DNA from: Thermoleophilaceae bacterium
GTDB taxonomy: Bacteria; Actinomycetota; Thermoleophilia; Solirubrobacterales; Thermoleophilaceae
DNA: 64,000 bases
Direction: 5' to 3'
NCBI GenBank assembly: GCA_036378175.1
Contig: DASUWY010000024.1
Span: 1-64,000, forward strand
In this document: positions 1 through 64,000 of the stretch, piece by piece
Position numbering within the stretch: position 1 is the stretch's first letter
Layout: every line of letters begins with the position of its first letter
Notes under the pieces: generated by a model
Told to the model about the DNA's origin: nothing
The model's database searches: none
The model's input: the letters and a program-made list of their open reading frames with translations, nothing else
Program-made: the position numbers and the translations under genes

Positions 1-693
1 CGCCATGTCGTGGGTCACGAAGAGGATCGTGCGGCCGTCGTCCTTCATCCGCTGGAAGACCTCGAAGCACTTCTGCTGAAACGACGCGTCGCCGACCGCG
101 AGCACCTCGTCGATCAGCAGGATGTCGGCGTCCACCTGGATCATCACGGAGAACGCGAGGCGCACCTGCATGCCGGACGAGTAGTTCTTGAGCTTGAGAT
201 CGGTGAAGTCGTGCAGCTCGGCGAAGTCGATCACCTCGTCGACGCGCTCGCGCGCCTGCGCCGGGGTGAGTCCGAGCATCACGGCGTTGAGCATCACGTT
301 GTCGCGCGCCACGAGGTCCGGGTTGAAGCCCACGCCGAGCTCGATGAAGGTGGCCACGCGGCCGTCCATGTAGATCTCGCCCTGGTCGGCCCGGTAGATG
401 CCGGCCATGCACTTGAGGAGCGTGCTCTTGCCCGATCCGTTGCGGCCGACGATGCCGAAGAACTCGCCCTCGCGAACGTCGAACGAGATGCCTCGCAGCG
501 CCCGCAGCTCGCGGTACTCCGCGCGGGTGAAGGGATGGGTGGCGCGCTCCTTGAGCGTGTCGATCCGGTGCTTGGGCACCCGGAACGACTTCGCCAGATC
601 GCGAACCTCGACCACGACCGGAGCATCGGCAGGGCGCCGCAGCACTGGCGCCGGCGCCGGCTCGCTGTGATCCGCGGGGGTGGGGATGGGCAT
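1..693 (-). CDS. ABC exporter ATP-binding protein for polysaccharide/O-antigen (partial, 3' end missing)
   Basis: Cytoplasmic ATPase that would power an ABC-2 type exporter of a lipid-linked glycan (Wzt/TagH family). In the visible 231 residues: Walker A GRNGSGKST at 83-91, ABC signature YSSGMQ at 171-176, Walker B ILLIDE at 191-196 and the H-loop THDM at 227-230. The wording GRNGSGKSTLLK, IELGVGFNPDL and YSSGM is typical of the O-antigen/teichoic acid exporter branch. The start chosen is the ATG at 693; an acidic/Pro-rich leader of about 27 residues precedes the domain. Any C-terminal glycan-binding domain and the permease partner lie beyond the left edge. It is divergent from the glycosyltransferase at 801 and fits the glycan locus that follows. 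Confidence 0.93.
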   Translation of the reverse strand, partial: MPIPTPADHSEPAPAPVLRRPADAPVVVEVRDLAKSFRVPKHRIDTLKERATHPFTRAEYRELRALRGISFDVREGEFFGIVGRNGSGKSTLLKCMAGIYRADQGEIYMDGRVATFIELGVGFNPDLVARDNVMLNAVMLGLTPAQARERVDEVIDFAELHDFTDLKLKNYSSGMQVRLAFSVMIQVDADILLIDEVLAVGDASFQQKCFEVFQRMKDDGRTILFVTHDMA

Positions 694-800
694 GGGCAGA
701 AGTCTGGGTCCGTCCGCGAGTCCGGCAGCCGCAGTCGGTTGAGGCTAACACCACCTGTTGCCGCACTACACTCGCTCGACTCTCCACCCGGGTTTACCAA

Positions 801-1688
801 TTGATCGCGTTCGGCTGCTCCATCACAAGGCCAGATGTCTTCCGCCGCTGCGCCGAGCCCGGCATTCTGAGAGCGGCCGAGCCCGACTCGGAGGTGCTGG
901 CCCGCCCTGCCGTCGGCTCGATCTTCCGCAGCTACAACGCGCTGCTGGATGAGGCGGGCGAGCGCCCGGATCTCGAGGCGCTGGTGCTCGTCCATCAGGA
1001 CACCGAGATCGCGGACGCCGGGTTCTGCGACCGTGTGCGCGAGGCGCTGGCCGACCCCGACGTCGGCGTGGTGGGATGCGTGGGCGCGATCGGGGTGCGG
1101 AGCATCGCCTGGTGGGAGGGGTCCGTGGCGCTCGCCTCGTTCATTCACCGCTATGAGGAGCACGGTGGCGGCGACCTGCCGGCGTTCTCATGGGAATGGG
1201 ACGACGCGCCGCCGTACGCCCGCACGGGCGAGGTGGAGACGGTGGACGGCTTCCTGCTCGTGCTCTCCCCGTGGACGGTGCGCAACGTGCGCTTCGACGA
1301 GTCGCTCGGCCAGCTGCACGGCTATGACTTCGACTACTGCCTGCAGGTGCGCGCCGCCGGCCGAAAGGTCGTGACCGCCGACTTCCGCGCGGTCCACCAC
1401 CACTCGCTCGAACTCGTGAGCGACAGCGAGCACTGGGTGCAGGCGCACGTCCAGGTGGCCGAGAAGTGGGACGGCCGCATGCCGGGCGTGGGACGTGCCG
1501 AAGGCACGTGGAAGGAGCGCGCGCGGCGGGCAGAGGCGGAGCGTGACGCCGCCCTGGCCCGTGCGAACGCGCACGCGCTCGAGTCCGCCGCCCGGGTGCA
1601 GGAGCTCGAACGCGCCCTCGCCGAAACCACGGGCAGCCTGTCCTGGAAGCTCACGGCGCCCCTCCGATTGCTCACCAGCCGACGGTGA
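801..1688 (+). CDS. StrF-like family glycosyltransferase, copy 1
   Basis: Predicted cytoplasmic glycosyltransferase of the StrF-like / Glyco_tranf_2_5 type, 295 residues. Seen: N-terminal IAFGCSI strand, a VHQDTEI segment at the DxD-like position, GVVGCVGAIG, RSIAWWEG, DGFLLVLSPW and an FDYC segment, followed from about residue 225 by an Arg/Ala/Glu-rich coiled coil ending in SWKLTAPLR, a tail often found on surface-glycan glycosyltransferases. The start is a TTG; it is chosen because the paralogue that follows begins with the same IAFG sequence. The gene lies 10 bases before that paralogue, so the two are probably co-transcribed. Acceptor and donor sugars cannot be read from the sequence. 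Confidence 0.88.
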   Translation: MIAFGCSITRPDVFRRCAEPGILRAAEPDSEVLARPAVGSIFRSYNALLDEAGERPDLEALVLVHQDTEIADAGFCDRVREALADPDVGVVGCVGAIGVRSIAWWEGSVALASFIHRYEEHGGGDLPAFSWEWDDAPPYARTGEVETVDGFLLVLSPWTVRNVRFDESLGQLHGYDFDYCLQVRAAGRKVVTADFRAVHHHSLELVSDSEHWVQAHVQVAEKWDGRMPGVGRAEGTWKERARRAEAERDAALARANAHALESAARVQELERALAETTGSLSWKLTAPLRLLTSRR

Positions 1689-1698
1689 CGGCCGAAGC

Positions 1699-2640
1699 GT
1701 GATCGCGTTCGGCTCTCCGATCGCCGACGCCGAGTCGTACTGGCAGTACGCGGAGCGCGGCATCCAGCTTGCAGCCGAGCCCGACTCGGTGGTGCTCCCA
1801 TTCGCGGAAGCGGGCTCGCTGAGCCGCAGCTGCAACCTGCTTCTCGAGCACGCCGCCCGGCACGAAGACCTCGAGGCGTTTGTCCTTCTCCACCCTCACG
1901 CCGAGCTCGTGGACCCCGATCTGTGCGCGAAGGTGCGCAGCGCGATGAGCGACCCCGACGTGGGCATCGTGGGCTGCGCCGGGGCCTCGGGCGTCCGAAG
2001 CATCGCCTGGTGGGAGGAGGATCTGAGCTGCGCCCCCAACGTGATCCGCTACGAGGAGTTCGGCGGCGGCGAGCTGCCTGCCTTCTCGTGGCGCGCGGCC
2101 GCCGCGCCCCCGGCGGAGGTCGACGCGCTCGATGGCTTCGTGCTCGTGCTGTCGCCGTGGGTGGTGCGCAACCTCCGCTTCGACGAATCGCTGGTGGACG
2201 GGCTCGGCGTGGACGTGGACTTCTGCTTCCAGGTGCGCGAGTCCGGCCGGAAGGTGGTGACCGCCGACCTGCGCGTGATCTACCACCGCTCGCTGGAGCT
2301 CGTGAGCGATCCCAAGGTGTGGGTGCACGCGCACATTCAGTTCTGCGAGAAGTGGGAGGGCCGGCTGCTCCAGGCCACCGGCGAGGACGGCTGGCGGGAG
2401 CGGGCACGGCGAGCGGAAGCCGAGCGCGAGGCGGCTCGCGCGATGGCGCAGTCCAAGCTGCTCGGCTCAGATGCCCGCGTGCTGCAGCTCGAGCGAGAGC
2501 TCGACGAGAAGCTCAGCAGTCCGTCGTGGCGGCTCACCGCGCCGCTGCGCTGGATCAACCAGATGCGCCGTGAGCGGCTTGCCGACCAGCGTCAGTCGTC
2601 GAGCACGCGGCGGATCTCCTCCTTGGAGACCACCGAGTGA
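1699..2640 (+). CDS. StrF-like family glycosyltransferase, copy 2
   Basis: Tandem paralogue of the preceding gene (313 residues), sharing in the same order IAFG, AAEPDS, VLLHPHAEL in place of VLVHQDTEI, RSIAWWE, DGFVLVLSPW, RKVVTAD and the C-terminal SWRLTAPLR after a coiled coil. GTG at 1699 is preferred over more upstream in-frame starts because it aligns exactly with the start of copy 1. The C-terminus runs about 20 residues past the shared tail, and its last 49 bases overlap the 3' end of the convergent methyltransferase gene. Diverged residues in the putative DxD region suggest a different donor or linkage from copy 1; this is inference. Confidence 0.88.
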   Translation: MIAFGSPIADAESYWQYAERGIQLAAEPDSVVLPFAEAGSLSRSCNLLLEHAARHEDLEAFVLLHPHAELVDPDLCAKVRSAMSDPDVGIVGCAGASGVRSIAWWEEDLSCAPNVIRYEEFGGGELPAFSWRAAAAPPAEVDALDGFVLVLSPWVVRNLRFDESLVDGLGVDVDFCFQVRESGRKVVTADLRVIYHRSLELVSDPKVWVHAHIQFCEKWEGRLLQATGEDGWRERARRAEAEREAARAMAQSKLLGSDARVLQLERELDEKLSSPSWRLTAPLRWINQMRRERLADQRQSSSTRRISSLETTE

Positions 2641-3569
2641 CTCGGCGCCACCCCCGCCCGGACCCGGAGCCGTGACAGCCGCTCGGCCACGCCGAACGCG
2701 CTCGACTCCGTGAGCCTTCTGAGCACGCGCTCCTGATCCGCCACCCGCTGCCGCAGCGCCCAGATCTCGGTGAGGCGCGCGTGCCCAGTGGCCAGATGAT
2801 GAACGCGGTTTGCCTCGAGTCGCTCGAGCACGGGATTGCGATCCCAGGGCGCGAGGATCGCCGCCACGGCTTCCGCCCACGGGGCCTCGCGATCCCATAT
2901 CGCGCCGAAGCCGAAGAACAGCGGCACCACTGCGAGCTGCAGCCCGTCGTGGCCTGCAACGAAGTCCTCCGCCGCCGTGCGCACTCCGTTGCGCGGGCCG
3001 CCCTCGTGCGCTGCCGAGCGCGGGTATGGCAGTCCGCCCTCCACCAGGCCGGGGTCCTCCGGTGCGATCCCCCCGTTCGCGCCGGCCTGCGGATGCCGGA
3101 ACTCCTCGGGGATCTGCTCGATGTCGAAGTAGTCGTCACGTCGGCCGTGGGGCCAGCACACGTCGTGGAGCAACACGAGCGGGAACCGCGATTCGCGCGC
3201 GCGGTCGGCGACCCTCTTCAGCTCCTCGGCCACCGTGTAGTAGTTGTGATCGCCATCGATCACCATGGCGTCAGGAGCGGGCAGCCGCGTGAGCGCCTCG
3301 AGGCTCGTCTCCCGCACCAGCTCGAGCTCCGGCCGCTCGCCCGCGAGTTGCGTGAGCGCGTCCTGGGGCGCGGGATCGATCGCGATCACGCGCGCTCCGG
3401 ACCCCGCCGCCCACTCCACGAGCACGCGCGTGAGGTCGCCGGCGAAGGCCCCCACCTCCATGACCGAACGCGCGCCCACCGCGTCGAGGCACCCGAGCAT
3501 CAGCTCCGCCATCTGGGCCATCGAGGTGCCCCAGCGGTCGGGATCGTGCAGGTGGGGATCGACGTCCAC
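2592..3569 (-). CDS. Class I SAM-dependent methyltransferase (Methyltransf_24 type)
   Basis: Predicted soluble methyltransferase, about 325 residues. The SAM-binding loop VMEVGAFAGDLTRVL, the acidic strand VIAIDPA and the later motif VIDGDHNYYTV match the Methyltransf_24 / cephalosporin-hydroxylase-like group. A C-terminal part (about residues 190-325) contains LLHDVCWPHGRRDDY and then Arg-rich helices. The start is uncertain: GTG at 3569 is used because it lies just after the stop of the upstream gene, and ATG at 3521 is the alternative. It is third in a minus-strand set behind an acetyltransferase and a PhyH oxygenase, which suggests modification of a sugar of the local glycan. It overlaps the convergent glycosyltransferase by 49 bases. 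Confidence 0.8.
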   Translation of the reverse strand: MDVDPHLHDPDRWGTSMAQMAELMLGCLDAVGARSVMEVGAFAGDLTRVLVEWAAGSGARVIAIDPAPQDALTQLAGERPELELVRETSLEALTRLPAPDAMVIDGDHNYYTVAEELKRVADRARESRFPLVLLHDVCWPHGRRDDYFDIEQIPEEFRHPQAGANGGIAPEDPGLVEGGLPYPRSAAHEGGPRNGVRTAAEDFVAGHDGLQLAVVPLFFGFGAIWDREAPWAEAVAAILAPWDRNPVLERLEANRVHHLATGHARLTEIWALRQRVADQERVLRRLTESSAFGVAERLSRLRVRAGVAPSHSVVSKEEIRRVLDD

Positions 3570-3592
3570 GCGCGAAGACAGCGGCAGCCCGT

Positions 3593-4633
3593 CTAGACGG
3601 CTATCGGCGCGTACTCCGCCGGGAAAGCCGACGCACCGAAGAACCAGCTCTCCACCGCAAAGCGGGGGTTGGGCATGGACGGGTCGGACGCGGTCTGGTG
3701 CAGGAACATCTCGTCGAACAGCAGAGCGTCCCCCGGCTCGAAGATCGGTCGGATGATCGGCCTGTCGCCCGCCGCCTTCTCCGCGGCCTCCTGGTTGACG
3801 AGGTAGAACAGCGTCGGGTCGTCCGGCATCTCGCCGGTGACAAGCTCGTTGAGCCGGCGCGGAACGATGTCGAGTCCCGGCGCCACGTCGCCGCAGCGCG
3901 ACAGCGACAGCCAGAGGTTGATCGATCGCACGTCTCCCATGAAGGCGCCGTCCTGGTGCCACTTGCCGGGCACGCTCGGCACCGCCTTGCGCAGCGTGGT
4001 CTTGTGGACCGACAGCAGCGGCGCCTCGCCCAGGTAGCCACCGATGAGCCGCGGCACGCCGGCCGACTCGAGCAGGTCCATGAGGTCGTAGGTGAGCCGC
4101 GGCGAATCCGCCATCAGCAGTCCTCCGCCCTGCTGGATCCAGTCGCGCACGTCGATCTCCCCGAAGCGCGGGTCCAGGGTGATCTCCTCGTAGTAGCCCT
4201 CGGAGGTCCCGTTGCCCTGGGCGCGGCGGTCGCGTTCGTCATATGCGCGGTCGATCTCGCCCGCGAAGCGCACGGCCTCGTCGCGCCCGATCAGGCCGCG
4301 CACGAGCACGCAGCCGTCGCGGAGGATGCCCGCGCGCAGCAACTCCGGGGTGAGATCCTCGCGGCGGAACTCTGGCAATCCGTCCGTCTCCGGCAGCGCC
4401 GAGAACGCGGGCTCGGGATGACTCGGGTTCGTGTCGCCCGCGTCGAGCAGGCGGATGCCGGCCACGTGACGGAGCCCCATGAGCCGCCGCTCGATCTCCG
4501 GATCCCGCGCCTGGCGCGCCGCGTCCGTGAGCTCGCGGATCTCCGCGAACAGCTCGTCCACCGAGCCGTCGAACTGGGGGCGTTCAGCTACCGCTGCGCC
4601 GTCCGGCGAGTCCTTGCGCTTGAACAGCCGCAT
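3593..4633 (-). CDS. Phytanoyl-CoA dioxygenase (PhyH)-like Fe(II)/2-oxoglutarate oxygenase
   Basis: Predicted soluble non-haem iron dioxygenase, 346 residues. The facial triad can be seen: HQD in KWHQDGAFMG and the distal His in DEMFLHQTA, followed by an Arg in PRFAVESWFFG that would bind 2-oxoglutarate. Start ATG at 4633 (MRLFKRKDSP) is preferred because the ORF upstream of it is Arg-rich and overlaps the preceding gene. It lies 16 bases after the acetyltransferase and 23 bases before the assumed start of the methyltransferase, so an operon is likely. PhyH enzymes hydroxylate diverse small molecules; here a sugar or lipid substrate in glycan decoration is plausible but unproven. Confidence 0.86.
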   Translation of the reverse strand: MRLFKRKDSPDGAAVAERPQFDGSVDELFAEIRELTDAARQARDPEIERRLMGLRHVAGIRLLDAGDTNPSHPEPAFSALPETDGLPEFRREDLTPELLRAGILRDGCVLVRGLIGRDEAVRFAGEIDRAYDERDRRAQGNGTSEGYYEEITLDPRFGEIDVRDWIQQGGGLLMADSPRLTYDLMDLLESAGVPRLIGGYLGEAPLLSVHKTTLRKAVPSVPGKWHQDGAFMGDVRSINLWLSLSRCGDVAPGLDIVPRRLNELVTGEMPDDPTLFYLVNQEAAEKAAGDRPIIRPIFEPGDALLFDEMFLHQTASDPSMPNPRFAVESWFFGASAFPAEYAPIAV

Positions 4634-4649
4634 CGCGGCAACCGTAGCA

Positions 4650-5279
4650 TCAGGGACGGCCTGCGCGAGAGTCGCCGACGGGCCGCGCCGGCACCCCCGC
4701 GACCGTGCCGCCGGGCGCCACGTCATCCACCACCACCGCCCCCGCGCCGACCGTCGCGCCCGTCCCCACTCGCACGTTCCCGATCACCTTGGCACCGGTC
4801 CCGATCGCCACGTCTCGCTCGATCACCGGCCCGCGCAGGTCCCCCGCCCGAAGCCCGATCGTCACGAACGGGCCGATCACCGCTCCGGATCCGACCTCCA
4901 CGATGCCGTCGAGCACGACCTGACCGTGGATCAGGTACACGCCCGGCTCAACCACCACCGGATCGCCGATCGACACCTGCGCGAGGCCGATCGCCAGGCG
5001 ATGGGCAAGGCGAGGTAAGAAGGGAACGCCGAGCGCCTGGAGCCGGGCCTTCGTGCGATAGAGCGCCTGCGCGAGAAACGCGTCGCTCACCCACGCCAGC
5101 CGCACGATCTGCGCCGCGGCATCGAGCTTCGAGCGAAACTCGGCGCGCTCGCCGCGGTGCTTCGCGGTGATCCGAGCATCGGCGAGCAGCGCCTCGCGCA
5201 GGCGCGGATGGCGCGAACGGACGTCGCGCCAGAACGCCTCGGGTGAGGCCGGCTGGCGATCGGTGCGCAGCGAGCTCAT
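4650..5279 (-). CDS. Serine acetyltransferase-like hexapeptide-repeat acetyltransferase
   Basis: Left-handed beta-helix acyltransferase of 209 residues. The N-terminal helical half (residues 1-100) resembles serine O-acetyltransferases. The C-terminal half (about 105-205) carries hexapeptide repeats such as VVVEPG, IVEVGSGAVIG, VAIGTGAKVIG and VRVGTGATVGAGAVVV, then the closing AGVPAR. The usual catalytic His region (H near the GPGLHI loop of CysE) is not obvious, IGLRAGD standing in its place, so CysE function is doubtful. First gene of a minus-strand set with the PhyH oxygenase and the methyltransferase; sugar O-acetylation of the local glycan is the likeliest role. Confidence 0.82.
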   Translation of the reverse strand: MSSLRTDRQPASPEAFWRDVRSRHPRLREALLADARITAKHRGERAEFRSKLDAAAQIVRLAWVSDAFLAQALYRTKARLQALGVPFLPRLAHRLAIGLAQVSIGDPVVVEPGVYLIHGQVVLDGIVEVGSGAVIGPFVTIGLRAGDLRGPVIERDVAIGTGAKVIGNVRVGTGATVGAGAVVVDDVAPGGTVAGVPARPVGDSRAGRP

Positions 5280-5330
5280 GGGCCTCGTGGCACCCTATAG
5301 CCCGGCGGCACGGGCGTTACTGTTGTGCCG

Positions 5331-6431
5331 ATGTCGCATGACGCCGCTCGATCCGGCTCCGGGGGGCCGGGGGCGATCAAGTTCGAGAACACCGCCTTCG
5401 CGGGCTGGCAGCCGTTCCGCGAGATCCGCGCGGCGGGGCCCGGCGCTGACGTCCACTCGCTGCGGACCGCGTACCTCGATCTCCTCAAGCTCGCGCTGTG
5501 CGATCTCACCGGCACCACCACTGTCTCCGTCTGGCGGGACCGCAAGCGCGGCATGATGTCGCGCGAGCTGCGCGGCGAAGACCTGCAGGTCCGCGCGCTC
5601 GGCGTGGACTGGCCGCTCCAGGGGCTGACGATGGTGGGGCTGCATCGCCTGGACGATCTTCAACGCTGCCTCGAGGCGATCGTGGCGGACAGCGTGGCCG
5701 GCGACGTGATCGAGGCGGGCACGTGGCGCGGCGGAGCGTCGATCCTGATGCGCGCCACGCTCGACGCGCTTGGAGAGGCCGGCCGCCGGGTGGTGGTGGC
5801 CGATTCGTTCCAGGGCTTTCCGGACCCCGACGAGAAGCAGCCGGAGACGGGCCGGCTCGCCGAGATGGACTACGTGGCCGTATCGCTCGAGGAGGTGAAG
5901 GCCAACTTCGAGCGCCTCGGCGTGCTGGACGGCGTGGAGTTCGTGCGCGGCTTCTTCCACGAGACGGTGCCGGGGCTGCGCGACCGAAGCTGGGCGCTAG
6001 TCAGGCTCGACGGCGACAGCTACGAGGCCACGTGCCTCACGCTGCAGTCGCTCTATCCGGGCCTGGCGACGGGCGGCTACGTGATCATCGACGACTACGG
6101 CGCGCTCGAGCCATGCCGGAGGGCGGTGGACGAGTTTCGCGAGCGCCACGGGATCGAGGAGCCGATCGAGCAGGTGGACTGGACGTGCGCGCGCTGGCGT
6201 CGCACCGACTCGGCTCCCATCGAAGCGATTGAGCCGCCGGTGCGCTCGGCGGCCGGGACGCCCGCGAGCGCGGCCGCAGAAGACCCGCCGCCCAGGAGCC
6301 GCGTGCCGGACATGCAGGAGGTGGCGCTGCGCGAGCAGCTCGCGGAGCGCGAGCGGGAACTGCAGAAGCTGCGGAGCGAGCTGGGGTTGCGCGACTGGCT
6401 GCGGCGCAAGCTCAGCGGCGGCGGAGCGTGA
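5331..6431 (+). CDS. TylF/MycF-family O-methyltransferase with C-terminal coiled coil
   Basis: Macrocin-O-methyltransferase family enzyme (TylF/MycF), known for Mg-dependent methylation of sugar hydroxyls. Seen: VIEAGTWRGGASILM (SAM site), VVVADSFQGFPDPD, LVRLDGDSYEAT and YVIIDDYGALEPCRRAV, with the paired Asp of the metal site. After the domain (about residue 285) come a Pro/Ala linker and a charged helix with a REQLAERERELQKL heptad pattern. ATG at 5331 is preferred; GTG at 5325 is an equally close alternative. The 3' end overlaps the convergent methyltransferase by 20 bases. Role: O-methylation of a sugar in the surface glycan. Confidence 0.9.
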   Translation: MSHDAARSGSGGPGAIKFENTAFAGWQPFREIRAAGPGADVHSLRTAYLDLLKLALCDLTGTTTVSVWRDRKRGMMSRELRGEDLQVRALGVDWPLQGLTMVGLHRLDDLQRCLEAIVADSVAGDVIEAGTWRGGASILMRATLDALGEAGRRVVVADSFQGFPDPDEKQPETGRLAEMDYVAVSLEEVKANFERLGVLDGVEFVRGFFHETVPGLRDRSWALVRLDGDSYEATCLTLQSLYPGLATGGYVIIDDYGALEPCRRAVDEFRERHGIEEPIEQVDWTCARWRRTDSAPIEAIEPPVRSAAGTPASAAAEDPPPRSRVPDMQEVALREQLAERERELQKLRSELGLRDWLRRKLSGGGA

Positions 6432-7332
6432 GCACGAGCTGGTAGGGATCGGCCGCGAGCTCGTCCACGTCGACGAGGTCGAACAGGTGGGCCCAGCGCT
6501 CGCGCACGTAGGGCAGCGTTATCACCGCCTCGCCGAAGTGCATGTCCGGCCCGGCGTATTGCGGATGGTCCGGCGTGGCGGCATGCGCGATGAACAGATG
6601 CCGCGGCTCGTCAGCCCAGCCCGCGGGGAGCTCCTCGCGTAGCGGGTGCATCAGCTCGCAGAGGTCCACGTACTCGGGCGGGCGGACCGTCAACACCAGC
6701 ACGCCGCCAGGCTCGAGCCCCGCACGGAGGGCGTGCAGGCACGCGAGCTGCGCCGTCTCCGACAGGTGCGTGAACACCGAGAACGAGAACGCGTGGGTGA
6801 AGCTCTCGCTGAACGGAAGCCGCTCGGGCAGGAAGTCAGAGCGAGCGAGGGTGGCGGGCACGCGGGTGCGGCGGCACACCTCGAGGATTGCCTCCACCGG
6901 GTCGCACCCGTACAGGTTCCCCGGCCGCACGTCGCGCGCGAAGTAGCGGGTGAGGCGGCCCCAGCCGCAGCCGAAGTCGAGCAGGCGCCCCTCATCGAGC
7001 GGCCCGAACCGGTCCATCGCCGTCCTGTAGAACGCCACGCTCTGCATCGCCAGTGCCGCGCCGCTCGTGCCGTTGTAGAGCTCCTGAAGCGCCGGCTCCG
7101 GCACGTCCGGAAGAAGCGCGCGGATGTTCGGGTAGCGCTCGTACTCCTTCGTGAGGAGGAGCGCCCAGGTATCGGCGTCGAGTGCGCGGAACAATCCGAA
7201 CCGGTCGGGCGAGCCGTCCGCGCACGCGGCGTCGATCCGAGCGAGCTCGTGGCCGTGGTCGCGCGCGAGCCGCGCGTCCACGCCTTCGTCCCGGCTGCGG
7301 CGGCGCAGCCGCGTGAGCACTCGCGACGTCAC
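6412..7332 (-). CDS. SAM-dependent methyltransferase (Methyltransf_25/11 type)
   Basis: Soluble class I methyltransferase, 306 residues. The SAM motif is LLDFGCGWGRLTRYF near residue 115, followed by YGCDPVEAILE and FSFSVFTHLSE (motif III/post-II), then GGVLVLTVRPPEY. An N-terminal helical region of about 80 residues precedes the fold. Start GTG at 7332. It stands alone on the minus strand between two plus-strand glycan genes and shares 20 bases of 3' end with the TylF-type gene. Substrate unknown; the context suggests a third methylation step on the glycan or its precursor. Confidence 0.87.
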   Translation of the reverse strand: MTSRVLTRLRRRSRDEGVDARLARDHGHELARIDAACADGSPDRFGLFRALDADTWALLLTKEYERYPNIRALLPDVPEPALQELYNGTSGAALAMQSVAFYRTAMDRFGPLDEGRLLDFGCGWGRLTRYFARDVRPGNLYGCDPVEAILEVCRRTRVPATLARSDFLPERLPFSESFTHAFSFSVFTHLSETAQLACLHALRAGLEPGGVLVLTVRPPEYVDLCELMHPLREELPAGWADEPRHLFIAHAATPDHPQYAGPDMHFGEAVITLPYVRERWAHLFDLVDVDELAADPYQLVLTLRRR

Positions 7333-7387
7333 ACGCCCAGCCTAGTGTCCGGGTGGAAGTACCCTTCGCCGCATCTGGCTCCTCGAC

Positions 7388-10057
7388 GTGCGACTCGACT
7401 CTCCGCTGCCCGAGAAGCTTGCGGTGGGGGAAGGAACGGCCCTGTTCGTGGCCGGCTGGTGCGTGTGCCCGCAGGGGAAGATCGAGTCGCTGTCGTTCGT
7501 CGCGGGCGGCGAGGAGCAGCCGGTGATGGAGCACGGCATGCCGCGGCTCGACGTGTTCAGGGCCCTCCACCCCGGGCTCGACCCGTTCCACACCGCCGGC
7601 GTGGAGCTCGACCCGGACTCGGAGGACGACCCCCACCTGGCGAGCTACCGCAGCGGGTTTTGGGGGATCGTGCGTGTGACCGCCGCGCCGGTCGAGCTGA
7701 GGCTGCGCGCCCGGATCGCGGAGGGCGGCACGGCTGAGGCCGAGCTGGCCCGGATCGAGGCCGAGCCGCCCGAACTACCGGCTTCACCCGCCGCGCCGGC
7801 GCCTCACGCCGGCCCGCTCGTGGCGATCTGCATGGCCACCTACAACCCGCCGCCCGAGCTGCTCCGGCGCCAGCTCGACTCGATCCGGGGGCAGACGCAC
7901 ACGAACTGGGTCTGCGTGATCAGCGACGACTGCTCCGACCCGGAGCGCTTCGCCGACCTCGAACAGGCGATCGGCGGCGACGCGCGCTTCGTCGTCTCAC
8001 GCTCGCCGCGCCGGCTCGGGTTCTACCGCAACTTCGAGCGTGCGCTCGAGCTCGCTCCGGAAGCCGCTGACTACGTGGCGATGTCGGATCAGGACGACGC
8101 GTGGCACGCGGACAAGCTCGAGGCGCTGCTCGCCGCCCTCGGCGGCGCGAAGCTCGTGTACAGCGACGCGCGAATCATCGACCGGGACGGGCGCGTGCTG
8201 TCCGACACCTATTGGCGCGAGCGGACCAACAACCATTCCGACCTTCTGTCGCTGCTCGTGGCCAACTCCGTGACCGGCGCGGCGTCGCTCTTTCCGCGCG
8301 AGCTGCTGCGCGACGCGCTCCCGTTCCCGCCCGCGCAGTTCTCGCACTTCCACGATCACTGGATCGGGCTGGTTGCGCTCTCGCTCGGCGAGATCGCGTT
8401 CGTGGACCGGCCGCTGTACGACTACGTGCAGCACGGACAGGCGGTGCTCGGACACGAGAACGCGAACCGGATGGTCAAGCTGCGTGATCGCGTGGCCGGC
8501 CTGCGCAGGGACCCGCGCGAACGCGTTCGCAAATGGCGAATGCACTACTTCGTGGACGTGTGCCGGCTCATGCAGTTCGCCACCGTGTTGTCCATGCGCT
8601 GCGGCGACCGGATGCCGGCGGCGAAGCGGCGCGAGCTCGATCGCTTCCTCAGCACGGACCGCTCGCTCGCGTCGGCCGGACGGCTGGCGGTGCGCGGCGC
8701 CCGCGAGCTCGTCGGCCGGCCGGAGACGCTGGGCGCCGAATGGATGCTGTTCTTCGCCTTTGCCTGGCGGCGGCTCCTCTCCGCCACCACGCGCGACCGG
8801 CCGCAGCGCGGGGTGCGGCTCGACGCCGTGCCGCCGCCGCAGCTCGATCCCAAGCCCGGCGCCCGCACCCCCGTGGCGCCGGCCGCGCGAGCCCTGGCGG
8901 AGAAGATCGCGCCGCTCGAGCTCGCGGTGCGAGACGACGCCCCCGAGCGGGTGAACCTCCTGATCCCGACCATCGACCTCGACCACTTCTTCGGCGGCTA
9001 CATCGCCAAGTTCAACCTCGCGAGCGCGCTGGCCGAGCGCGGGCTGCGGGTCAGGCTCGTGACGGTGGATCCGGTCCCGCCGCTGCCGCGCTCGTGGCAG
9101 CGCACGCTCGAGTCCTACAGCGGCCTCGAAGGGTTCTTCGAACGCGTGGAGGTCGAGTTCGCGCGCGAGGCACGCGGCGTGGAGGTGAGCCGTTCGGACC
9201 GCTTCATCGCCACCACGTGGTGGACGGCCCACATAGCGCACCGCGCCGTCCGGTCACTCGGCGGCGGCGGGCACTTCCTCTACCTGATCCAGGAGTACGA
9301 GCCGTTCACGTTCCCGATGGGTACGTACGCGGCGCTCGCGGCCGAGTCGTACAACCTGCCGCACCGCGCGCTCTTCTCCACGGAGTTCCTGCGCGAGTAC
9401 TTCCGGCGGCATGGGATAGGCGTTCACGGCGATGCCGACTCGGTCGCGTTCCAGAACGCGATCACCGCGATTCCTGCGCCGAGCGCCTCTGAGCTCGCGG
9501 CACGCTCCACGCGCAGGTTGCTCTTCTACGCCCGGCCGGAGCCGCACGCCGCCCGCAACATGTTCGAGCTGGGAGTGCTCGCGCTCATCCGCGCGGCGGA
9601 CGAGGGCGCGTTCGCGGGCGACTGGGAGCTCAACGGCATCGGCTCGGTTGAGCCCGGCCGGCGGCTCGTGCTTCGGGACGGCCTCTCGCTCACGCTCCTC
9701 CCCCGCTCCGGCCAGGACGAGTACGCGCAGTTGCTCCGCGGCCACGACGTGGGGCTGTCGTTGATGTACACGCCGCACCCGAGCCTCGTGCCGATCGAGA
9801 TGGCCTCGGCGGGGATGCTCACCGTCACGAACACGTTCGAGAACAAGACCGCGGAGGCACTCGCGGAAATCTCGCCGAATCTCATCGCGGCGCAGCCCAC
9901 GGTGGACGCGGTGGCGAGCGCGCTCCTCGAAGCCGCGAGCGGCGTGCATGACTTCGAGGGCCGGGCGCACGGCGCGCGCGTGCGCTGGAGCAGCGACTGG
10001 CGGCGATCCTTCGATTCCACGCTACTCGAACGCGTGCAGTCGTTCCTCTCCGAGTAG
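7388..10057 (+). CDS. Two-domain glycosyltransferase: GT2 (GT-A) plus WsaF-like GT-B
   Basis: An 889-residue protein. Residues 1-135 form an N-terminal domain I do not recognise. Residues about 143-390 are a GT2 fold: VAICMATYNPP, VISDDCSD, MSDQDDAWHADK (DxD-like metal site) and HFHDHWIGL. From about 520 to the end is a GT-B unit resembling the rhamnosyltransferase WsaF: LLIPTIDLDHFFGG, YLIQEYEPFTFPMG, RLLFYARPE and SLMYTPHPSLVPIEMASAG. No transmembrane segment, so it acts in the cytoplasm on the growing lipid-linked chain. Two catalytic modules in one chain could add two sugars in succession. GTG at 7388 is the start. Confidence 0.9.
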   Translation: MRLDSPLPEKLAVGEGTALFVAGWCVCPQGKIESLSFVAGGEEQPVMEHGMPRLDVFRALHPGLDPFHTAGVELDPDSEDDPHLASYRSGFWGIVRVTAAPVELRLRARIAEGGTAEAELARIEAEPPELPASPAAPAPHAGPLVAICMATYNPPPELLRRQLDSIRGQTHTNWVCVISDDCSDPERFADLEQAIGGDARFVVSRSPRRLGFYRNFERALELAPEAADYVAMSDQDDAWHADKLEALLAALGGAKLVYSDARIIDRDGRVLSDTYWRERTNNHSDLLSLLVANSVTGAASLFPRELLRDALPFPPAQFSHFHDHWIGLVALSLGEIAFVDRPLYDYVQHGQAVLGHENANRMVKLRDRVAGLRRDPRERVRKWRMHYFVDVCRLMQFATVLSMRCGDRMPAAKRRELDRFLSTDRSLASAGRLAVRGARELVGRPETLGAEWMLFFAFAWRRLLSATTRDRPQRGVRLDAVPPPQLDPKPGARTPVAPAARALAEKIAPLELAVRDDAPERVNLLIPTIDLDHFFGGYIAKFNLASALAERGLRVRLVTVDPVPPLPRSWQRTLESYSGLEGFFERVEVEFAREARGVEVSRSDRFIATTWWTAHIAHRAVRSLGGGGHFLYLIQEYEPFTFPMGTYAALAAESYNLPHRALFSTEFLREYFRRHGIGVHGDADSVAFQNAITAIPAPSASELAARSTRRLLFYARPEPHAARNMFELGVLALIRAADEGAFAGDWELNGIGSVEPGRRLVLRDGLSLTLLPRSGQDEYAQLLRGHDVGLSLMYTPHPSLVPIEMASAGMLTVTNTFENKTAEALAEISPNLIAAQPTVDAVASALLEAASGVHDFEGRAHGARVRWSSDWRRSFDSTLLERVQSFLSE

Positions 10058-10084
10058 CGGTTGGGACGCGTTACCCTGCCGCGG

Positions 10085-11524
10085 ATGCGTCGCGCCACAC
10101 TGGCCGGGGCGGCTGCGCTGCTGCTCGCCGGCCCGACCGTGCTCGCCTTCTTCTCGGGCGGGTTCTTCGCCGAGCCGCGCATCGTTGCGGCGCTGGTCGC
10201 GTGGCTTGGCGTGCTCGTGCTGGTGGCCGCCGGCGGCGCGCCGCTGCCGCGCAGCGCACCTGGGTGGCTGGCGCTCGTGGGCCTGGCTCTGCTCACCGCA
10301 TGGACCGCGCTCTCGATCACCTGGGCTCCGCTTCGGGGGCCCGCCACCGAGTACGTCGAGCGTCTCCTGCTCTACCTCGGAGCCTTTCTCGTGGCGATTG
10401 CCGTGGGCAGGCTGGCGCTGGTGGCGCGCGCGCTCGAGCCGGCACTTGCGGCCGGCATCGCGATCGTGATCGGCTACGGCCTGTCCGGGAGGCTGCTGCC
10501 AGGCGTGATCCACCTCGCGCACTCGGTCCACGCCGGTGGGCGGCTGGAGCAGCCGATCACCTACTGGAACTCCGAGGGGGCGCTCGCGGCGGTGGGGCTC
10601 GTGCTCTGCGCTCGCCTCGCAGGCGACGCCGGCCGGCCGCGCGCGATGCGCCTGGTCGCGGCAGCCGCCACCGCCGCGCTCGGCGCGGGCATCTATCTCT
10701 CGTACTCGCGTGGCGCCATCGCCGCGGCTGCCGTGGGACTGGTGGTTCTCGTGGCCGCCGTGCCGCTGCGCCCGCAGCTCCGGGCCTGTGCGGTCGCCGC
10801 AGTGGCGGGCGTGGTGGCGTCGGCGTGCGCGGCGGCCTTCCCGGGGGTCGCCTCACTTCACGGCGGGCTGGGCGCGCGCGAGCGCGATGGCGCGATCTTC
10901 TTCGCGATCCTCGTTCTCATCTCCGCGGCGTCGGCGTTGGTCATGAATCGGCTGATGAGCGCTGAGCGGGCGGAGGAGCGCCCGCTGCCGGGAGCGCGGC
11001 GGCGTTTGGGCATAGCCGCGGCGGTGGTGGGTCTGGTGCTCGCGGGGCTCGTGGTGGGAGGCCTCCAGGAGAAGGTGTCCGCCGCGGATCTGTCTAGAGC
11101 CAATCCCTCCCGCCTCACCACCGTCAGCTCGAACCGCTACGAGTACTGGCGCATCGCCGGCCGCGCGTTCGCTCACAACGCTTTCAAAGGGCTCGGAGCC
11201 GCCGGTTTCCGCACGTACTGGCTGCGGGAGCGCCCGATCAAGGAGAGCGTCCAGAACGTGCACTCGCTCGAGCTCGAGATGGCGGCCGAACTCGGTCTGG
11301 TGGGGCTGCTGCTCTTCTCGGCCACCATCGGCGGCGTCGGCTGGGCGGCGCGGCGTGCCCTGCAAGCGGACGCGGCCCTCACCGCGGGGTGGATGGCCGC
11401 GGCGCTCGTGTGGCTCCTGCACGCCTCGATCGACTGGGACTGGGAGCTCCCCGCGGTCACGCTGCCGGCGGTGATCCTCGCCGGGGCGCTCGTGGCGCGC
11501 TCCGAGGGCGCGCCGGAGGCGTAG
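10085..11524 (+). CDS. O-antigen ligase/polymerase-like membrane protein (Wzy_C family)
   Basis: Integral membrane protein of 479 residues with about ten or more hydrophobic segments and an N-terminal signal-anchor-like stretch after MRRATLAGAAALLLA. The Wzy_C/WaaL signature is visible as SNRYEYWRIAGRAF followed by GLGAAGFRTYWL and NVHSLELEMAAELGLVG, the periplasmic loop that carries the catalytic His in ligases. ATG at 10085 is preferred to TTG at 10061 because the hydrophobic leader begins directly after it. It lies between two glycosyltransferase genes, separated by 2 bases from the next. Predicted to polymerise or ligate the glycan on the outer face of the membrane. Confidence 0.86.
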   Translation: MRRATLAGAAALLLAGPTVLAFFSGGFFAEPRIVAALVAWLGVLVLVAAGGAPLPRSAPGWLALVGLALLTAWTALSITWAPLRGPATEYVERLLLYLGAFLVAIAVGRLALVARALEPALAAGIAIVIGYGLSGRLLPGVIHLAHSVHAGGRLEQPITYWNSEGALAAVGLVLCARLAGDAGRPRAMRLVAAAATAALGAGIYLSYSRGAIAAAAVGLVVLVAAVPLRPQLRACAVAAVAGVVASACAAAFPGVASLHGGLGARERDGAIFFAILVLISAASALVMNRLMSAERAEERPLPGARRRLGIAAAVVGLVLAGLVVGGLQEKVSAADLSRANPSRLTTVSSNRYEYWRIAGRAFAHNAFKGLGAAGFRTYWLRERPIKESVQNVHSLELEMAAELGLVGLLLFSATIGGVGWAARRALQADAALTAGWMAAALVWLLHASIDWDWELPAVTLPAVILAGALVARSEGAPEA

Positions 11525-11526
11525 CG

Positions 11527-13491
11527 GTGCCCGCGCTCTTCGTGAGCTATTCGGGCCTCCTCGGCGGGGCCGAGCGGCTGCTCCTCGACGTCGCCGGTGG
11601 GCAGGCCGAGCTTCCCACGATCGCGTGCCCGGAGGGAGGCCTCGCGGAGCAGGCCCGGTCCGCCGGGATGCACGTGATCCCGCTCAAGGAGCGACCGCCG
11701 CAGCTTCGGGCGAGCATGCGCGACCGCGCGGCGGCGCCGCTGCGGATCGCGGCGCACGCTCGCGAGCTGCGGTCCCTCGTGGACGCGCTGCGGCCGGATC
11801 TGATCTTCGCGTGGGGCATGCGGACCCTCCTCGCCGCTTCGGCACTTCCCTCGGATGGTCCGCCGCTCGTCTTCCAGCACAACGACCTGCTCCCCGGACC
11901 GTGGATCGCCCGCGCGGTCCGTACAGCCGCTCGCCGCGCGGACCTCGTCTGCGCTCCCTCCGGCTGCATCGCACGCGATCTGGGGATCCCCGCCCGCGTG
12001 ATCAATCCCGGCGTTGCGCTCGACGTCATCCGGCCCAGCCCGCTCCCGGCCGGCCCGCCCGAGGTGCTCACGCTCGGGGCGATCGTGGGCTGGAAGCGGC
12101 CGGACCTCGCGCTCGAGATAGGCGCGCTCGCGGCAAGGCAGATCCCAGAGCTGCGAATACGGATCGGCGGACGGCCGCTGGACGCCGAGGGCGAGGCGCT
12201 GCTCGACGCGATGCGCGCACGCGCGACGCAGCCGGATCTCGCCGGGCGGGTCGAGTTCGCCGGTCAGGTGGATCCCGCGGAGGCGCTGTCACGTGCCACG
12301 TGCCTCCTCCACTGCGCGGAACGCGAACCGTTCGGGATGGTCGTGGCCGAGGCGCTGGCGGCGGGGCGTCCGGCCGTCGTGCCCAACTCGTGTGGGCCCG
12401 CCGAGATCGTGGATCACACGTGCGGCGCGCGCTATGCGCCCGGCGACGCGGCGGCGGCGGCGCGCGGGGTGTGCAGCGCGATCGAGAACGCGCCTGAGCT
12501 TGGAAAGCTCGCCCGCGCCCGTGCCGAGACGCTGTACGACCGCGAGGAGCTGCGCCGGCGCTACCGCGACCTGGCGCACGAGCTGGCCGGAATCCATACA
12601 CCGGCAGGCGCTCGCGGCGAGGGCATCGCCCTCGTCACCGTCACTCACAACTCGAGCGCGCACGTGGAGCGGCTGCTCGCCACGGCCCGCACTCACCTCC
12701 CGGGAGCGCGGGCGATCGTGGTGGACTCGGGCTCGTCCGATGAGAGCGCGACCACCGCTCGCGTGAACGGCGCCCATGTGATCGAGCTTGGCGAGAACGC
12801 CGGCTTCGGCCGCGCGTCGAACATCGGCGTGGCGGAGGTGCACGAACCCGTCACGATCCTGATCAACCCCGACGTCGAGCTGTTGGACGACTCGCTGTTG
12901 CGGCTGGCTGACGCGCTGCGGAAGAGCGACCGCATCCTCGCACCGCTCGTGCTTCGCCCCAGCGGCGAGCGCCAGGACAGCGCCCAGCGCGAGCCGGGCT
13001 CCGCCGCGGCGCTTGCGATCGCGTTGATGCCGCCGGCGGTAATGCCGAGGCCGCTCCGGCACGCCGCCTCCCCATGGACCGCTCACGAGCCTCGGCGGGT
13101 CGCGTGGGCGGTGGGATGCTGCCTTGCGGCGCGCACCGAGACCCTCCGTCGACTCGGGCCGTTCGACGAGCGGATCTTCCTCTACGGCGAGGACCTCGAG
13201 CTCGGCTTGCGCGCCGGCGACCAGGGCGTGGAGACCTGGTTCTGGCCCGAGGCGCGCGTGATCCATCGGAGCGCCCACAGCAGCGAGCAGGAGTTTGCAG
13301 GCGAGCCGTTCAGGCTGCTCGCCGAACAGCGGCGCACGGTGATCGCGGAGCGGCGCGGCCTCGCCCGCGCACGTCGCGATCACATCCTGCAGGCCGTGAC
13401 CTTCGCCGACCGCATCGCGTTGAAGACGCTCATCGGGCGCAGCAGCGAGCGGGAGCGCCGGCAGCTCAGAGCCCTATGGCGGCACAGGTAG
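11527..13491 (+). CDS. Bifunctional GT4-GT2 glycosyltransferase fusion
   Basis: A 654-residue fusion. Residues 1-365 are a GT4 GT-B enzyme: FVSYSGLLGGAERLLLD, VINPGVALD, LGAIVGWKRPDLAL and the donor-site motif EREPFGMVVAEALAAGRP. From about residue 375 a GT2 GT-A domain follows: IALVTVTHNS, IVVDSGSSDES, ILINPDVELLDD (DxD-like), VGCCLAARTETLRRLG and FLYGEDLELGLRA. GTG at 11527, two bases after the stop of the ligase gene, is the start; the ORF upstream of it lies inside that gene. The last 16 bases overlap the next gene, which argues for translational coupling. It would add two consecutive sugars to the glycan. Confidence 0.9.
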   Translation: MPALFVSYSGLLGGAERLLLDVAGGQAELPTIACPEGGLAEQARSAGMHVIPLKERPPQLRASMRDRAAAPLRIAAHARELRSLVDALRPDLIFAWGMRTLLAASALPSDGPPLVFQHNDLLPGPWIARAVRTAARRADLVCAPSGCIARDLGIPARVINPGVALDVIRPSPLPAGPPEVLTLGAIVGWKRPDLALEIGALAARQIPELRIRIGGRPLDAEGEALLDAMRARATQPDLAGRVEFAGQVDPAEALSRATCLLHCAEREPFGMVVAEALAAGRPAVVPNSCGPAEIVDHTCGARYAPGDAAAAARGVCSAIENAPELGKLARARAETLYDREELRRRYRDLAHELAGIHTPAGARGEGIALVTVTHNSSAHVERLLATARTHLPGARAIVVDSGSSDESATTARVNGAHVIELGENAGFGRASNIGVAEVHEPVTILINPDVELLDDSLLRLADALRKSDRILAPLVLRPSGERQDSAQREPGSAAALAIALMPPAVMPRPLRHAASPWTAHEPRRVAWAVGCCLAARTETLRRLGPFDERIFLYGEDLELGLRAGDQGVETWFWPEARVIHRSAHSSEQEFAGEPFRLLAEQRRTVIAERRGLARARRDHILQAVTFADRIALKTLIGRSSERERRQLRALWRHR

Positions 13492-14492
13492 CCATCAACG
13501 CACGCGCCGCGGTGCGGCGGGAGATCGGCGGGGTGGAGCGCCTCGCGCGCGAGATGGCTGCGCGCCTCCCGCGGCTCAACCCGGCCCGCTACCGCGTCGT
13601 CCGCCCGCCGCAGCAGCTTGCGCACCGCGCGGGCCACATCTGGGAGCAGGCCGCCCTGCCACTGCTCGCCCGCGACGCAAGTCTCATCTACTCCCCCGCC
13701 AACCTGGCGCCGCTCGCCAGCCGCCGCAACGTGGTGGTGATCCACGACGTCGCCGCCCTGCGCCATCCCGAGTGGTACCGCCCGGCGTACGTGCGCTACC
13801 AGCGCGCGCTCCTGCCGCGCATCGCCCGCCGCGCGCACCTCGTGATCACCGTGTCGGAGTTCTCGAAGACCGAGCTGGTGGAGGTGCTGCAAGCCGATCC
13901 GGCGCGAATCGCAGTCGTCCCGAACGGGGTGGACGAGCGCTTCAACCCGCAGGCGGCGGCCGAGCAGGACCGCCCATACGTCCTCGTCGTCGGAACGCGG
14001 ATAGCGCGAAAGAACGTCGCGGCGCTGGACGAGTCGGCGCAGCGGCTCCGCGCGCTCGGCATCGACCTCGTCCACGCCGGATCCGGCCGCGGCTACATGC
14101 GCGCGGAGAGCGAGGCGCCGGTGCGCGAGCTCGGCTACGTGCCCGAAGACGACCTGCCCGGCCTCTACGCCGGCGCCGTGGCGCTGGCGATGCCGTCGCT
14201 GTACGAGGGCTTCGGCCTCCCCTGCCTCGAGGCGATGGCATGCGGCACGCCGGTGGTGGCCGCGAACCGCGCCGCGCTGCCGGAGACCACCGGCGGCGCC
14301 GCCGTGCTCGTGGACCCGGGCGACCACGCGGCGTTCGCCGGCGCTCTCGAGAAGATCGCCACCGACCCCGCGCACCGCGCCGACCTTTCGAGCCGCGCCA
14401 TAGAAAGAGCGCGGCCGTTCACCTGGGAGCGAACGGCCGCGCTGACTGATGCCGCGATAGAGCGGCTGCTCTCTACTTCTTCTTCAACGTGA
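13476..14492 (+). CDS. Glycosyltransferase family 4 (mannosyl/rhamnosyl-type)
   Basis: GT-B glycosyltransferase of 338 residues: the N-domain begins VAINARAAVRREIGGVERLAREM; then HDVAALRHPEWY, ITVSEFSKTELV, VVPNGVDERF, VVGTRIARKNV and the GT4 donor motif SLYEGFGLPCLEAMACGTPVV. These wordings are common in WbnH/MtfB-like mannosyl- and rhamnosyltransferases. ATG at 13476 overlaps the preceding gene by 16 bases. The C-terminus is a run of Ser/Thr and overlaps the convergent phosphatase gene by 20 bases. It closes the plus-strand glycan run that starts at 7388. Confidence 0.9.
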   Translation: MAAQVAINARAAVRREIGGVERLAREMAARLPRLNPARYRVVRPPQQLAHRAGHIWEQAALPLLARDASLIYSPANLAPLASRRNVVVIHDVAALRHPEWYRPAYVRYQRALLPRIARRAHLVITVSEFSKTELVEVLQADPARIAVVPNGVDERFNPQAAAEQDRPYVLVVGTRIARKNVAALDESAQRLRALGIDLVHAGSGRGYMRAESEAPVRELGYVPEDDLPGLYAGAVALAMPSLYEGFGLPCLEAMACGTPVVAANRAALPETTGGAAVLVDPGDHAAFAGALEKIATDPAHRADLSSRAIERARPFTWERTAALTDAAIERLLSTSSST

Positions 14493-16026
14493 ACGGCCCG
14501 CACGGCTTGTTGCCGACGTCCTTGATCGGCTTGCCGTTCTGATCGAGCAGCTTCACGGTGAACTTCTTCGCCGTGGCCGTGACCTGGCCGAAGCTGAAGG
14601 TGTTCGTGTTCGCGCACTGCATGCCCACGCCGTTCGGCGGTGGCGGCTTGAAGAACGCCGACGTGACCGCCGCGCCGGAGCCCGGCTTGCCGATCGTGTT
14701 GTCGATCTCCTGCGAGAACGTCCCGGTGCCGACGGGCCCGGTGGTGAACTCCTCGATCCCGCTGTTCTTCGGGCCGCCCGCCTCGAGCGTCTGGAAGCGC
14801 ACGTCGTTCACCAGGTTCGCGTGAACGTCGGTGGTGAGGAACACCGCGTTCTTCACCTTCTGCGTGAGGAACGTGAGCAGCTTCGTCCGCTCCGCCGCAT
14901 AGCCCTCCCAGCGGTCGTACGGCAGGGCGTAGAACTGCTGGATCGGCACCTCGTTCACGAGCACCTTCCACGTCGCGCTCGAGTGCTGCAGCGCGCGCTC
15001 GAGCAGCGCGAGCTGAGCGTGGCCGAGGAATGTGCGGGACGGGTCGTTGATCGCGTTCAGGCACGCGGGCGAAACCGGCTGGAGGAACTCGGGGTCGAGA
15101 GCCGAGAACAGCGACCGCGTGGTCTGCGGCGCCGTGGGCGCGTTGTCCGGCTGTCCCGTGGACGGGTTGTCGCACACATGGTTCGCCGACGCCTTGGCGC
15201 TGCGGAACGACCGCTCGTCGAGGAAGAACAGCTCCACGTTCTTGCCCCAGCGGAAGCTCCGGTAGAGCCCGGTGGCCGAGTGATAGGACACCGGCATGTA
15301 GTTCCGGAACGCCTTCACTCCCGCCTGGTAGATCGTGTTGCCGAACTCCGGCTTCGAGAAGTCGTTCTGGAACTCGTGGTCGTCCCACTCGTTGTACATG
15401 CCGCTCGCTTCGCGGATGCGCTGGTAGTTCTTCGTGGCGAGGTTCATCTTGTACTTCGCCCACTTCTGCCGGACGGTGGTGGCCAGGGTGCTCTCGCCCT
15501 TCACCTCGCTGTCCGAATAGATCGTGTCGCCGAGGTTGATCGAGAAGAGGTTCTTCTGCTTGGCCATCGCGCCGAACGCCTTCATCGGCCCGAAGAAGGG
15601 CTTCTTCGACCCGGGTGCCGGCTGAGCGTCCTCGTCGCCCGACCACGCGAACTTCACGGTGGCGTTCGCATTCGGCGAGGGCGCGGTATGGAAGCGGCCG
15701 ACGTCGCTGACCTTCTTCCCCGCCTTGAAGCGGTAGTAGTAGATCCTGTTCGGCTTGAGACCGCGGAAGCGCGTCTGCACGGTCAGGTCGCGGCGGGTTG
15801 TGGCGGTGACCTTGCGCGACTTCACGCCGCTCGTGAAGCGCTTGTTGGTGGCCACCTGCGCCGTGTACTTGCCGGCCTTGTCGGGCCGCGCCCAGACGAC
15901 GGCAGACTTCGACGTGACCTCAGCGGCGGTCACGCCGTAGTGGAAGCCGTGGGCGGCAAAGGCGCTCGGTGCGGCCAGCGCGAGTAAGCCGGCTGCGGCG
16001 AGCGCAAGCGGGACGGTTCTGCCCAT
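14473..16026 (-). CDS. phoD: Secreted PhoD-like alkaline phosphatase/phosphodiesterase
   Basis: 517-residue exported metallophosphatase of the PhoD family. A Sec-like signal peptide ends at PSAFA-AHG; there is no twin-arginine motif although PhoD is normally a Tat substrate. The N-terminal domain is fibronectin-like (VWARPDKAGKYTAQV, YYYRFKAG). The catalytic part shows WSGDEDAQ, INLGDTIYSDSE, YNEWDDHEFQND, LDERSFR and LTTDVHANLV, the metal-binding Asp/Asn/His set. Start ATG at 16026 has a strong Shine-Dalgarno AGGAGGAGGAG six bases upstream; an earlier in-frame ATG lacks one. It could release phosphate from phosphodiesters or wall polymers outside the cell. Forms a minus-strand pair with the upstream glycoside hydrolase. 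Confidence 0.9.
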   Translation of the reverse strand: MGRTVPLALAAAGLLALAAPSAFAAHGFHYGVTAAEVTSKSAVVWARPDKAGKYTAQVATNKRFTSGVKSRKVTATTRRDLTVQTRFRGLKPNRIYYYRFKAGKKVSDVGRFHTAPSPNANATVKFAWSGDEDAQPAPGSKKPFFGPMKAFGAMAKQKNLFSINLGDTIYSDSEVKGESTLATTVRQKWAKYKMNLATKNYQRIREASGMYNEWDDHEFQNDFSKPEFGNTIYQAGVKAFRNYMPVSYHSATGLYRSFRWGKNVELFFLDERSFRSAKASANHVCDNPSTGQPDNAPTAPQTTRSLFSALDPEFLQPVSPACLNAINDPSRTFLGHAQLALLERALQHSSATWKVLVNEVPIQQFYALPYDRWEGYAAERTKLLTFLTQKVKNAVFLTTDVHANLVNDVRFQTLEAGGPKNSGIEEFTTGPVGTGTFSQEIDNTIGKPGSGAAVTSAFFKPPPPNGVGMQCANTNTFSFGQVTATAKKFTVKLLDQNGKPIKDVGNKPCGPFTLKKK

Positions 16027-16074
16027 CGAGTCTCCTCCTCCTCGGTTGAACGGCATGGGGAACATACAGGCGCC

Positions 16075-17205
16075 TCAGCGGCACCTGCCAGTGGTTGTCT
16101 TCACGCAGCCCTCGTGTTCCCGCGCGCTGCGGACGTATGCACTGAACGCGGGCTTGGTGGCGAAGGCGCCTCCGTTGAAGCGGAAGAGGCCCGAGTAGCG
16201 GAAGATCCCGGTGCCCGGAGTGGACGACCGCCGGTACGGGCTCGACCACGAGTACCAGTAGACGCGCGTGACGCGAGCGTTACGGGCGCGCCGCTCTCGA
16301 GCCAGCAGGTTGTAGCCCGCCGTCAGGCGCTTCGCCATCCCGGCGTCGTTCGTGACGATCGTGCGCTGATAGCTCGGCACGTGAATGCGCCCCTTCGCGG
16401 CCGGCCAGCCCATCTCCGTTAGCCACAGAGGCATTCTCGCGGCCCCGTGTCGCGCGAGCACCTTGCGGAAGAGCTGGACCGCAAGCAGCAGGTGCTGCGC
16501 GGTGCCGGTGTAGGTCTGAAGCCCGGCCACGTCGAACTGTCCCCTCACCTTCCCGCGGGTGTAGAGCGACTGCAGCGCGGTCCACGAGGTGCCCGTGAGG
16601 CCCGCCAGCACCACCCGCGAGCGCGGGTCGGCCCGGCGCAGCGCCGTGTGTGCCGCGCGCAGCAGCGCGCCGTAGCCCTCCTGCCAGCGCGGGTGGTCCC
16701 AGTAGAGCGTGAGGTGCGGCTCGTTCCACACCTGCCAGTAGAGGATCGGCCGCCGCGGCACCTCTGGGTGCTCCGCCCAGAACGTGCCTGAGGACCCGTA
16801 GCGCGCGGCGAGCTCTGTCAGGTACTCCGCGTACGAAGCCGGGTCAGCGGGCGGCGACGCCGGATCGGCCGCGTCGATGCGTGCCCACGGTGGCGCGTAG
16901 ATCACCACCGGGAGGAGCGACATCCCGTGCTGCGCGGCAAGCGCCACGAGCTGGTCGGTGGCGGCGAAGTTCGTCGCGCCGCCCTGAACGGGCTGCGCGT
17001 CCGCCCAGGAGAACACCGTCCGGACGGACTCCACCCCGGATTTGGCCATGCGGGCGAACTGTGTGTCCTGCAGGGCGGGCCGGGCATTCGTCGCCGCGCC
17101 GTCGTAGACCACTCCGTAGAAGCCCTGCGGCACGCTGCGCGCCCCCGCTGTGGCCGGCAGCACGAGCGCGAGCAGCACGACTGATAGCGCGATTCGCACG
17201 CCCAT
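16075..17205 (-). CDS. Secreted clan GH-A glycoside hydrolase (GH5/GH39-like)
   Basis: 376 residues with a Sec signal peptide (MGVRIALSVVLLALVLPATAG). The TIM-barrel signatures are the acid/base Glu in WQVWNEPHLTLYW and the nucleophile Glu in LWLTEMGWPAAKG, with the usual spacing for clan GH-A retaining enzymes. Other conserved pieces: FYGVVYDGA, VRTVFSWADAQP and YWYSWSSPY. It lies 48 bases upstream of the phoD-like gene on the same strand. A second secreted protein with the same architecture is found at 36452-37576. The polysaccharide substrate cannot be told; remodelling of the cell's own exopolymer is possible given the glycan loci. Confidence 0.85.
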   Translation of the reverse strand: MGVRIALSVVLLALVLPATAGARSVPQGFYGVVYDGAATNARPALQDTQFARMAKSGVESVRTVFSWADAQPVQGGATNFAATDQLVALAAQHGMSLLPVVIYAPPWARIDAADPASPPADPASYAEYLTELAARYGSSGTFWAEHPEVPRRPILYWQVWNEPHLTLYWDHPRWQEGYGALLRAAHTALRRADPRSRVVLAGLTGTSWTALQSLYTRGKVRGQFDVAGLQTYTGTAQHLLLAVQLFRKVLARHGAARMPLWLTEMGWPAAKGRIHVPSYQRTIVTNDAGMAKRLTAGYNLLARERRARNARVTRVYWYSWSSPYRRSSTPGTGIFRYSGLFRFNGGAFATKPAFSAYVRSAREHEGCVKTTTGRCR

Positions 17206-17293
17206 ACGAACGCGGCAGCCTAGTGGGAGTTGCCCTCCGAGCCCGGAAAAAACTTGACGCGGGCGTCATCCGGCTGGGAACATCCTGTGGCGA

Positions 17294-18643
17294 ATGGACG
17301 TCTGCATCATCGGCGCCGGCTCGTCCGGCATCTCGTCCTGCCAGGTGCTGAAGGCGCGCGGGATCGACTTCGACTGCTACGAGAAGGGCTCGAACGTCGG
17401 CGGCCTGTGGCGCTACGAGAACGACAGCGGTCTCTCCTCCGCCTACCACTCGCTGTACATCAACACCTCGCGGAAGGTCATGGAATACAAGGCCTATCCG
17501 ATGCCGGCGGAGTATCCGGACTATCCGCATCACACGCAGATCGCGGAGTACTTCGACGAGTACGTCGATCATTTCGGCCTTCGCGAGCACATCCGCTTCC
17601 GCACCGAGGTCACGGACGTGCGGCCCGCGGAGGGCGGCGGCTGGGACGTGACCACCGACCGCGGCCAGACCCACACCTACCGCGCCGTGCTGGTGGCGAA
17701 CGGTCACCACTGGAACCCGAAGCTGCCGGAATACCCCGGCGAGTTCCTCGGCGAGACGACCCACTCGCACCACTACCGCACCAGCGACGGATTCGAGGGC
17801 AAGAACGTGCTCGTGGTGGGCTTCGGCAACTCGGCGGTGGACATCGCTTGCGACACCTCGCGCGTGGCGCGCCAGGTGTTCCTGTCCACCCGCCGCGGCG
17901 CGCACGTGGTGCCGAAGTACCTGCGCGGCGTGCCCGTGGACGAGCTCGTCACGCCCGCCAACAGCCGGCTGCCGTTCTGGTTCACGCGCTTCATGATCAT
18001 GCGGCTGCTCAAGCAGGCGCAGGGCTCGATGACGGACTACGGGCTGCCCGAGCCCGACCACCGGCTGGGCGAGGCGCATCCCACGATCTCCTCCGAGCTC
18101 CTCCCCGCGATCGGCCACGGCCGCGTGAAGCCCAAGCCCGGAATCGAGCGGCTCGACGCACACAGCGTGCACTTCGCGGACGGCAGCGAGGAGCCCATCG
18201 ACGTGATCGTGTGGTGCACCGGTTACGAGATCACGTTCCCGTTCCTAGCGCCCGAGGTGCTCGAGCCGAAGGACAACGAGGTGCCGCTCTACAAGATGGT
18301 GGTGCCGCCGGACCTCGACGGCCTCTTCTTCATCGCGCTGCTCCAGCCGCTCGGGGCGATGATGCCGCTGGCGGAGGCCCAGTCCGAGTGGGTTGCCGAT
18401 CTACTGGCCGGCGAGGCCGCTCTTCCCACACGTGAGGAGATGTGGAAGGAGATCCGCGAGCGGCGTGAGACGCTCCGGCGCCGCTACGTGAAGTCCACGC
18501 GCCACACGATTCAGGTGGACTTCTACCCCTACCTGCGCGAGATCGAGAAGGAGCGCAAGGCGGGGCGAAAGCGCAGGGCTCGCGGCCACGGCATCGTTCC
18601 CGCCCAGGGGCGGCCGGCAGAGCGCTTAACCACAAGCGCCTAA
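17294..18643 (+). CDS. Flavin-containing monooxygenase (FMO/BVMO family)
   Basis: FAD- and NADPH-dependent monooxygenase of 449 residues. The FAD Rossmann motif is GAGSSG at residues 7-12, then CYEKGSNVGGLW. The NADPH motif is VVGFGNSAVDIA near 178. The FMO fingerprint region is seen as GETTHSHHYRTSDGFEGKNVLVVG, with an ATG-type motif WCTGYEITFPFL near 310. A basic C-terminal tail (ERKAGRKRRARG) is present. ATG at 17294. It stands alone on the plus strand, divergent from the GH-A hydrolase. Substrates of this family are N-, S- or keto-compounds; none is suggested by the neighbours. Confidence 0.9.
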   Translation: MDVCIIGAGSSGISSCQVLKARGIDFDCYEKGSNVGGLWRYENDSGLSSAYHSLYINTSRKVMEYKAYPMPAEYPDYPHHTQIAEYFDEYVDHFGLREHIRFRTEVTDVRPAEGGGWDVTTDRGQTHTYRAVLVANGHHWNPKLPEYPGEFLGETTHSHHYRTSDGFEGKNVLVVGFGNSAVDIACDTSRVARQVFLSTRRGAHVVPKYLRGVPVDELVTPANSRLPFWFTRFMIMRLLKQAQGSMTDYGLPEPDHRLGEAHPTISSELLPAIGHGRVKPKPGIERLDAHSVHFADGSEEPIDVIVWCTGYEITFPFLAPEVLEPKDNEVPLYKMVVPPDLDGLFFIALLQPLGAMMPLAEAQSEWVADLLAGEAALPTREEMWKEIRERRETLRRRYVKSTRHTIQVDFYPYLREIEKERKAGRKRRARGHGIVPAQGRPAERLTTSA

Positions 18644-18657
18644 TTGCCGACAGAGAG

Positions 18658-20154
18658 ATGAGAGTCATGCGCACCAAGCGTCCATTCCGCACGCTCGCCT
18701 CCGTTGCCCTCGTGGCGGCGGCCGTCGGGCTCCTCTGGTCCGGCGGCCACTACACCGCTGCGCTCGCGGTTCTGGCGGCTCTCTGTTTCGTGCTCGTGGT
18801 GGCCGGGATGCTCACATTCGACACGCTCGAGGACCAGCTCGCGGACAACGAGTTCGCGATGCTCCACGACCCGCTCACCGAGCTGCCCAACCGCCTCCTC
18901 TTCCACGACCGCGTGCACCAGTCGATCCTCGGCGCCACCCGCACCGGCACCCGCGCCGCGGTGATCGTGCTGGACGTCGACCGCTTCAAGGAGATAAACC
19001 ACACCCTCGGCCCGCATATGGGCGACCTGCTCCTCTACGAGCTCGGTTACCGGCTCAAGGACACGCTCCGCCAGAGCGACTCCGTGGCGCGCCTCGGCGG
19101 CGATGAGTTCGCGATCCTGCTGCCCGAGGTCGAGGACGAGGCGGACGCCCTCGCGGCCGCCGGCAAGATCCGCCACGCGCTATCCCACCCCATCGCGGTG
19201 CGCGACCTCAGCCTCGAGGTGGAGGCGAGCGCCGGCATCGCGCTGTATCCGGACCACGGGCTCGACCCTGAGACCCTCATCCAGCACGCCGACGTTGCGA
19301 TGTACAACGCGAAGAAGTCGCAGTCCGGGTGCGAGCTGTACGCCCGTGCCCGCCACGAGTTCTCGCCGGCGCGGCTGCGGCTCGTGCAGGACCTGCGCTC
19401 GGGGATCGCGAACGGGCAGCTCGAGCTCCGCTATCAGCCGAAGCTGCGGCTGTCCGACAATCGCGTGGTGGGCGTGGAGGCGCTCGCTCGCTGGAACCAT
19501 CCCCAGCAGGGGCTGATCTCGCCGGAGAGCTTCATCCCGCTCGCGGAGCACACCGGACTGATCCGCCCGCTCACGCTGGCCGTGCTCGAGATGGCGATCG
19601 ACCAGTGTGCGGAGTGGCGCTCCCGCGGCATCGAGCTCGGAATGGCCGTGAACCTCTCACCCCGCAATCTCAGCGACCACGAGCTGCCGCACCAGATCAA
19701 GCGGCTGCTCGAGCAGCGCGGCGTGCCCACCACGTCGCTCGAGCTCGAGCTCACCGAGGACACGATCATGGAGGACCCCAAGCGTGCCCGCGACGTCCTC
19801 GCGCGCCTCGACGCGATGGGCATCTGGCTCGCGATCGACGACTTCGGCACCGGCCACTCGTCGCTCGCATACCTCAAGCAGCTCCCGGTGACCACGCTCA
19901 AGGTCGATCGCTCGTTCGTGGGTGCGATGACCACCCAGAGCGAGGACGCAATGGTCGTTCGCTCGACAATCGCGCTCGGGCGCAGTCTCGGGCTGCGCGT
20001 CGTGGCCGAAGGGGTGGAGACCGAAAGCGTGATGAAGCAGCTGCGCCAGCTCGGCTGCGACCAGGTGCAGGGCTACTACGTGAGCCGGCCCGTGCCGGCG
20101 CCTGAGTTCGAGGCCTGGCTGCGCGAGCGCGAGCTCGCCGAAGCGGCGGCCTGA
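18658..20154 (+). CDS. Membrane GGDEF-EAL cyclic-di-GMP enzyme
   Basis: 498 residues: two N-terminal transmembrane segments (about 12-55), then GGDEF (about 70-230) and EAL (about 245-490). The cyclase motif is intact (RLGGDEFAIL) with an I-site RQSD exactly five residues upstream. The phosphodiesterase residues are also present: VGVEALARW, NLSPRNLSD, ELTED, DDFGTGHSSLAYL, LKVDRSF and AEGVET. Both activities are therefore possible. ATG at 18658 is used; ATG at 18667 is an alternative. The cytoplasmic output would tune c-di-GMP; two more c-di-GMP proteins occur in this window (39058-41910 and 61562-62977). Confidence 0.95.
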   Translation: MRVMRTKRPFRTLASVALVAAAVGLLWSGGHYTAALAVLAALCFVLVVAGMLTFDTLEDQLADNEFAMLHDPLTELPNRLLFHDRVHQSILGATRTGTRAAVIVLDVDRFKEINHTLGPHMGDLLLYELGYRLKDTLRQSDSVARLGGDEFAILLPEVEDEADALAAAGKIRHALSHPIAVRDLSLEVEASAGIALYPDHGLDPETLIQHADVAMYNAKKSQSGCELYARARHEFSPARLRLVQDLRSGIANGQLELRYQPKLRLSDNRVVGVEALARWNHPQQGLISPESFIPLAEHTGLIRPLTLAVLEMAIDQCAEWRSRGIELGMAVNLSPRNLSDHELPHQIKRLLEQRGVPTTSLELELTEDTIMEDPKRARDVLARLDAMGIWLAIDDFGTGHSSLAYLKQLPVTTLKVDRSFVGAMTTQSEDAMVVRSTIALGRSLGLRVVAEGVETESVMKQLRQLGCDQVQGYYVSRPVPAPEFEAWLRERELAEAAA

Positions 20155-20158
20155 GCGC

Positions 20159-20536
20159 CTACTCGGCCCTGCGGAGCCACTGAGGCCGGTGTGGGCGGCG
20201 TGCGCGCGCCCACGCCGCGAGCCGCTCGCGACGGCTCGGAGTCTGTGCGAGCGGCATCGGCACGGCGCCGCGTGTCTCCACCTGCTCGAGTGCCGCCTGC
20301 CGCTTGAAGCTGTCGAGAAACAGCATCCAGAACCCCACCACGAACGTGGCGCAGAAGGGGATCAGCACCGCGGTGATCACGTAGACGGGCGGAAGGCCCT
20401 GCACGTTGTCCGTGACGTACTGCTTCTCGCCGAAGTGGTTCACCGTGACGATCACGAACACCACCATCAGGGTGGCGAACAGCAACATGGCGCAGAGTGC
20501 GAATAAGCGTACGAACCAGCGCCAGGTAGCCGCCAT
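20159..20536 (-). CDS. Small two-TM membrane protein of unknown function
   Basis: 125 residues. Two hydrophobic segments are clear, about 10-30 (LFALCAMLLFATLMVVFVIV) and about 50-75 (VYVITAVLIPFCATFVVGF), separated by a short polar loop with HFGEKQYVTDN. The C-terminus is basic and Arg/Pro-rich. Start ATG at 20536 is chosen because upstream in-frame codons translate the heptamer repeat array. I do not recognise a family. It is convergent with the GGDEF-EAL gene (4-base gap) and divergent from the TetR gene, so it could be co-regulated with the latter from the shared 120-base intergenic region. Confidence 0.72.
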   Translation of the reverse strand: MAATWRWFVRLFALCAMLLFATLMVVFVIVTVNHFGEKQYVTDNVQGLPPVYVITAVLIPFCATFVVGFWMLFLDSFKRQAALEQVETRGAVPMPLAQTPSRRERLAAWARARRPHRPQWLRRAE

Positions 20537-20551
20537 GGGTGAACGGTAGCC

Positions 20552-20593
20552 GAGGTCCGAGGTCGGAGGCGGGAGGTCGGGGGTCGGACGGGG
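20552..20593. repeat. Heptanucleotide tandem repeat array (six units)
   Basis: Six back-to-back 7-base units: GAGGTCC, GAGGTCG, GAGGCGG, GAGGTCG, GGGGTCG, GACGGGG. They lie in the intergenic region between the small membrane protein and the TetR gene. The register is kept across all 42 bases with one or two changes per unit. A second heptamer array of different unit sequence is at 39034-39061. Such arrays resemble the short tandemly repeated repetitive elements known from cyanobacteria in form, not in sequence. Confidence 0.85.
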
Positions 20594-20629
20594 CTCGCTC
20601 TGGGCACTGTCTCCGCCTTGACCCAAGCT

Positions 20630-20645
20630 GTGAATCGTGATTCAC
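20630..20645. promoter_or_regulatory. Perfect inverted repeat, probable TetR-family operator
   Basis: GTGAATC-GT-GATTCAC, a perfect palindrome with 7-base arms and a 2-base centre, 12 bases before the ATG of the TetR gene. A TTGACC at 20618-20623 could be the -35 element of a promoter that the operator covers. Position and symmetry are those of an autoregulatory TetR site. It also decides the start: the in-frame ATT/GTG-type start at 20637 falls inside the palindrome, so ATG at 20658 is preferred. Confidence 0.75.
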
Positions 20646-20657
20646 TTCTTCACCACG

Positions 20658-21305
20658 ATGGCGTACCGGACCACAGCGCGGACGCAGGCTCGGCTCGATG
20701 CCACGCGTGAGCGGATCGTGGATGCGGCTCGGCAGCAGGTGGGCGAAGCCGGCTATGCGTCGGCCAGCGTGCAGGCCGTGGCGAAGCGTGCCGGGGTGGC
20801 CACCGGGAGCGTGTACCGCCACTTCCCATCGAAGGCGGACCTGTTCTCCGAGGTGTTCCGCCGCGCGTCGCAGCGCGAGCTCGACGTGGTGACCGGGGTG
20901 ACCGAGGACGAGACCCTCTCGGCGCCGGAGCGCGTGGTGCACGCGGCCGAGGCGTTCGCACGCCGCGCCCTCGCGGCGCCCACCCTCGCGTACGCCCTGC
21001 TCGCAGAGCCCGTCGATCCGGCCGTGGAGGCGGAACGCCTCAGCTTCCGGCGCGGCTACCGGGACGCCTTCGCAACGGTGCTCGAACAGGGCATCGCCGC
21101 CGGCGAGTTCCGCGAGCTCGACTCGCAGGTCGCGGCCGCTGCGATCGTCGGCGCACTCGGCGAGGCGCTGCTCGGCCCGCTCTCCCCCGCCTCGAATGGC
21201 CGCGCTGCGCGACAGCACCACGACGCCCTCGTGGCCAACCTTGTCCAGTTCTGTCTCAATGCAATAGAGGAGAAGACGCATGTCGGTGCTCGATCGCACT
21301 CATGA
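20658..21305 (+). CDS. TetR/AcrR-family transcriptional regulator
   Basis: 215-residue one-component repressor. The N-terminal DNA-binding domain is complete: RERIVDAARQQVGEAGYASA, then the helix-turn-helix VQAVAKRAGVATGSVYRHFPSKADLF. The C-terminal ligand domain is all-helical. ATG at 20658 is the start. The last 26 bases overlap the acyl-CoA dehydrogenase gene, so regulator, dehydrogenase and PPOX-fold gene form one transcription unit, most simply controlled from the palindrome at 20630. The enzyme partner suggests that the effector is an acyl-CoA or fatty acid, as for FadR-like TetR proteins; this is inference. Confidence 0.93.
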   Translation: MAYRTTARTQARLDATRERIVDAARQQVGEAGYASASVQAVAKRAGVATGSVYRHFPSKADLFSEVFRRASQRELDVVTGVTEDETLSAPERVVHAAEAFARRALAAPTLAYALLAEPVDPAVEAERLSFRRGYRDAFATVLEQGIAAGEFRELDSQVAAAAIVGALGEALLGPLSPASNGRAARQHHDALVANLVQFCLNAIEEKTHVGARSHS

Positions 21306-22866
21306 GGTCCTGAACCAGGTCCCGCCCCTGCTCGACTACAACGCGTTCGAGGCGGACATTCCGTTGCGCGAGGCGCTGGAGCGCGACGGCGGCCACTGGG
21401 GCGTCGACCGCCTGCGCGACCTGGGTGCGGTGGCCGGCTCCGCGGAGGCGCGCGAGCACTCACTGCGCGCCGAGCGCAACGAGCCGCGGCTGCTGACGCA
21501 CGACCGCTACGGCAACCGCATCGACCAGGTGGACCTCGATCCCTCGTGGCACTGGCTGCTGCGCGTGGCCATCGAGCGCGAGATCGCGGCGCTGCCGTGG
21601 CGCGACCCGCAGCCGGGCGCACACGTGGTCCGCGGGGCGATGATGTACGTGTTCGGGCAGGTGAACTCGGGCGTGATGTGCCCGGTCTCCATGACCTACT
21701 CCGCCGTGCCGGCGCTGCGGGCGAACCCGGAGCTGGCCGCCGAGTGGGAGCCGCGACTCACGCTGCCCGACTACGAGCGCGGCGCGATCAGCGGCATGGC
21801 GATGACCGAGAAGCAGGGCGGCTCGGACGTGCGCGCCAACACCACCCGCGCCGAGCCGCAATCGGATGGCACCTACGAGATCACGGGGCACAAGTGGTTC
21901 TGCTCGTACCCCCCGTGCGACGTCTTCCTCGTGCTCGCCCAGGCGCCGGGCGGCCTGTCCTGCTTCCTCATCGAGGGACGCGATCCCGGCTTCCAGGTCC
22001 AGCGGCTGAAGGACAAGCTCGGCACGCGCTCGCTGCCGTCATCCGAGGTCGAGTTCCGGGGCGTTCGTGGCCGTATCGTGGGCGAGGAGGGGCGCGGCGT
22101 GCCGACGATCATCGAGATGGTCAACCACACGCGGCTCGACTGCCTGATCGGCAGCGCCGCCTCGATGCACTTCGGCGTGGCGCACGCGGTTCACCACGCG
22201 CGTCACCGCTCGGCGTTTGGCAAGCCGCTCGTCGAGCAGCCGGCCATGCAGAACGTGTTGGCGGACCTCGCGATCGAGGCTGAAGCGGCCGTCGCGGCCG
22301 CGATGCGCATCGCGCGCGCGTATGACGAGAACGACACCGCGTTCAGGCGGCTCGCCACGGCCGTCCTCAAGTACTGGGTCTGCAAACGCGCGGCCCCGCA
22401 CGCGAACGAAGCGCTCGAGTGCCACGGCGGCAACGGCTACGTGGAGGAATCGTTGATGCCGCTCCTCTACCGGGACGCTCCGCTCAACTCGATCTGGGAA
22501 GGCTCCGGCAACGTCGCGGCGCTGGATGTGCTCCGGGCACTGATGCGCGAGCCCGAGGCACTGCCAGCGTTTCTCGCCGAGTGCAAGGAGGCGAGCGGCG
22601 CGGACGCCCGCCTCGACGTCCACATCCAGGACATCGAGGACGAGTTCGCGAACTTCGACGTGGAGAACGCGCAGTGGCGTGCCCGCGCGCTGGTGGAGAA
22701 GCTGGCGCTCGCCCTGCAGGCGAGCCTGCTGGTGCGTCACGCCCCGCCGGCCGTGGCGGATGCCTTCTGCGCCGGCCGCCTCGGCAATGACGGGGGCCGC
22801 GCGTTCGGCACGCTGCCGAGCGGAATCGACGCTCCGGCGATCGTCGAACGGGCGCTCGCGGCATGA
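21280..22866 (+). CDS. Acyl-CoA dehydrogenase, AidB-like branch
   Basis: FAD-dependent dehydrogenase of 528 residues, longer than ordinary acyl-CoA dehydrogenases (about 380) and in the size range of AidB (about 540). Motifs: GMAMTEKQGGSDVRANTT (FAD site), GHKWFCSYP, CFLIEGRDPGFQVQRLKDKLGTRS, ALECHGGNGYVEES and NSIWEGSGNVAALDVLRAL near the C-terminus, the last typical of AidB and isovaleryl-CoA-type enzymes. ATG at 21280 follows a good AGGAG. In E. coli AidB belongs to the alkylation response; here the TetR gene immediately upstream points instead to fatty-acyl or branched-chain degradation. True substrate unknown. Confidence 0.92.
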   Translation: MSVLDRTHEVLNQVPPLLDYNAFEADIPLREALERDGGHWGVDRLRDLGAVAGSAEAREHSLRAERNEPRLLTHDRYGNRIDQVDLDPSWHWLLRVAIEREIAALPWRDPQPGAHVVRGAMMYVFGQVNSGVMCPVSMTYSAVPALRANPELAAEWEPRLTLPDYERGAISGMAMTEKQGGSDVRANTTRAEPQSDGTYEITGHKWFCSYPPCDVFLVLAQAPGGLSCFLIEGRDPGFQVQRLKDKLGTRSLPSSEVEFRGVRGRIVGEEGRGVPTIIEMVNHTRLDCLIGSAASMHFGVAHAVHHARHRSAFGKPLVEQPAMQNVLADLAIEAEAAVAAAMRIARAYDENDTAFRRLATAVLKYWVCKRAAPHANEALECHGGNGYVEESLMPLLYRDAPLNSIWEGSGNVAALDVLRALMREPEALPAFLAECKEASGADARLDVHIQDIEDEFANFDVENAQWRARALVEKLALALQASLLVRHAPPAVADAFCAGRLGNDGGRAFGTLPSGIDAPAIVERALAA

Positions 22867-23366
22867 GCGAGCGCCCGGTGCCGAGCCGCCCGGGCATGCC
22901 CGCGAGCTACGGCATCGGCCGCGGCGGCAGCGCGCCGGGCGAGCTGCTCCCGTGGGAGCGCGTGACAGCGTGGCTCGGGGCAGCGCGCAACTACTGGGTG
23001 TGCACCACGCGTCCCGACGGCCGCCCGCACGCGAAGCCCGTGTGGGGCCTGTGGCTCGCGGACCGTGTGATGTTCTCCACCGACCCGAACAGCGTCACGG
23101 GTCGCAACATCAGCGCGGGATCGCCCGTTCAGATCCACCTCGAGAGCGGCGATCAGGTGGCGATCCTCGACGGTGAGATGGAGAACGTGGACGACCCGGA
23201 GCTCCTCGAGCGCTTTGCCGATCTCTACGACGAGAAGTACGGGATCCGGGTGGACGTGTCGAACCGCTCCACGCCGATCCTCGCGCTGCGCCCCACGAAG
23301 GTGCTCAGCTGGGAGGAGGCTGATTATCCAGAAACTGCCACCCGCTGGGATGTGCCCGCACCGTAG
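22863..23366 (+). CDS. PPOX-fold (pyridoxamine 5'-phosphate oxidase-like) flavin/F420-binding protein
   Basis: 167 residues with a split-barrel fold pattern: NYWVCTTRPDGRPHAKPVWGLWLADRVMFSTDPNS, then AILDGEMENVDD and ALRPTKVLSW. The family comprises FMN- or F420-dependent oxidoreductases of small compounds. The start ATG overlaps the stop of the dehydrogenase gene by four bases (ATGA), so it is translationally coupled to it and belongs to the TetR-controlled set. It ends 15 bases before the convergent atpC. Confidence 0.85.
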   Translation: MSERPVPSRPGMPASYGIGRGGSAPGELLPWERVTAWLGAARNYWVCTTRPDGRPHAKPVWGLWLADRVMFSTDPNSVTGRNISAGSPVQIHLESGDQVAILDGEMENVDDPELLERFADLYDEKYGIRVDVSNRSTPILALRPTKVLSWEEADYPETATRWDVPAP

Positions 23367-23381
23367 GACGAAGACGGCTGG

Positions 23382-23795
23382 CTACTGCGAACCGCCGACT
23401 TCGAGGAACGCCTCGTACCTCTTGATGTCTCGTTCCGCCCGGCGGCGTTCCTCAGTTCCCTCGTCGGCCTCATCCAGCGCGCGGCGCGCGTTCTCGAGCT
23501 GCGACTCGAGCGCCGACCGGTCGAGGTTGTCCGGATCAACGGCGTCCTCCACCAGGAGCAGCGCGGTGTTGTCCACCACCTGGAGGTAACCCTCGCCCTG
23601 CGCGAAGCGCACGATGTCCGAGTCCGACTTGTACAGCCGCAGCTCGGTGGGCTCGAGCATCGCCATCAGCGGCGCATGGTTGGCGAGGATGCCGATGGAG
23701 CCCACGCTCGTCCGCGTGGACACCATCTCCACCTCATCATCGAAGACCTTCCCCTCCGGAGTGAGGACCTCGACCGGAAACTTGTTCCGAGCCAA
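23382..23795 (-). CDS. atpC: F-type ATP synthase epsilon subunit
   Basis: 137 residues. N-terminal beta-sandwich (FPVEVLTPEGKVFDDEVEMV, SIGILANHAPLMAML, GEGYLQVVDNTALLLVEDAV) followed by the C-terminal helix pair DNLDRSALESQLENARRALDEA. Central-stalk subunit that couples rotation and can inhibit hydrolysis. The start codon is TTG directly abutting the TAG of atpD, with no gap. Last gene of the minus-strand ATP synthase operon. Confidence 0.97.
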   Translation of the reverse strand: MARNKFPVEVLTPEGKVFDDEVEMVSTRTSVGSIGILANHAPLMAMLEPTELRLYKSDSDIVRFAQGEGYLQVVDNTALLLVEDAVDPDNLDRSALESQLENARRALDEADEGTEERRRAERDIKRYEAFLEVGGSQ

Positions 23796-27931
<4,136 letters not shown>

Positions 27932-27952
27932 TTGGTCTTCGAACTTGCCTTT

Positions 27953-28486
27953 CTAGGCGGCGCTGGCCACCTGCCTCCTGAGTCTTTCGAGCCTGTTGCG
28001 GACACTCGCGTCGAGCACCATGTTCCCCACGCGGATCACGAGCCCGCCGATGAGGTCGGGGTCCACCCGGGACTCAAGGTCCACCCGGTGGCCCGTCTGC
28101 TCCTCGATCTTCTTGCCGATGCCCTTCACCGTCTCCTCGTCCAGGTCCACGGCGCTCGTGACCGAGACCTCAAGCAGCTTCTGCTCCTTCGCCCACATCG
28201 CGTCGAACTCGCGGCGGATCCTGAACAGCACCGGCAGCCTGTGCTTCTCGGCGAGCAGCTCGAGGAAGCGAACGAAGTACTCGTTTCCTCCTTCGATCAC
28301 CTTAGCCACGCCGTCCTTCTTCTCACCCGAGGAGAAGTAGGGGGAGAAGAAGAAGACCTGAAGGTCCCGGTTCTCCGACAGCACGTCGGCGAACTCGTCG
28401 ATTTGCTCGTGGATCTCGTCGAGCTGACCCTGATCCTGGGCCACCTCGAAGAGCGAGCGCGCGTAGACCTCGGCGATCTCTTCCAT
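27953..28486 (-). CDS. atpH: F-type ATP synthase delta subunit
   Basis: 177 residues, normal length for the peripheral-stalk delta/OSCP subunit. IAEVYARSLFEVAQDQGQLDEI at the N-terminus and the C-terminal VDPDLIGGLVIRVGNMVLDASVRNRLERLRRQ are family signatures. It links the b subunit to the top of F1. Starts 3 bases after atpF. Confidence 0.97.
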   Translation of the reverse strand: MEEIAEVYARSLFEVAQDQGQLDEIHEQIDEFADVLSENRDLQVFFFSPYFSSGEKKDGVAKVIEGGNEYFVRFLELLAEKHRLPVLFRIRREFDAMWAKEQKLLEVSVTSAVDLDEETVKGIGKKIEEQTGHRVDLESRVDPDLIGGLVIRVGNMVLDASVRNRLERLRRQVASAA

Positions 28487-28489
28487 CGC

Positions 28490-29062
28490 TTACTCCGCCG
28501 TGCTCCCGTTACCTGTCGGAGCCAGCTGCGAGAAGTCGATCTCGTTGAGCGCCTCCTCCACGAGCCGCCGGTGGTCGTCGTCGTCGAGCGACTTGCGGGC
28601 GAGCTTCTCGGTGGCGAGCACCGTGAGGTTGGCCACCTCGGCGCGGATCTCCTCGAGCGCGCGCCGGGTCTCGGCCTCGATGTCGCGGCGGGTGCGCTCC
28701 ATCAGCTCCTCGCGCGACTCCTTGGCCTGAGCGAGCTGCTCCTCGTGGAGACGCTCGCCGGCCTTGCGCGCGCGGGCCACGATGTCGTCGGCCTGCTCGC
28801 GAGCCTCGCGCAGGCGTGCGCGGTACTCCTCGAGCAGCTGGTCGGCCTCCACGCGCGTGCGCTCGGCGGCCTCGATCGAGTCCTCGATCGCGCGGCGGCG
28901 CTTGTCGAGCGCCTCACCGATGCGCGGGAACGCAAGCCGCTGAAGCAGGAACAGCGCGATGCCGAACGCGATCAGCGTCCAGATCATCAGCCCCACGTTG
29001 GGGGTGACGAGGAAGTTGCCGCCGCTGTCGGCGGCGAACACCGTGTCGACCGCGTTCGCCAT
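28490..29062 (-). CDS. atpF: F-type ATP synthase b subunit
   Basis: 190 residues: one N-terminal transmembrane helix (about 22-42, PNVGLMIWTLIAFGIALFLLQRL) preceded by a short periplasmic leader, then a long charged helix (AEADQLLEEYRARLREAREQADDIVARARKAGE pattern) that dimerises as the peripheral stalk. Only one b-type gene is present, so a homodimer is expected. The stop of atpE abuts its start. Confidence 0.97.
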   Translation of the reverse strand: MANAVDTVFAADSGGNFLVTPNVGLMIWTLIAFGIALFLLQRLAFPRIGEALDKRRRAIEDSIEAAERTRVEADQLLEEYRARLREAREQADDIVARARKAGERLHEEQLAQAKESREELMERTRRDIEAETRRALEEIRAEVANLTVLATEKLARKSLDDDDHRRLVEEALNEIDFSQLAPTGNGSTAE

Positions 29063-29338
29063 CTACTTCGTGAGGAAGAACGCGATGAGGCCGAAGATGA
29101 ACGCGTAGAACACGATCGCCTCGGTGAGCGCGAAGCCCAGCCACTGGATGCTCGTGATCTCGTCGCGCATCTCGGGCTGACGGGTGACCGACTCGATCAC
29201 CTTGCCGAAGATGTAGCCGACGCCGACGCCCGGCCCGATGGTGCCGAGGCCCGCGCCGACGCCCAGCGCGATGGCCTTGCCGGCGCTGGTTGTGGGATTG
29301 GTGGCGGCAATCACGTCAGGGAGTGCTGTGAGGTCCAT
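29063..29338 (-). CDS. atpE: F-type ATP synthase c subunit
   Basis: 91 residues, two transmembrane helices joined by the polar loop RQPE. Helix 1 has the Gly-rich packing motif (GVGAGLGTIGPGVGVGY). Helix 2 carries the ion-binding Glu in FALTEAIVFYAF. The Gln and Ser/Thr ligands that mark sodium-type c subunits are not evident, so proton coupling is predicted. About 20 residues precede helix 1. Confidence 0.97.
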   Translation of the reverse strand: MDLTALPDVIAATNPTTSAGKAIALGVGAGLGTIGPGVGVGYIFGKVIESVTRQPEMRDEITSIQWLGFALTEAIVFYAFIFGLIAFFLTK

Positions 29339-29351
29339 GATCCTCCTCCGA

Positions 29352-30251
29352 TCAATGGGTCTCGGCGACCGCGCCGCCGAGGTAGATGGCTGTGAGAGTG
29401 GCGAAGATGAATGCCTGCAGGCCGGCGATCAGCACGACCTCGAACAGGAAGAACACGACTGCCATGAGCAGCGTGAGCGGCCCGACGGCGGCGAGTCCCA
29501 GCAGTACGACAAGCCCGCCGCCCATGAACAGGATCAGCAGGTGGCCGGCCAGGATATTCGCGAAGAGCCGGACGGTGAGCGAGATGATCCGGACGAAGTG
29601 GGAGATGAACTCGATCACGAAGATCGGGACGCGCGCCGGCCCCGCGACGCCCGCGGGGATCCAGCTCTGGAAGTACTTGCGGACTCCCTTGGCCCTGATT
29701 CCCTCGATGTGGTAGCTGAACCACACGACGAGCGTGAGCACGAGCGGGATCGAGATGTTGGCCGTGGCGGCGTAGATCGCGAAGCTCGGGATGTGCGCGC
29801 CGAAGACGTTGAACTTCTCGAGCGTGTTAGTGGGCAGCGGGATGTAGCCCAGCAGGTTCGAGAAGAGGAGCCAGACGAACAGCGTGGCCACGAAGGGGAA
29901 CCACTTCCGGGCCATGTCCTCGTCCATGTTCCCGCGCGTGATGTTGCTGTAGGAGAAGTCGTAGATCCCCTCCACGGCGGTCTGCACGCGGTTGGGCTTG
30001 GCCTCCATGCGCCTGGCGACCCAGACGAGGAACCAGACGGTGAACGCCGTGGCGAGGAACAGGTAGAGCACCGCCTTGTTGATGCTCAGGTTGAGCGAGC
30101 CGAGGTGGATCGGCACCCAGTCGGTGAGCTTGAACTCGTTCTGCGGCTGGTACTCGTTGTTCTGGCCCGCGCTCCCGAAGATCGCGAACAGGCCGACCAT
30201 GATGGCGATCAGCACGCCGAAGGCGGACACTCCGATCAGGCGCTTGCTCAT
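29352..30251 (-). CDS. atpB: F-type ATP synthase a subunit
   Basis: 299 residues with about six transmembrane helices. The essential stator Arg is in SLTVRLFANILAGHLLI; the C-terminal VVLIAGLQAFIFATLTAIYLG is also canonical. Forms the proton channel against the c ring. Its ATG overlaps the stop of the AtpI gene (ATGA at 30248-30251), indicating translational coupling. Confidence 0.98.
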   Translation of the reverse strand: MSKRLIGVSAFGVLIAIMVGLFAIFGSAGQNNEYQPQNEFKLTDWVPIHLGSLNLSINKAVLYLFLATAFTVWFLVWVARRMEAKPNRVQTAVEGIYDFSYSNITRGNMDEDMARKWFPFVATLFVWLLFSNLLGYIPLPTNTLEKFNVFGAHIPSFAIYAATANISIPLVLTLVVWFSYHIEGIRAKGVRKYFQSWIPAGVAGPARVPIFVIEFISHFVRIISLTVRLFANILAGHLLILFMGGGLVVLLGLAAVGPLTLLMAVVFFLFEVVLIAGLQAFIFATLTAIYLGGAVAETH

Positions 30252-30655
30252 CGCTTGGCACCGCCCCTGCCGCTGTAGGGCCTGAGGATCAGCGACATCG
30301 TGAAGTGGATGGTGTAGGCGGCGAGGAAGAGGATCCCGGCGGCGGCGCCGGCGTTGCCATCGATCAGGCCGACGCCGAAGATCGCGAGTGCCACCAGGAA
30401 GCCGCGGGCGATCACGCCCCCCACCATCACGCCCATGAAGCTCGGCAGGTCGGCGGACTGCTGGGCGCTGCGGCTGAGCAGCTCGGCGATGCCGCGCTGC
30501 GCAACGTAGGCGGCCGTGCCGCCGATCCAGCCGAGGATCGGCAGGCTCGCACCGATGAAGATCGGCAGCGCGCAGAGGAGCAGCCAGAAGTCGAGGTAGC
30601 CGAGCATGCGCACGGCCAGCGGCACGTGCGGCGGCTGCTCTGGTGTGGCGCCCAC
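30248..30655 (-). CDS. atpI: ATP synthase protein I-like (AtpI)
   Basis: 135 residues with about four hydrophobic segments (LDFWLLLCALPIFIGASLPILGW, FMGVMVGGVIARGFLVALAIFGVGL, AAGILFLAAYTIHFTMSLIL). Position directly before atpB, size and topology match AtpI, which helps assemble the c ring or supply Mg. Sequence identity to AtpI is weak by eye, so the call rests mostly on position. GTG at 30655 with GGGAG upstream is the start; the ORF extends further upstream but overlaps the preceding gene. Confidence 0.72.
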   Translation of the reverse strand: MGATPEQPPHVPLAVRMLGYLDFWLLLCALPIFIGASLPILGWIGGTAAYVAQRGIAELLSRSAQQSADLPSFMGVMVGGVIARGFLVALAIFGVGLIDGNAGAAAGILFLAAYTIHFTMSLILRPYSGRGGAKR

Positions 30656-30665
30656 CGCGGGCTCC

Positions 30666-30854
30666 CTAGATGTTCCTAAAGCGGTTGTAGACAAGTGCGA
30701 ATCCCAGTCCGAACCCCATGAAGAGCCCGAGTATGCCCAGCAGCGCCGGCGCACCGAGGGCCTCCCCGATTGCGACCCCGACCCCCGCGCACAGAAGCGC
30801 GGTCACGACCAGCATGAAGCCCGCCAACGCGGCATCGCGTGATCGGTCGGGCAT
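30666..30854 (-). CDS. atpZ: AtpZ/ATPase_gene1-like small membrane protein
   Basis: 62 residues with two transmembrane helices (AGFMLVVTALLCAGVGVAIGEAL and ALLGILGLFMGFGLGFALVYN) ending in NRF, the pattern of the ATPase_gene1/AtpZ family that precedes atpI in many operons. AtpZ with AtpI has been described as a Ca/Mg transporter or assembly pair. First gene of the operon; the ATG at 30854 follows a purine-rich AGAGAGAGAACGAAG. Confidence 0.75.
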   Translation of the reverse strand: MPDRSRDAALAGFMLVVTALLCAGVGVAIGEALGAPALLGILGLFMGFGLGFALVYNRFRNI

Positions 30855-30936
30855 GCTTCGTTCTCTCTCTCTTCATGGAGGGGTGATCCCGCGGTGGCGG
30901 GAGAAACTGCTGGCGGCGGCTCCCGGCGGGTTATGC

Positions 30937-30965
30937 AGGGTACACGCTACCGGACTTTGTAACAA
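30937..30965 (-). promoter_or_regulatory. Putative vegetative promoter of the ATP synthase operon
   Basis: On the minus strand TTGTTA (30960-30965), a 17-base spacer, then TACCCT (30937-30942): a fair sigma-70-type -35/-10 pair. A transcript would begin near 30930 and have a leader of about 75 bases before atpZ. It is the best match in the 160-base region between atpZ and the divergent riboswitch. Confidence 0.5.
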
Positions 30966-31014
30966 CTTTGTGACAGTTGCTCTAAGTCGATTCTTAGGCG
31001 CTATCGTCCCCGCC

Positions 31015-31068
31015 GAGCGATGAGGCTCGCTCCATAAACCGCGGCGCCGCCGCTGATGGCCTCTACTC
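31015..31068 (+). ncRNA. Fluoride (crcB) riboswitch aptamer
   Basis: Matches the crcB/fluoride aptamer core piece by piece: GAGCGATGAGG, then the pairing CTCGCTC, the AAACCGC segment, a GCGGCGCC hairpin, and the hallmark GCTGATGGCCTCTACT. The wording GCGATGAGG...CTGATGGCCTCTACT is the same as in the structurally studied Thermotoga example. It lies 26 bases before the first of two crcB fluoride-channel genes, the expected place. I have no covariance score; the call is from the conserved positions. Confidence 0.95.
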
Positions 31069-31088
31069 AAAGCCCAGACGAGTGGAGG
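31060..31088 (+). promoter_or_regulatory. Translational expression platform of the fluoride riboswitch
   Basis: CCTCTACTC (31060-31068), the 3' end of the aptamer, can pair with GAGTGGAGG (31080-31088), nine pairs with one G-U, over an 11-base loop. The second arm contains the GGAGG Shine-Dalgarno for ATG 31094. Aptamer folding uses CCTCTAC internally, so fluoride binding would free the ribosome site. No terminator hairpin with a U-tract is seen here. Confidence 0.65.
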
Positions 31089-31093
31089 TGCCG

Positions 31094-31519
31094 ATGGAGC
31101 CCCGTGGAATCGCTGAGGACATGCCGAACCATGACGTCCGGGAGCTTGCCGCGATCTTCGCGGGAGGGGCCGTGGGAGCCCTCGCGCGGGCCGGTCTCGT
31201 GCAGTGGCACCCGCCCGCCCCGGGGCATTGGCCTTGGGTCACATTCGGGGTGAACATCGCCGGCGCGTTCCTGCTCGGCTACTTCGCCACCCGGCTCCAG
31301 GAGCGCCTTCCGCAGTCCGCCTACAAGCGGCCGCTGCTCGGCACGGGGTTCTGCGGGGCGCTCACCACGTTCTCCACGGTGCAGGTCGAGCTGGTCCGGA
31401 TGCTCGACCGCCACGAGGCGGGCCTAGCGGCCGGATACTTCGGCGCGAGTGTGGCCGCCGGCTTCGCTGCGGTGTGGCTCGCCACCGGGCTCGTGCGGCG
31501 CGCGCGGGTGGTGGCGTGA
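31094..31519 (+). CDS. crcB: Fluoride channel CrcB/Fluc, subunit 1
   Basis: 141 residues, four transmembrane helices, small fluoride export channel. Seen: [14 protein letters not shown] in helix 1, [21 protein letters not shown] in helix 2 and the signature [17 protein letters not shown] in helix 3. ATG at 31094 is chosen because it has the GGAGG that the riboswitch can mask; GTG at 31082 would lie inside the regulatory hairpin. It overlaps the second crcB by four bases (GTGA). Paired crcB genes make a heterodimeric channel in other bacteria. Confidence 0.95.
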
Positions 31520-31872
31520 GGGTGCTCGTCTGGATCGGGGTGGCTCTGCTCGGCGGCGTGGGCGCGCTGCTGCGCTTCTCCGTCGACGGGCTGGTTGCCG
31601 AGCGGGCCGGCTCCGAGTTCCCGTGGGGCACGTTCGCCGTGAACATCAGCGGCGCGTTCGTGCTCGGGCTGATCGCGGGCTTGGCGCTGCATGGCGACGC
31701 TCTGCTGCTCGCCGGCACCGCCACCATCGGGTCGTACACGACGTTCTCCACCTGGATGCTCGAGACGCACCGCCTGGGCGAGGACGGCGAGCTCCTGCTC
31801 GCGCTCGTGAACATCGTCGGCAGCGTTGTGGTGGGCGTGGGGGCCGCGGCGCTCGGTCGGGCGATCGGATGA
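31516..31872 (+). CDS. crcB: Fluoride channel CrcB/Fluc, subunit 2
   Basis: 118 residues, four transmembrane helices. [35 protein letters not shown] and [17 protein letters not shown] carry the Arg, Asn and Phe/Thr residues conserved in Fluc proteins. Start GTG overlaps the stop of the first crcB, and its own stop overlaps the ATG of the DUF190 gene. With the upstream paralogue it likely forms an antiparallel heterodimer that lets fluoride leave the cell. Confidence 0.95.
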
Positions 31873-32882
31873 GCGAGGAAGCCCTCAAGCTCACGATCTA
31901 CTTCGGCGAGCGCGACCGGGCGAACGGCGGGTTTCTCGCCGATGCGCTGCTCGACGTATTCGGGCGCGAGCGCCTGGCCACGAGCGTGCTCCTTCGGGGC
32001 GCAGAGGGCTTCGGCGCGAAGCAGAAGCTGCAGACGCAGCGACTGCTCACGCTGTCGGAGGACCTGCCCGTGGTGGCGGTGGCGGTGGACACGCGCGAGC
32101 GAATCGAAGGACTGCTTCCCGAGGTGACGTCGTTGACGGGGGACGGGCTTGTGACGCTCGAGCGGGCGCGGCTCCTGCGGGACGAGCTCGAGGCTGTGCA
32201 GCTGGCCGGGCCGACGAAGCTCACGGTGTACTGCGGGCGCCGGGAGCCGGTGACCGAGCTGGTGGACCTTCTCCATCGTCGTGGCGTAGCGGGCGCCACC
32301 GCGCTCCTCGGCGTGGACGGCACCGCGCACGGCGGGCGGCGCCGCGCGCGCTTCTTCGGCCGCAACGCCGACGTGCCTCTGATGGTGATCTCCGTGGGCG
32401 ACGGCGGGCCCATAGCCGAGGTGCTGCCCGAGATAGGCCGGCTGCTGCAACGGCCGCTCGTCACGCTCGAGCGCATCACGGTGTGCCGCCGGGACGGCAC
32501 CGCACTGTCCCAGCCGGCGCCGCCGGACGCCGGCTGGCAGAAGTTCATGGTCTACACGAGCGAGCAGGCGCGCCACGGACGTCACCCGCTGCACGTCGCG
32601 CTGATCCACCGACTGCGGGCGGAGCATGCCGCCGGCGCCACCGCGCTGCGCGGCTTCTGGGGGTACCACGGCGACCATGCCCCGCACGGCGACCGCCTCC
32701 TGTCGCTCCGGCGGCACGTGCCGGTGGTGACGGTGGTGGTGGACACGCCGGAGCGGTCGAGGCGCTGGTTCGAGATCGTCTCCGAGCTCACCGAGCACAG
32801 CGGACTCGTGACGAGCGAGATCGTTCCGGCCTTCCGCGCCACGGGTCCCGGGCTCCTGGAGGGCGGGCTCGAGCTGACGTGA
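31869..32882 (+). CDS. Triple-DUF190 domain protein
   Basis: 337 residues made of three DUF190 units, at about 5-100, 115-207 and 225-322, each with the pattern K-L/F-T/M-V/I-Y-x-x, a central G-A-x-A/S-x-L-x-G and a closing LVTLE/LVTSE strand. Single DUF190 proteins are about 110 residues and have a PII-like ferredoxin fold; PII proteins are trimers, so this may be a trimer in one chain. DUF190 genes often accompany crcB. ATG overlaps the crcB stop by four bases. No enzymatic motif is visible; a sensor or channel-regulating role is inferred from the fold and context. Confidence 0.85.
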   Translation: MSEEALKLTIYFGERDRANGGFLADALLDVFGRERLATSVLLRGAEGFGAKQKLQTQRLLTLSEDLPVVAVAVDTRERIEGLLPEVTSLTGDGLVTLERARLLRDELEAVQLAGPTKLTVYCGRREPVTELVDLLHRRGVAGATALLGVDGTAHGGRRRARFFGRNADVPLMVISVGDGGPIAEVLPEIGRLLQRPLVTLERITVCRRDGTALSQPAPPDAGWQKFMVYTSEQARHGRHPLHVALIHRLRAEHAAGATALRGFWGYHGDHAPHGDRLLSLRRHVPVVTVVVDTPERSRRWFEIVSELTEHSGLVTSEIVPAFRATGPGLLEGGLELT

Positions 32883-33430
32883 GCGCGCTGTGGGTGTTCG
32901 TGCCCGTGCTCGGCGCGGCGGCGCTGCACGCGCCGGTGCTCACCTTCGATCTCCTGAAGCCCTTGAAGCGCCCGCTTGACGGCGGGGCCACGCTCGGCGG
33001 GCACCGGCTGTTTGGCGACAACAAGACCTGGCGCGGGGCCATCGTGATGGTCACGGGCGTTGTGCTCGCCACAGCTCTGCTCTCGCTCTGGCCCTGGTAC
33101 TGGCACCACCTCCCGGGCGGGATCCAGGACGCCGGACCGTGGCTCTACGGGGTGCTGCTCGGGCTCGGCGTGGTGCTCGGCGAGCTGCCGAACAGCTTCC
33201 TCAAGCGGAGGCTCGGCGTGGCACCGGGGGCCCAGCGGCGAAGCGCCGGCGGGCTGCTGCTGTCCCTCTATGACCAGGCTGACTTCGTGCTGGCCGTGTG
33301 GATTCTCCTGCTGCCGATCTGGACGATGTCGGTGGCCCAGGCCGCGATCGTCTTCGTGGTTGTGGCGGCCGCGCACCTCGTGATCAACCTGGTGGGCTAC
33401 GCGGTGGGCGCCCGTAGCGCTCCCATCTAG
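32879..33430 (+). CDS. CarS-like (CDP-archaeol synthase family) membrane protein
   Basis: 183 residues with about five transmembrane segments. The motif RLFGDNKTWRGAIVM near residue 42 and GELPNSFLKRRLGV near 100 match the CTP-transfer enzymes of the CarS/CDP-archaeol synthase family (a branch of CdsA-like cytidylyltransferases). Archaeal members make CDP-archaeol; what a bacterial member uses is unknown, probably a polyprenyl or diacyl lipid phosphate. GTG start overlaps the DUF190 stop by four bases, so it belongs to the fluoride-riboswitch operon. That association is unexpected, and fluoride resistance is not a known role of the family. Confidence 0.8.
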   Translation: MSALWVFVPVLGAAALHAPVLTFDLLKPLKRPLDGGATLGGHRLFGDNKTWRGAIVMVTGVVLATALLSLWPWYWHHLPGGIQDAGPWLYGVLLGLGVVLGELPNSFLKRRLGVAPGAQRRSAGGLLLSLYDQADFVLAVWILLLPIWTMSVAQAAIVFVVVAAAHLVINLVGYAVGARSAPI

Positions 33431-33468
33431 CTCGTGGCGAACCCGGGTGGACCTCGAATTTCGGCGCG

Positions 33469-36333
33469 TCACGCGCCGAACAGCTTCGCGCGATGCAGCA
33501 CGTCGCGCACATACCAGCCTGCGTGGTTGTAGGCGAAGATCGCGCGCTTGTAGCTGTGGGGGGCGCCGCTCGCCCGGAGGTAACGCGCCGTGGAGAAGAC
33601 TGCGTCGACCGAGTTGTAGGGACTCGCCTTGCGGTCGCCGTCGGCGTCCATCCCCCAGCGCTTCCACGTTGCGGGCATGAACTGCGTCCAACCGATGGCT
33701 CCGGCTTTCGACGGCCCCATGTTGCAGCCGAAGCCCGACTCGATCTGCGTGATCGCCGCCAGCACCTGCCACTTCAGCCCGAAGGCCCGGGCTGCGGCAG
33801 CCCAGGTGGGCTTGAGCACGGCCGCGCTCGTGCACGGGTGGACGGCGCGCACGTGCGAGCGCACGCTCGGGTGGTGCCCTCGATAGTTCGCCGCGCTCGC
33901 GAGTCGCACGAGCGACCCCTTTCGAACCGTCGGCGCCGGCGACGAGGGCGGCTTGCTCGGCGCGTGGTCGCCACCACCGCTCGCGCTGTGGTGCACCTCG
34001 CAGGAGTTCAGCCTGTCCTTCTTCCTCCCGGAGGTGTCCGCCGAGAGGCTGTCGCGTCCGGTGCCGCAGCGCACGAGGTCGGGGTACTTGTCGCGTGCGT
34101 CGATGCTGTCGTTGCCCGCGCCGCCGTCGATGCGGTCACGGCCCGAGCCGCCGCTGATGTGGTCGTTGCCGTCCTCGCCGGCGAGCACGTCGTCGCCGCC
34201 GTAGCCGTTGATCGTGTCGTTGCCGGGGCCGCCGTAGATCGTGTTCGAGCCGTTGTTGCCCGAGAGCGCGTCGTTCCCGCGCCCGCCGCGGACCACGTCG
34301 ATCGCGTTCTGCACGTTGTCGTGCTCGCCGGGCGCGCCGTCGTTCGCCTGGTCGTCGAGCGTGACGGTGACTGGGATGGTGCGGTTCGAGTAGTCCACCA
34401 TGTCGATGCCGGGGCCACCGGCCATCTGATCCGCGCCCAGGCCGCCGTCGATCACGTCGTCGCCCGGCCCGCCCTGGATCGTGTTGTTCTGAGCGTCGCC
34501 GATCAGGTGGTCGCTGCCGTTGCCGCCGACGATCGACTCGACGTCAGTGTGAACGTTGTCGCCCTCGCCAGGCTCGCCGTCGTTCACCTGGTCATCCAGC
34601 GTGACCGTCACCGGCGCTGTGCGGAGCGAGTAGTCGGAGGTGTCGCTGCCTGATCCGCCCTGCATGTCGTCGGCGCCGGAGCTGCCGTCGAGGAAGTCGT
34701 CGCCCGAGCCACCCTGGAGGGAGTCGTTGCCGGCGCCGCCCACGAGCGTGTCCGAGCCGCCGCCTCCGATCAGCGTGTTGGGCCCGGCGTCACCGATCAG
34801 CCGGTCGCCGCCGGCGCCGCCGGTCACGTTCTCCGTCGTCACGTTGTCCTGCTCGCCGTTCTCGCCGTCGTTTGCCACCCCGTCGAGCGTGATCGTCACG
34901 GGCGCTTTGTCTGAGGAGTAGTCGGCCAGGTCCGTGCCGTCGCCGCCTTCCAGCACGTCGTTGCCGGCGCCGCCGTCGAGGGTGTCGTTGCCGGCGCCGC
35001 CGTTCAGGATGTTGCTCGCGCTGTCGCCCGTGATCCTGTCTGCGCCGCTGCCGCCGTTCACGTTCTCCACGTCGCTCTTCACGTTGTCGTGCTCGCCCGA
35101 GGCGCCGTCGTCGCCGCTGTTGTTGAGCGAGATGGTGAGCGCCGCGCTGCGCGAGGAATAGTCGGCGAGGTCCTCGCCGTCGCCTCCCGCAAGGGTGTCG
35201 GCGCCGTCGCCGCCGTCGAGCGTGTCGTTGCCAATGCCACCCTGCAGGTTGTCGTAGCCCGCGCCGCCGCCCAGCTCGTCGTTGCCCGCGCCGCCGTCGA
35301 GCGAGTCGCCGCCGTTGCCGCCGTCGAGGTGGTCGTCGCCCACGCTGCCGCTGAGGATGTCGTTGCCAGCGCCCCCGCTCAGCGTGTCGTTGCCGGCGCC
35401 GCCGTAGAGAGTGTTGTTACTCGAGTTGCCGGCGAGCGTGTCGTTCCCCGCCCCGCCCGTGAGCACCTCCACGTCGCCGGCGAGATTGTCGTGCTCGCCC
35501 GCCTCGCCGTCGTTGGCCTGCCCGTCGAGGCTGAGGCTCACCGCGGCAGCGCGGCTCGAGTAGTCGGCGGTGTCGGTGCCGGTGCCGCCGTTCACCGCGT
35601 CCGCGCCGCTGCCGCCGTCCAGGAGGTCGTTCCCGCCGTCGCCGTTCAGCGTGTCATCGCCCGCCTGGCCGTAGAGGACGTCGTTGCCGCTGCCGCCGCC
35701 GAGCGTGTCATTGCCGGGTCCGCCGTAGAGGGTGTTGCTGTACCAGCTGCCGGTGATCCTGTCGTCGCCGGAGCCGCCGGTCACAACTTCCACGTCGGTC
35801 TTGACGTTGTCCTTCTCGCCGGACTCGCCGTCGTTTGCGTAGCTGTCGATCGACACCGTGAGCGGCGCGCTGCGTGCCGAGTAATCCACCACATCCTGGC
35901 CGCCGCGGCCCGAGTAGCTGTCCGAGCCGCTGCCGGCGAGGAACGTGTCCGCCCCGCCGCCGCCCGTCATCGTGTCGTTGCCGGGACCGTCGTCGAAGGT
36001 CGTCGGGATCGAGGTGGAGGCCACGCTCGCCGTGTCGTTCATGTCTCCCGCGTTGATCGCCATCGCGGCCACAGCCGCGGACGGACACGTGGCCTTTGTC
36101 GAGCTGACGCTCGTGCAGCCCGGCCCGGCGGTCACCGTCGCCCCCGTGTCGCTGACGGTGAGCGCGCCGCTCGAGGAGGAGACCGTGAGGTTGTTGGTCT
36201 CGCCCGGAGCCGCGTCGTAGGTGAGCGTCGGGCCGTCGACCTGGACGGTGGAGGCCGCCGCCGGGGCGGCCGTGACCGCCGTGCCAAGGGCGACGGCGGC
36301 GAAGATCAGAGTCCTGCGAAAGCGTCGGTTCAT
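33469..36333 (-). CDS. Secreted RTX (Ca-binding repeat) protein with C-terminal lytic transglycosylase
   Basis: 954 residues. Signal peptide 1-27 ([22 protein letters not shown]). Residues about 115-770 hold many GGxGxDxLx nonapeptides ([20 protein letters not shown] and similar), arranged as blocks separated by a recurring module [25 protein letters not shown]. After a Pro/Ser linker (about 800-825) comes an SLT/MltB-like domain: catalytic Glu in [11 protein letters not shown] (about 865), [30 protein letters not shown] and [15 protein letters not shown] repeats fold on binding Ca outside the cell; the enzyme part cleaves peptidoglycan. No Shine-Dalgarno is evident at ATG 36333. Confidence 0.92.
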
Positions 36334-36389
36334 CGTGCGGAGGGGGTTGAGAGGCGCGGGGATGCGCCGCCGCTCGAAGGGGCCGACGT

Positions 36390-36426
36390 CCGGGGGGCTC
36401 GGGACAAACGGCGAGCGGCCCCCCGG
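36390..36426. terminator. GC-rich hairpin between the GH-A hydrolase and the RTX gene
   Basis: CCGGGGGG-CTCG and CGAG-CGG-CCCCCCGG form a 12-pair stem with a 3-base bulge and a 10-base loop. It lies 25 bases after the stop of the minus-strand hydrolase at 36452 and 57 bases before the RTX start. No T-run follows, so it is either a U-less terminator or a leader structure of the RTX mRNA. Confidence 0.4.
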
Positions 36427-36436
36427 ATAGTCGGCA
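36423..36436 (-). promoter_or_regulatory. Shared motif TGCCGACTATCCGG upstream of the RTX gene
   Basis: On the minus strand TGCCGACTATCCGG, 90 bases before the RTX start. The same 14-mer with one change (TGCCGACTACCCGG) is found at 37609-37622, 33 bases before the secreted hydrolase. Both targets are exported proteins on the same strand. A common regulator or sigma-factor site is a possibility; the function is not known. Confidence 0.4.
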
Positions 36437-36451
36437 GACGCTTACGGGTCC

Positions 36452-37576
36452 TTAGCGCGGGCTCCTCGCCACGCGGCCGGCGTGCACGGCGCCGAGCGTC
36501 CAGGAGCTGAGCGAGTTGAACACCGAGCTGGGGTTGCCGAACAGGCTCACGAGGCTCGTGTCCCAGCCGCTCGGAGGAGCGACGAGCGTGTACTGCGTCA
36601 TCTCGCGCACCGACGGCGTGTGCAGCGCCATCGAGAACGCCTTCCGCAGGTACGCGGCCCGGCGCTTTGCGCTGAGCTTGCGCGGCCCGCTGGCGAAGAA
36701 GCCGTACTCCGTCAGGTACACGGGCACCGTGCCGCCGTGCGGGGTGCGCAGCTTGCGCCGATGCGCGAGCGTGTGCAGCAGGCGCGTGAGCCTGCCGAGC
36801 GTGCCCATCGTCACGTCGTTGCGGCCCCCCCTGCGGGACGTCGGCGACACGTTGAACGCGTACGGGTGGTGGGCGAAGCCGTCGGCCTTGAAGTGCGTGT
36901 GCCGCGTGGCCCGGCGGATGAACGTCAAGGGCCCGAGCGACTTGTGGCGCCGCTCCTGCGGAGCCAGCTCGCCGAACAGCACCTTCGCGTTCGGGTCGGC
37001 GCTCTTCACGCCGGCGTAACCCGCCCGGTAGAGCGCGGCGTAGAGGCGCGGGGCGCTCTTGTAGGGGGCGAGCCAGCCCGGCCAGTTCGGCTCGTTCCAC
37101 ACGGAGTAGCGGTCAACGCGCCCCTTGAAGTGAACGGCGACGTCATGGATGAACCGCCCGTAGAGGCGCGCGTTGGGCCTGTAGGCGCCGTTGTGGAGAC
37201 CGGCACGGTGCTTGCCATTGGCCCACGCGGGGGCCGGACCGGCCACCGTCATCTGCACCTTGATGCCGTACGCCTTGGCGGCGTCGACGATCGAGTCGTA
37301 CGGGTACCAGCTGTAGATAACCCGCGACGGCACCGACTTCTGCGTGTTCTGCGCGGACGCGATGCGGTTCCACAGCACGTTCACGCGAAGGCGGGTGACG
37401 CCGAGCTGCTTGGCCTGCTGCAGCGCGAGATCGCGGTTGTAGTAGCTCTGGTAGAGGAAGACGGCGTCGTCTTGGAGGCCGACCTCCATGCCGCGCGCCG
37501 CGTGGGCGCTGCTGGCGGCGGCGCCGAGCGAGGTTGCGATCACGAGCGCGACGGCAACCCCCTGCCTGAACTTCAT
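36452..37576 (-). CDS. Secreted clan GH-A glycoside hydrolase
   Basis: 374 residues with a Sec signal peptide (MKFRQGVAVALVIATSLGAAASSAHA). TIM-barrel signatures: acid/base Glu in YSVWNEPNWPGWLAP and nucleophile Glu in VYLTEYGFFASGP; also RLRVNVLWNRI and HHPYAFN. Similar in plan to the enzyme at 16075-17205 but clearly diverged. The last part is Ser/Arg-rich. It lies upstream of the RTX-transglycosylase gene on the same strand (118-base gap containing a hairpin) and shares with it a 14-base upstream motif. A role in cell-surface polymer turnover fits both partners. Confidence 0.83.
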   Translation of the reverse strand: MKFRQGVAVALVIATSLGAAASSAHAARGMEVGLQDDAVFLYQSYYNRDLALQQAKQLGVTRLRVNVLWNRIASAQNTQKSVPSRVIYSWYPYDSIVDAAKAYGIKVQMTVAGPAPAWANGKHRAGLHNGAYRPNARLYGRFIHDVAVHFKGRVDRYSVWNEPNWPGWLAPYKSAPRLYAALYRAGYAGVKSADPNAKVLFGELAPQERRHKSLGPLTFIRRATRHTHFKADGFAHHPYAFNVSPTSRRGGRNDVTMGTLGRLTRLLHTLAHRRKLRTPHGGTVPVYLTEYGFFASGPRKLSAKRRAAYLRKAFSMALHTPSVREMTQYTLVAPPSGWDTSLVSLFGNPSSVFNSLSSWTLGAVHAGRVARSPR

Positions 37577-37608
37577 GCTTCTCTCCTGGAGGGGTCGGGG
37601 AAGTACCT

Positions 37609-37622
37609 CCGGGTAGTCGGCA
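37609..37622 (-). promoter_or_regulatory. Shared motif TGCCGACTACCCGG upstream of the secreted hydrolase
   Basis: Second copy of the 14-base motif described at 36423-36436 (13 of 14 identical), 33 bases before ATG 37576. Here it sits between CCGGG and CCCGG arms that could make a small hairpin. It lies in the divergent region shared with the amidase gene. Confidence 0.4.
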
Positions 37623-37664
37623 CAGGGCCCGGCGGCTGAAGGTCAATAGGGTTCGCGGCCGGAC

Positions 37665-39029
37665 ATGGACTTCGCCGATCTGGCCTTCGCGGGCGCGGCC
37701 CGCCAAGCTGAGCTGCTTCGCGCCCGTGAGCTCTCGTCCCGCGAGCTCGTGGAGGGGTACCTCGCTCGGATCGAGCGAGTCGACCCGCGCCTGAACGCGT
37801 TCCGCGTCGTGTACGCCGAGCGCGCGCTGGCGGAGGCGGAGCAGGCAGACGCGCGGCTGCGGGCGGGCGACGAGCGGCTCCTCTTGGGCGTGCCGGTTGC
37901 GGTGAAGGACAACGTGGACGTGGCCGGTGACGTGACCTGTCACGGCACCCGCGTGCCGCTCCCGCGCGCCACGGCGGATTCAGAGGTGGTGAGCAGGCTC
38001 CGCGCCGCCGGCGCGGTGCTGCTGGGCAGGACGCATCTTCCGGAGCTGGCCATCTGGCCCTTCACCGAGTCCGCGAGCTGGGGCCTGACCCGTAACCCCT
38101 GGCGAGCCGACCTCACCTGCGGCGGCTCGAGCGGCGGCTCCGCGTCAGCCGTTGCTGCAGGTCTCGCGCCCTTCGCACTGGGTTCGGACGGCGGCGGCTC
38201 GATCCGCATACCGTCCGCCTGCTGCGGGCTGTTCGGGCTCAAGCCGTCGCGCGGGCGCGTATCGCTCGCGCCGCTGGCGGACCACTGGCACGGGCTCAGC
38301 GTGATCGGGCCCATCGCGCGCCGGGTTGCCGACTCCGCGCTGTTCCTCGATGCAGTGGCGGACACCCGTCTCAGCGATGCCGCGGGCGGCGGGCCGCCCC
38401 GGTTGCGAATCGCCGTCTCCGGCAAGCCGCCCATCGCGGCGAGAATGGCGAGCAGCGTGGTCCGTGCAGTTGAGGACACGGCGGAGATGCTGCGCTCCCT
38501 CGGACACGAGGTGATCGAGCACGAGCCGGATTACGGGGAGCTCCGCCAGCTCTTCGCGCCCCGCTGGCTGCGCGGCATCTATGACGACTCGCGCGAGCTC
38601 GTTGCCCGGACTGACCAACTGGAGCGTCGAACCCGTCACATGGCGGCACTCGGTCGCCTGATCACGCCCGCGCTGCTTCAGCGCGCGCAGCGCGGGGAGG
38701 CCGCTCTGGTGGAGCGCCTGCGCCCGACGTTCGAACGCTTCGACGTGCTGCTCACCTCCACGCTGGCGGCTCCGCCCGTGGAGGCGGGCCGCTGGGAGAG
38801 CCGAGGCGTACTGCGCACATTCACCGGGGTGGCGAACTGGACGCCAGGCACCGCCATCTGGAACGTGACGGGCCAGCCGGCCGCCGCCGTGCCGGCCGGC
38901 TTCACCGACGACGGAGTACCACTATCTGTGCAGCTGGTGGGCAGGCGCGACGACGAGCAGACACTGGTCGCGCTGAGCGGACAGCTCGAACGAGAACTTG
39001 GCTGGCCAGAGAAGCGACCAGACCTATGA
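37665..39029 (+). CDS. Amidase-signature family amidohydrolase
   Basis: 454 residues of the amidase signature family (GatA/aryl-acylamidase type). Catalytic triad: Lys 81 in GVPVAVKDNVD, the cis-Ser in CGGSSGGSASA (155-156) and nucleophile Ser 180 in GSDGGGSIRIPS. The C-terminal GTAIWNVTGQPAAAVPAG is also typical. No signal peptide, so cytoplasmic. No gatB or gatC lies nearby, so it is not likely to be the tRNA amidotransferase subunit; it hydrolyses an unknown amide. ATG at 37665. Confidence 0.92.
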   Translation: MDFADLAFAGAARQAELLRARELSSRELVEGYLARIERVDPRLNAFRVVYAERALAEAEQADARLRAGDERLLLGVPVAVKDNVDVAGDVTCHGTRVPLPRATADSEVVSRLRAAGAVLLGRTHLPELAIWPFTESASWGLTRNPWRADLTCGGSSGGSASAVAAGLAPFALGSDGGGSIRIPSACCGLFGLKPSRGRVSLAPLADHWHGLSVIGPIARRVADSALFLDAVADTRLSDAAGGGPPRLRIAVSGKPPIAARMASSVVRAVEDTAEMLRSLGHEVIEHEPDYGELRQLFAPRWLRGIYDDSRELVARTDQLERRTRHMAALGRLITPALLQRAQRGEAALVERLRPTFERFDVLLTSTLAAPPVEAGRWESRGVLRTFTGVANWTPGTAIWNVTGQPAAAVPAGFTDDGVPLSVQLVGRRDDEQTLVALSGQLERELGWPEKRPDL

Positions 39030-39033
39030 CGAC

Positions 39034-39061
39034 GCCCTATGCCCCATGCCCTACGCCCTAC
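39034..39061. repeat. Heptanucleotide tandem repeat array (four units)
   Basis: GCCCTAT, GCCCCAT, GCCCTAC, GCCCTAC in perfect register, 5 bases after the amidase stop and running into the convergent gene, whose TAG stop (39058-39060) lies inside the last unit. Same unit length as the array at 20552-20593 but a different sequence. Confidence 0.8.
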
Positions 39062-41910
39062 AGGCCCAAATCAGCCAGCAGCGCCTCAACCACCCGCGGA
39101 TCGAACTGCGTGCCAGAGCAGCGGCGCATCTCGGCCGCCGCCTCCTCGGCTGAGCGTGCCTTGCTGTACGGCCGGTCCGACGTCATCGCGTGAAAGGCGT
39201 CGCAGGCGCAGACGATGCGCGCGCCGAGCGGAATCTCGTCGCCCGCGAGGCCGTCGGGATAGCCGCGGCCGTCCCAGCGCTCGTGAGCCGAGCGCACGAT
39301 CGGCTGCACCGGCGCGAAGAACGGGATCCGCTCGAGCATCTTCGCCCCGATCACCGTGTGCTGCTTGATCTCCTCGAACTCCGCCCCGGTGAGCCGACCA
39401 GGCTTTTTGAGCACCTCGCTGCGCACCCCGATCTTCCCGATGTCGTGAAGCAGGGCGCCGTAGCGCACGATCCGCAGCTCCTCCTCCTCGAGCCCCAGCC
39501 GGCGACTGACGCCCACGGCCACGTCGGCCACATCGTCGGCGTGGGCGGCCGTGTAGGAGTCCTTCGCCTCGAGCGCGTCCGACAGCACGGCGAGCGTGGT
39601 GGTGAAGGTGGACTCGAGCTCGTCGAAGAGGCGACTGCGGTGCAGCGCGCCGCCGACGTACGCGGCCACCGTGTCCACGAGGAGCAGGTCGGCCTCGTCG
39701 AAGCCGCCGGTCTCGAGTGACTCGAGGTCGAGGACGCCCCAGATCTGTCCCGCAACCCTGATCGGCACCGACAGCTCGGAGCCCGACTGCCGCGGCGCGT
39801 CGGTGCCGAGGAAGTCCGGGTCAAGCGTGGTCTCGGTCACAAGCGCTGGCTCGCCGGTGCGCGCCACGCGGCCGTTGATGCCTTCGTGCAGCGACTGCTC
39901 CCACTGCTCGAAGTCGCTCATCTCATAGATGAGCTCGCCCGCGCCGGCGGCCGGCCGCATCATCTCGTCGTCGTCGATGCGGTGGATCACCGCGAGGTAG
40001 CAGCCGAAGGTGCGCCACATCTCCTCCACGGTCACGCGCGTGATCTCGTCCGGGTCGAGCAGCGACGAGAGTCGAGCGGACAGACGGCTCGCCACCGCGA
40101 GGCGCTGCCGCTCGTCCACCTCGGGGGCGCGCAGCAGGACGGGCTTCGGCTCCGCCCGCTGGTCCGGGCGGGCGCGCTTCATCGCATAGAGGTTCTCGTC
40201 GGCGCGAGCGAGAAGGCCTTCCTTGCTCGGCCCGTCGTCCGGCCACACGGCCACGCCAAAGGAGGCGTGGAGCTGCGCCGCCGCGCGCTCGGCCACGGCT
40301 GTGGCGTCGGCCGCGCCGGTTTCCGGCAGGAGCAGCGCGAATTCGTCGCCTCCGATCCGGAAGGCTGTGTCGGAAGCCCGGCAGGTGCCCGCGAGCACCT
40401 CGGCGGTGCGGCGCAGCACACGGTCCCCCTCCGCGTGCCCGGAGATGTCGTTCACCGCCTTGAAGCCGTCGAGGTCGAACAGCACGACGCTCACGCGCCC
40501 GCCGTAACGGCGGCACCGCTCAAGCTCGCGGGCCATCCCTTCGTGGAACTCCCGGTGGTTGCGAAGGCCCGTTAGAGGATCGCGCGAGGCGAGCTCCTGC
40601 TGCGCCTCGTAGAGCCGCGCGTTGGTGAGGGCGATCGCCGCCTGGGTGGCGAACGACTGGAGCACCTCGATGTCGCGCGGCAGGAATACGCGCGCATTCG
40701 GCGCGAGCGCGAGCAGCAGACCAAGCGACTCGCCCCGGTAGGTGAGCGGGGCCGAGCAGAGCGAGCGGAGCGCCTGCGCATTCGAGTCCACGAGCGCGTC
40801 GAGGTCCGGCACGTTGGCGAGGTCCTCGAGCACGAGCGGTGAGTCGTGCACCCGCCGCGCCGATCCCGCCCAGCGCTCGAGCGCCTGAACGGACTCGGGT
40901 GGGAGCGAGGATGCCCGCCGGCAGCGCAGCCCCTCGCCATCGTCCACGAGCAGCGCGAACTGCTTGCCGACCAACGTGGACTGCGCGTTGGCGGTGACCT
41001 TCGCGAGCACCTCCTCGAGACGCAGCTCGGACACGATGTCCTGCAGCGACGCGTTCAGCCGCTGGGTCACGAGCGCCTGATCGCGAACCTGGGCCTCGAG
41101 CTGCCGCCAGGCGCGGCGGCGCACGTCGAGCGCACGGCGCCCGGCGATTGACAGGAGCCCGGCCGTCGCCACCGCGGCTTCGGGCAGGAGCGCCGGATCG
41201 AAGATGCCGGCCGCGCCAAGCATCGCGCCGCCCGCGAGAAGCGACGCGAGAGCGAAGCGCACGTAGGTGCCGCCCGACTCCCACGACACGTCGTAAACGC
41301 ATGCTTCCTCCCCATCGCCCCTGCACAGCGGATGGCTCACGCGCGCCAGCGGTAGCCCGAACAGCGCGGGCACGCACGAGAGCATGCCCTGGTTGTACTG
41401 GCAGTCGAGCGGATGGTGAGGAGTGCCGGTCACGTCCACGTACGCGATCCGCGCGTGCGAGCTGCTGGACTCGAGCAGCTCCATCCGCGCAGTGGCTGTG
41501 AACTTCCCGTTGGCGCGGATGATGTTCTCGTACACGAGCCGCGGCGAGCCGAGCGCGCGAAGGGTGAGCTTGAGCGCCTCGCCCACGTTCAGGTCGATCG
41601 CGCGCTCGCCGAGATGGCGAGCCACCTGCGGGTCGTCGAGCACCTCGGCCGCGGCCTCGAACAGCCGCACCTTCGTGGCGAACGAGAACCAGTGGCCCTC
41701 GTTGCGCAGATCCGCCTCGGCTTCCGTGAGGCCGCACAGCTCGAGCACCCGCTCGAGTGCGGCGCGGCCGCCTCGCTGCTCGACGTAGGCGAGGATCAGC
41801 CGGGAGGTCATTCCGCTCGTCTCCTGGGGCTCGTCCTCCCATGCGACGGGTGGCGGAAGCGGCGCCACGGCGGGCGCGTGCGCGTCCATCTCACGGACGA
41901 CCGGCGACAT
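39058..41910 (-). CDS. Multidomain c-di-GMP protein: V4R-like, GAF, GGDEF, GAF, HD-GYP
   Basis: 950 residues. About 35-215: an N-terminal sensor with HPLCRGDGEEACVYDVSW, resembling V4R-type ligand domains. About 218-257: hydrophobic, perhaps two membrane helices. About 295-435: GAF. About 440-580: GGDEF with intact RIGGDEF and an I-site RASD five residues before it. About 610-765: second GAF. About 775-950: HD-GYP with LLHDIGKIG and HERWDGRGYPDG. It can both make and break c-di-GMP in principle. ATG at 41910 is used; GTG at 41913 is adjacent. A 14-base palindrome lies just upstream. The stop codon falls in a heptamer repeat. Confidence 0.93.
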   Translation of the reverse strand: MSPVVREMDAHAPAVAPLPPPVAWEDEPQETSGMTSRLILAYVEQRGGRAALERVLELCGLTEAEADLRNEGHWFSFATKVRLFEAAAEVLDDPQVARHLGERAIDLNVGEALKLTLRALGSPRLVYENIIRANGKFTATARMELLESSSSHARIAYVDVTGTPHHPLDCQYNQGMLSCVPALFGLPLARVSHPLCRGDGEEACVYDVSWESGGTYVRFALASLLAGGAMLGAAGIFDPALLPEAAVATAGLLSIAGRRALDVRRRAWRQLEAQVRDQALVTQRLNASLQDIVSELRLEEVLAKVTANAQSTLVGKQFALLVDDGEGLRCRRASSLPPESVQALERWAGSARRVHDSPLVLEDLANVPDLDALVDSNAQALRSLCSAPLTYRGESLGLLLALAPNARVFLPRDIEVLQSFATQAAIALTNARLYEAQQELASRDPLTGLRNHREFHEGMARELERCRRYGGRVSVVLFDLDGFKAVNDISGHAEGDRVLRRTAEVLAGTCRASDTAFRIGGDEFALLLPETGAADATAVAERAAAQLHASFGVAVWPDDGPSKEGLLARADENLYAMKRARPDQRAEPKPVLLRAPEVDERQRLAVASRLSARLSSLLDPDEITRVTVEEMWRTFGCYLAVIHRIDDDEMMRPAAGAGELIYEMSDFEQWEQSLHEGINGRVARTGEPALVTETTLDPDFLGTDAPRQSGSELSVPIRVAGQIWGVLDLESLETGGFDEADLLLVDTVAAYVGGALHRSRLFDELESTFTTTLAVLSDALEAKDSYTAAHADDVADVAVGVSRRLGLEEEELRIVRYGALLHDIGKIGVRSEVLKKPGRLTGAEFEEIKQHTVIGAKMLERIPFFAPVQPIVRSAHERWDGRGYPDGLAGDEIPLGARIVCACDAFHAMTSDRPYSKARSAEEAAAEMRRCSGTQFDPRVVEALLADLGL

Positions 41911-41912
41911 CA

Positions 41913-41926
41913 CCCGATTAATCGGG
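41913..41926. promoter_or_regulatory. Perfect 14-base palindrome at the start of the c-di-GMP gene
   Basis: CCCGATTAATCGGG is its own reverse complement and ends two bases before the ATG at 41910. The only Shine-Dalgarno-like GAGG lies on the far side of it. It could be an operator of a dimeric regulator or an RNA hairpin that brings the two together. Confidence 0.45.
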
Positions 41927-41958
41927 CGGTTACCTCGTCTGGTTGAGCCCTGAATGAG

Positions 41959-42954
41959 CTAGAGGACGCGGCGCGCCCAGGTGAACTGATCGTGCAGCCA
42001 GCCCTCGTAGAGCGGAAGCACGTACACGCCCTGGTCGGACGAGTGGATGGCGAAGTCGCGGCTGAGCGCTATTCCCTCGTGGATCACGTTCGCCTCCGTG
42101 GCCCTCGAGTGGAACTTCGCGGAGCCGAAGAAGAGAAGGTCGCCGGGCTGCACACGGTTCAGGCGGATCCGCCGCGACTTCGGGATCTCCCCCGCCTGCT
42201 GTGCCGCGGTGCGCCCCAGGATCTTGTTGCCGGCGGGGTTGCCGGAGAGCTTGTACACGCGCCAGGCGAAGCCGCTGCAGTCATAGCCGCCGTGCACCTG
42301 ACCCGGCGAGGGGCCGTCGGTCTCGCCGCCCCAGACGTAGGGCATGCCGATCTTCGACACCGCGAGGCGCAGCGGCACGAGCTGCTTGGCGCTGTAGCTG
42401 GGAAGGACGAAGCGGGCGGCCACGTCGCGAACGTTCTGGGCCTCCCAGTCCGCCATGGTCAGCGTCTGCGCAAGCGACCACGCGGCCTCCGCGCGAGTGA
42501 TGAGGTCCCAGGGGTAGAGCTCGAGCTTGTCATCCGGCGCGAGATGGTTGTAACGGAGCGAGAGCAGCCGGGCCACGACCTCGGTCCCGAAGTAGGGCGG
42601 CGGCTGCAGACCGGCATGCGCGGCCTGGCTCTGGAAGACGTTTGCGGCGTCGTTCAGGCCGAGCTGGTCGACCATCAGCGCGTCGAAGCTCGTCACGCTG
42701 ATCGGCGCGGAGGACACGTTCACGGCCGGCGTGCCGGTGCGCGCGCTGAGCGCCGTGAAGGCCTGGGTGAGGTCGCCGCTCGTGAGCGGCTGCTCGCCGT
42801 GGAAGCCGCCCGGGAGGGGCTGCATCAGGCCGGCCTTCACCACCTGCGACTGCTGCTTCTTGTCCCAGTTCGCGAGTGTGTGCGCCTGGGCGGGCGCGGC
42901 GCCGGCTGCGAGGGCCAGCGCGGCCACGGCTGCGCTGATCAGCTTGGACGGCAT
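41959..42954 (-). CDS. Secreted NlpC/P60 endopeptidase
   Basis: 331 residues. Signal peptide ends at GAAPAQA-HTL. A middle region of about 150 residues has SLH-like or helical repeats (LTSGDLTQAFTALSAR, LITRAEAAWSLAQTL). The NlpC/P60 domain occupies about 195-331: catalytic Cys in HGGYDCSGFAWRVY, His in VIHEGIALSRD and a third polar residue in AIHSSDQGV. Preceded by GMPYVWGGETDG. Such enzymes cut peptide bonds in peptidoglycan stem peptides. Start ATG at 42954; GTG at 42957 is adjacent. With the RTX-transglycosylase it is one of two wall hydrolases here. Confidence 0.92.
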   Translation of the reverse strand: MPSKLISAAVAALALAAGAAPAQAHTLANWDKKQQSQVVKAGLMQPLPGGFHGEQPLTSGDLTQAFTALSARTGTPAVNVSSAPISVTSFDALMVDQLGLNDAANVFQSQAAHAGLQPPPYFGTEVVARLLSLRYNHLAPDDKLELYPWDLITRAEAAWSLAQTLTMADWEAQNVRDVAARFVLPSYSAKQLVPLRLAVSKIGMPYVWGGETDGPSPGQVHGGYDCSGFAWRVYKLSGNPAGNKILGRTAAQQAGEIPKSRRIRLNRVQPGDLLFFGSAKFHSRATEANVIHEGIALSRDFAIHSSDQGVYVLPLYEGWLHDQFTWARRVL

Positions 42955-43003
42955 CACGCCCTTGGGATCGGACGGGTGAGGCGGAGGCTTTAGCTTTCGG
43001 GGC

Positions 43004-43435
43004 GTGATCTGGATTCAGGAGAACGTGAGGCTGCGCGCGTATCCGCGCGGCTTTCACCTCGTCACGCGCGAGGTGGAAGAGGCGCTGCCCGGGCTGTCTT
43101 CGATCGGCGTGGGCGTGGCGCACGTGTTCATCCGGCACACCTCGGCATCGTTGACGCTGAACGAGAACGCGAGCCCCGATGTGCGACGCGACTTCGAGAC
43201 GTGGTTCACGCGCGCCGTGCCGGATGGCGCTTCGTATTTCACACACACGCTCGAGGGCGACGACGACATGCCGGCGCACATCAAGGCGGCGCTGCTGGGG
43301 TCGTCGCTGACGGTTCCGGTGACGGACGGCCGCTTCGCGCTCGGCACGTGGCAGGGCATCTACCTGTGCGAGCACCGCGACTCGGGCGGGCCGCGGTCTC
43401 TGACCGTGACGGCCTGGGGTGAGGAGCGGGGCTAG
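43004..43435 (+). CDS. YjbQ/UPF0047 family protein
   Basis: 143 residues. The family signatures are HVFIRHTSASLTLNEN near residue 42 and LGTWQGIYLCEHRD near 115. The His and Glu residues form the active-site cluster of this beta-sandwich family, for which weak thiamine-phosphate synthase activity has been reported in E. coli YjbQ. Start GTG at 43004. It lies 36 bases before the radical-SAM gene. Confidence 0.93.
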   Translation: MIWIQENVRLRAYPRGFHLVTREVEEALPGLSSIGVGVAHVFIRHTSASLTLNENASPDVRRDFETWFTRAVPDGASYFTHTLEGDDDMPAHIKAALLGSSLTVPVTDGRFALGTWQGIYLCEHRDSGGPRSLTVTAWGEERG

Positions 43436-43458
43436 CGGCAGTCCGTCTCACGCATATG

Positions 43459-43472
43459 CGAACATACGTTCG
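43459..43472. promoter_or_regulatory. LexA-type SOS box overlapping a start codon
   Basis: CGAACATACGTTCG: CGAAC, four bases, GTTCG, a perfect match to the Gram-positive/actinobacterial LexA consensus. It ends on the first base of the GTG start of the radical-SAM gene. With the promoter CATATG-type sequence just upstream, bound LexA would block transcription, and the mRNA is probably leaderless. Confidence 0.8.
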
Positions 43473-44500
43473 TGCGCTGGGACAACCTTCGAATCGAGAA
43501 CGAGGACGAGCACCGGCTGCCGGGGTATCGCGACCCCGCGGTGGTGCGCCGTTTTGACGCGCCCGAGGCCCTGGACATCCGCTTCTACGAGGTTCACGCG
43601 AAGTCGGCGCTGAACCACGTGCCGAAGGCTTCGCGCATGCCCTTTCGCTGGACGATCAACCCGTATCGCGGATGCACTCATGCGTGCGCGTACTGCTTCG
43701 CCAGGCCCACGCACACGTATCTGGACTTCAACGCAGGCCGCGATTTCGAGCGCGAGATCGTGGTCAAGGTGAACGTTCCTGAGCTGCTTCGCAAAGAGCT
43801 GGCCAAGCCGTCGTGGAAGGGCGAGCACGTCGCGCTCGGCACGAACACCGATCCGTATCAGTGGGTCGAGGGCCGCTACAAGCTCATGCCCGGCATCTGG
43901 GAGGCATTCCGGGACCTCCGCAACCCGTGTTCCGTGCTCACCAAGTCTCCGCTCCTGCTGCGCGACCTTCCATTGCTGAAGGAGATCGCCGAGGTGGCGC
44001 CGATCAGCGCGAACTTCTCGGTGCCCACCCTCGACGAGAAAGCCTGGCGCGCCACCGAGCCGCACACGCCCAACCCCCGCGCGCGGCTCGAGGCGGTGGC
44101 CGAGCTCAACCGGTCGGGCATTCCCACCGGGATCCTCATTGCCCCGCTCATGCCGGGGATCAACGACGCCCCCGAGCAGGTCGAGAAGATCCTCGAGATC
44201 GCGACGGAGGCGGGCGCGGTGAGCGTCGGCGGCATCGCGCTGCATCTACGAGGTGAGGTGCGCGACATCTTCTTTGAGTGGCTGCGCGCGCACCGGCCGG
44301 ACCTCGTGCCGCGCTACGAACAGCTCTACCGCCGCGGCGCGTACATGTCCTCTGCCGAGCGCCAGCGGCTGCAGGACCTGGCCACTCCGCCCGGCCGTCC
44401 GTCGAGCCCGCGCCGCTACATGAGAGACCGCGATCTTGCTTCGCCGCCGAGGGAGCCCAAACCCGCAGCGCCATCGCCCTCGCAGCCGGCGCTCTTCTGA
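43472..44500 (+). CDS. Radical SAM protein, Rv2578c family (SplB-like)
   Basis: 342 residues. The 4Fe-4S motif is CTHACAYC (CxxxCxxC) near residues 68-75, preceded by NPYRGC. FARPTHTYLDF, LGTNTDPYQW, VLTKSPLLLRDL and LIAPLMPGIND follow, as in the Rv2578c family related to spore photoproduct lyase. GTG at 43472 gives MRWDNLR, the usual family N-terminus. A LexA box overlaps the start, so expression should rise after DNA damage; a DNA-repair or nucleic-acid modification role is inferred. The C-terminus is Pro/Ser-rich. Confidence 0.92.
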   Translation: MRWDNLRIENEDEHRLPGYRDPAVVRRFDAPEALDIRFYEVHAKSALNHVPKASRMPFRWTINPYRGCTHACAYCFARPTHTYLDFNAGRDFEREIVVKVNVPELLRKELAKPSWKGEHVALGTNTDPYQWVEGRYKLMPGIWEAFRDLRNPCSVLTKSPLLLRDLPLLKEIAEVAPISANFSVPTLDEKAWRATEPHTPNPRARLEAVAELNRSGIPTGILIAPLMPGINDAPEQVEKILEIATEAGAVSVGGIALHLRGEVRDIFFEWLRAHRPDLVPRYEQLYRRGAYMSSAERQRLQDLATPPGRPSSPRRYMRDRDLASPPREPKPAAPSPSQPALF

Positions 44501-44544
44501 AAGAGATGTACGCGGATGTTTGGGACCCCCCCAGGGCTGGTTAA

Positions 44545-44630
44545 GCGAAAAGTAGGGGCGAGCGGCAATGAGCGGGTTCACCCGTGCCCATGCAGGCTGG
44601 CCCCACACGAGCGATATGGGCATTTTTCGC
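44545..44630 (+). other. Nested inverted repeats around the MscS start (possible structured leader)
   Basis: Three nested pairings: GCGAAAA (44545) with TTTTCGC (44624), GGGGC (44555) with GCCCC (44600), and CGGGT with ACCCG (44573-44584). The outer 3' arm is inside the coding sequence just after ATG 44616. It does not match a riboswitch class I know. Confidence 0.35.
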
Positions 44631-45695
44631 AACAAAGACGGCAAACAGCCGCTGAAGGACACGCCTATCGCGCGGCAGATTCGCGCGCAGGCCGCCTCCC
44701 CGATCGCCCGGCAGCTTCGTGTCCAGGCTGTGCAGAAGGCGCGGCTGGCACGCTGGCAGGCGCTCGTGCTCCTGCCGGCACTCGTGGCGGTGGTCTGGGC
44801 CTACGACCATCGCGAGCGGCTCTTCGGCGTCGATCTCCCCGTGCGCATCGGCGCCGCGGTCGCGCTGGTGATCCTGGGCTGGGCGTTCGCGCGTGCACTC
44901 GGGCGTGCCGTCGGCCCGTCCCTCTTCCGGCGAATGGACAGCGGCACGGCTGGCACTGTCGGCTTCCTGATCCGCCTGGTCGCGCTGATGATCGCCGTGC
45001 TCTTTGCCCTGCGAGTGGCGGGGCTGCGACCCGGCACGCTCGCGGTGGGAGGCGCGTTCACCGCAGTGATCATCGGTCTCGCTGCTCAGCAGACGATCGG
45101 CAACCTGATCGCGGGCATGGTCCTGCTCAGCGCGCGGCCCTTCCGAGTGGGCGATCGCGTCCGCTTCCAGGCAGGTGCGCTCGCGGGCATCGTGGAGGGA
45201 GTGGTGAGCTCGCTCGGGCTCCTCTACACCACGCTCGCGCAGGGCGAGGACCGCACGATGATCCCGAACAGCATGGTCCTCAGCGCCGCGGTGGTTCCGC
45301 TCCGGGAGCCGGCAGCCGTGGACCTGCGCGCGCGGCTGCGCGCCGGCGTGCAGCCGAGCTACATCCAGAAGCTCCTCCAGGAATCCATCACCGTACCCAC
45401 CCGGTCGCGGCCGCACATCGGTCTCGAGGAGGTGGACTCGGACGAGGTGGTGGTGCGCATCGCGGCCACCCCGGAGTCGGGCTCCGACGGCCCGCGGCTC
45501 GCCGACGAGATCCTCGCCGCCGTCACGAAGCTGGCCACAGTGGACGACGTGCCCGACGTACCCGCGGGAGGGGACGACTCCGCGGACACCGACGGGTCCG
45601 ATGCAGATCGAGGTCACGGCGACGGTCAGCCGGCTGGCCGCCGGCTCACGTCACAGGCTCGCGGCCCGCATCGCGCCGCCGGCCGTCGAGGCTGA
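44616..45695 (+). CDS. MscS-family mechanosensitive ion channel
   Basis: 359 residues. Basic N-terminal segment, then about four transmembrane helices (WQALVLLPALVAVVWAY, VRIGAAVALVILGWAF, VGFLIRLVALMIAVLFAL, and the pore helix GTLAVGGAFTAVIIGLAAQQTIGNLIAGMVLL). The beta domain follows with RPFRVGDRVRF and MIPNSMVLSAAVV. The Gly/Ala pattern of the pore helix is that of MscS. The C-terminus is acidic, then basic. ATG at 44616 (MGIFRNKDG) is preferred; ATG at 44568 is possible but would extend into a structured region. Releases solutes on osmotic downshift. Confidence 0.92.
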   Translation: MGIFRNKDGKQPLKDTPIARQIRAQAASPIARQLRVQAVQKARLARWQALVLLPALVAVVWAYDHRERLFGVDLPVRIGAAVALVILGWAFARALGRAVGPSLFRRMDSGTAGTVGFLIRLVALMIAVLFALRVAGLRPGTLAVGGAFTAVIIGLAAQQTIGNLIAGMVLLSARPFRVGDRVRFQAGALAGIVEGVVSSLGLLYTTLAQGEDRTMIPNSMVLSAAVVPLREPAAVDLRARLRAGVQPSYIQKLLQESITVPTRSRPHIGLEEVDSDEVVVRIAATPESGSDGPRLADEILAAVTKLATVDDVPDVPAGGDDSADTDGSDADRGHGDGQPAGRRLTSQARGPHRAAGRRG

Positions 45696-45703
45696 CCGGC
45701 TCG

Positions 45704-46876
45704 CTAGGGCGCTGCCTGAGCTTCCAGGCGGGCCGGCACACGCCGCTCGCGCGCCGAGGCTCGGCTGCGCGGTCGTGCGGCAAGCCGCGACGCACGGGCG
45801 AGCATCACGCGCTCCACGAGCAGCCAGCTCGCGGCGCCCGCCGACACCGCCGGAACGAGCACCGCCACGAGCCGCGGGACGAAGGCGTGCGGCAGCAAGC
45901 CGAGCCGGATGCCAAACAGCATCAGCGGCACGTGCCAGAGATAGATCCCGTAGGAGACGAGGCCGATCTTCGCGAGGGGCCGCGCATGGATCCACGCGGT
46001 GGCGGGCCCCTTCCCCACCACCACCGCGGCGAGCAGAGCGGCGAAGCCGATGCCGGCGGGCAGGTTCTGCAGGACATCGGAATGCCAGACGCCGTTGCAC
46101 ACCACGCCGGCCACCCCGCCGAGCACCAGCGCGACGGTGGCCTTCGCTCCCACGGACGGGGAACGCCCGTGACGCGCCACGTCGCGCTCCACCCACAGCG
46201 CCAGCAGCATGCCGAGCGCGAAGTAAGGGAGGTATGCCGGCAGCGCCTTCGCCGCCACCATGTTGCCGCCGGCGAAGTGCATGCCGAGGTTCCAGGTGAG
46301 GCCGAGCGCGATCAGGCCGGTCAGCAGCAGCGCCTGCCGCCGAGTGCGCCCGCGGCTCCAGCGGTAGCCGATCACGCCGAGCAGCGGCAGCAGCGCGTAG
46401 AACAGCACCTCCAGGCAGAGGGTCCAGGTCACCGGGTTGAACGTGAGGATCGTGTGCGTGGAGTAGTTCTGCGCGAAGAAGGCGAAGAGCACGAGGTCGC
46501 CGCTGTGGGGCAGGCGCACGCCGGGCGTGTCGCCCGCGCCCCACAGAAGGGCGAACGTGCCGAGCATCGCCAGGTAGTACGCCGGCAGGATGCGGGCGGC
46601 GCGGCGGAGGGCGTACAAGCGGAGATCCACCGGCCGGTCGCGGCGGAGGGCGGCACGTGCGAAGCCGCGGTAGAGCAGGTACCCGGAGAGCACGAAGAAG
46701 AGGATCAGGCCGAGCCGGAACTCGGAGAGCACGTGGTCGAGCAGGCCGGAGCTGCGGATCCGGGTGGGATCGGGGAAGCGGTAGAGCCACACGTGAAAAC
46801 AGAGGACCGACAGGGCAGCGAGGGCGCGCAGGCCATCGAGCCCCGCCGCGCGCCTCCCGCGCTCGGACGAAGGCAT
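45704..46876 (-). CDS. Acyltransferase 3 family membrane protein (OafA-like)
   Basis: 390 residues with about ten transmembrane helices. N-terminal GLDGLRALAALSVLCFHVW with its His, the catalytic residue of the family, FFVLSGYLLYRGFARA and LRRAARILPAYYLA are signatures; YGIYLWHVPLM is near the C-terminus. The family transfers acetyl or other acyl groups across the membrane to sugars. No SGNH domain is attached. Convergent with MscS (8-base gap) and divergent from the CDF gene. Modification of the surface glycan is the likely role. Confidence 0.92.
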   Translation of the reverse strand: MPSSERGRRAAGLDGLRALAALSVLCFHVWLYRFPDPTRIRSSGLLDHVLSEFRLGLILFFVLSGYLLYRGFARAALRRDRPVDLRLYALRRAARILPAYYLAMLGTFALLWGAGDTPGVRLPHSGDLVLFAFFAQNYSTHTILTFNPVTWTLCLEVLFYALLPLLGVIGYRWSRGRTRRQALLLTGLIALGLTWNLGMHFAGGNMVAAKALPAYLPYFALGMLLALWVERDVARHGRSPSVGAKATVALVLGGVAGVVCNGVWHSDVLQNLPAGIGFAALLAAVVVGKGPATAWIHARPLAKIGLVSYGIYLWHVPLMLFGIRLGLLPHAFVPRLVAVLVPAVSAGAASWLLVERVMLARASRLAARPRSRASARERRVPARLEAQAAP

Positions 46877-46905
46877 ATAGGTCCCTTACCCAGTAAAAGG
46901 CAGGA

Positions 46906-47832
46906 ATGCATCATTCCCACGCGCACGTGCACGGCGGTCACACGCACGCGCCGGACCGGGAAGCCAACCGTTCGCGGATGGCGGTGGCACTCGGGATCAA
47001 CGTCGCGATGGTGCTTGCGGCCGTGGTCGGCGCCGTGGTGTTCCACTCGGTCGCGCTGGCGGCCGAGGGGGGCCACGTGCTGTCGGACGTCGGCGCGATC
47101 GGGCTCGGTCTCTTCGCGGCGGCGATGGCCGCTCGGCCGGCGAAGGGACAGCGCACTTTCGGCTTCTATCGCACGGAGATCCTCGCGGCGCTCGCGAACG
47201 GCGTGCTGCTCGTGGTGGTGGCTGTGTTCGTGCTGGTGGAGGCGGTCATGCGGCTGTCGAGTCCCTCGGAGGTCCACGGCCTCGGGGTGCTCGTGATCGG
47301 CCTGGTTGAAATGGCCGGCAACGTGGCCGCCACGCTGGCGCTCGCGGGTGGCGACCGCGAGGACATCAACCTGGAGGCGGTGCTGCGGCACTCGGCGGCG
47401 GACGCGCTCGGGGCGCTGGCGGTGGTGGTGTCCGGCGCGATCGTGCTGGCCACGGGATGGAACCGGGTGGACCCGATCGCCGGCATCCTCCTGAGCGTCC
47501 TCATCTTCGCGGGCTCGTGGCGGCTCATCAGCGAGCCGATGAACGTGTTGATGGAGGCCGCGCCCGCCGGCCTCGACGTGGACGAGGTTGGCAACGCGAT
47601 GGCGTCGGTCGAAGGCGTGCGTGAGGTGCACGACCTTCATGTGTGGACGGTCACCTCCGGCTTTCCCGCCCTCGCCGCACACGTGCGCGTGGATCCTGCG
47701 CGGGACCCCGATGAGGTGCGGCACGCCCTCGAGCACGAGCTGGCGGGACGCTTCGGCATCCAGCACACCACGCTCCAGGTGATGGTCGAGCAGCTGCTCG
47801 AGATCGAGGATCGCCGCCCGGCGCGGGAGTGA
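46906..47832 (+). CDS. Cation diffusion facilitator (CDF) metal exporter
   Basis: 308 residues. His-rich cytoplasmic N-terminus (MHHSHAHVHGGHTHAPD), six transmembrane helices, and the two metal-site motifs HVLSD in helix 2 and HSAAD in helix 5, the HD-HD arrangement typical of zinc exporters. The cytoplasmic C-terminal domain has VHDLHVWTVTSG and ALAAHVRVD. Exports Zn (perhaps Co or Cd) in exchange for protons. ATG at 46906 is 29 bases from the divergent acyltransferase. Four bases before the DUF354 gene. Confidence 0.95.
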   Translation: MHHSHAHVHGGHTHAPDREANRSRMAVALGINVAMVLAAVVGAVVFHSVALAAEGGHVLSDVGAIGLGLFAAAMAARPAKGQRTFGFYRTEILAALANGVLLVVVAVFVLVEAVMRLSSPSEVHGLGVLVIGLVEMAGNVAATLALAGGDREDINLEAVLRHSAADALGALAVVVSGAIVLATGWNRVDPIAGILLSVLIFAGSWRLISEPMNVLMEAAPAGLDVDEVGNAMASVEGVREVHDLHVWTVTSGFPALAAHVRVDPARDPDEVRHALEHELAGRFGIQHTTLQVMVEQLLEIEDRRPARE

Positions 47833-47836
47833 GCGC

Positions 47837-48865
47837 GTGAGGATCTGGGTCGACCTGACCAACACGGCGCACGTGCTGGTGCTGAGGCCGCTGGTCGAGC
47901 TGCTCGAGGCCGACGGGCACGAGGTGGAGCTCACGGCGCGCCCGCTGTCGCACACGCTCGAGCTGCTCGACGACTGGGGTCATCCCTACACCGCGCTCGG
48001 CCACTACGGCGGCGTGTCCCGCGTCGGCAAGGCGCGGGCGGCCGCGGGGCGGGTGGCCGAGATGCTCCGTTACGGCCGCGGGCGCGGCTTCCACGCGGCA
48101 CTCGCGCACGGTTCCACCGACCTCCCGATGGCCTGCCGCGCGCTGCGCGTGCCGAACTCGACGATGTTCGATTACGAGTGGGCGGTGCTTCAGCACCATG
48201 TGAACTGCCGCCTGGCGAACCGCGTGCTCGTTCCGGACGCGATCCCGGCCGAGCGGCTGGCACGGTATGGCGCGAGGCCGCCGAAGCTGGTCCGCTATCC
48301 GGGGCTCAAGGAGGAGTACTACATGGCGGACTTCGAGCCCGACACCGCCGTGCTCGAGCAGCTCGGCGTTGACCGCGAGCTGCCGCTCTGCGTCATCCGC
48401 ACCGCGCCGTCCTACGCGCTCTACCTCGGTGGATCCGAGAGCGCGCTGCTGCCTCGGCTGCTCCGCCAGGTGGTGGAGAAGGAGGGCGCGCAGGCGGTCG
48501 TGCTCGCGCGCACGCCCGAGCAGCGGCAGGACATCCGCACGCTCGGCCTCGAGCGCGTGATCGTGCCGGACCGCGCGGTGGACGGACGCAGCCTCGTGGC
48601 GTTCGCCGACGCGCTCGTTTCCGCGGGCGGCACGATGAACCGCGAGGCGGCCGTGCTCGGCACGCCGGTGTGGTCGATCTTCGAGGGGAAGCTTGGCGCA
48701 GTGGACGAGATGCTCGCCCGCGAAGGACGCCTCCGCTTCCTCAGCGACCCGTCAGAGGTGCAGATCGAACGAAAGCCGGCCGGGCGGGTCGAGCAGCGGG
48801 TGCGGAGGGATCCGCGCGACCTGCTCGCGCTGGCGCTGCCCTGGGTGGCTAGCGCCCGCTCGTAA
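47837..48865 (+). CDS. DUF354 family GT-B-fold protein
   Basis: 342 residues of the DUF354 family, distantly like UDP-GlcNAc 2-epimerase and GT-B glycosyltransferases. Seen: MRIWVDLTNTAHVLVLRPL at the start, ELTARPLSHTLELL, AHGSTDLPMACRAL, DYEWAVLQHHVN and, in the C-domain, DALVSAGGTMNREAAVLGTPVWSIF, which looks like a nucleotide-sugar binding loop. Start GTG. It heads a plus-strand run interrupted by the minus-strand WecA-like gene, and its 3' end overlaps that gene by 17 bases. Function unproven; a glycosyltransferase role in the local glycan is likely. Confidence 0.85.
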   Translation: MRIWVDLTNTAHVLVLRPLVELLEADGHEVELTARPLSHTLELLDDWGHPYTALGHYGGVSRVGKARAAAGRVAEMLRYGRGRGFHAALAHGSTDLPMACRALRVPNSTMFDYEWAVLQHHVNCRLANRVLVPDAIPAERLARYGARPPKLVRYPGLKEEYYMADFEPDTAVLEQLGVDRELPLCVIRTAPSYALYLGGSESALLPRLLRQVVEKEGAQAVVLARTPEQRQDIRTLGLERVIVPDRAVDGRSLVAFADALVSAGGTMNREAAVLGTPVWSIFEGKLGAVDEMLAREGRLRFLSDPSEVQIERKPAGRVEQRVRRDPRDLLALALPWVASARS

Positions 48866-50060
48866 GCGCGCGCTCAACCGCCTCCTCCCGCTCACGATCG
48901 GTCTCCGCCGGTAGCTGATCCGTGTCCGGCGCCTCACGCACGAAGCGGCCGAGCCCGATCGCGCGGAAGTGGCGCGCCTTGAGGATCTCGAGCGTGTAGA
49001 CCATCCACAGCGACGCCGCGAGCACCGCCACTCCCACGATGGCGGCGATGACGGAGTTGTGCACGCTCCACACGCCGTATGGCCGCGGCGGCACGAAGCG
49101 CAGCATGATCCCGTAGGCCGCGAGGAGCAGAGCCCACAGGTGCAGATACGCGGCCGTCCGCCGCTGAGTGAAGCCGATGCGCATGAAGCGGTGGTAGAAG
49201 TGATTCTGGTCCGCTCCCCAGGGCGCGCGCTTGTACTTCAGCCGCTTGAGCACGACGAACGACGTGTCGAGGATCGGCACGGCCATCACGAGCAGCGGGC
49301 CGGCGAGTGCGATCGTCGCGGCGGTCTTGAGCACGCCCTGCACTGCGATGCACGCGAGCAGGAAGCCGAGCGCGAGCGCGCCGGTGTCGCCCATGAAGAT
49401 CTTCGCGGGGTGGTAGTTGCGAGGCAGGAACGCGAGCGTGGCCCCGCAGACGATCGCGGCGAGCGCGGCGGGATCGGTGCGGAAGAAGGACACCGCGAGC
49501 AGCGCGAATGACCCGGCCGCAATCGCGACGATGCCGGCGGCGAGGCCGTCCATCCCGTCGATCAGGTTCACGAGGTTCGCGAGGAACGCGATCCAGAGGA
49601 TCGTGATCGGGTACGCCGCCCAGCCCAGATTCACCGAACCCACCACCGGGAAGTTGAGGTGGTCCATCTTCAGGTGCCAGCCCAGCACCGGCACGAGCGT
49701 GAGCGCGATCACGGCGAGCAGCTTGGGACCGGGGCGCAGGCCGCGCGTGTCGTCGAGCAGCCCCACGAGCGCCACACCCGCCGTGCCGATCAGGATGCCC
49801 GGGTACGGGCTGTCGAGATCGACGAACAGGACAGCCGGCACGATGATGCCGATCACGATCGCCAGGCCGCCGATCCGTGGTACGGGCTTCTTGTGCACGC
49901 GCGGGCGGTCGCCGCCCGTGTCCAGCCCGCCGATCTTCGGCGCAAGCCATGCAGTGACCGGCGTGAGCAGCAGCACGATGGCCACCGCCACAACGAAGCC
50001 CCACGCTACGGATCCATGCTCGACCAGGCCGCGCAGGGAGTCCCAGAAGGACATACGCAT
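48849..50060 (-). CDS. WecA/TagO-type polyprenyl-phosphate sugar-1-phosphate transferase
   Basis: 403 residues, about eleven transmembrane helices. Conserved cytoplasmic motifs: RVHKKPVPRIGG, LLDDTRGL (Asp pair), NLVNLIDGMDGLAAG, KIFMGDTGALALGF and ADQNHFYHRFM (the His-x-x-x-His-x-x-x-R-type loop). This pattern fits the UDP-GlcNAc/undecaprenyl-phosphate GlcNAc-1-phosphate transferase group rather than MraY. It would start a lipid-linked glycan. A cytoplasmic C-terminus of about 45 residues is charged. ATG at 50060; ATG at 50054 is an alternative. 3' end overlaps the convergent DUF354 gene. Confidence 0.94.
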   Translation of the reverse strand: MRMSFWDSLRGLVEHGSVAWGFVVAVAIVLLLTPVTAWLAPKIGGLDTGGDRPRVHKKPVPRIGGLAIVIGIIVPAVLFVDLDSPYPGILIGTAGVALVGLLDDTRGLRPGPKLLAVIALTLVPVLGWHLKMDHLNFPVVGSVNLGWAAYPITILWIAFLANLVNLIDGMDGLAAGIVAIAAGSFALLAVSFFRTDPAALAAIVCGATLAFLPRNYHPAKIFMGDTGALALGFLLACIAVQGVLKTAATIALAGPLLVMAVPILDTSFVVLKRLKYKRAPWGADQNHFYHRFMRIGFTQRRTAAYLHLWALLLAAYGIMLRFVPPRPYGVWSVHNSVIAAIVGVAVLAASLWMVYTLEILKARHFRAIGLGRFVREAPDTDQLPAETDREREEAVERALTSGR

Positions 50061-50143
50061 GCGTTTATAGCGCAGCCGGGAGAGGGAAACGAGCGCCTTT
50101 ACCCCCGGAGGTGCCAGTAGCCTTGTCCCGCGTGAGCGAGGTT

Positions 50144-51439
50144 ATGTCCTCAGCTGCGGCGTTCGACGAGCGTGTCCACACCCGTCAGGCCCACGTCGGA
50201 ATAGTCGGCCTCGGGTACGCGGGGCTGCCGCTGGCGATGGTGTTCGCGGAAGCGGGCTTTGCCGTCACAGGGGTCGACGTGAGCAAGGACCGCGTCCGCG
50301 CGGTGCAGGAGCGGCGCTCCTATCTGGTCGACGTGCCGGCCGAGCGCTACGAGACGCTCGACGGCCGCCTGCGGGCCACCACGGACTATTCCGCGGTGCG
50401 GGAGCTCGACGCGCTCACGATCTGCGTACCCACGCCGCTGTCGAAGACGCGCACGCCGGATATCTCCTACATCGTCGCGGCCGCCGAGTCGGTGGCGGCG
50501 AATCTTCGCCCGGGCCAGCTCGTGGTGCTCCAGTCCACCACCTATCCGGGCACCACCGAGGAGATCGTGCTGCCGATCCTCGAGCGCTCCGGCGGCAAGG
50601 TGGGCGAGGACTTCTTCCTGGGCTATGCGCCCGAGCGCGTGGACCCCGGCAACAAGCAGTACGGCATCCGCAACACGCCCAAGCTCGTGGCGGGCGTCAC
50701 GGCCGAGTGCCTGCGCCGCACCGAACTGCTCTACCGGCAGGTGGTCGAGACCGTGATCCCCGTGTCGAGCCCGATGGTCGCCGAGACCGCCAAGCTTCAC
50801 GAGAACACTTTCCGCGCCGTGAACATCGCGCTCGCCAACGAGCTCGCGCTCATGTGCGATCGCCTCGGCATCTCCGCGTGGGAGGTGATCGAGGCCGCGA
50901 GCACGAAGCCGTTCGGCTTCCTTGCGCACTACCCAGGGCCCGGCCTCGGCGGCGACTGCATCCCGGTGGTGCCGCACTTCCTCGCGTGGCGGCTGCGCGA
51001 GTACGGCTACTCGGCGCAGCTCATCGCCGCGGCGCACGACATCAACGCGAACATGCCGCTGCACGTGGTGCAGCGCGTGTCGGACGCGCTGAACGACGCG
51101 GGCAAGCCCATCCGCGGCTCCCGCCTGCTGCTGCTCGGCATGGCCTACAAGGCGGACGTGCACGACATCCGCGAGTCGCCGTCGCTCGAGGTGCTGCGCC
51201 AGCTCGAGGCACGCGGCGCCGACGTGCGCTACTGCGATCCGTGGGTGGACGAGGTGGAGATCGACGGCAAGCGCCACACCAGCGTGGCCTGGACCGAGGC
51301 CGAGGTGCGCGCCGCGGACTGCGTCGTGGTGCTCACGCCGCACCGGCAGTTCCTCCAGACGCCGCTGTGGCGCGCCGCCGGCTCGATCGTCGACACGCGC
51401 AACGTGGTGCCGCCCGGCCCGGGCGTCAGGTCCATCTGA
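50144..51439 (+). CDS. UDP-sugar/NDP-sugar 6-dehydrogenase (UDPGDH/UDP-ManNAc DH family)
   Basis: About 431 residues. NAD Rossmann VGIVGLGYAGLPLAMVF, the central LHENTFRAVNIALANELALM and catalytic Cys in GPGLGGDCIPVVPHFLAW, then LLLGMAYKADVHDIRESPSLEVLRQL. The wording GGDCIPV with a PHFL follows the WbpA/WecC group (UDP-HexNAc) more than UDP-glucose dehydrogenases. It oxidises the C6 hydroxyl twice to a uronic acid. Starts in frame at 50111, 50123, 50132 and 50144 are possible; ATG 50144 is used as the conservative choice. One base before the next gene. Confidence 0.93.
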   Translation: MSSAAAFDERVHTRQAHVGIVGLGYAGLPLAMVFAEAGFAVTGVDVSKDRVRAVQERRSYLVDVPAERYETLDGRLRATTDYSAVRELDALTICVPTPLSKTRTPDISYIVAAAESVAANLRPGQLVVLQSTTYPGTTEEIVLPILERSGGKVGEDFFLGYAPERVDPGNKQYGIRNTPKLVAGVTAECLRRTELLYRQVVETVIPVSSPMVAETAKLHENTFRAVNIALANELALMCDRLGISAWEVIEAASTKPFGFLAHYPGPGLGGDCIPVVPHFLAWRLREYGYSAQLIAAAHDINANMPLHVVQRVSDALNDAGKPIRGSRLLLLGMAYKADVHDIRESPSLEVLRQLEARGADVRYCDPWVDEVEIDGKRHTSVAWTEAEVRAADCVVVLTPHRQFLQTPLWRAAGSIVDTRNVVPPGPGVRSI

Positions 51440-51440
51440 G

Positions 51441-52265
51441 ATGACAGACCTCATCCTGGGCGCGGGCTACATCGGAGCCCGCCTCGCGGAGCTGGCGATC
51501 GAGTCCGGGCGCGAGGTGGTGCTGGCGGACAACTGGTTCGCCACCGAGCGGGAGCAGGTGGAAGCGCTGGGAGCGCAGACGGACACCGTGGACATCCGCA
51601 GCCCCGAGGATCTAGCGCGTGTGGTGCCGGGGTGTGAGCGCGTGTTCCTGCTGGCCGCGCAGGCCAGCCGGCCGCTCTCGATCAGCCACCCGGACTACAC
51701 CGAGGAGACCAACCTCACCGGCGCCAGGCGCGTGGCTGAGGCGGTGGCGGGGAGCGCCTGCCGCTCCATCGTCTACGGCAGCTCGCTTCACGTATACGGC
51801 TCCTCGCTCGAGGGCGAGATCGGTGCCGACCACCCCTACGGCCCTCAGGGCGACCTCTCGCATCTGTCGAAGATCTACGCCGAGCTGTGCCTCGACCTGT
51901 ACGCGCGCAGGCACGGCTTCGAGCTCTCGCTCCTGCGTCTCGGAATCGTGTACGGGCCGAGCCCCGTGATGCACGAGCGGCCGGAGTCGCAGACGGTGGT
52001 GGACAAGTTCAAGCGCCTGGCCGCCGCGGGTGAGGAGCTCCCTCTGGACGACGGCGGCCGTGCCACGATCGGTGTCGTGCACGTGGACGACGTGGCGAAG
52101 ATCATGCTCGACGCACCGCAGGGCGCGGCCAACGTGGCGGCCGAGACGGTGACGGTGGCGGACGTCGCGGCGCTGGCACGCGGCGAGGAGCCGGGCGGCG
52201 GCGCCACTCACACGTTCGCATCGCCCTTCGAATACCGGTATTCGCTCGCGGAGTACATGCGATGA
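51441..52265 (+). CDS. NAD-dependent epimerase/dehydratase-like SDR without the catalytic Tyr
   Basis: 274-residue extended SDR. NAD site LILGAGYIGARLAE, VFLLAAQASRPLS, SIVYGSSLHVYG (catalytic Ser/Thr region) and LRLGIVYGPSP. In the place of YxxxK is LSHLSKIYAE: the Lys is kept but position -4 is Ser, so the usual catalytic Tyr is missing. It may bind nucleotide-sugar without classical chemistry or use another residue. Its stop overlaps the next SDR start by four bases. Part of the sugar-conversion run 50144-55100. Confidence 0.87.
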   Translation: MTDLILGAGYIGARLAELAIESGREVVLADNWFATEREQVEALGAQTDTVDIRSPEDLARVVPGCERVFLLAAQASRPLSISHPDYTEETNLTGARRVAEAVAGSACRSIVYGSSLHVYGSSLEGEIGADHPYGPQGDLSHLSKIYAELCLDLYARRHGFELSLLRLGIVYGPSPVMHERPESQTVVDKFKRLAAAGEELPLDDGGRATIGVVHVDDVAKIMLDAPQGAANVAAETVTVADVAALARGEEPGGGATHTFASPFEYRYSLAEYMR

Positions 52266-53137
52266 AGCTGCTGGTGACTGGGGCGAGCGGCTTCATCGGC
52301 TGGCGCGCGTGCGTGCTGCTCGCGGACGCCGGGCACGAAGTGGTTCCGGTCACGCGGCCGGAGAGCCGCAGGCGCGCAGCGTCAGCCGAGCTCGACTTCG
52401 TGAGGATGGACGCCGGTGACCCGGCGATCCGCGATCTGATCGCGGGCTGCCACGCGGTGCTCCACTTCGCGGGCCAGCCCTCCCCCGCCGGCGCCCGCGA
52501 TGATCCCGCCGGGGCGGTGCGCGAGAACGCAGGCACCACGCTCAACCTGCTCGAGGGCTGCGAGGAGCATGGCGCCGGCCTCATCTATCCCTCGAGCGTG
52601 CGCGCCGCGATGGATCCGCCGCCCGACCCGTATGCGATGTCCAAGCGTCTGGGTGAGCACGCATGCCGCGTACACCCCGCACGCGCCACCATCGTGCGGC
52701 TGTCGAGCATCTTCGGCCCGGGCCAGGTGACATGGGAGGGCGCAACCGGCGCGATCGCCGCGTTCGCCGCGCGAGCGATCGACGGCGAACCGATCGTCAT
52801 CCCGGGCGATCCGCGCCGCACCCGCGACTTCCTCTACGTGGACGACCTCGTGCCGGCGCTGGCCGAGCTCGTCGCCGACGAGCGCTGGAACCAGACGCTC
52901 ACGGTGGCGAGCGGGGTGAACACCCCGCTGATCGAGGCCGCTGAGCTGGTGGTTGAGACGGTAGGGTCGGACATCCCGATCGAGACCCCGGGAGGGGATC
53001 TCGCGCCCGGCGAGAACGAGAGCTATGACACCGGCGCCGGGCTCCGCATCCACTCCCGCCCCCTCGACTCCGCAGTGAAGAGCTATGTCGACTGGTTACG
53101 CCGCCATCCCGCTGCTCAAGGCCGCGCCCGAGCCTGA
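52262..53137 (+). CDS. NAD-dependent sugar epimerase/dehydratase (extended SDR)
   Basis: 291 residues. NAD site LLVTGASGFIGWRACVLL, VLHFAGQPSP, IYPSSVRAAM and a complete YxxxK (DPYAMSKRLGE), then VRLSSIFGPGQ and TRDFLYVDDLVPALAEL. Typical of UDP-glucose 4-epimerase or dTDP-glucose 4,6-dehydratase relatives; the exact substrate cannot be told. ATG overlaps the preceding stop by four bases, and its own 3' end overlaps the following fusion gene by 53 bases. Confidence 0.92.
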   Translation: MKLLVTGASGFIGWRACVLLADAGHEVVPVTRPESRRRAASAELDFVRMDAGDPAIRDLIAGCHAVLHFAGQPSPAGARDDPAGAVRENAGTTLNLLEGCEEHGAGLIYPSSVRAAMDPPPDPYAMSKRLGEHACRVHPARATIVRLSSIFGPGQVTWEGATGAIAAFAARAIDGEPIVIPGDPRRTRDFLYVDDLVPALAELVADERWNQTLTVASGVNTPLIEAAELVVETVGSDIPIETPGGDLAPGENESYDTGAGLRIHSRPLDSAVKSYVDWLRRHPAAQGRARA

Positions 53138-55100
53138 TCAGATCGCCGACCGCCTGGACGGCGGCGCCTGGCGCGGGCTCGAGCTCTGCCTGATGTCCTC
53201 GCACGTGGCGGACGACGCCGCCGTGGCGCGCGCGATCGACGTGTCGCGCAGCGCACTCGCGGGCCACAACGCGGTGGTCACGGCCGAGGCGCCGGTGGCG
53301 TGGCCGAGCGGCGCGCACGTGCGCGTGGACCGGCTCGACGACGAGGCGCGAGCCGGCATCGTGCGCAGTGCCGAGTTCGCGGCCGGGATCGGGTCCACCG
53401 TGCTCACCATCCACCTGTTCGTGCCACAGACGCCCGAGGAATACAGAGCCTCCTTCGGCGCGGTGGACGAGGACGAGATCGCGCGCTTCCTGCGCTTCTA
53501 CGCCGACGCCTGCCTCGAGCGCGAGGTCACGCCGCTGATCGAGAACGTGCCGCCCGTGCTGCGCATGCGAACCGGCGGCGTGTTCATCAGCCCGATCGGC
53601 GGACACTGGCGCGACCTTCTCACCTGGCGCGAGCGCGTGCCGGAGCTCGGATTCACGCTCGACACCTCGCACGCCGCCCTATTCAAGAACTTCGCGGGCG
53701 CCTATCCGTCGCTCTTCGACCTCCAGTCCGACGACGAGCTCGAGCTCGCGCGTTACGTGGAGGAGCTTGGGCCGCATAGCGAGGTGGCGCACGTGTCCGA
53801 CGCTCACGGACTGCTCGGCGAGGGGCTTCCCTACGGCAGCGGCGAGCTGAAGGACCAGCTCGATCCCGCCGTCCGGCGCATAGCCGAGCTGGTGCGCTAC
53901 GTGGTGGCGGAGATCAACGAGCCCGACCCGGCGCGCTCGCCCGACATGAAGGCGGGCTACCGCGCGATCGAGCGCGCGCTGGCGGAGCCGCCAGAAGGAC
54001 CGCCGCCGCGACCTGCGCGCCGCCTCCGCCCCGAGCCGTTCGACTGGCAGCGCGTGGTGGGACTGCGCGACCCGATGCCGGCCGTGCTCGAGCTGCAGGA
54101 GCTCTTTGGCGGCCGCCGTGTGCTCGTCACCGGAGGTTGCGGCTCGATCGGCGGCGTGCTCGCGACGCTTTTGAGCGGCTTCAGGCCGCAGCGGATCACG
54201 TTGCTCGACGGGCACGAGGCCGCCCTCACGGCGGACCGCCGCGGGCGCGATCCGAAGGTCGTGGAGCGCATGTCACACGTGCTCTGCGACATCCGGGACG
54301 CCGGCCGGCTCGAGACCGAATTCGCGCGCGCGCGACCCGACGTGGTGTTCCACCTCGCCGCCTACAAGCACGTGGACTGGGCGGAGACTTACCCCGAGGA
54401 ATTCATCGACAACAACCTCCACGGCAGCTGGAACGTGCTGCGCGCGGCGGAGAAGGCGGGCGTGGAGAGCGTGGTGGTGGCATCCACCGACAAGGCGGCG
54501 CTCGCGGCCAGCTTCTACGGCCGCACCAAGCGCTTCATGGAGCAGCTCACCGCGTACGCGGCGCGGCAGGCCGGCGCGCACCGCGCCGCCGTGCGCTTCG
54601 TGAACGTGCTGTCGAGCGCGGGGAGCGCCTCCGACCTGTTCCTGAGGCAGGCGCGCGCGGGCGTGCCGCTCACCGTCACCGACACCGGGATGGTGCGTTA
54701 CTGGATCACGATGGCGCACGCCGCCACGCTCGCCGCCCACGGCGCACTGCTCGCGGGCGAGGGCGTGATGCTTGCGGGTCCGGCCGATCCCGCGATGCTC
54801 ACCGTCGGCGAGCTGGCCGAGCGCATCTGGTCAGGGGCGGGCCATGAGGACGCACCGGCCATCGACCTCGTCGGCATCCGCCGCGGGGAGACGCTCACCG
54901 AGGAGCTCACCGCCCCCGGCGAGGAGATGGGCGAGGAGACCTACCAGGGAATCGCCCCGATCTACGGCGAGATCCCCACAACCGCGCCGGCGTGGGTTGC
55001 CGAACGCCTGCCGGCCACGGGCGGCCGCGAGGAGGCGCGCGCCGTGTGGCTCGAGGCGATGCGCCGCCCGGGACTGCTTATTCCGACCGCGCCGCGCTAG
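53085..55100 (+). CDS. Fusion: sugar-isomerase-like TIM barrel plus CapD-type NDP-sugar dehydratase
   Basis: 671 residues. Residues 1-305: TIM-barrel of the xylose isomerase-like/AP endonuclease 2 family, with [49 protein letters not shown] and VAEINEPD carrying metal-ligand-like Glu, Asp and His. A Pro/Arg linker follows. Residues about 335-671: CapD/PseB-like short-chain dehydratase with [45 protein letters not shown] (YxxxK) and [19 protein letters not shown]. It starts at ATG 53085 inside the preceding gene. It could isomerise and dehydrate the same NDP-sugar. I know of no named enzyme with this layout. Confidence 0.9.
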
Positions 55101-56389
55101 ACGCCGGCGGGCGCGGCACTCAGCTGCGGATAGAGCGGATAGCGCTCCGCCAGCGCGCGGGTGCGCTCGCTCAGCTCGCTGATCTCAGCGCCGCCCCACT
55201 GCGATGCGGTGAGCGCCTGCGCGATCACCTTGCCGATCTCATGGAAGTCGTCGACCTGCAGGCCGCGGGTGGCGAGCGCCGGTGAGCCAATGCGCAGACC
55301 GGACGACACGGCCGGCGGCCGCGGGTCGAACGGCACCGCGTTGCGGTTGACCGTGATGCCGATCTCCGCGAGCCGGTCCTCCGCCTGCTGGCCGTCGAGC
55401 TCGGACTCGCGCAGATCCGCGAGAACGAGATGCACGTCCGTGCCGCCGGTGAGCACGTTGATCCCGCCGCCGAGCATCTCCTCCGCCAGCGCCTGTGCAC
55501 CGGCGCGCGTGCGCCGCTGCCGCTCGCGGAACTGTTCGGACTGCGCGATCCTCAGCGCCACCGCCTTGCCCGCGATCACGTGCATGAGCGGCCCGCCCTG
55601 CTGCCCCGGGAACACCGCGGAGTTGATCTTCTTCGCGTACTCCTCCTTGCAGAGGATCATGCCGCCGCGCGCGCCGCCGATCGTCTTGTGGATCGTGGTG
55701 GTGACGACGTCGGCGTGCGGCACCGGGTTGGGATGCTCGCCCGCCGCGACGAGTCCCGCGAAGTGCGCCATGTCCACCATCAGGTAAGCGCCAACGGAGT
55801 CCGCGATCTCGCGGAAGCGGGCGAAGTCGAGCTGGCGCGGGTAGGCGGACCAGCCGGCGAGCAGCAGCTTGGGCTTGTGCTCCTCCGCGAGGCGCGCCAC
55901 CTCGTCCATGTCAATCAGCGAGTCCTCCTCGCGCACGCCGTACGGGACGATGTCGTAGAGCCGGCCCGACACGTTGAGCTTCATGCCGTGCGAGAGGTGG
56001 CCGCCGTGGTCGAGCTTCATGCCCATGATGCGATCGCCCGGCTCGAGCAGCGCGTGGTAGACCGACGTGTTCGCCTGCGCGCCCGCGTGCGGCTGCACGT
56101 TCGCGTGCTCGGCGCCGAAGATCTCCTTCGCCCGGTCGATCGCCAGCTGCTCCGCGACGTCCACGTACTCGCACCCGCCGTAGTAACGCTTGCCCGGATA
56201 GCCCTCCGCGTACTTGTTCGTGAGCACCGAGCCCTGGCAATCGAGCACCGCCTGCGGCACGAAGTTCTCGGAAGCGATCATCTCGAGCGTGGTCTCCTGG
56301 CGCCGCAGCTCGTTCTCGAGCACCTCGGCGATCTCCGGGTCCACGTCGGACACGTGCTTTGTGAAGTAGTCGGCGGGCAGATCCGTCAC
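55097..56389 (-). CDS. glyA: Serine hydroxymethyltransferase
   Basis: 430 residues, PLP enzyme that converts serine and tetrahydrofolate to glycine and methylene-THF. Signatures: [58 protein letters not shown] and the PLP Lys in [18 protein letters not shown]. In most SHMTs that stretch reads TTTTHKTLxGPRGG, so Thr to Ile before the His and Pro to Ala are variants. Start GTG at 56389 with GAGGAG upstream. Its stop overlaps the fusion gene by four bases. Confidence 0.97.
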
Positions 56390-56461
56390 AGCGTTGCTCC
56401 TCTGGTCGGCGGCGCGAGGCGAACTCTGACGGTATCAGCGAAGGCGGCAGACTTAAGACGG

Positions 56462-56995
56462 ATGAGCGCGCTGGATGCGGTGAAAGGCTGGGGCTCAACG
56501 GCCGAGGAGCGGGACCAGAAGCTCGCGTGCGACCAGCTCGTGCCCGACCCGAAGGTGATCCTGCTGCGGGCCGTCGACATCGACGCCCCGCCGCCGCTCG
56601 TCTACCGCTGGCTGTGCCAGCTGCGCTACGCGCCGTACAGCTACGACCTGATCGACAACCGGGGGCGCCGCAGCCCGCAGGAGCTCACTCCCGGCGCGGA
56701 TCGCCTCGTGCTCGGGCAGCGAATGGTCGCGATCTTCAAGCTGGCCCACTTCGAGCCGGGCGAGCAGCTCACGCTCGAGTCCCGCAGCCGGCTCCTCGGT
56801 CATGTGGCGCTCACCTATCTCGTGCGCGACCGCGGAGCCGGCGCGTCGCGCCTCCTGCTCCGCATCGCCTGGGGTCCGCCCCGGCTACCGGGCGCCCGGC
56901 AGGTGCTGGCGGTCGGCGACCTCGTGATGGCGCGCCGCCAGCTTCTCAACCTCAAGGCTTTAGCCGAGCGCGACGCCCACCGAATCCGCGCTTAG
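56462..56995 (+). CDS. SRPBCC-like (START/Bet v 1 fold) protein, uncharacterised
   Basis: 177 residues. Begins MSALDAVKGWGSTAEERDQKLACDQL, then VILLRAVDIDAPPPLVYRWLCQLRYAPYSYD, the beginning of an SRPBCC-type fold, with GQRMVAIFKLAHFEPGEQLTLES and VALTYLVRD as further strands. No enzymatic motif. The fold usually binds a hydrophobic ligand. It lies between glyA and tsaC, divergent from the former, and its 3' end overlaps tsaC by 36 bases. Family assignment is by pattern only. Confidence 0.72.
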   Translation: MSALDAVKGWGSTAEERDQKLACDQLVPDPKVILLRAVDIDAPPPLVYRWLCQLRYAPYSYDLIDNRGRRSPQELTPGADRLVLGQRMVAIFKLAHFEPGEQLTLESRSRLLGHVALTYLVRDRGAGASRLLLRIAWGPPRLPGARQVLAVGDLVMARRQLLNLKALAERDAHRIRA

Positions 56996-57544
56996 CGCGC
57001 CCTCGCGCACGATCGCGAACCGTCCGCCCTGCTCGTACTCGTCCAGGTCGATCACGGTCGAGGGCGTGCCGGGCAGCTCCCCGCCGTCCACCACGAGGTC
57101 AACAGCTTCCCGGATGCGCTCGTCCACTTCCTCGAGCCGGCGGGCGTCGGCGCCGCCGCTCGGATTCGCGCTCGACTGCATCACGGCGCGGCTCACGTCC
57201 GCCAGCAGCGGAACGTGCGGCACGCGTACGCCGATGCGCTCCGGCGACGGCCCGCACGCGAGCGGGAAGAGACGATCCGGGTTGGGCACGAGCAGCGTGA
57301 CCGGACCGGGCAGCAGGCGCTCGAAGGCGCGGCGTGTGCGCGGCCCGAGCGAGGGCAGCGACGCCAGCGCGGGCTCGAGCTGAAAGAACATCACCGCCGC
57401 CGGCTTGTCGGCCGCCCTCCCCTTGATCTCGTACAGCCGCCGCACGGCCGCCTCCGACTCGGGATCGCAGGCGAGGCCGTAGACCGTGTCAGCGGGAAAC
57501 AGCGCGACGCCGCCGCCCGCGATGCAGCGCTCGAACTCGTTCAC
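56960..57544 (-). CDS. tsaC: Threonylcarbamoyl-AMP synthase (TsaC/YrdC family)
   Basis: 194 residues, single YrdC domain without the Sua5 extension. VALFPADTVYGLACDPES, IKGRAADKPAAVMFF, LLPGPVTLLVPN, RIGVRVPHVP and SSANPSGGADA are signatures for binding Thr, ATP and bicarbonate. First step of the universal t6A37 tRNA modification. The GTG start overlaps the prmC stop (GTGA), so it is translationally coupled to prmC; the prfA-prmC-tsaC order is widely conserved. Confidence 0.95.
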   Translation of the reverse strand: MNEFERCIAGGGVALFPADTVYGLACDPESEAAVRRLYEIKGRAADKPAAVMFFQLEPALASLPSLGPRTRRAFERLLPGPVTLLVPNPDRLFPLACGPSPERIGVRVPHVPLLADVSRAVMQSSANPSGGADARRLEEVDERIREAVDLVVDGGELPGTPSTVIDLDEYEQGGRFAIVREGALSADSVGVALG

Positions 57545-58352
57545 GGCGCGCGCCCCACCGTCACGCGTTCGCGGCCGGCGAGGTCGCGGTGGGTCTCGGC
57601 TTCGAGCAGGAGCGAGCGCACCGCCGCGGCCTGCGCGTGGCTGTGCTCGAGCGCGAGCAGCGTGCCGGCAGGTGCCTCGTTTACCAGCGCCCTGATCGCG
57701 TCGAGCCCGTCCTCGCCCGAAACCAGCGCCTCGCGCGGCTCGTAGCGCGTGAGCTCGGGCTCGAGCGTGCTCCACTCGTCCTCGCGCACGTAGGGGAGGT
57801 TGGCCACCACCAGGTCGAACTCGCCGTCCGGCAGGCCGTTGGACAACACCGTCACCGGCACGTCCAGTCCGAGGGCCGCCGCGTTCCCTCGTGCCACCTC
57901 CACCGCGTCCTCCGACGCGTCCGAGGCGCTCACCACGAGGTCCGGCCGTTCGTGCTTGATCGCGAGAGCGACGGCGCCGGAGCCCGTGCCCACGTCATGC
58001 ACGCGCGCGCCCTCGGGCAGCTTCACCCCCAGCTCCACCAGGAGCTCTGTGTCCGGCCGCGGGACGAGCACGCGCCGGTCCACGTGGAGGGTGATGTAGC
58101 GGAAGCCCTTCTTGCCCAGGATGTACGCCACCGGCTCACGCGCCACGCGCCGCCGGACGAGCTCCATCGCCCGCCGCGTGGCAGCCGGCGGCACGCCGCC
58201 GTTCGCGTCGAGAAAGAGCGCCTCGCGGCCCACCCCCATCGCGTGCGCAATCAGCAGCTCGGCATCGAGCCGCGGGGTGTCGCAGCCTGCCGCGCGAAGC
58301 GCGTCCTCCGCGGCCGACAGCGCGTCCCGGACCGACGCCGACTGCCGCGGCA

Positions 58353-58353
<1 letters not shown>
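57541..58353 (-). CDS. prmC: Peptide chain release factor N5-glutamine methyltransferase
   Basis: 270 residues. N-terminal helical domain (LRAAGCDTPRLDAELLIAHAMG) and methyltransferase domain with VHDVGTGSGAVALAIKHE. The catalytic motif reads VANLPYVRED, NLPY in place of the canonical NPPY. It methylates the Gln of the GGQ motif in release factors; prfA is directly upstream. The ATG shares one base with the prfA stop. Confidence 0.95.
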
Positions 58354-59390
<1,037 letters not shown>

Positions 59391-59408
59391 GCCGGTAGCT
59401 GAGGGTAG

Positions 59409-60401
59409 CTACGCGACGACTTCCATCCCGACTCGGTCCGCCTCGTCAGCGTCTTCTGGGTTCTCCACCGCGAGCACCGCTTCCATCGCGGCGATCGCGA
59501 CAGCCAGCTGCTCGAGGTTCGGCGGCCGGGTGGTGAGCTTCTGCAGCTGCATGCCCGGCCACATCAGGATCTGCGCCCACCGCTTCGAGCGGTTGCGGCC
59601 GAACAGCTTGATGATCTCGAAGGCGATGCCGGCGACGATCGGGATGCCCAGCACGCGCGAGGCAAACAGCCAGTACCAGGCGGGCGTGCCAAGTGGCGCG
59701 AACACGAACAGGGCCACGATCATCACGATGAGCAGGAAGCTGGTGCCACAGCGCGGGTGAAGTCGCGAGAAGCGCTGCGCGTTCTCGGGCGTGAGCGGCA
59801 GTCCCGCCTCGTAACAGGAGATGGTCTTGTGCTCCGCGCCGTGGTACTCGAACACGCGCTGCAGATCGGCGATCCGCGAGATCGCCCAGAGGTAGCCGAC
59901 GAAGATCGAGATGCGGATGGCCTTCTCGATCAGGACGAACTCGATCGAATTTCCGATGTGGTGGCGGAACAGGCTCGTGATGCCCACCGGCAGCAGGAAG
60001 AAGAGGCCGACCGCGAGCACCAGAGAGAACGCCACCGTGCCCGCCCACGCGCCGCCCGATACCTCCTGCTCGTCCTCTTCGAGCTGCGCGTTGGTGGAGA
60101 TGCCCAGTGCCTGCAGGCCGATCTTGAGCGACTCGATGAGCGCCACGACCCCGCGCACCAGTGGGAGGCGCATCCAGCGGTGGGTCTTCAGCCACGACAC
60201 GAGCGGGAACGACTTCACGTCGATCGCGCCGTCCGGCTTCCGGACCGCCACGGCCCACGTGGACACGCCGCGCATCATCACTCCCTCGAGCACGGCCTGG
60301 CCGCCGACGGGGGCGTCTCGAATTGCCCGGAGCGGCCCCGGCGAGGGCGAATCGACGTGCCCGTTCGCCTGGACGGCGGGCCTCAGCGCGGAGTCGCTCA
60401 T
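59409..60401 (-). CDS. DUF1385 family membrane protein (YqhQ-like)
   Basis: 330 residues. VGGQAVLEGVMMRG near residue 33 and FEYHGAEHKTISCYEAG with HPRCGTSFLL are the family signatures. About four to five transmembrane helices in the centre (WAGTVAFSLVLAVGLFFLLPVG, IRISIFVGYLWAI, LLIVMIVALFVFAPLG). Commonly found next to rpmE and prfA. The conserved His, Cys and Glu suggest a metal site; function unknown. Confidence 0.93.
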   Translation of the reverse strand: MSDSALRPAVQANGHVDSPSPGPLRAIRDAPVGGQAVLEGVMMRGVSTWAVAVRKPDGAIDVKSFPLVSWLKTHRWMRLPLVRGVVALIESLKIGLQALGISTNAQLEEDEQEVSGGAWAGTVAFSLVLAVGLFFLLPVGITSLFRHHIGNSIEFVLIEKAIRISIFVGYLWAISRIADLQRVFEYHGAEHKTISCYEAGLPLTPENAQRFSRLHPRCGTSFLLIVMIVALFVFAPLGTPAWYWLFASRVLGIPIVAGIAFEIIKLFGRNRSKRWAQILMWPGMQLQKLTTRPPNLEQLAVAIAAMEAVLAVENPEDADEADRVGMEVVA

Positions 60402-60449
60402 GCGTCCATGCTAATCGGACCCTGTGGCGATGTCCTGTAGTCCGGCGCG

Positions 60450-61208
60450 CTAGGCGCAGGGAGCCACGAGCGCGTTGTCCGTCTCGTCGGTCTCCGCGAT
60501 CGTGCGCTCCGGGTCCGCCACGGCGCGCACGCTGAAGCCGCAACGGGGACCTTCGATCTGCACCACGCTCGATTCCTGGGCGGGCAGCAGGTCGATAGTG
60601 GCGTGACCGGCCGGCGTCGCGTCCACCTGGAGCTCCACAGGTACGTTGCGCGCGTCACCCATCCCATCGTTGGCGACGGTGATCGAGTAGATGCGATCGC
60701 TCGCCACCTGGGCGGGCGATGAGGTGATCGAGCTGATGGTGAGGTTGGGCAGCGGCGACGCCTGATGACAGCTGCGCGAGGTGGCCGTCGTGCTCCGCAG
60801 CAGCGATCCCTGCGCGTCGTACCAGCGGAACTGCACCCGCATGCGGTAGGTGCCGCCGTCGCGCAGTGCCGTTACGCGCTGGGTGTAGATGAACATCCGC
60901 GCGCCGGCCTTCGAGCGCCGCCACGGCTTGAGCTCGGGAAGAGAGACCGGCTTGAAGTGCGCGAAGCGGCCGCCCAGCCGCTCGAGCAGCGTGAAGCGCA
61001 TCTCCATCTGCTGCGCGCCGGCGGTCTTCCGCATCTGGCCGCCGAATGAGGCGAAGCGCTGGGCCACGTCATCGGCCGGGTGGCAGTCGGCCAGCACCAC
61101 GCGCGCCTGCGAGCTGCGCAGGTGCACGCGGGCTGCGGCGGACGCCGTCGCGAGCCAGCAGCCGAGCACGGCTGCCGGCAGGCACAGAGCTATGAGCGGA
61201 CGGCGCAT
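60450..61208 (-). CDS. Secreted CARDB-type protein of unknown function
   Basis: 252 residues with a signal peptide (IALCLPAAVLGCWLATASAAA). Residues about 30-140 form an unrecognised domain. The C-terminal 155-252 is a CARDB-type Ig-like adhesion module: PNLTISSITSSP, YSITVANDGMGDARNVPVELQVD and the closing TIAETDETDNALV. Four Cys may form disulfides. The location between DUF1385 and rpmE gives no functional hint. Confidence 0.75.
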   Translation of the reverse strand: MRRPLIALCLPAAVLGCWLATASAAARVHLRSSQARVVLADCHPADDVAQRFASFGGQMRKTAGAQQMEMRFTLLERLGGRFAHFKPVSLPELKPWRRSKAGARMFIYTQRVTALRDGGTYRMRVQFRWYDAQGSLLRSTTATSRSCHQASPLPNLTISSITSSPAQVASDRIYSITVANDGMGDARNVPVELQVDATPAGHATIDLLPAQESSVVQIEGPRCGFSVRAVADPERTIAETDETDNALVAPCA

Positions 61209-61250
61209 GGGCTACAACAAACAGCCCTGGCCGCCCTGAGTTTCGGCGGT

Positions 61251-61457
61251 CTAGGCCCTACGCTTCGCGGCGCGGCGGCGGAAGCGCTCGACGCGTCCAC
61301 CCGTATCCACGAGCTTCTGGCGGCCCGTGTAGAAGGGGTGGCAGTTGGAGCAGATCTCGACGTGCAGCTCAGGCTTCGTGGAGCGAGTGGTGAACTCGTT
61401 CCCGCACGTGCAGGTGACGTGGGCCTCGACGTACTCGGGATGGGTGTCGGTCTTCAT
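61251..61457 (-). CDS. rpmE: 50S ribosomal protein L31
   Basis: 68 residues, C+ type with zinc-binding Cys: CTCG near residue 16 and CSNC near 37. MKTDTHPEY at the start and [20 protein letters not shown] match bacterial L31 closely. Basic C-terminus. First gene of the minus-strand housekeeping run through prfA. Confidence 0.98.
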
Positions 61458-61515
61458 ATGGATTTGAGTCTAGCGACCGGCGAGACAGGCGATTACCCCG
61501 CTCCGAGCCTCAAGA

Positions 61516-61535
61516 ATCGTCCGCTCGCGGACGAT
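61516..61535. promoter_or_regulatory. Inverted repeat upstream of the HD-GYP gene
   Basis: ATCGTCCG-CTCG-CGGACGAT: perfect 8-base arms, 4-base centre, 27 bases before ATG 61562, in the divergent region with rpmE. It could be an operator or a hairpin in the 5' leader; no Shine-Dalgarno is evident at the ATG. Confidence 0.4.
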
Positions 61536-61561
61536 CTACGCAGTAGTTGGACCGCGCCAAT

Positions 61562-62977
61562 ATGAGCACCAACCAGCAGCCCATTCGCCCGGGCCGCCCC
61601 CGGCCTGCCCTGATCCCCTACTACGTGGGTCTCCTCGTGCTGGCCGCGGTCACGGTGGCGGCGCTCTCGGGCTTCCACCGGATCGGCGAGTGGCCGCTCA
61701 CCTTCGGGCTACTCGTGGCGCTCACCGTCGGGCTCGACATGGTGCGGATCGACATCTTCGAGCGCGGCAACATCTCCCCCGCCACGATCCCCGCCCTGGC
61801 GCTCGCCTTCCTGTACGGCCCGGCCGGCCCGATCTGCGCCGAGGCCACGATCCTGCTCGTCCGCTCGCTCCGCGGGTCACCGTCCACCATCAAGCGGCTG
61901 TTCGATTTCGGCCTGCTCGGGCTTGCGGGCGCCAGCCCTGCGCTCCTGTTCGGGCTCGTGCCCGTGGAGAAGGCCGGGCTTGTGATCGCGCTGTGCATCG
62001 CCGGCGCCGCCATCTACTACGTCGTGAACTCGATTCTCATTGCCGTGGTCTGGAGCCTGGACGAAGGAATCAGCCCCTTGGCCGCGTGGCGGGAGCGGAT
62101 GGCCTGGCTGTGGATGCACAACCTCGCGGCCGGGGCACTTGCCGGCACATTCGTGGCGGCGGAACGGGCCCTGGGCGTGTCCGCCTTCGTGCTCTTCGGC
62201 GTTCCGCTGTTGCTCGTATGGGCCACCCAGAAGCAGTACCTGAGCCGTTCGCGAACCAGCGTGGAGGCGCTGCGAGCAAGTCACCACGACCTCGAGGCGG
62301 CCAACGAGCAGCTGCGGGTCGCGCTCAGCGAGAACGAGAAGCTGCTCGAGCGCACCAAGCGGGCGTACGTGTCCACCATCACCTCGCTGGCCCGCACCAT
62401 CGAGGCGAAGGACCCGTACACCAGCGGCCACACCGAGCGGGTTGCCGAGTACGCGTTGATGCTCGCCCGCCAGCTCGGGTTCGGCGAGGAGGAGCTGCAG
62501 GCCGTGGAGGTGGGCGCCGTGATCCACGACATCGGGAAGATCGGCATCCCCGACCGCATCCTGCTCAAGCCGGGCAGGCTCGACTCGGGAGAGTTCGAGG
62601 AGATGCGCAGGCATCCTGAGATCTCGAGCTACATCCTCGACGAGCTCGAGCTTCCCGAGATCGTGAGGGACATGGCCCGCAACCACCACGAGCGCTTCGA
62701 CGGCAAGGGCTACCCCGACGGCCTGAAGGGCGAGGAGATCCCGCTGGCGGCGCGCATCCTCACCGTGGCGGATGCCTTCGACGCGATGACGAGCGACCGT
62801 CCCTACCGCCGTGCCCTGTCACAGGAGGTCGCGGCAGCCGAGATCCGGCGCAACGCCTGGACTCAGTTCTGCCCGCAGGTGGTGGCGGCGCTCGAGGTCT
62901 GCCTGGGCAGCTCGGCCCGCCCGGCCGAGCCGGCGGCTCGCCCCGAGTCCGCTACGCCTGCACTAGGTCTGTCGTAG
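61562..62977 (+). CDS. Membrane HD-GYP c-di-GMP phosphodiesterase
   Basis: 471 residues. The N-terminal 220 residues hold about six to seven hydrophobic helices (YYVGLLVLAAVTVAAL, IPALALAFLYGPAGPICAEATILLV and others), MASE-like. A coiled coil follows (about 235-270, EALRASHHDLEAANEQLRVALSE), then HD-GYP (about 278-455) with GHTERVAEYA, VIHDIGKIGIPD and HHERFDGKGYPDGLKG. Hydrolyses c-di-GMP to GMP. ATG at 61562 is preferred to TTG at 61547. The 3' end overlaps the convergent MFS gene by 26 bases. Confidence 0.95.
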   Translation: MSTNQQPIRPGRPRPALIPYYVGLLVLAAVTVAALSGFHRIGEWPLTFGLLVALTVGLDMVRIDIFERGNISPATIPALALAFLYGPAGPICAEATILLVRSLRGSPSTIKRLFDFGLLGLAGASPALLFGLVPVEKAGLVIALCIAGAAIYYVVNSILIAVVWSLDEGISPLAAWRERMAWLWMHNLAAGALAGTFVAAERALGVSAFVLFGVPLLLVWATQKQYLSRSRTSVEALRASHHDLEAANEQLRVALSENEKLLERTKRAYVSTITSLARTIEAKDPYTSGHTERVAEYALMLARQLGFGEEELQAVEVGAVIHDIGKIGIPDRILLKPGRLDSGEFEEMRRHPEISSYILDELELPEIVRDMARNHHERFDGKGYPDGLKGEEIPLAARILTVADAFDAMTSDRPYRRALSQEVAAAEIRRNAWTQFCPQVVAALEVCLGSSARPAEPAARPESATPALGLS

Positions 62978-64000
62978 GAAGCAACGCGGCCGTGTCGGGC
63001 GCGGTCTTCCACTCGTCGCGCAACGCGTAGACCGACCAGAGCCAGGCGCAGAGGAGCCCGGCGCCCGCGACCATGAACAGCACGCGCGCACCGGCGAGCG
63101 ACGCCAGCGCGCCACCGAGCAGGAAGGAGGTGCCGAACGCCGCGGAGATCAGCGTCCCGTGGATGCCGAACACGCGACCGAGGGCATCCTGCGGCGCGGT
63201 GCGCTGCGCAAGGATCTGCTCGTGCGCGGCGGCAACGCCGTTGCCCGTCCCCGTGATCGCGAACGCCGCGACCGCCACGGCGAAGACCGGCGCGACGCCC
63301 GCCAACACCATGCCGCAGGCCATTGCGACGAGGCCCAGCAGATAGCGGCGCTTGAGCCTGTGCGAGCTGCCGCCCGAGGCGGCCACCAGCGAGCCCGCCA
63401 CGATGCCCACGCTTGAGATCGCCACGAGGGCGGAGAAGCCGAGGTTGCCGGCGTCGAGCGTGACCTTGGCGAGCTGGAGCTCGCCCACGTTAGCCATCCC
63501 CGCCGCCAGCACCGCGATCGAGGAGCCGAGCATCAGCGTCCGCAGCGAGCGGAGGCGCAGCGCGATGTGGAGCCCTTCGCGCGCGTCAGCGAGCAAGGAG
63601 GAGCGCCCCACACGCTCCTCGCCCGCTCGACTGGTCACGACAGCCCCGAAGTCGATGCTCCGCACGACCAGTGCCGAGACGGCGAACGTCACGCCGTTCA
63701 CGAGCATCACCGCCGGGGCGCCCGCCAGAAACAGGATCGCGGCCGCCAGGCCGGGGCCGGCGGTGTGGCCCAGGTCGTTGATCGCGCCGTAGAGCGATGT
63801 GGCGGCGGGAAGGTTCTCCTCGTCGACCATGCTCGGCAGCCCGGCGAGGATGGCCGGCTTGAAGAGGGCGGTTCCCACGCCGGCGAGCAGCGCGAGCGCG
63901 AGGATCGCGGCGAAGCTCGACGCCAGCCCGAGTCCGATGAACACCGCTGCGCGCAGCACGTCGGCGATGACGGCGCAGCGGCGGCGGCCGAAGCGGTCCA
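62952..64000 (-). CDS. MFS transporter (partial, 5' end beyond the window)
   Basis: About 349 residues visible; the reading frame continues to the right edge through DRFGRRRCAVIADVLRAA, the MFS loop 2-3 motif. About ten transmembrane helices remain: LASSFAAILALALLAGVGTALFKPA, LAAAILFLAGAPAVMLVNGVTF and so on, with ALGRVFGIHGTL in a later loop. The pattern resembles MFS_3/enterobactin-exporter-like drug efflux proteins. The protein's first helices are missing only because the window ends. Confidence 0.9.
   Translation of the reverse strand, partial: DRFGRRRCAVIADVLRAAVFIGLGLASSFAAILALALLAGVGTALFKPAILAGLPSMVDEENLPAATSLYGAINDLGHTAGPGLAAAILFLAGAPAVMLVNGVTFAVSALVVRSIDFGAVVTSRAGEERVGRSSLLADAREGLHIALRLRSLRTLMLGSSIAVLAAGMANVGELQLAKVTLDAGNLGFSALVAISSVGIVAGSLVAASGGSSHRLKRRYLLGLVAMACGMVLAGVAPVFAVAVAAFAITGTGNGVAAAHEQILAQRTAPQDALGRVFGIHGTLISAAFGTSFLLGGALASLAGARVLFMVAGAGLLCAWLWSVYALRDEWKTAPDTAALLPTTDLVQA

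Follow-up and report, generated by a model that had tools for sequence, protein, structure and literature searches.

Heptamer tandem arrays dispersed through a Thermoleophilaceae genome and their turnover between sister species

Roughly a hundred heptamer arrays are dispersed over this genome, among them the array at positions 20551-20592 of the window (the whole 64,000-nucleotide stretch of Thermoleophilaceae DNA that was analysed). That array is probably a member of a class of dispersed, GG-containing heptamer simple repeats, STRR-like and of the Xanthomonas/Nostoc GGGNATC kind, that are made by slippage and tolerated at the ends of genes. The period of seven bases is strongly over-represented genome-wide, the arrays cluster at gene 3′ ends, the units within an array resemble each other more than those of different arrays, and the sister species, G001, carries many arrays of its own with a different set of words.

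On the plus strand the array consists of six G-rich units, CGAGGTC, CGAGGTC, GGAGGCG, GGAGGTC, GGGGGTC and GGACGGG, with the consensus GGAGGTC, which places it in the AGGTCGG family, represented by ten arrays across 1.9 Mb of the genome. The initial annotation had described six heptamer units in strict register at 20552-20593; the array itself is real and lies one base earlier, its units being degenerate and the sixth poor. Self-match at lag 7 extends over 20550-20587, and TRF called the array in two overlapping parts, 20550-20569 and 20559-20587, with 83-92% matches. It has no inverted partner and lacks four regular GGG tracts, and its folding is ordinary for the G-rich strand (z 0.42) and weak for the opposite strand (z -1.85).

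The array is flanked by a small membrane-protein gene (20159-20536, minus strand), whose start codon, the complement of 20534-20536, is 14 bp away, and by a tetR-family regulator gene (20661-21305, plus strand), upstream of which, ∼40 bp beyond the array, lies a palindromic TetR operator, GTGAATCGTGATTCAC (20630-20645). The orthologous locus of G001 has the same gene order (GGDEF, membrane gene, tetR, acyl-CoA dehydrogenase), a tetR gene 84% identical to that of the window, and the operator; the array is missing there although its flanks are kept. The operator palindrome upstream of tetR was recognisable, with small variations, at 14 of 14 orthologous loci, and no heptamer array was seen beside it in G001 or in the upstream stretches displayed for the other loci. 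With an operator kept in 14 species and a G001 locus that has no array, the two are considered unrelated. The adjacency pointed out in the initial annotation is thus confirmed but a link with the operator is not: the array was rejected as a component of a TetR operator or regulon, the operator is a neighbour outside the array system, and a regulatory function for the array finds no support. The operator is itself well conserved: in the window (20620-20655) and at loci L228-L241, the form GTGAATCRTGATTCAC, preceded by a TTGAC-like box, stands upstream of tetR in 14 species of the family, at a locus where tetR adjoins an acyl-CoA dehydrogenase gene and nearly all other intergenic sequence has diverged.

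To place the array in its genomic context, catalogues were compiled from 1.9 Mb (44%) of the genome, including stretches selected for arrays, and from 0.37 Mb of G001. In 1.22 Mb of the genome not chosen for arrays, and after removal of two hits common to every period, probably N runs, 23 arrays of period 7 were found, compared with 0-3 at periods 4, 5, 8, 10, 11, and 13 and a single array in a fifth-order Markov control. Across the 1.9-Mb set, period 7 yielded 79, 55, and 30 arrays at rising thresholds; at the upper two of these, none of the periods 5, 8, 10, 11, and 13 yielded more than one. Exact lag-7 runs of at least 14 in intergenic DNA numbered 28, against 0-1 for other lags within 4-13. 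The initial annotation had postulated a genome-wide process that makes 7-base repeats, to be refuted by a scan if no excess appeared; the scan returned a strong, period-specific excess over both the other periods and the Markov control.

A second array with another heptamer, reported at 39034-39061, is also present, as seen by TRF and by the lag-7 scan. It is of the GTAGGGC/GGGCATA type, lies on the minus strand between two convergent genes, and contains four GGG tracts in register; read as GTAGGGC... on that strand, it contains the TAG at which the minus-strand gene 39058-41913 stops. In G001 no ortholog of the amidase at this locus was found, the best matches being ≤47%, and the orthologous locus of G003 (L304) has no array downstream. 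By contrast, the short repeats in atpD and atpG, previously attributed to the same process, are ascribed to chance, since two-copy 7-base repeats are not in excess inside coding DNA (166 at lag 7 versus 187, 166, 192, and 169 at lags 4, 5, 8, and 11). Long coding repeats of a different kind, with a 27-base period, occupy 34098-35966 of the minus strand and probably belong to a calcium-binding nonapeptide (RTX-like) protein.

The heptamer words of the genome number about ten, the main ones on the G-rich strand being AGGGCAT, AGGGCGT, AGGTCGG, AGGTCGC, AGGTCAT, AGGCCGG, and GGTGACT. Units differ by a mean of 1.5 bases inside one array and by 3.1 between different arrays, and in 67 of the 79 arrays four or more units keep GG in register.

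The sister-species comparison rested on about twenty anchored sites in fetched stretches, where alignment of the two genomes covered ∼200 kb, with long collinear blocks mostly 78-89% identical; the G001 contigs had been selected because they carry arrays, whichever the AGGNNNN word, and this choice does not disfavour AGGGCAT. At the roughly ten anchored sites with arrays in both species, the consensus differed by 1-3 bases per unit, mostly 1-2, and was identical at one site, whereas random pairs of arrays differed by a mean of 2.5. Because they are closer than random pairs, orthologous arrays most likely descend from a common array that changed along its whole length, as in AGGGCAT versus AGGTCAT in G001 at L046:17417 and AGGTCGC versus AGGTCGG at L034:19352. 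Unit number and presence also vary between orthologous sites: no same-strand array was called in the other genome for ten G001 arrays and two of the present genome, and some of these absences retain a shorter or degenerate run, for example two units versus four at L267:11951. The comparison of relatives advised in the initial annotation therefore revealed gains, losses, and changes of unit number between sister species. At one pair of orthologous sites (L277:4715 versus L104:6476), a heptamer array of G001 corresponds to a period-8 array, GCAACTCC, in the present genome. A limited literature search found no earlier description of word turnover at orthologous sites.

Homogeneous arrays, small steps between orthologs, and a varying number of units are compatible with local slippage by steps of 7 bases, the motor that we favour. 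Replication slippage would add and remove units, spread point variants through an array and so homogenise it, and act locally on old sites. Against a purely local process stand the dominance of a few words and the retention of GG in most arrays, as a random origin predicts many words. Local slippage also does not predict genome-wide word sets or the same change to AGGTCGC at three orthologous sites, where G001 has AGGTCGG or AGGCCGG; these indicate some genome-wide bias, perhaps ectopic exchange or a word-specific tendency to slip, that would give each genome its own words.

Under concerted evolution across the genome, each genome would drift to its own word set, with scattered arrays exchanging sequence by ectopic gene conversion or fork template switching while their sites stay fixed; we regard it as possible but rather unlikely. 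AGGGCAT, the commonest word here, or AGGGCGT makes up 29 of the 79 arrays and only 1 of 51 in G001 (Fisher p 9e-7), and the parallel AGGTCGC changes are joined by a paired switch at L064:11830 and its inverted partner (L064/L276), where GGGCATA faces GGAGGTC in G001, a case outside the automatic tally owing to its gap limit. Word sets likewise differ between two species of another genus, with mainly GGAAAGC in G006 and GGAC[AG]GT in G019. However, loci do not share the order of variant units more than a reversal null allows (the observed value was reached in 158 and 81 of 1000), and orthologous arrays, at the few sites compared, are closer to each other than random pairs. Copying of multi-unit blocks between loci was rejected: the signal was significant against order shuffling but lost its significance once unit order was reversed, a control that preserves how like units cluster. 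That each species speaks a heptamer "dialect" at scattered, partly conserved sites, kept uniform by trans-acting exchange in the manner of eukaryotic satellite DNA, is a shade more doubtful again.

The positions of the arrays relative to genes bear on both slippage and function. Gene calling relied on a simple codon-usage script, which gave a coding fraction of 0.915 and approximate starts; 54 of the 77 arrays that could be placed were intergenic, compared with 9% of the DNA. Among these 54, arrays between convergent genes were enriched (17, versus 12% of intergenic bases) and those between divergent genes depleted (6, versus 33%). The median distance was 4 bp to an adjacent gene 3′ end and 116 bp to a start, and the G-rich strand was the sense strand for 41 of 59 arrays near 3′ ends. 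Such positions are compatible with tolerance as well as with function. If slippage is the motor, arrays may persist where they do least harm, just past stop codons and between convergent genes; words that contain a stop, such as TAGGGCA, TAGGTCA, and GGTGACT, end a reading frame at once, and stop-free ones such as AGGTCGG can also lie inside frames. Alternatively, the arrays could be selected elements, G-quadruplexes, hairpins, or protein-binding sites that act on termination or mRNA ends. In addition to the 3′-end position and convergent enrichment, this is favoured by neighbouring arrays ≤250 bp apart, which are inverted in 15 of 17 cases (G-rich first in 13 of those) and in some cases form strong hairpins (z -7.9 at L287 and -5.3 at L042), and by four GGG tracts in register, with 43 overlapping matches at about two dozen places in the whole genome, G-quadruplex formation having been reported for similar repeats (PMC4692102). 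Selected function is nonetheless improbable: the 20551-20592 array has neither the GGG tracts nor unusual folding on its G-rich strand and has no counterpart in G001, the turnover of words and of presence is fast, and nearly all other members of the family lack arrays. Some intergenic regions with heptamer arrays, here or in the sister species, also hold a perfect or near-perfect palindrome, CCCAAYYAGCTG...CAGCTARWTGGG (L056:14113, L095:10424, and L095:10498); with just three copies in 1.9 Mb, the REP-like palindrome CCCAATTAGCTGTTCCC was discarded as a repeat element.

Among relatives the arrays are patchily distributed. Four register copies of AGGNNNN were matched 109 times in the present genome and 87 times in G001, but only 0-6 times in each of 39 further genomes of the order. 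Arrays are nearly lacking in most of the family, and three further members (G003, G006, and G019) have 20-31 matches each to a GGANNNN pattern. A survey of 149 genomes of the class recovered one array-rich genus in another family (g48, 5 of 6 species) and a second rich genus, g73. The g48 genomes are 1.6-2.0 Mb in size; G056, G071, G076, G081, and G091 have 34-168 GGANNNN array matches, and G066 has almost none, making this genus a natural pair for finding the cause of the arrays. Beyond the class, at least 117 stretches of public genomes contain exact AGGGCATAGGGCATAGGGCATAGGG. Most of the matches listed come from cyanobacteria, among them Microcoleus, Tychonema, and Nostoc, and a few belong to Planctomycetes, Bacteroidia, Deltaproteobacteria, Bacillota, Cloacimonadota, and Comamonas. 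Public contigs with an AGGGCAT array also peak at period 7, as expected for contigs chosen by an array. Two loci of a Bacillota MAG, Emb289P3bin74 (L155 and L157), carry very dense period-7 arrays, about ten per 8 kb, of many words including AGGGCAT.

Insertion by a mobile element or templated enzyme, such as a reverse transcriptase or REP-associated Y1 transposase, would suit this patchiness and the sharing of a word by distant phyla, but it is very improbable given the distribution of the genes concerned. Reverse-transcriptase templating was rejected as RVT_1 is absent from all five array-bearing family genomes, REP/RAYT transposition as Y1_Tnp occurs in 0 of 31 family genomes, and phage spread as an AGGGCAT array was found on just one viral contig. 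Loss of mismatch repair fares no better, MutS being absent family-wide; NucS is present in four of the five array-bearing genomes (not found in G003, which is 76% complete) and missing in some array-free ones. A lack of MutS alongside NucS may point to an actinobacterial lineage. On these distributions, neither reverse transcriptase, Y1 transposase, nor mismatch-repair loss accounts for the presence of arrays. Chance low-complexity sequence in a GC-rich genome, which might explain the degenerate 20551-20592 array taken alone, unlikely as that is, has a negligible probability for the set as a whole, being refuted by the lag and Markov controls and by relatives of the same order that are almost without arrays.

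These arrays bear on what leads bacteria to form tandem repeats of 7 bases and on how a few words come to reappear in unrelated phyla. Sister species ∼85% identical that carry different words at shared sites, together with array-free genera in the same family, constitute a natural experiment, which g48 repeats in another family with array-rich species and one with almost no matches. A comparison of gene content between array-rich and array-poor pairs could identify the driver of the repeats.

Heptamer repeats of this kind have already been described in bacteria, and the arrays reported here belong among them. The STRR sequences of Calothrix and Nostoc (cited in PMC4692102) are short tandem heptamers with several families per genome. 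The arrays described here resemble them in unit length, in number of families, in the excess of period 7, and in being dispersed and mainly intergenic, and the likeness to cyanobacterial repeats proposed in the initial annotation is strengthened by exact arrays of AGGGCAT, the family word of 39034-39061, which are common in Microcoleus, Tychonema, and Nostoc contigs; they differ in their unrelated, high-GC host and mostly GC-rich words. The GGGNATC and GGGGA(C/T)T heptamers of Xanthomonas and Nostoc (Rehm et al., 2015; PMC4692102) are likewise G-rich and dispersed along the chromosome; most lie between genes, close to stop codons and on the sense strand, and few between divergent genes, some form inverted pairs, and unit number varies. 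Neither of those units is among the main words here (AGGGCAT, AGGTCGG, AGGTCGC, and GGTGACT), the genome carries several words side by side, many of which have GG in place of GGG, and sister species differ in the word found at orthologous sites, whereas 83% of the Xcc repeats were kept in Xac in a search for one fixed word (PMC4692102). At least four GGG tracts in register, as defined for those repeats, occur here at about two dozen places including 39034-39061, though not at 20551-20592. According to the account in PMC4679880, Mrazek et al. (2007) reported that in most genomes heptamers are the most abundant class, and proposed slippage matched to a polymerase footprint. The TAACTGA direct repeats of Beggiatoaceae, Cyanobacteria, and Bacteroidetes (MacGregor, 2015; PMC4679880) are also dispersed intergenic heptamers with a stop-containing word and a patchy distribution across phyla; they comprise a single word, placed for the most part immediately before start codons, whereas the arrays described here comprise many words and lie mostly at the 3′ ends of genes.
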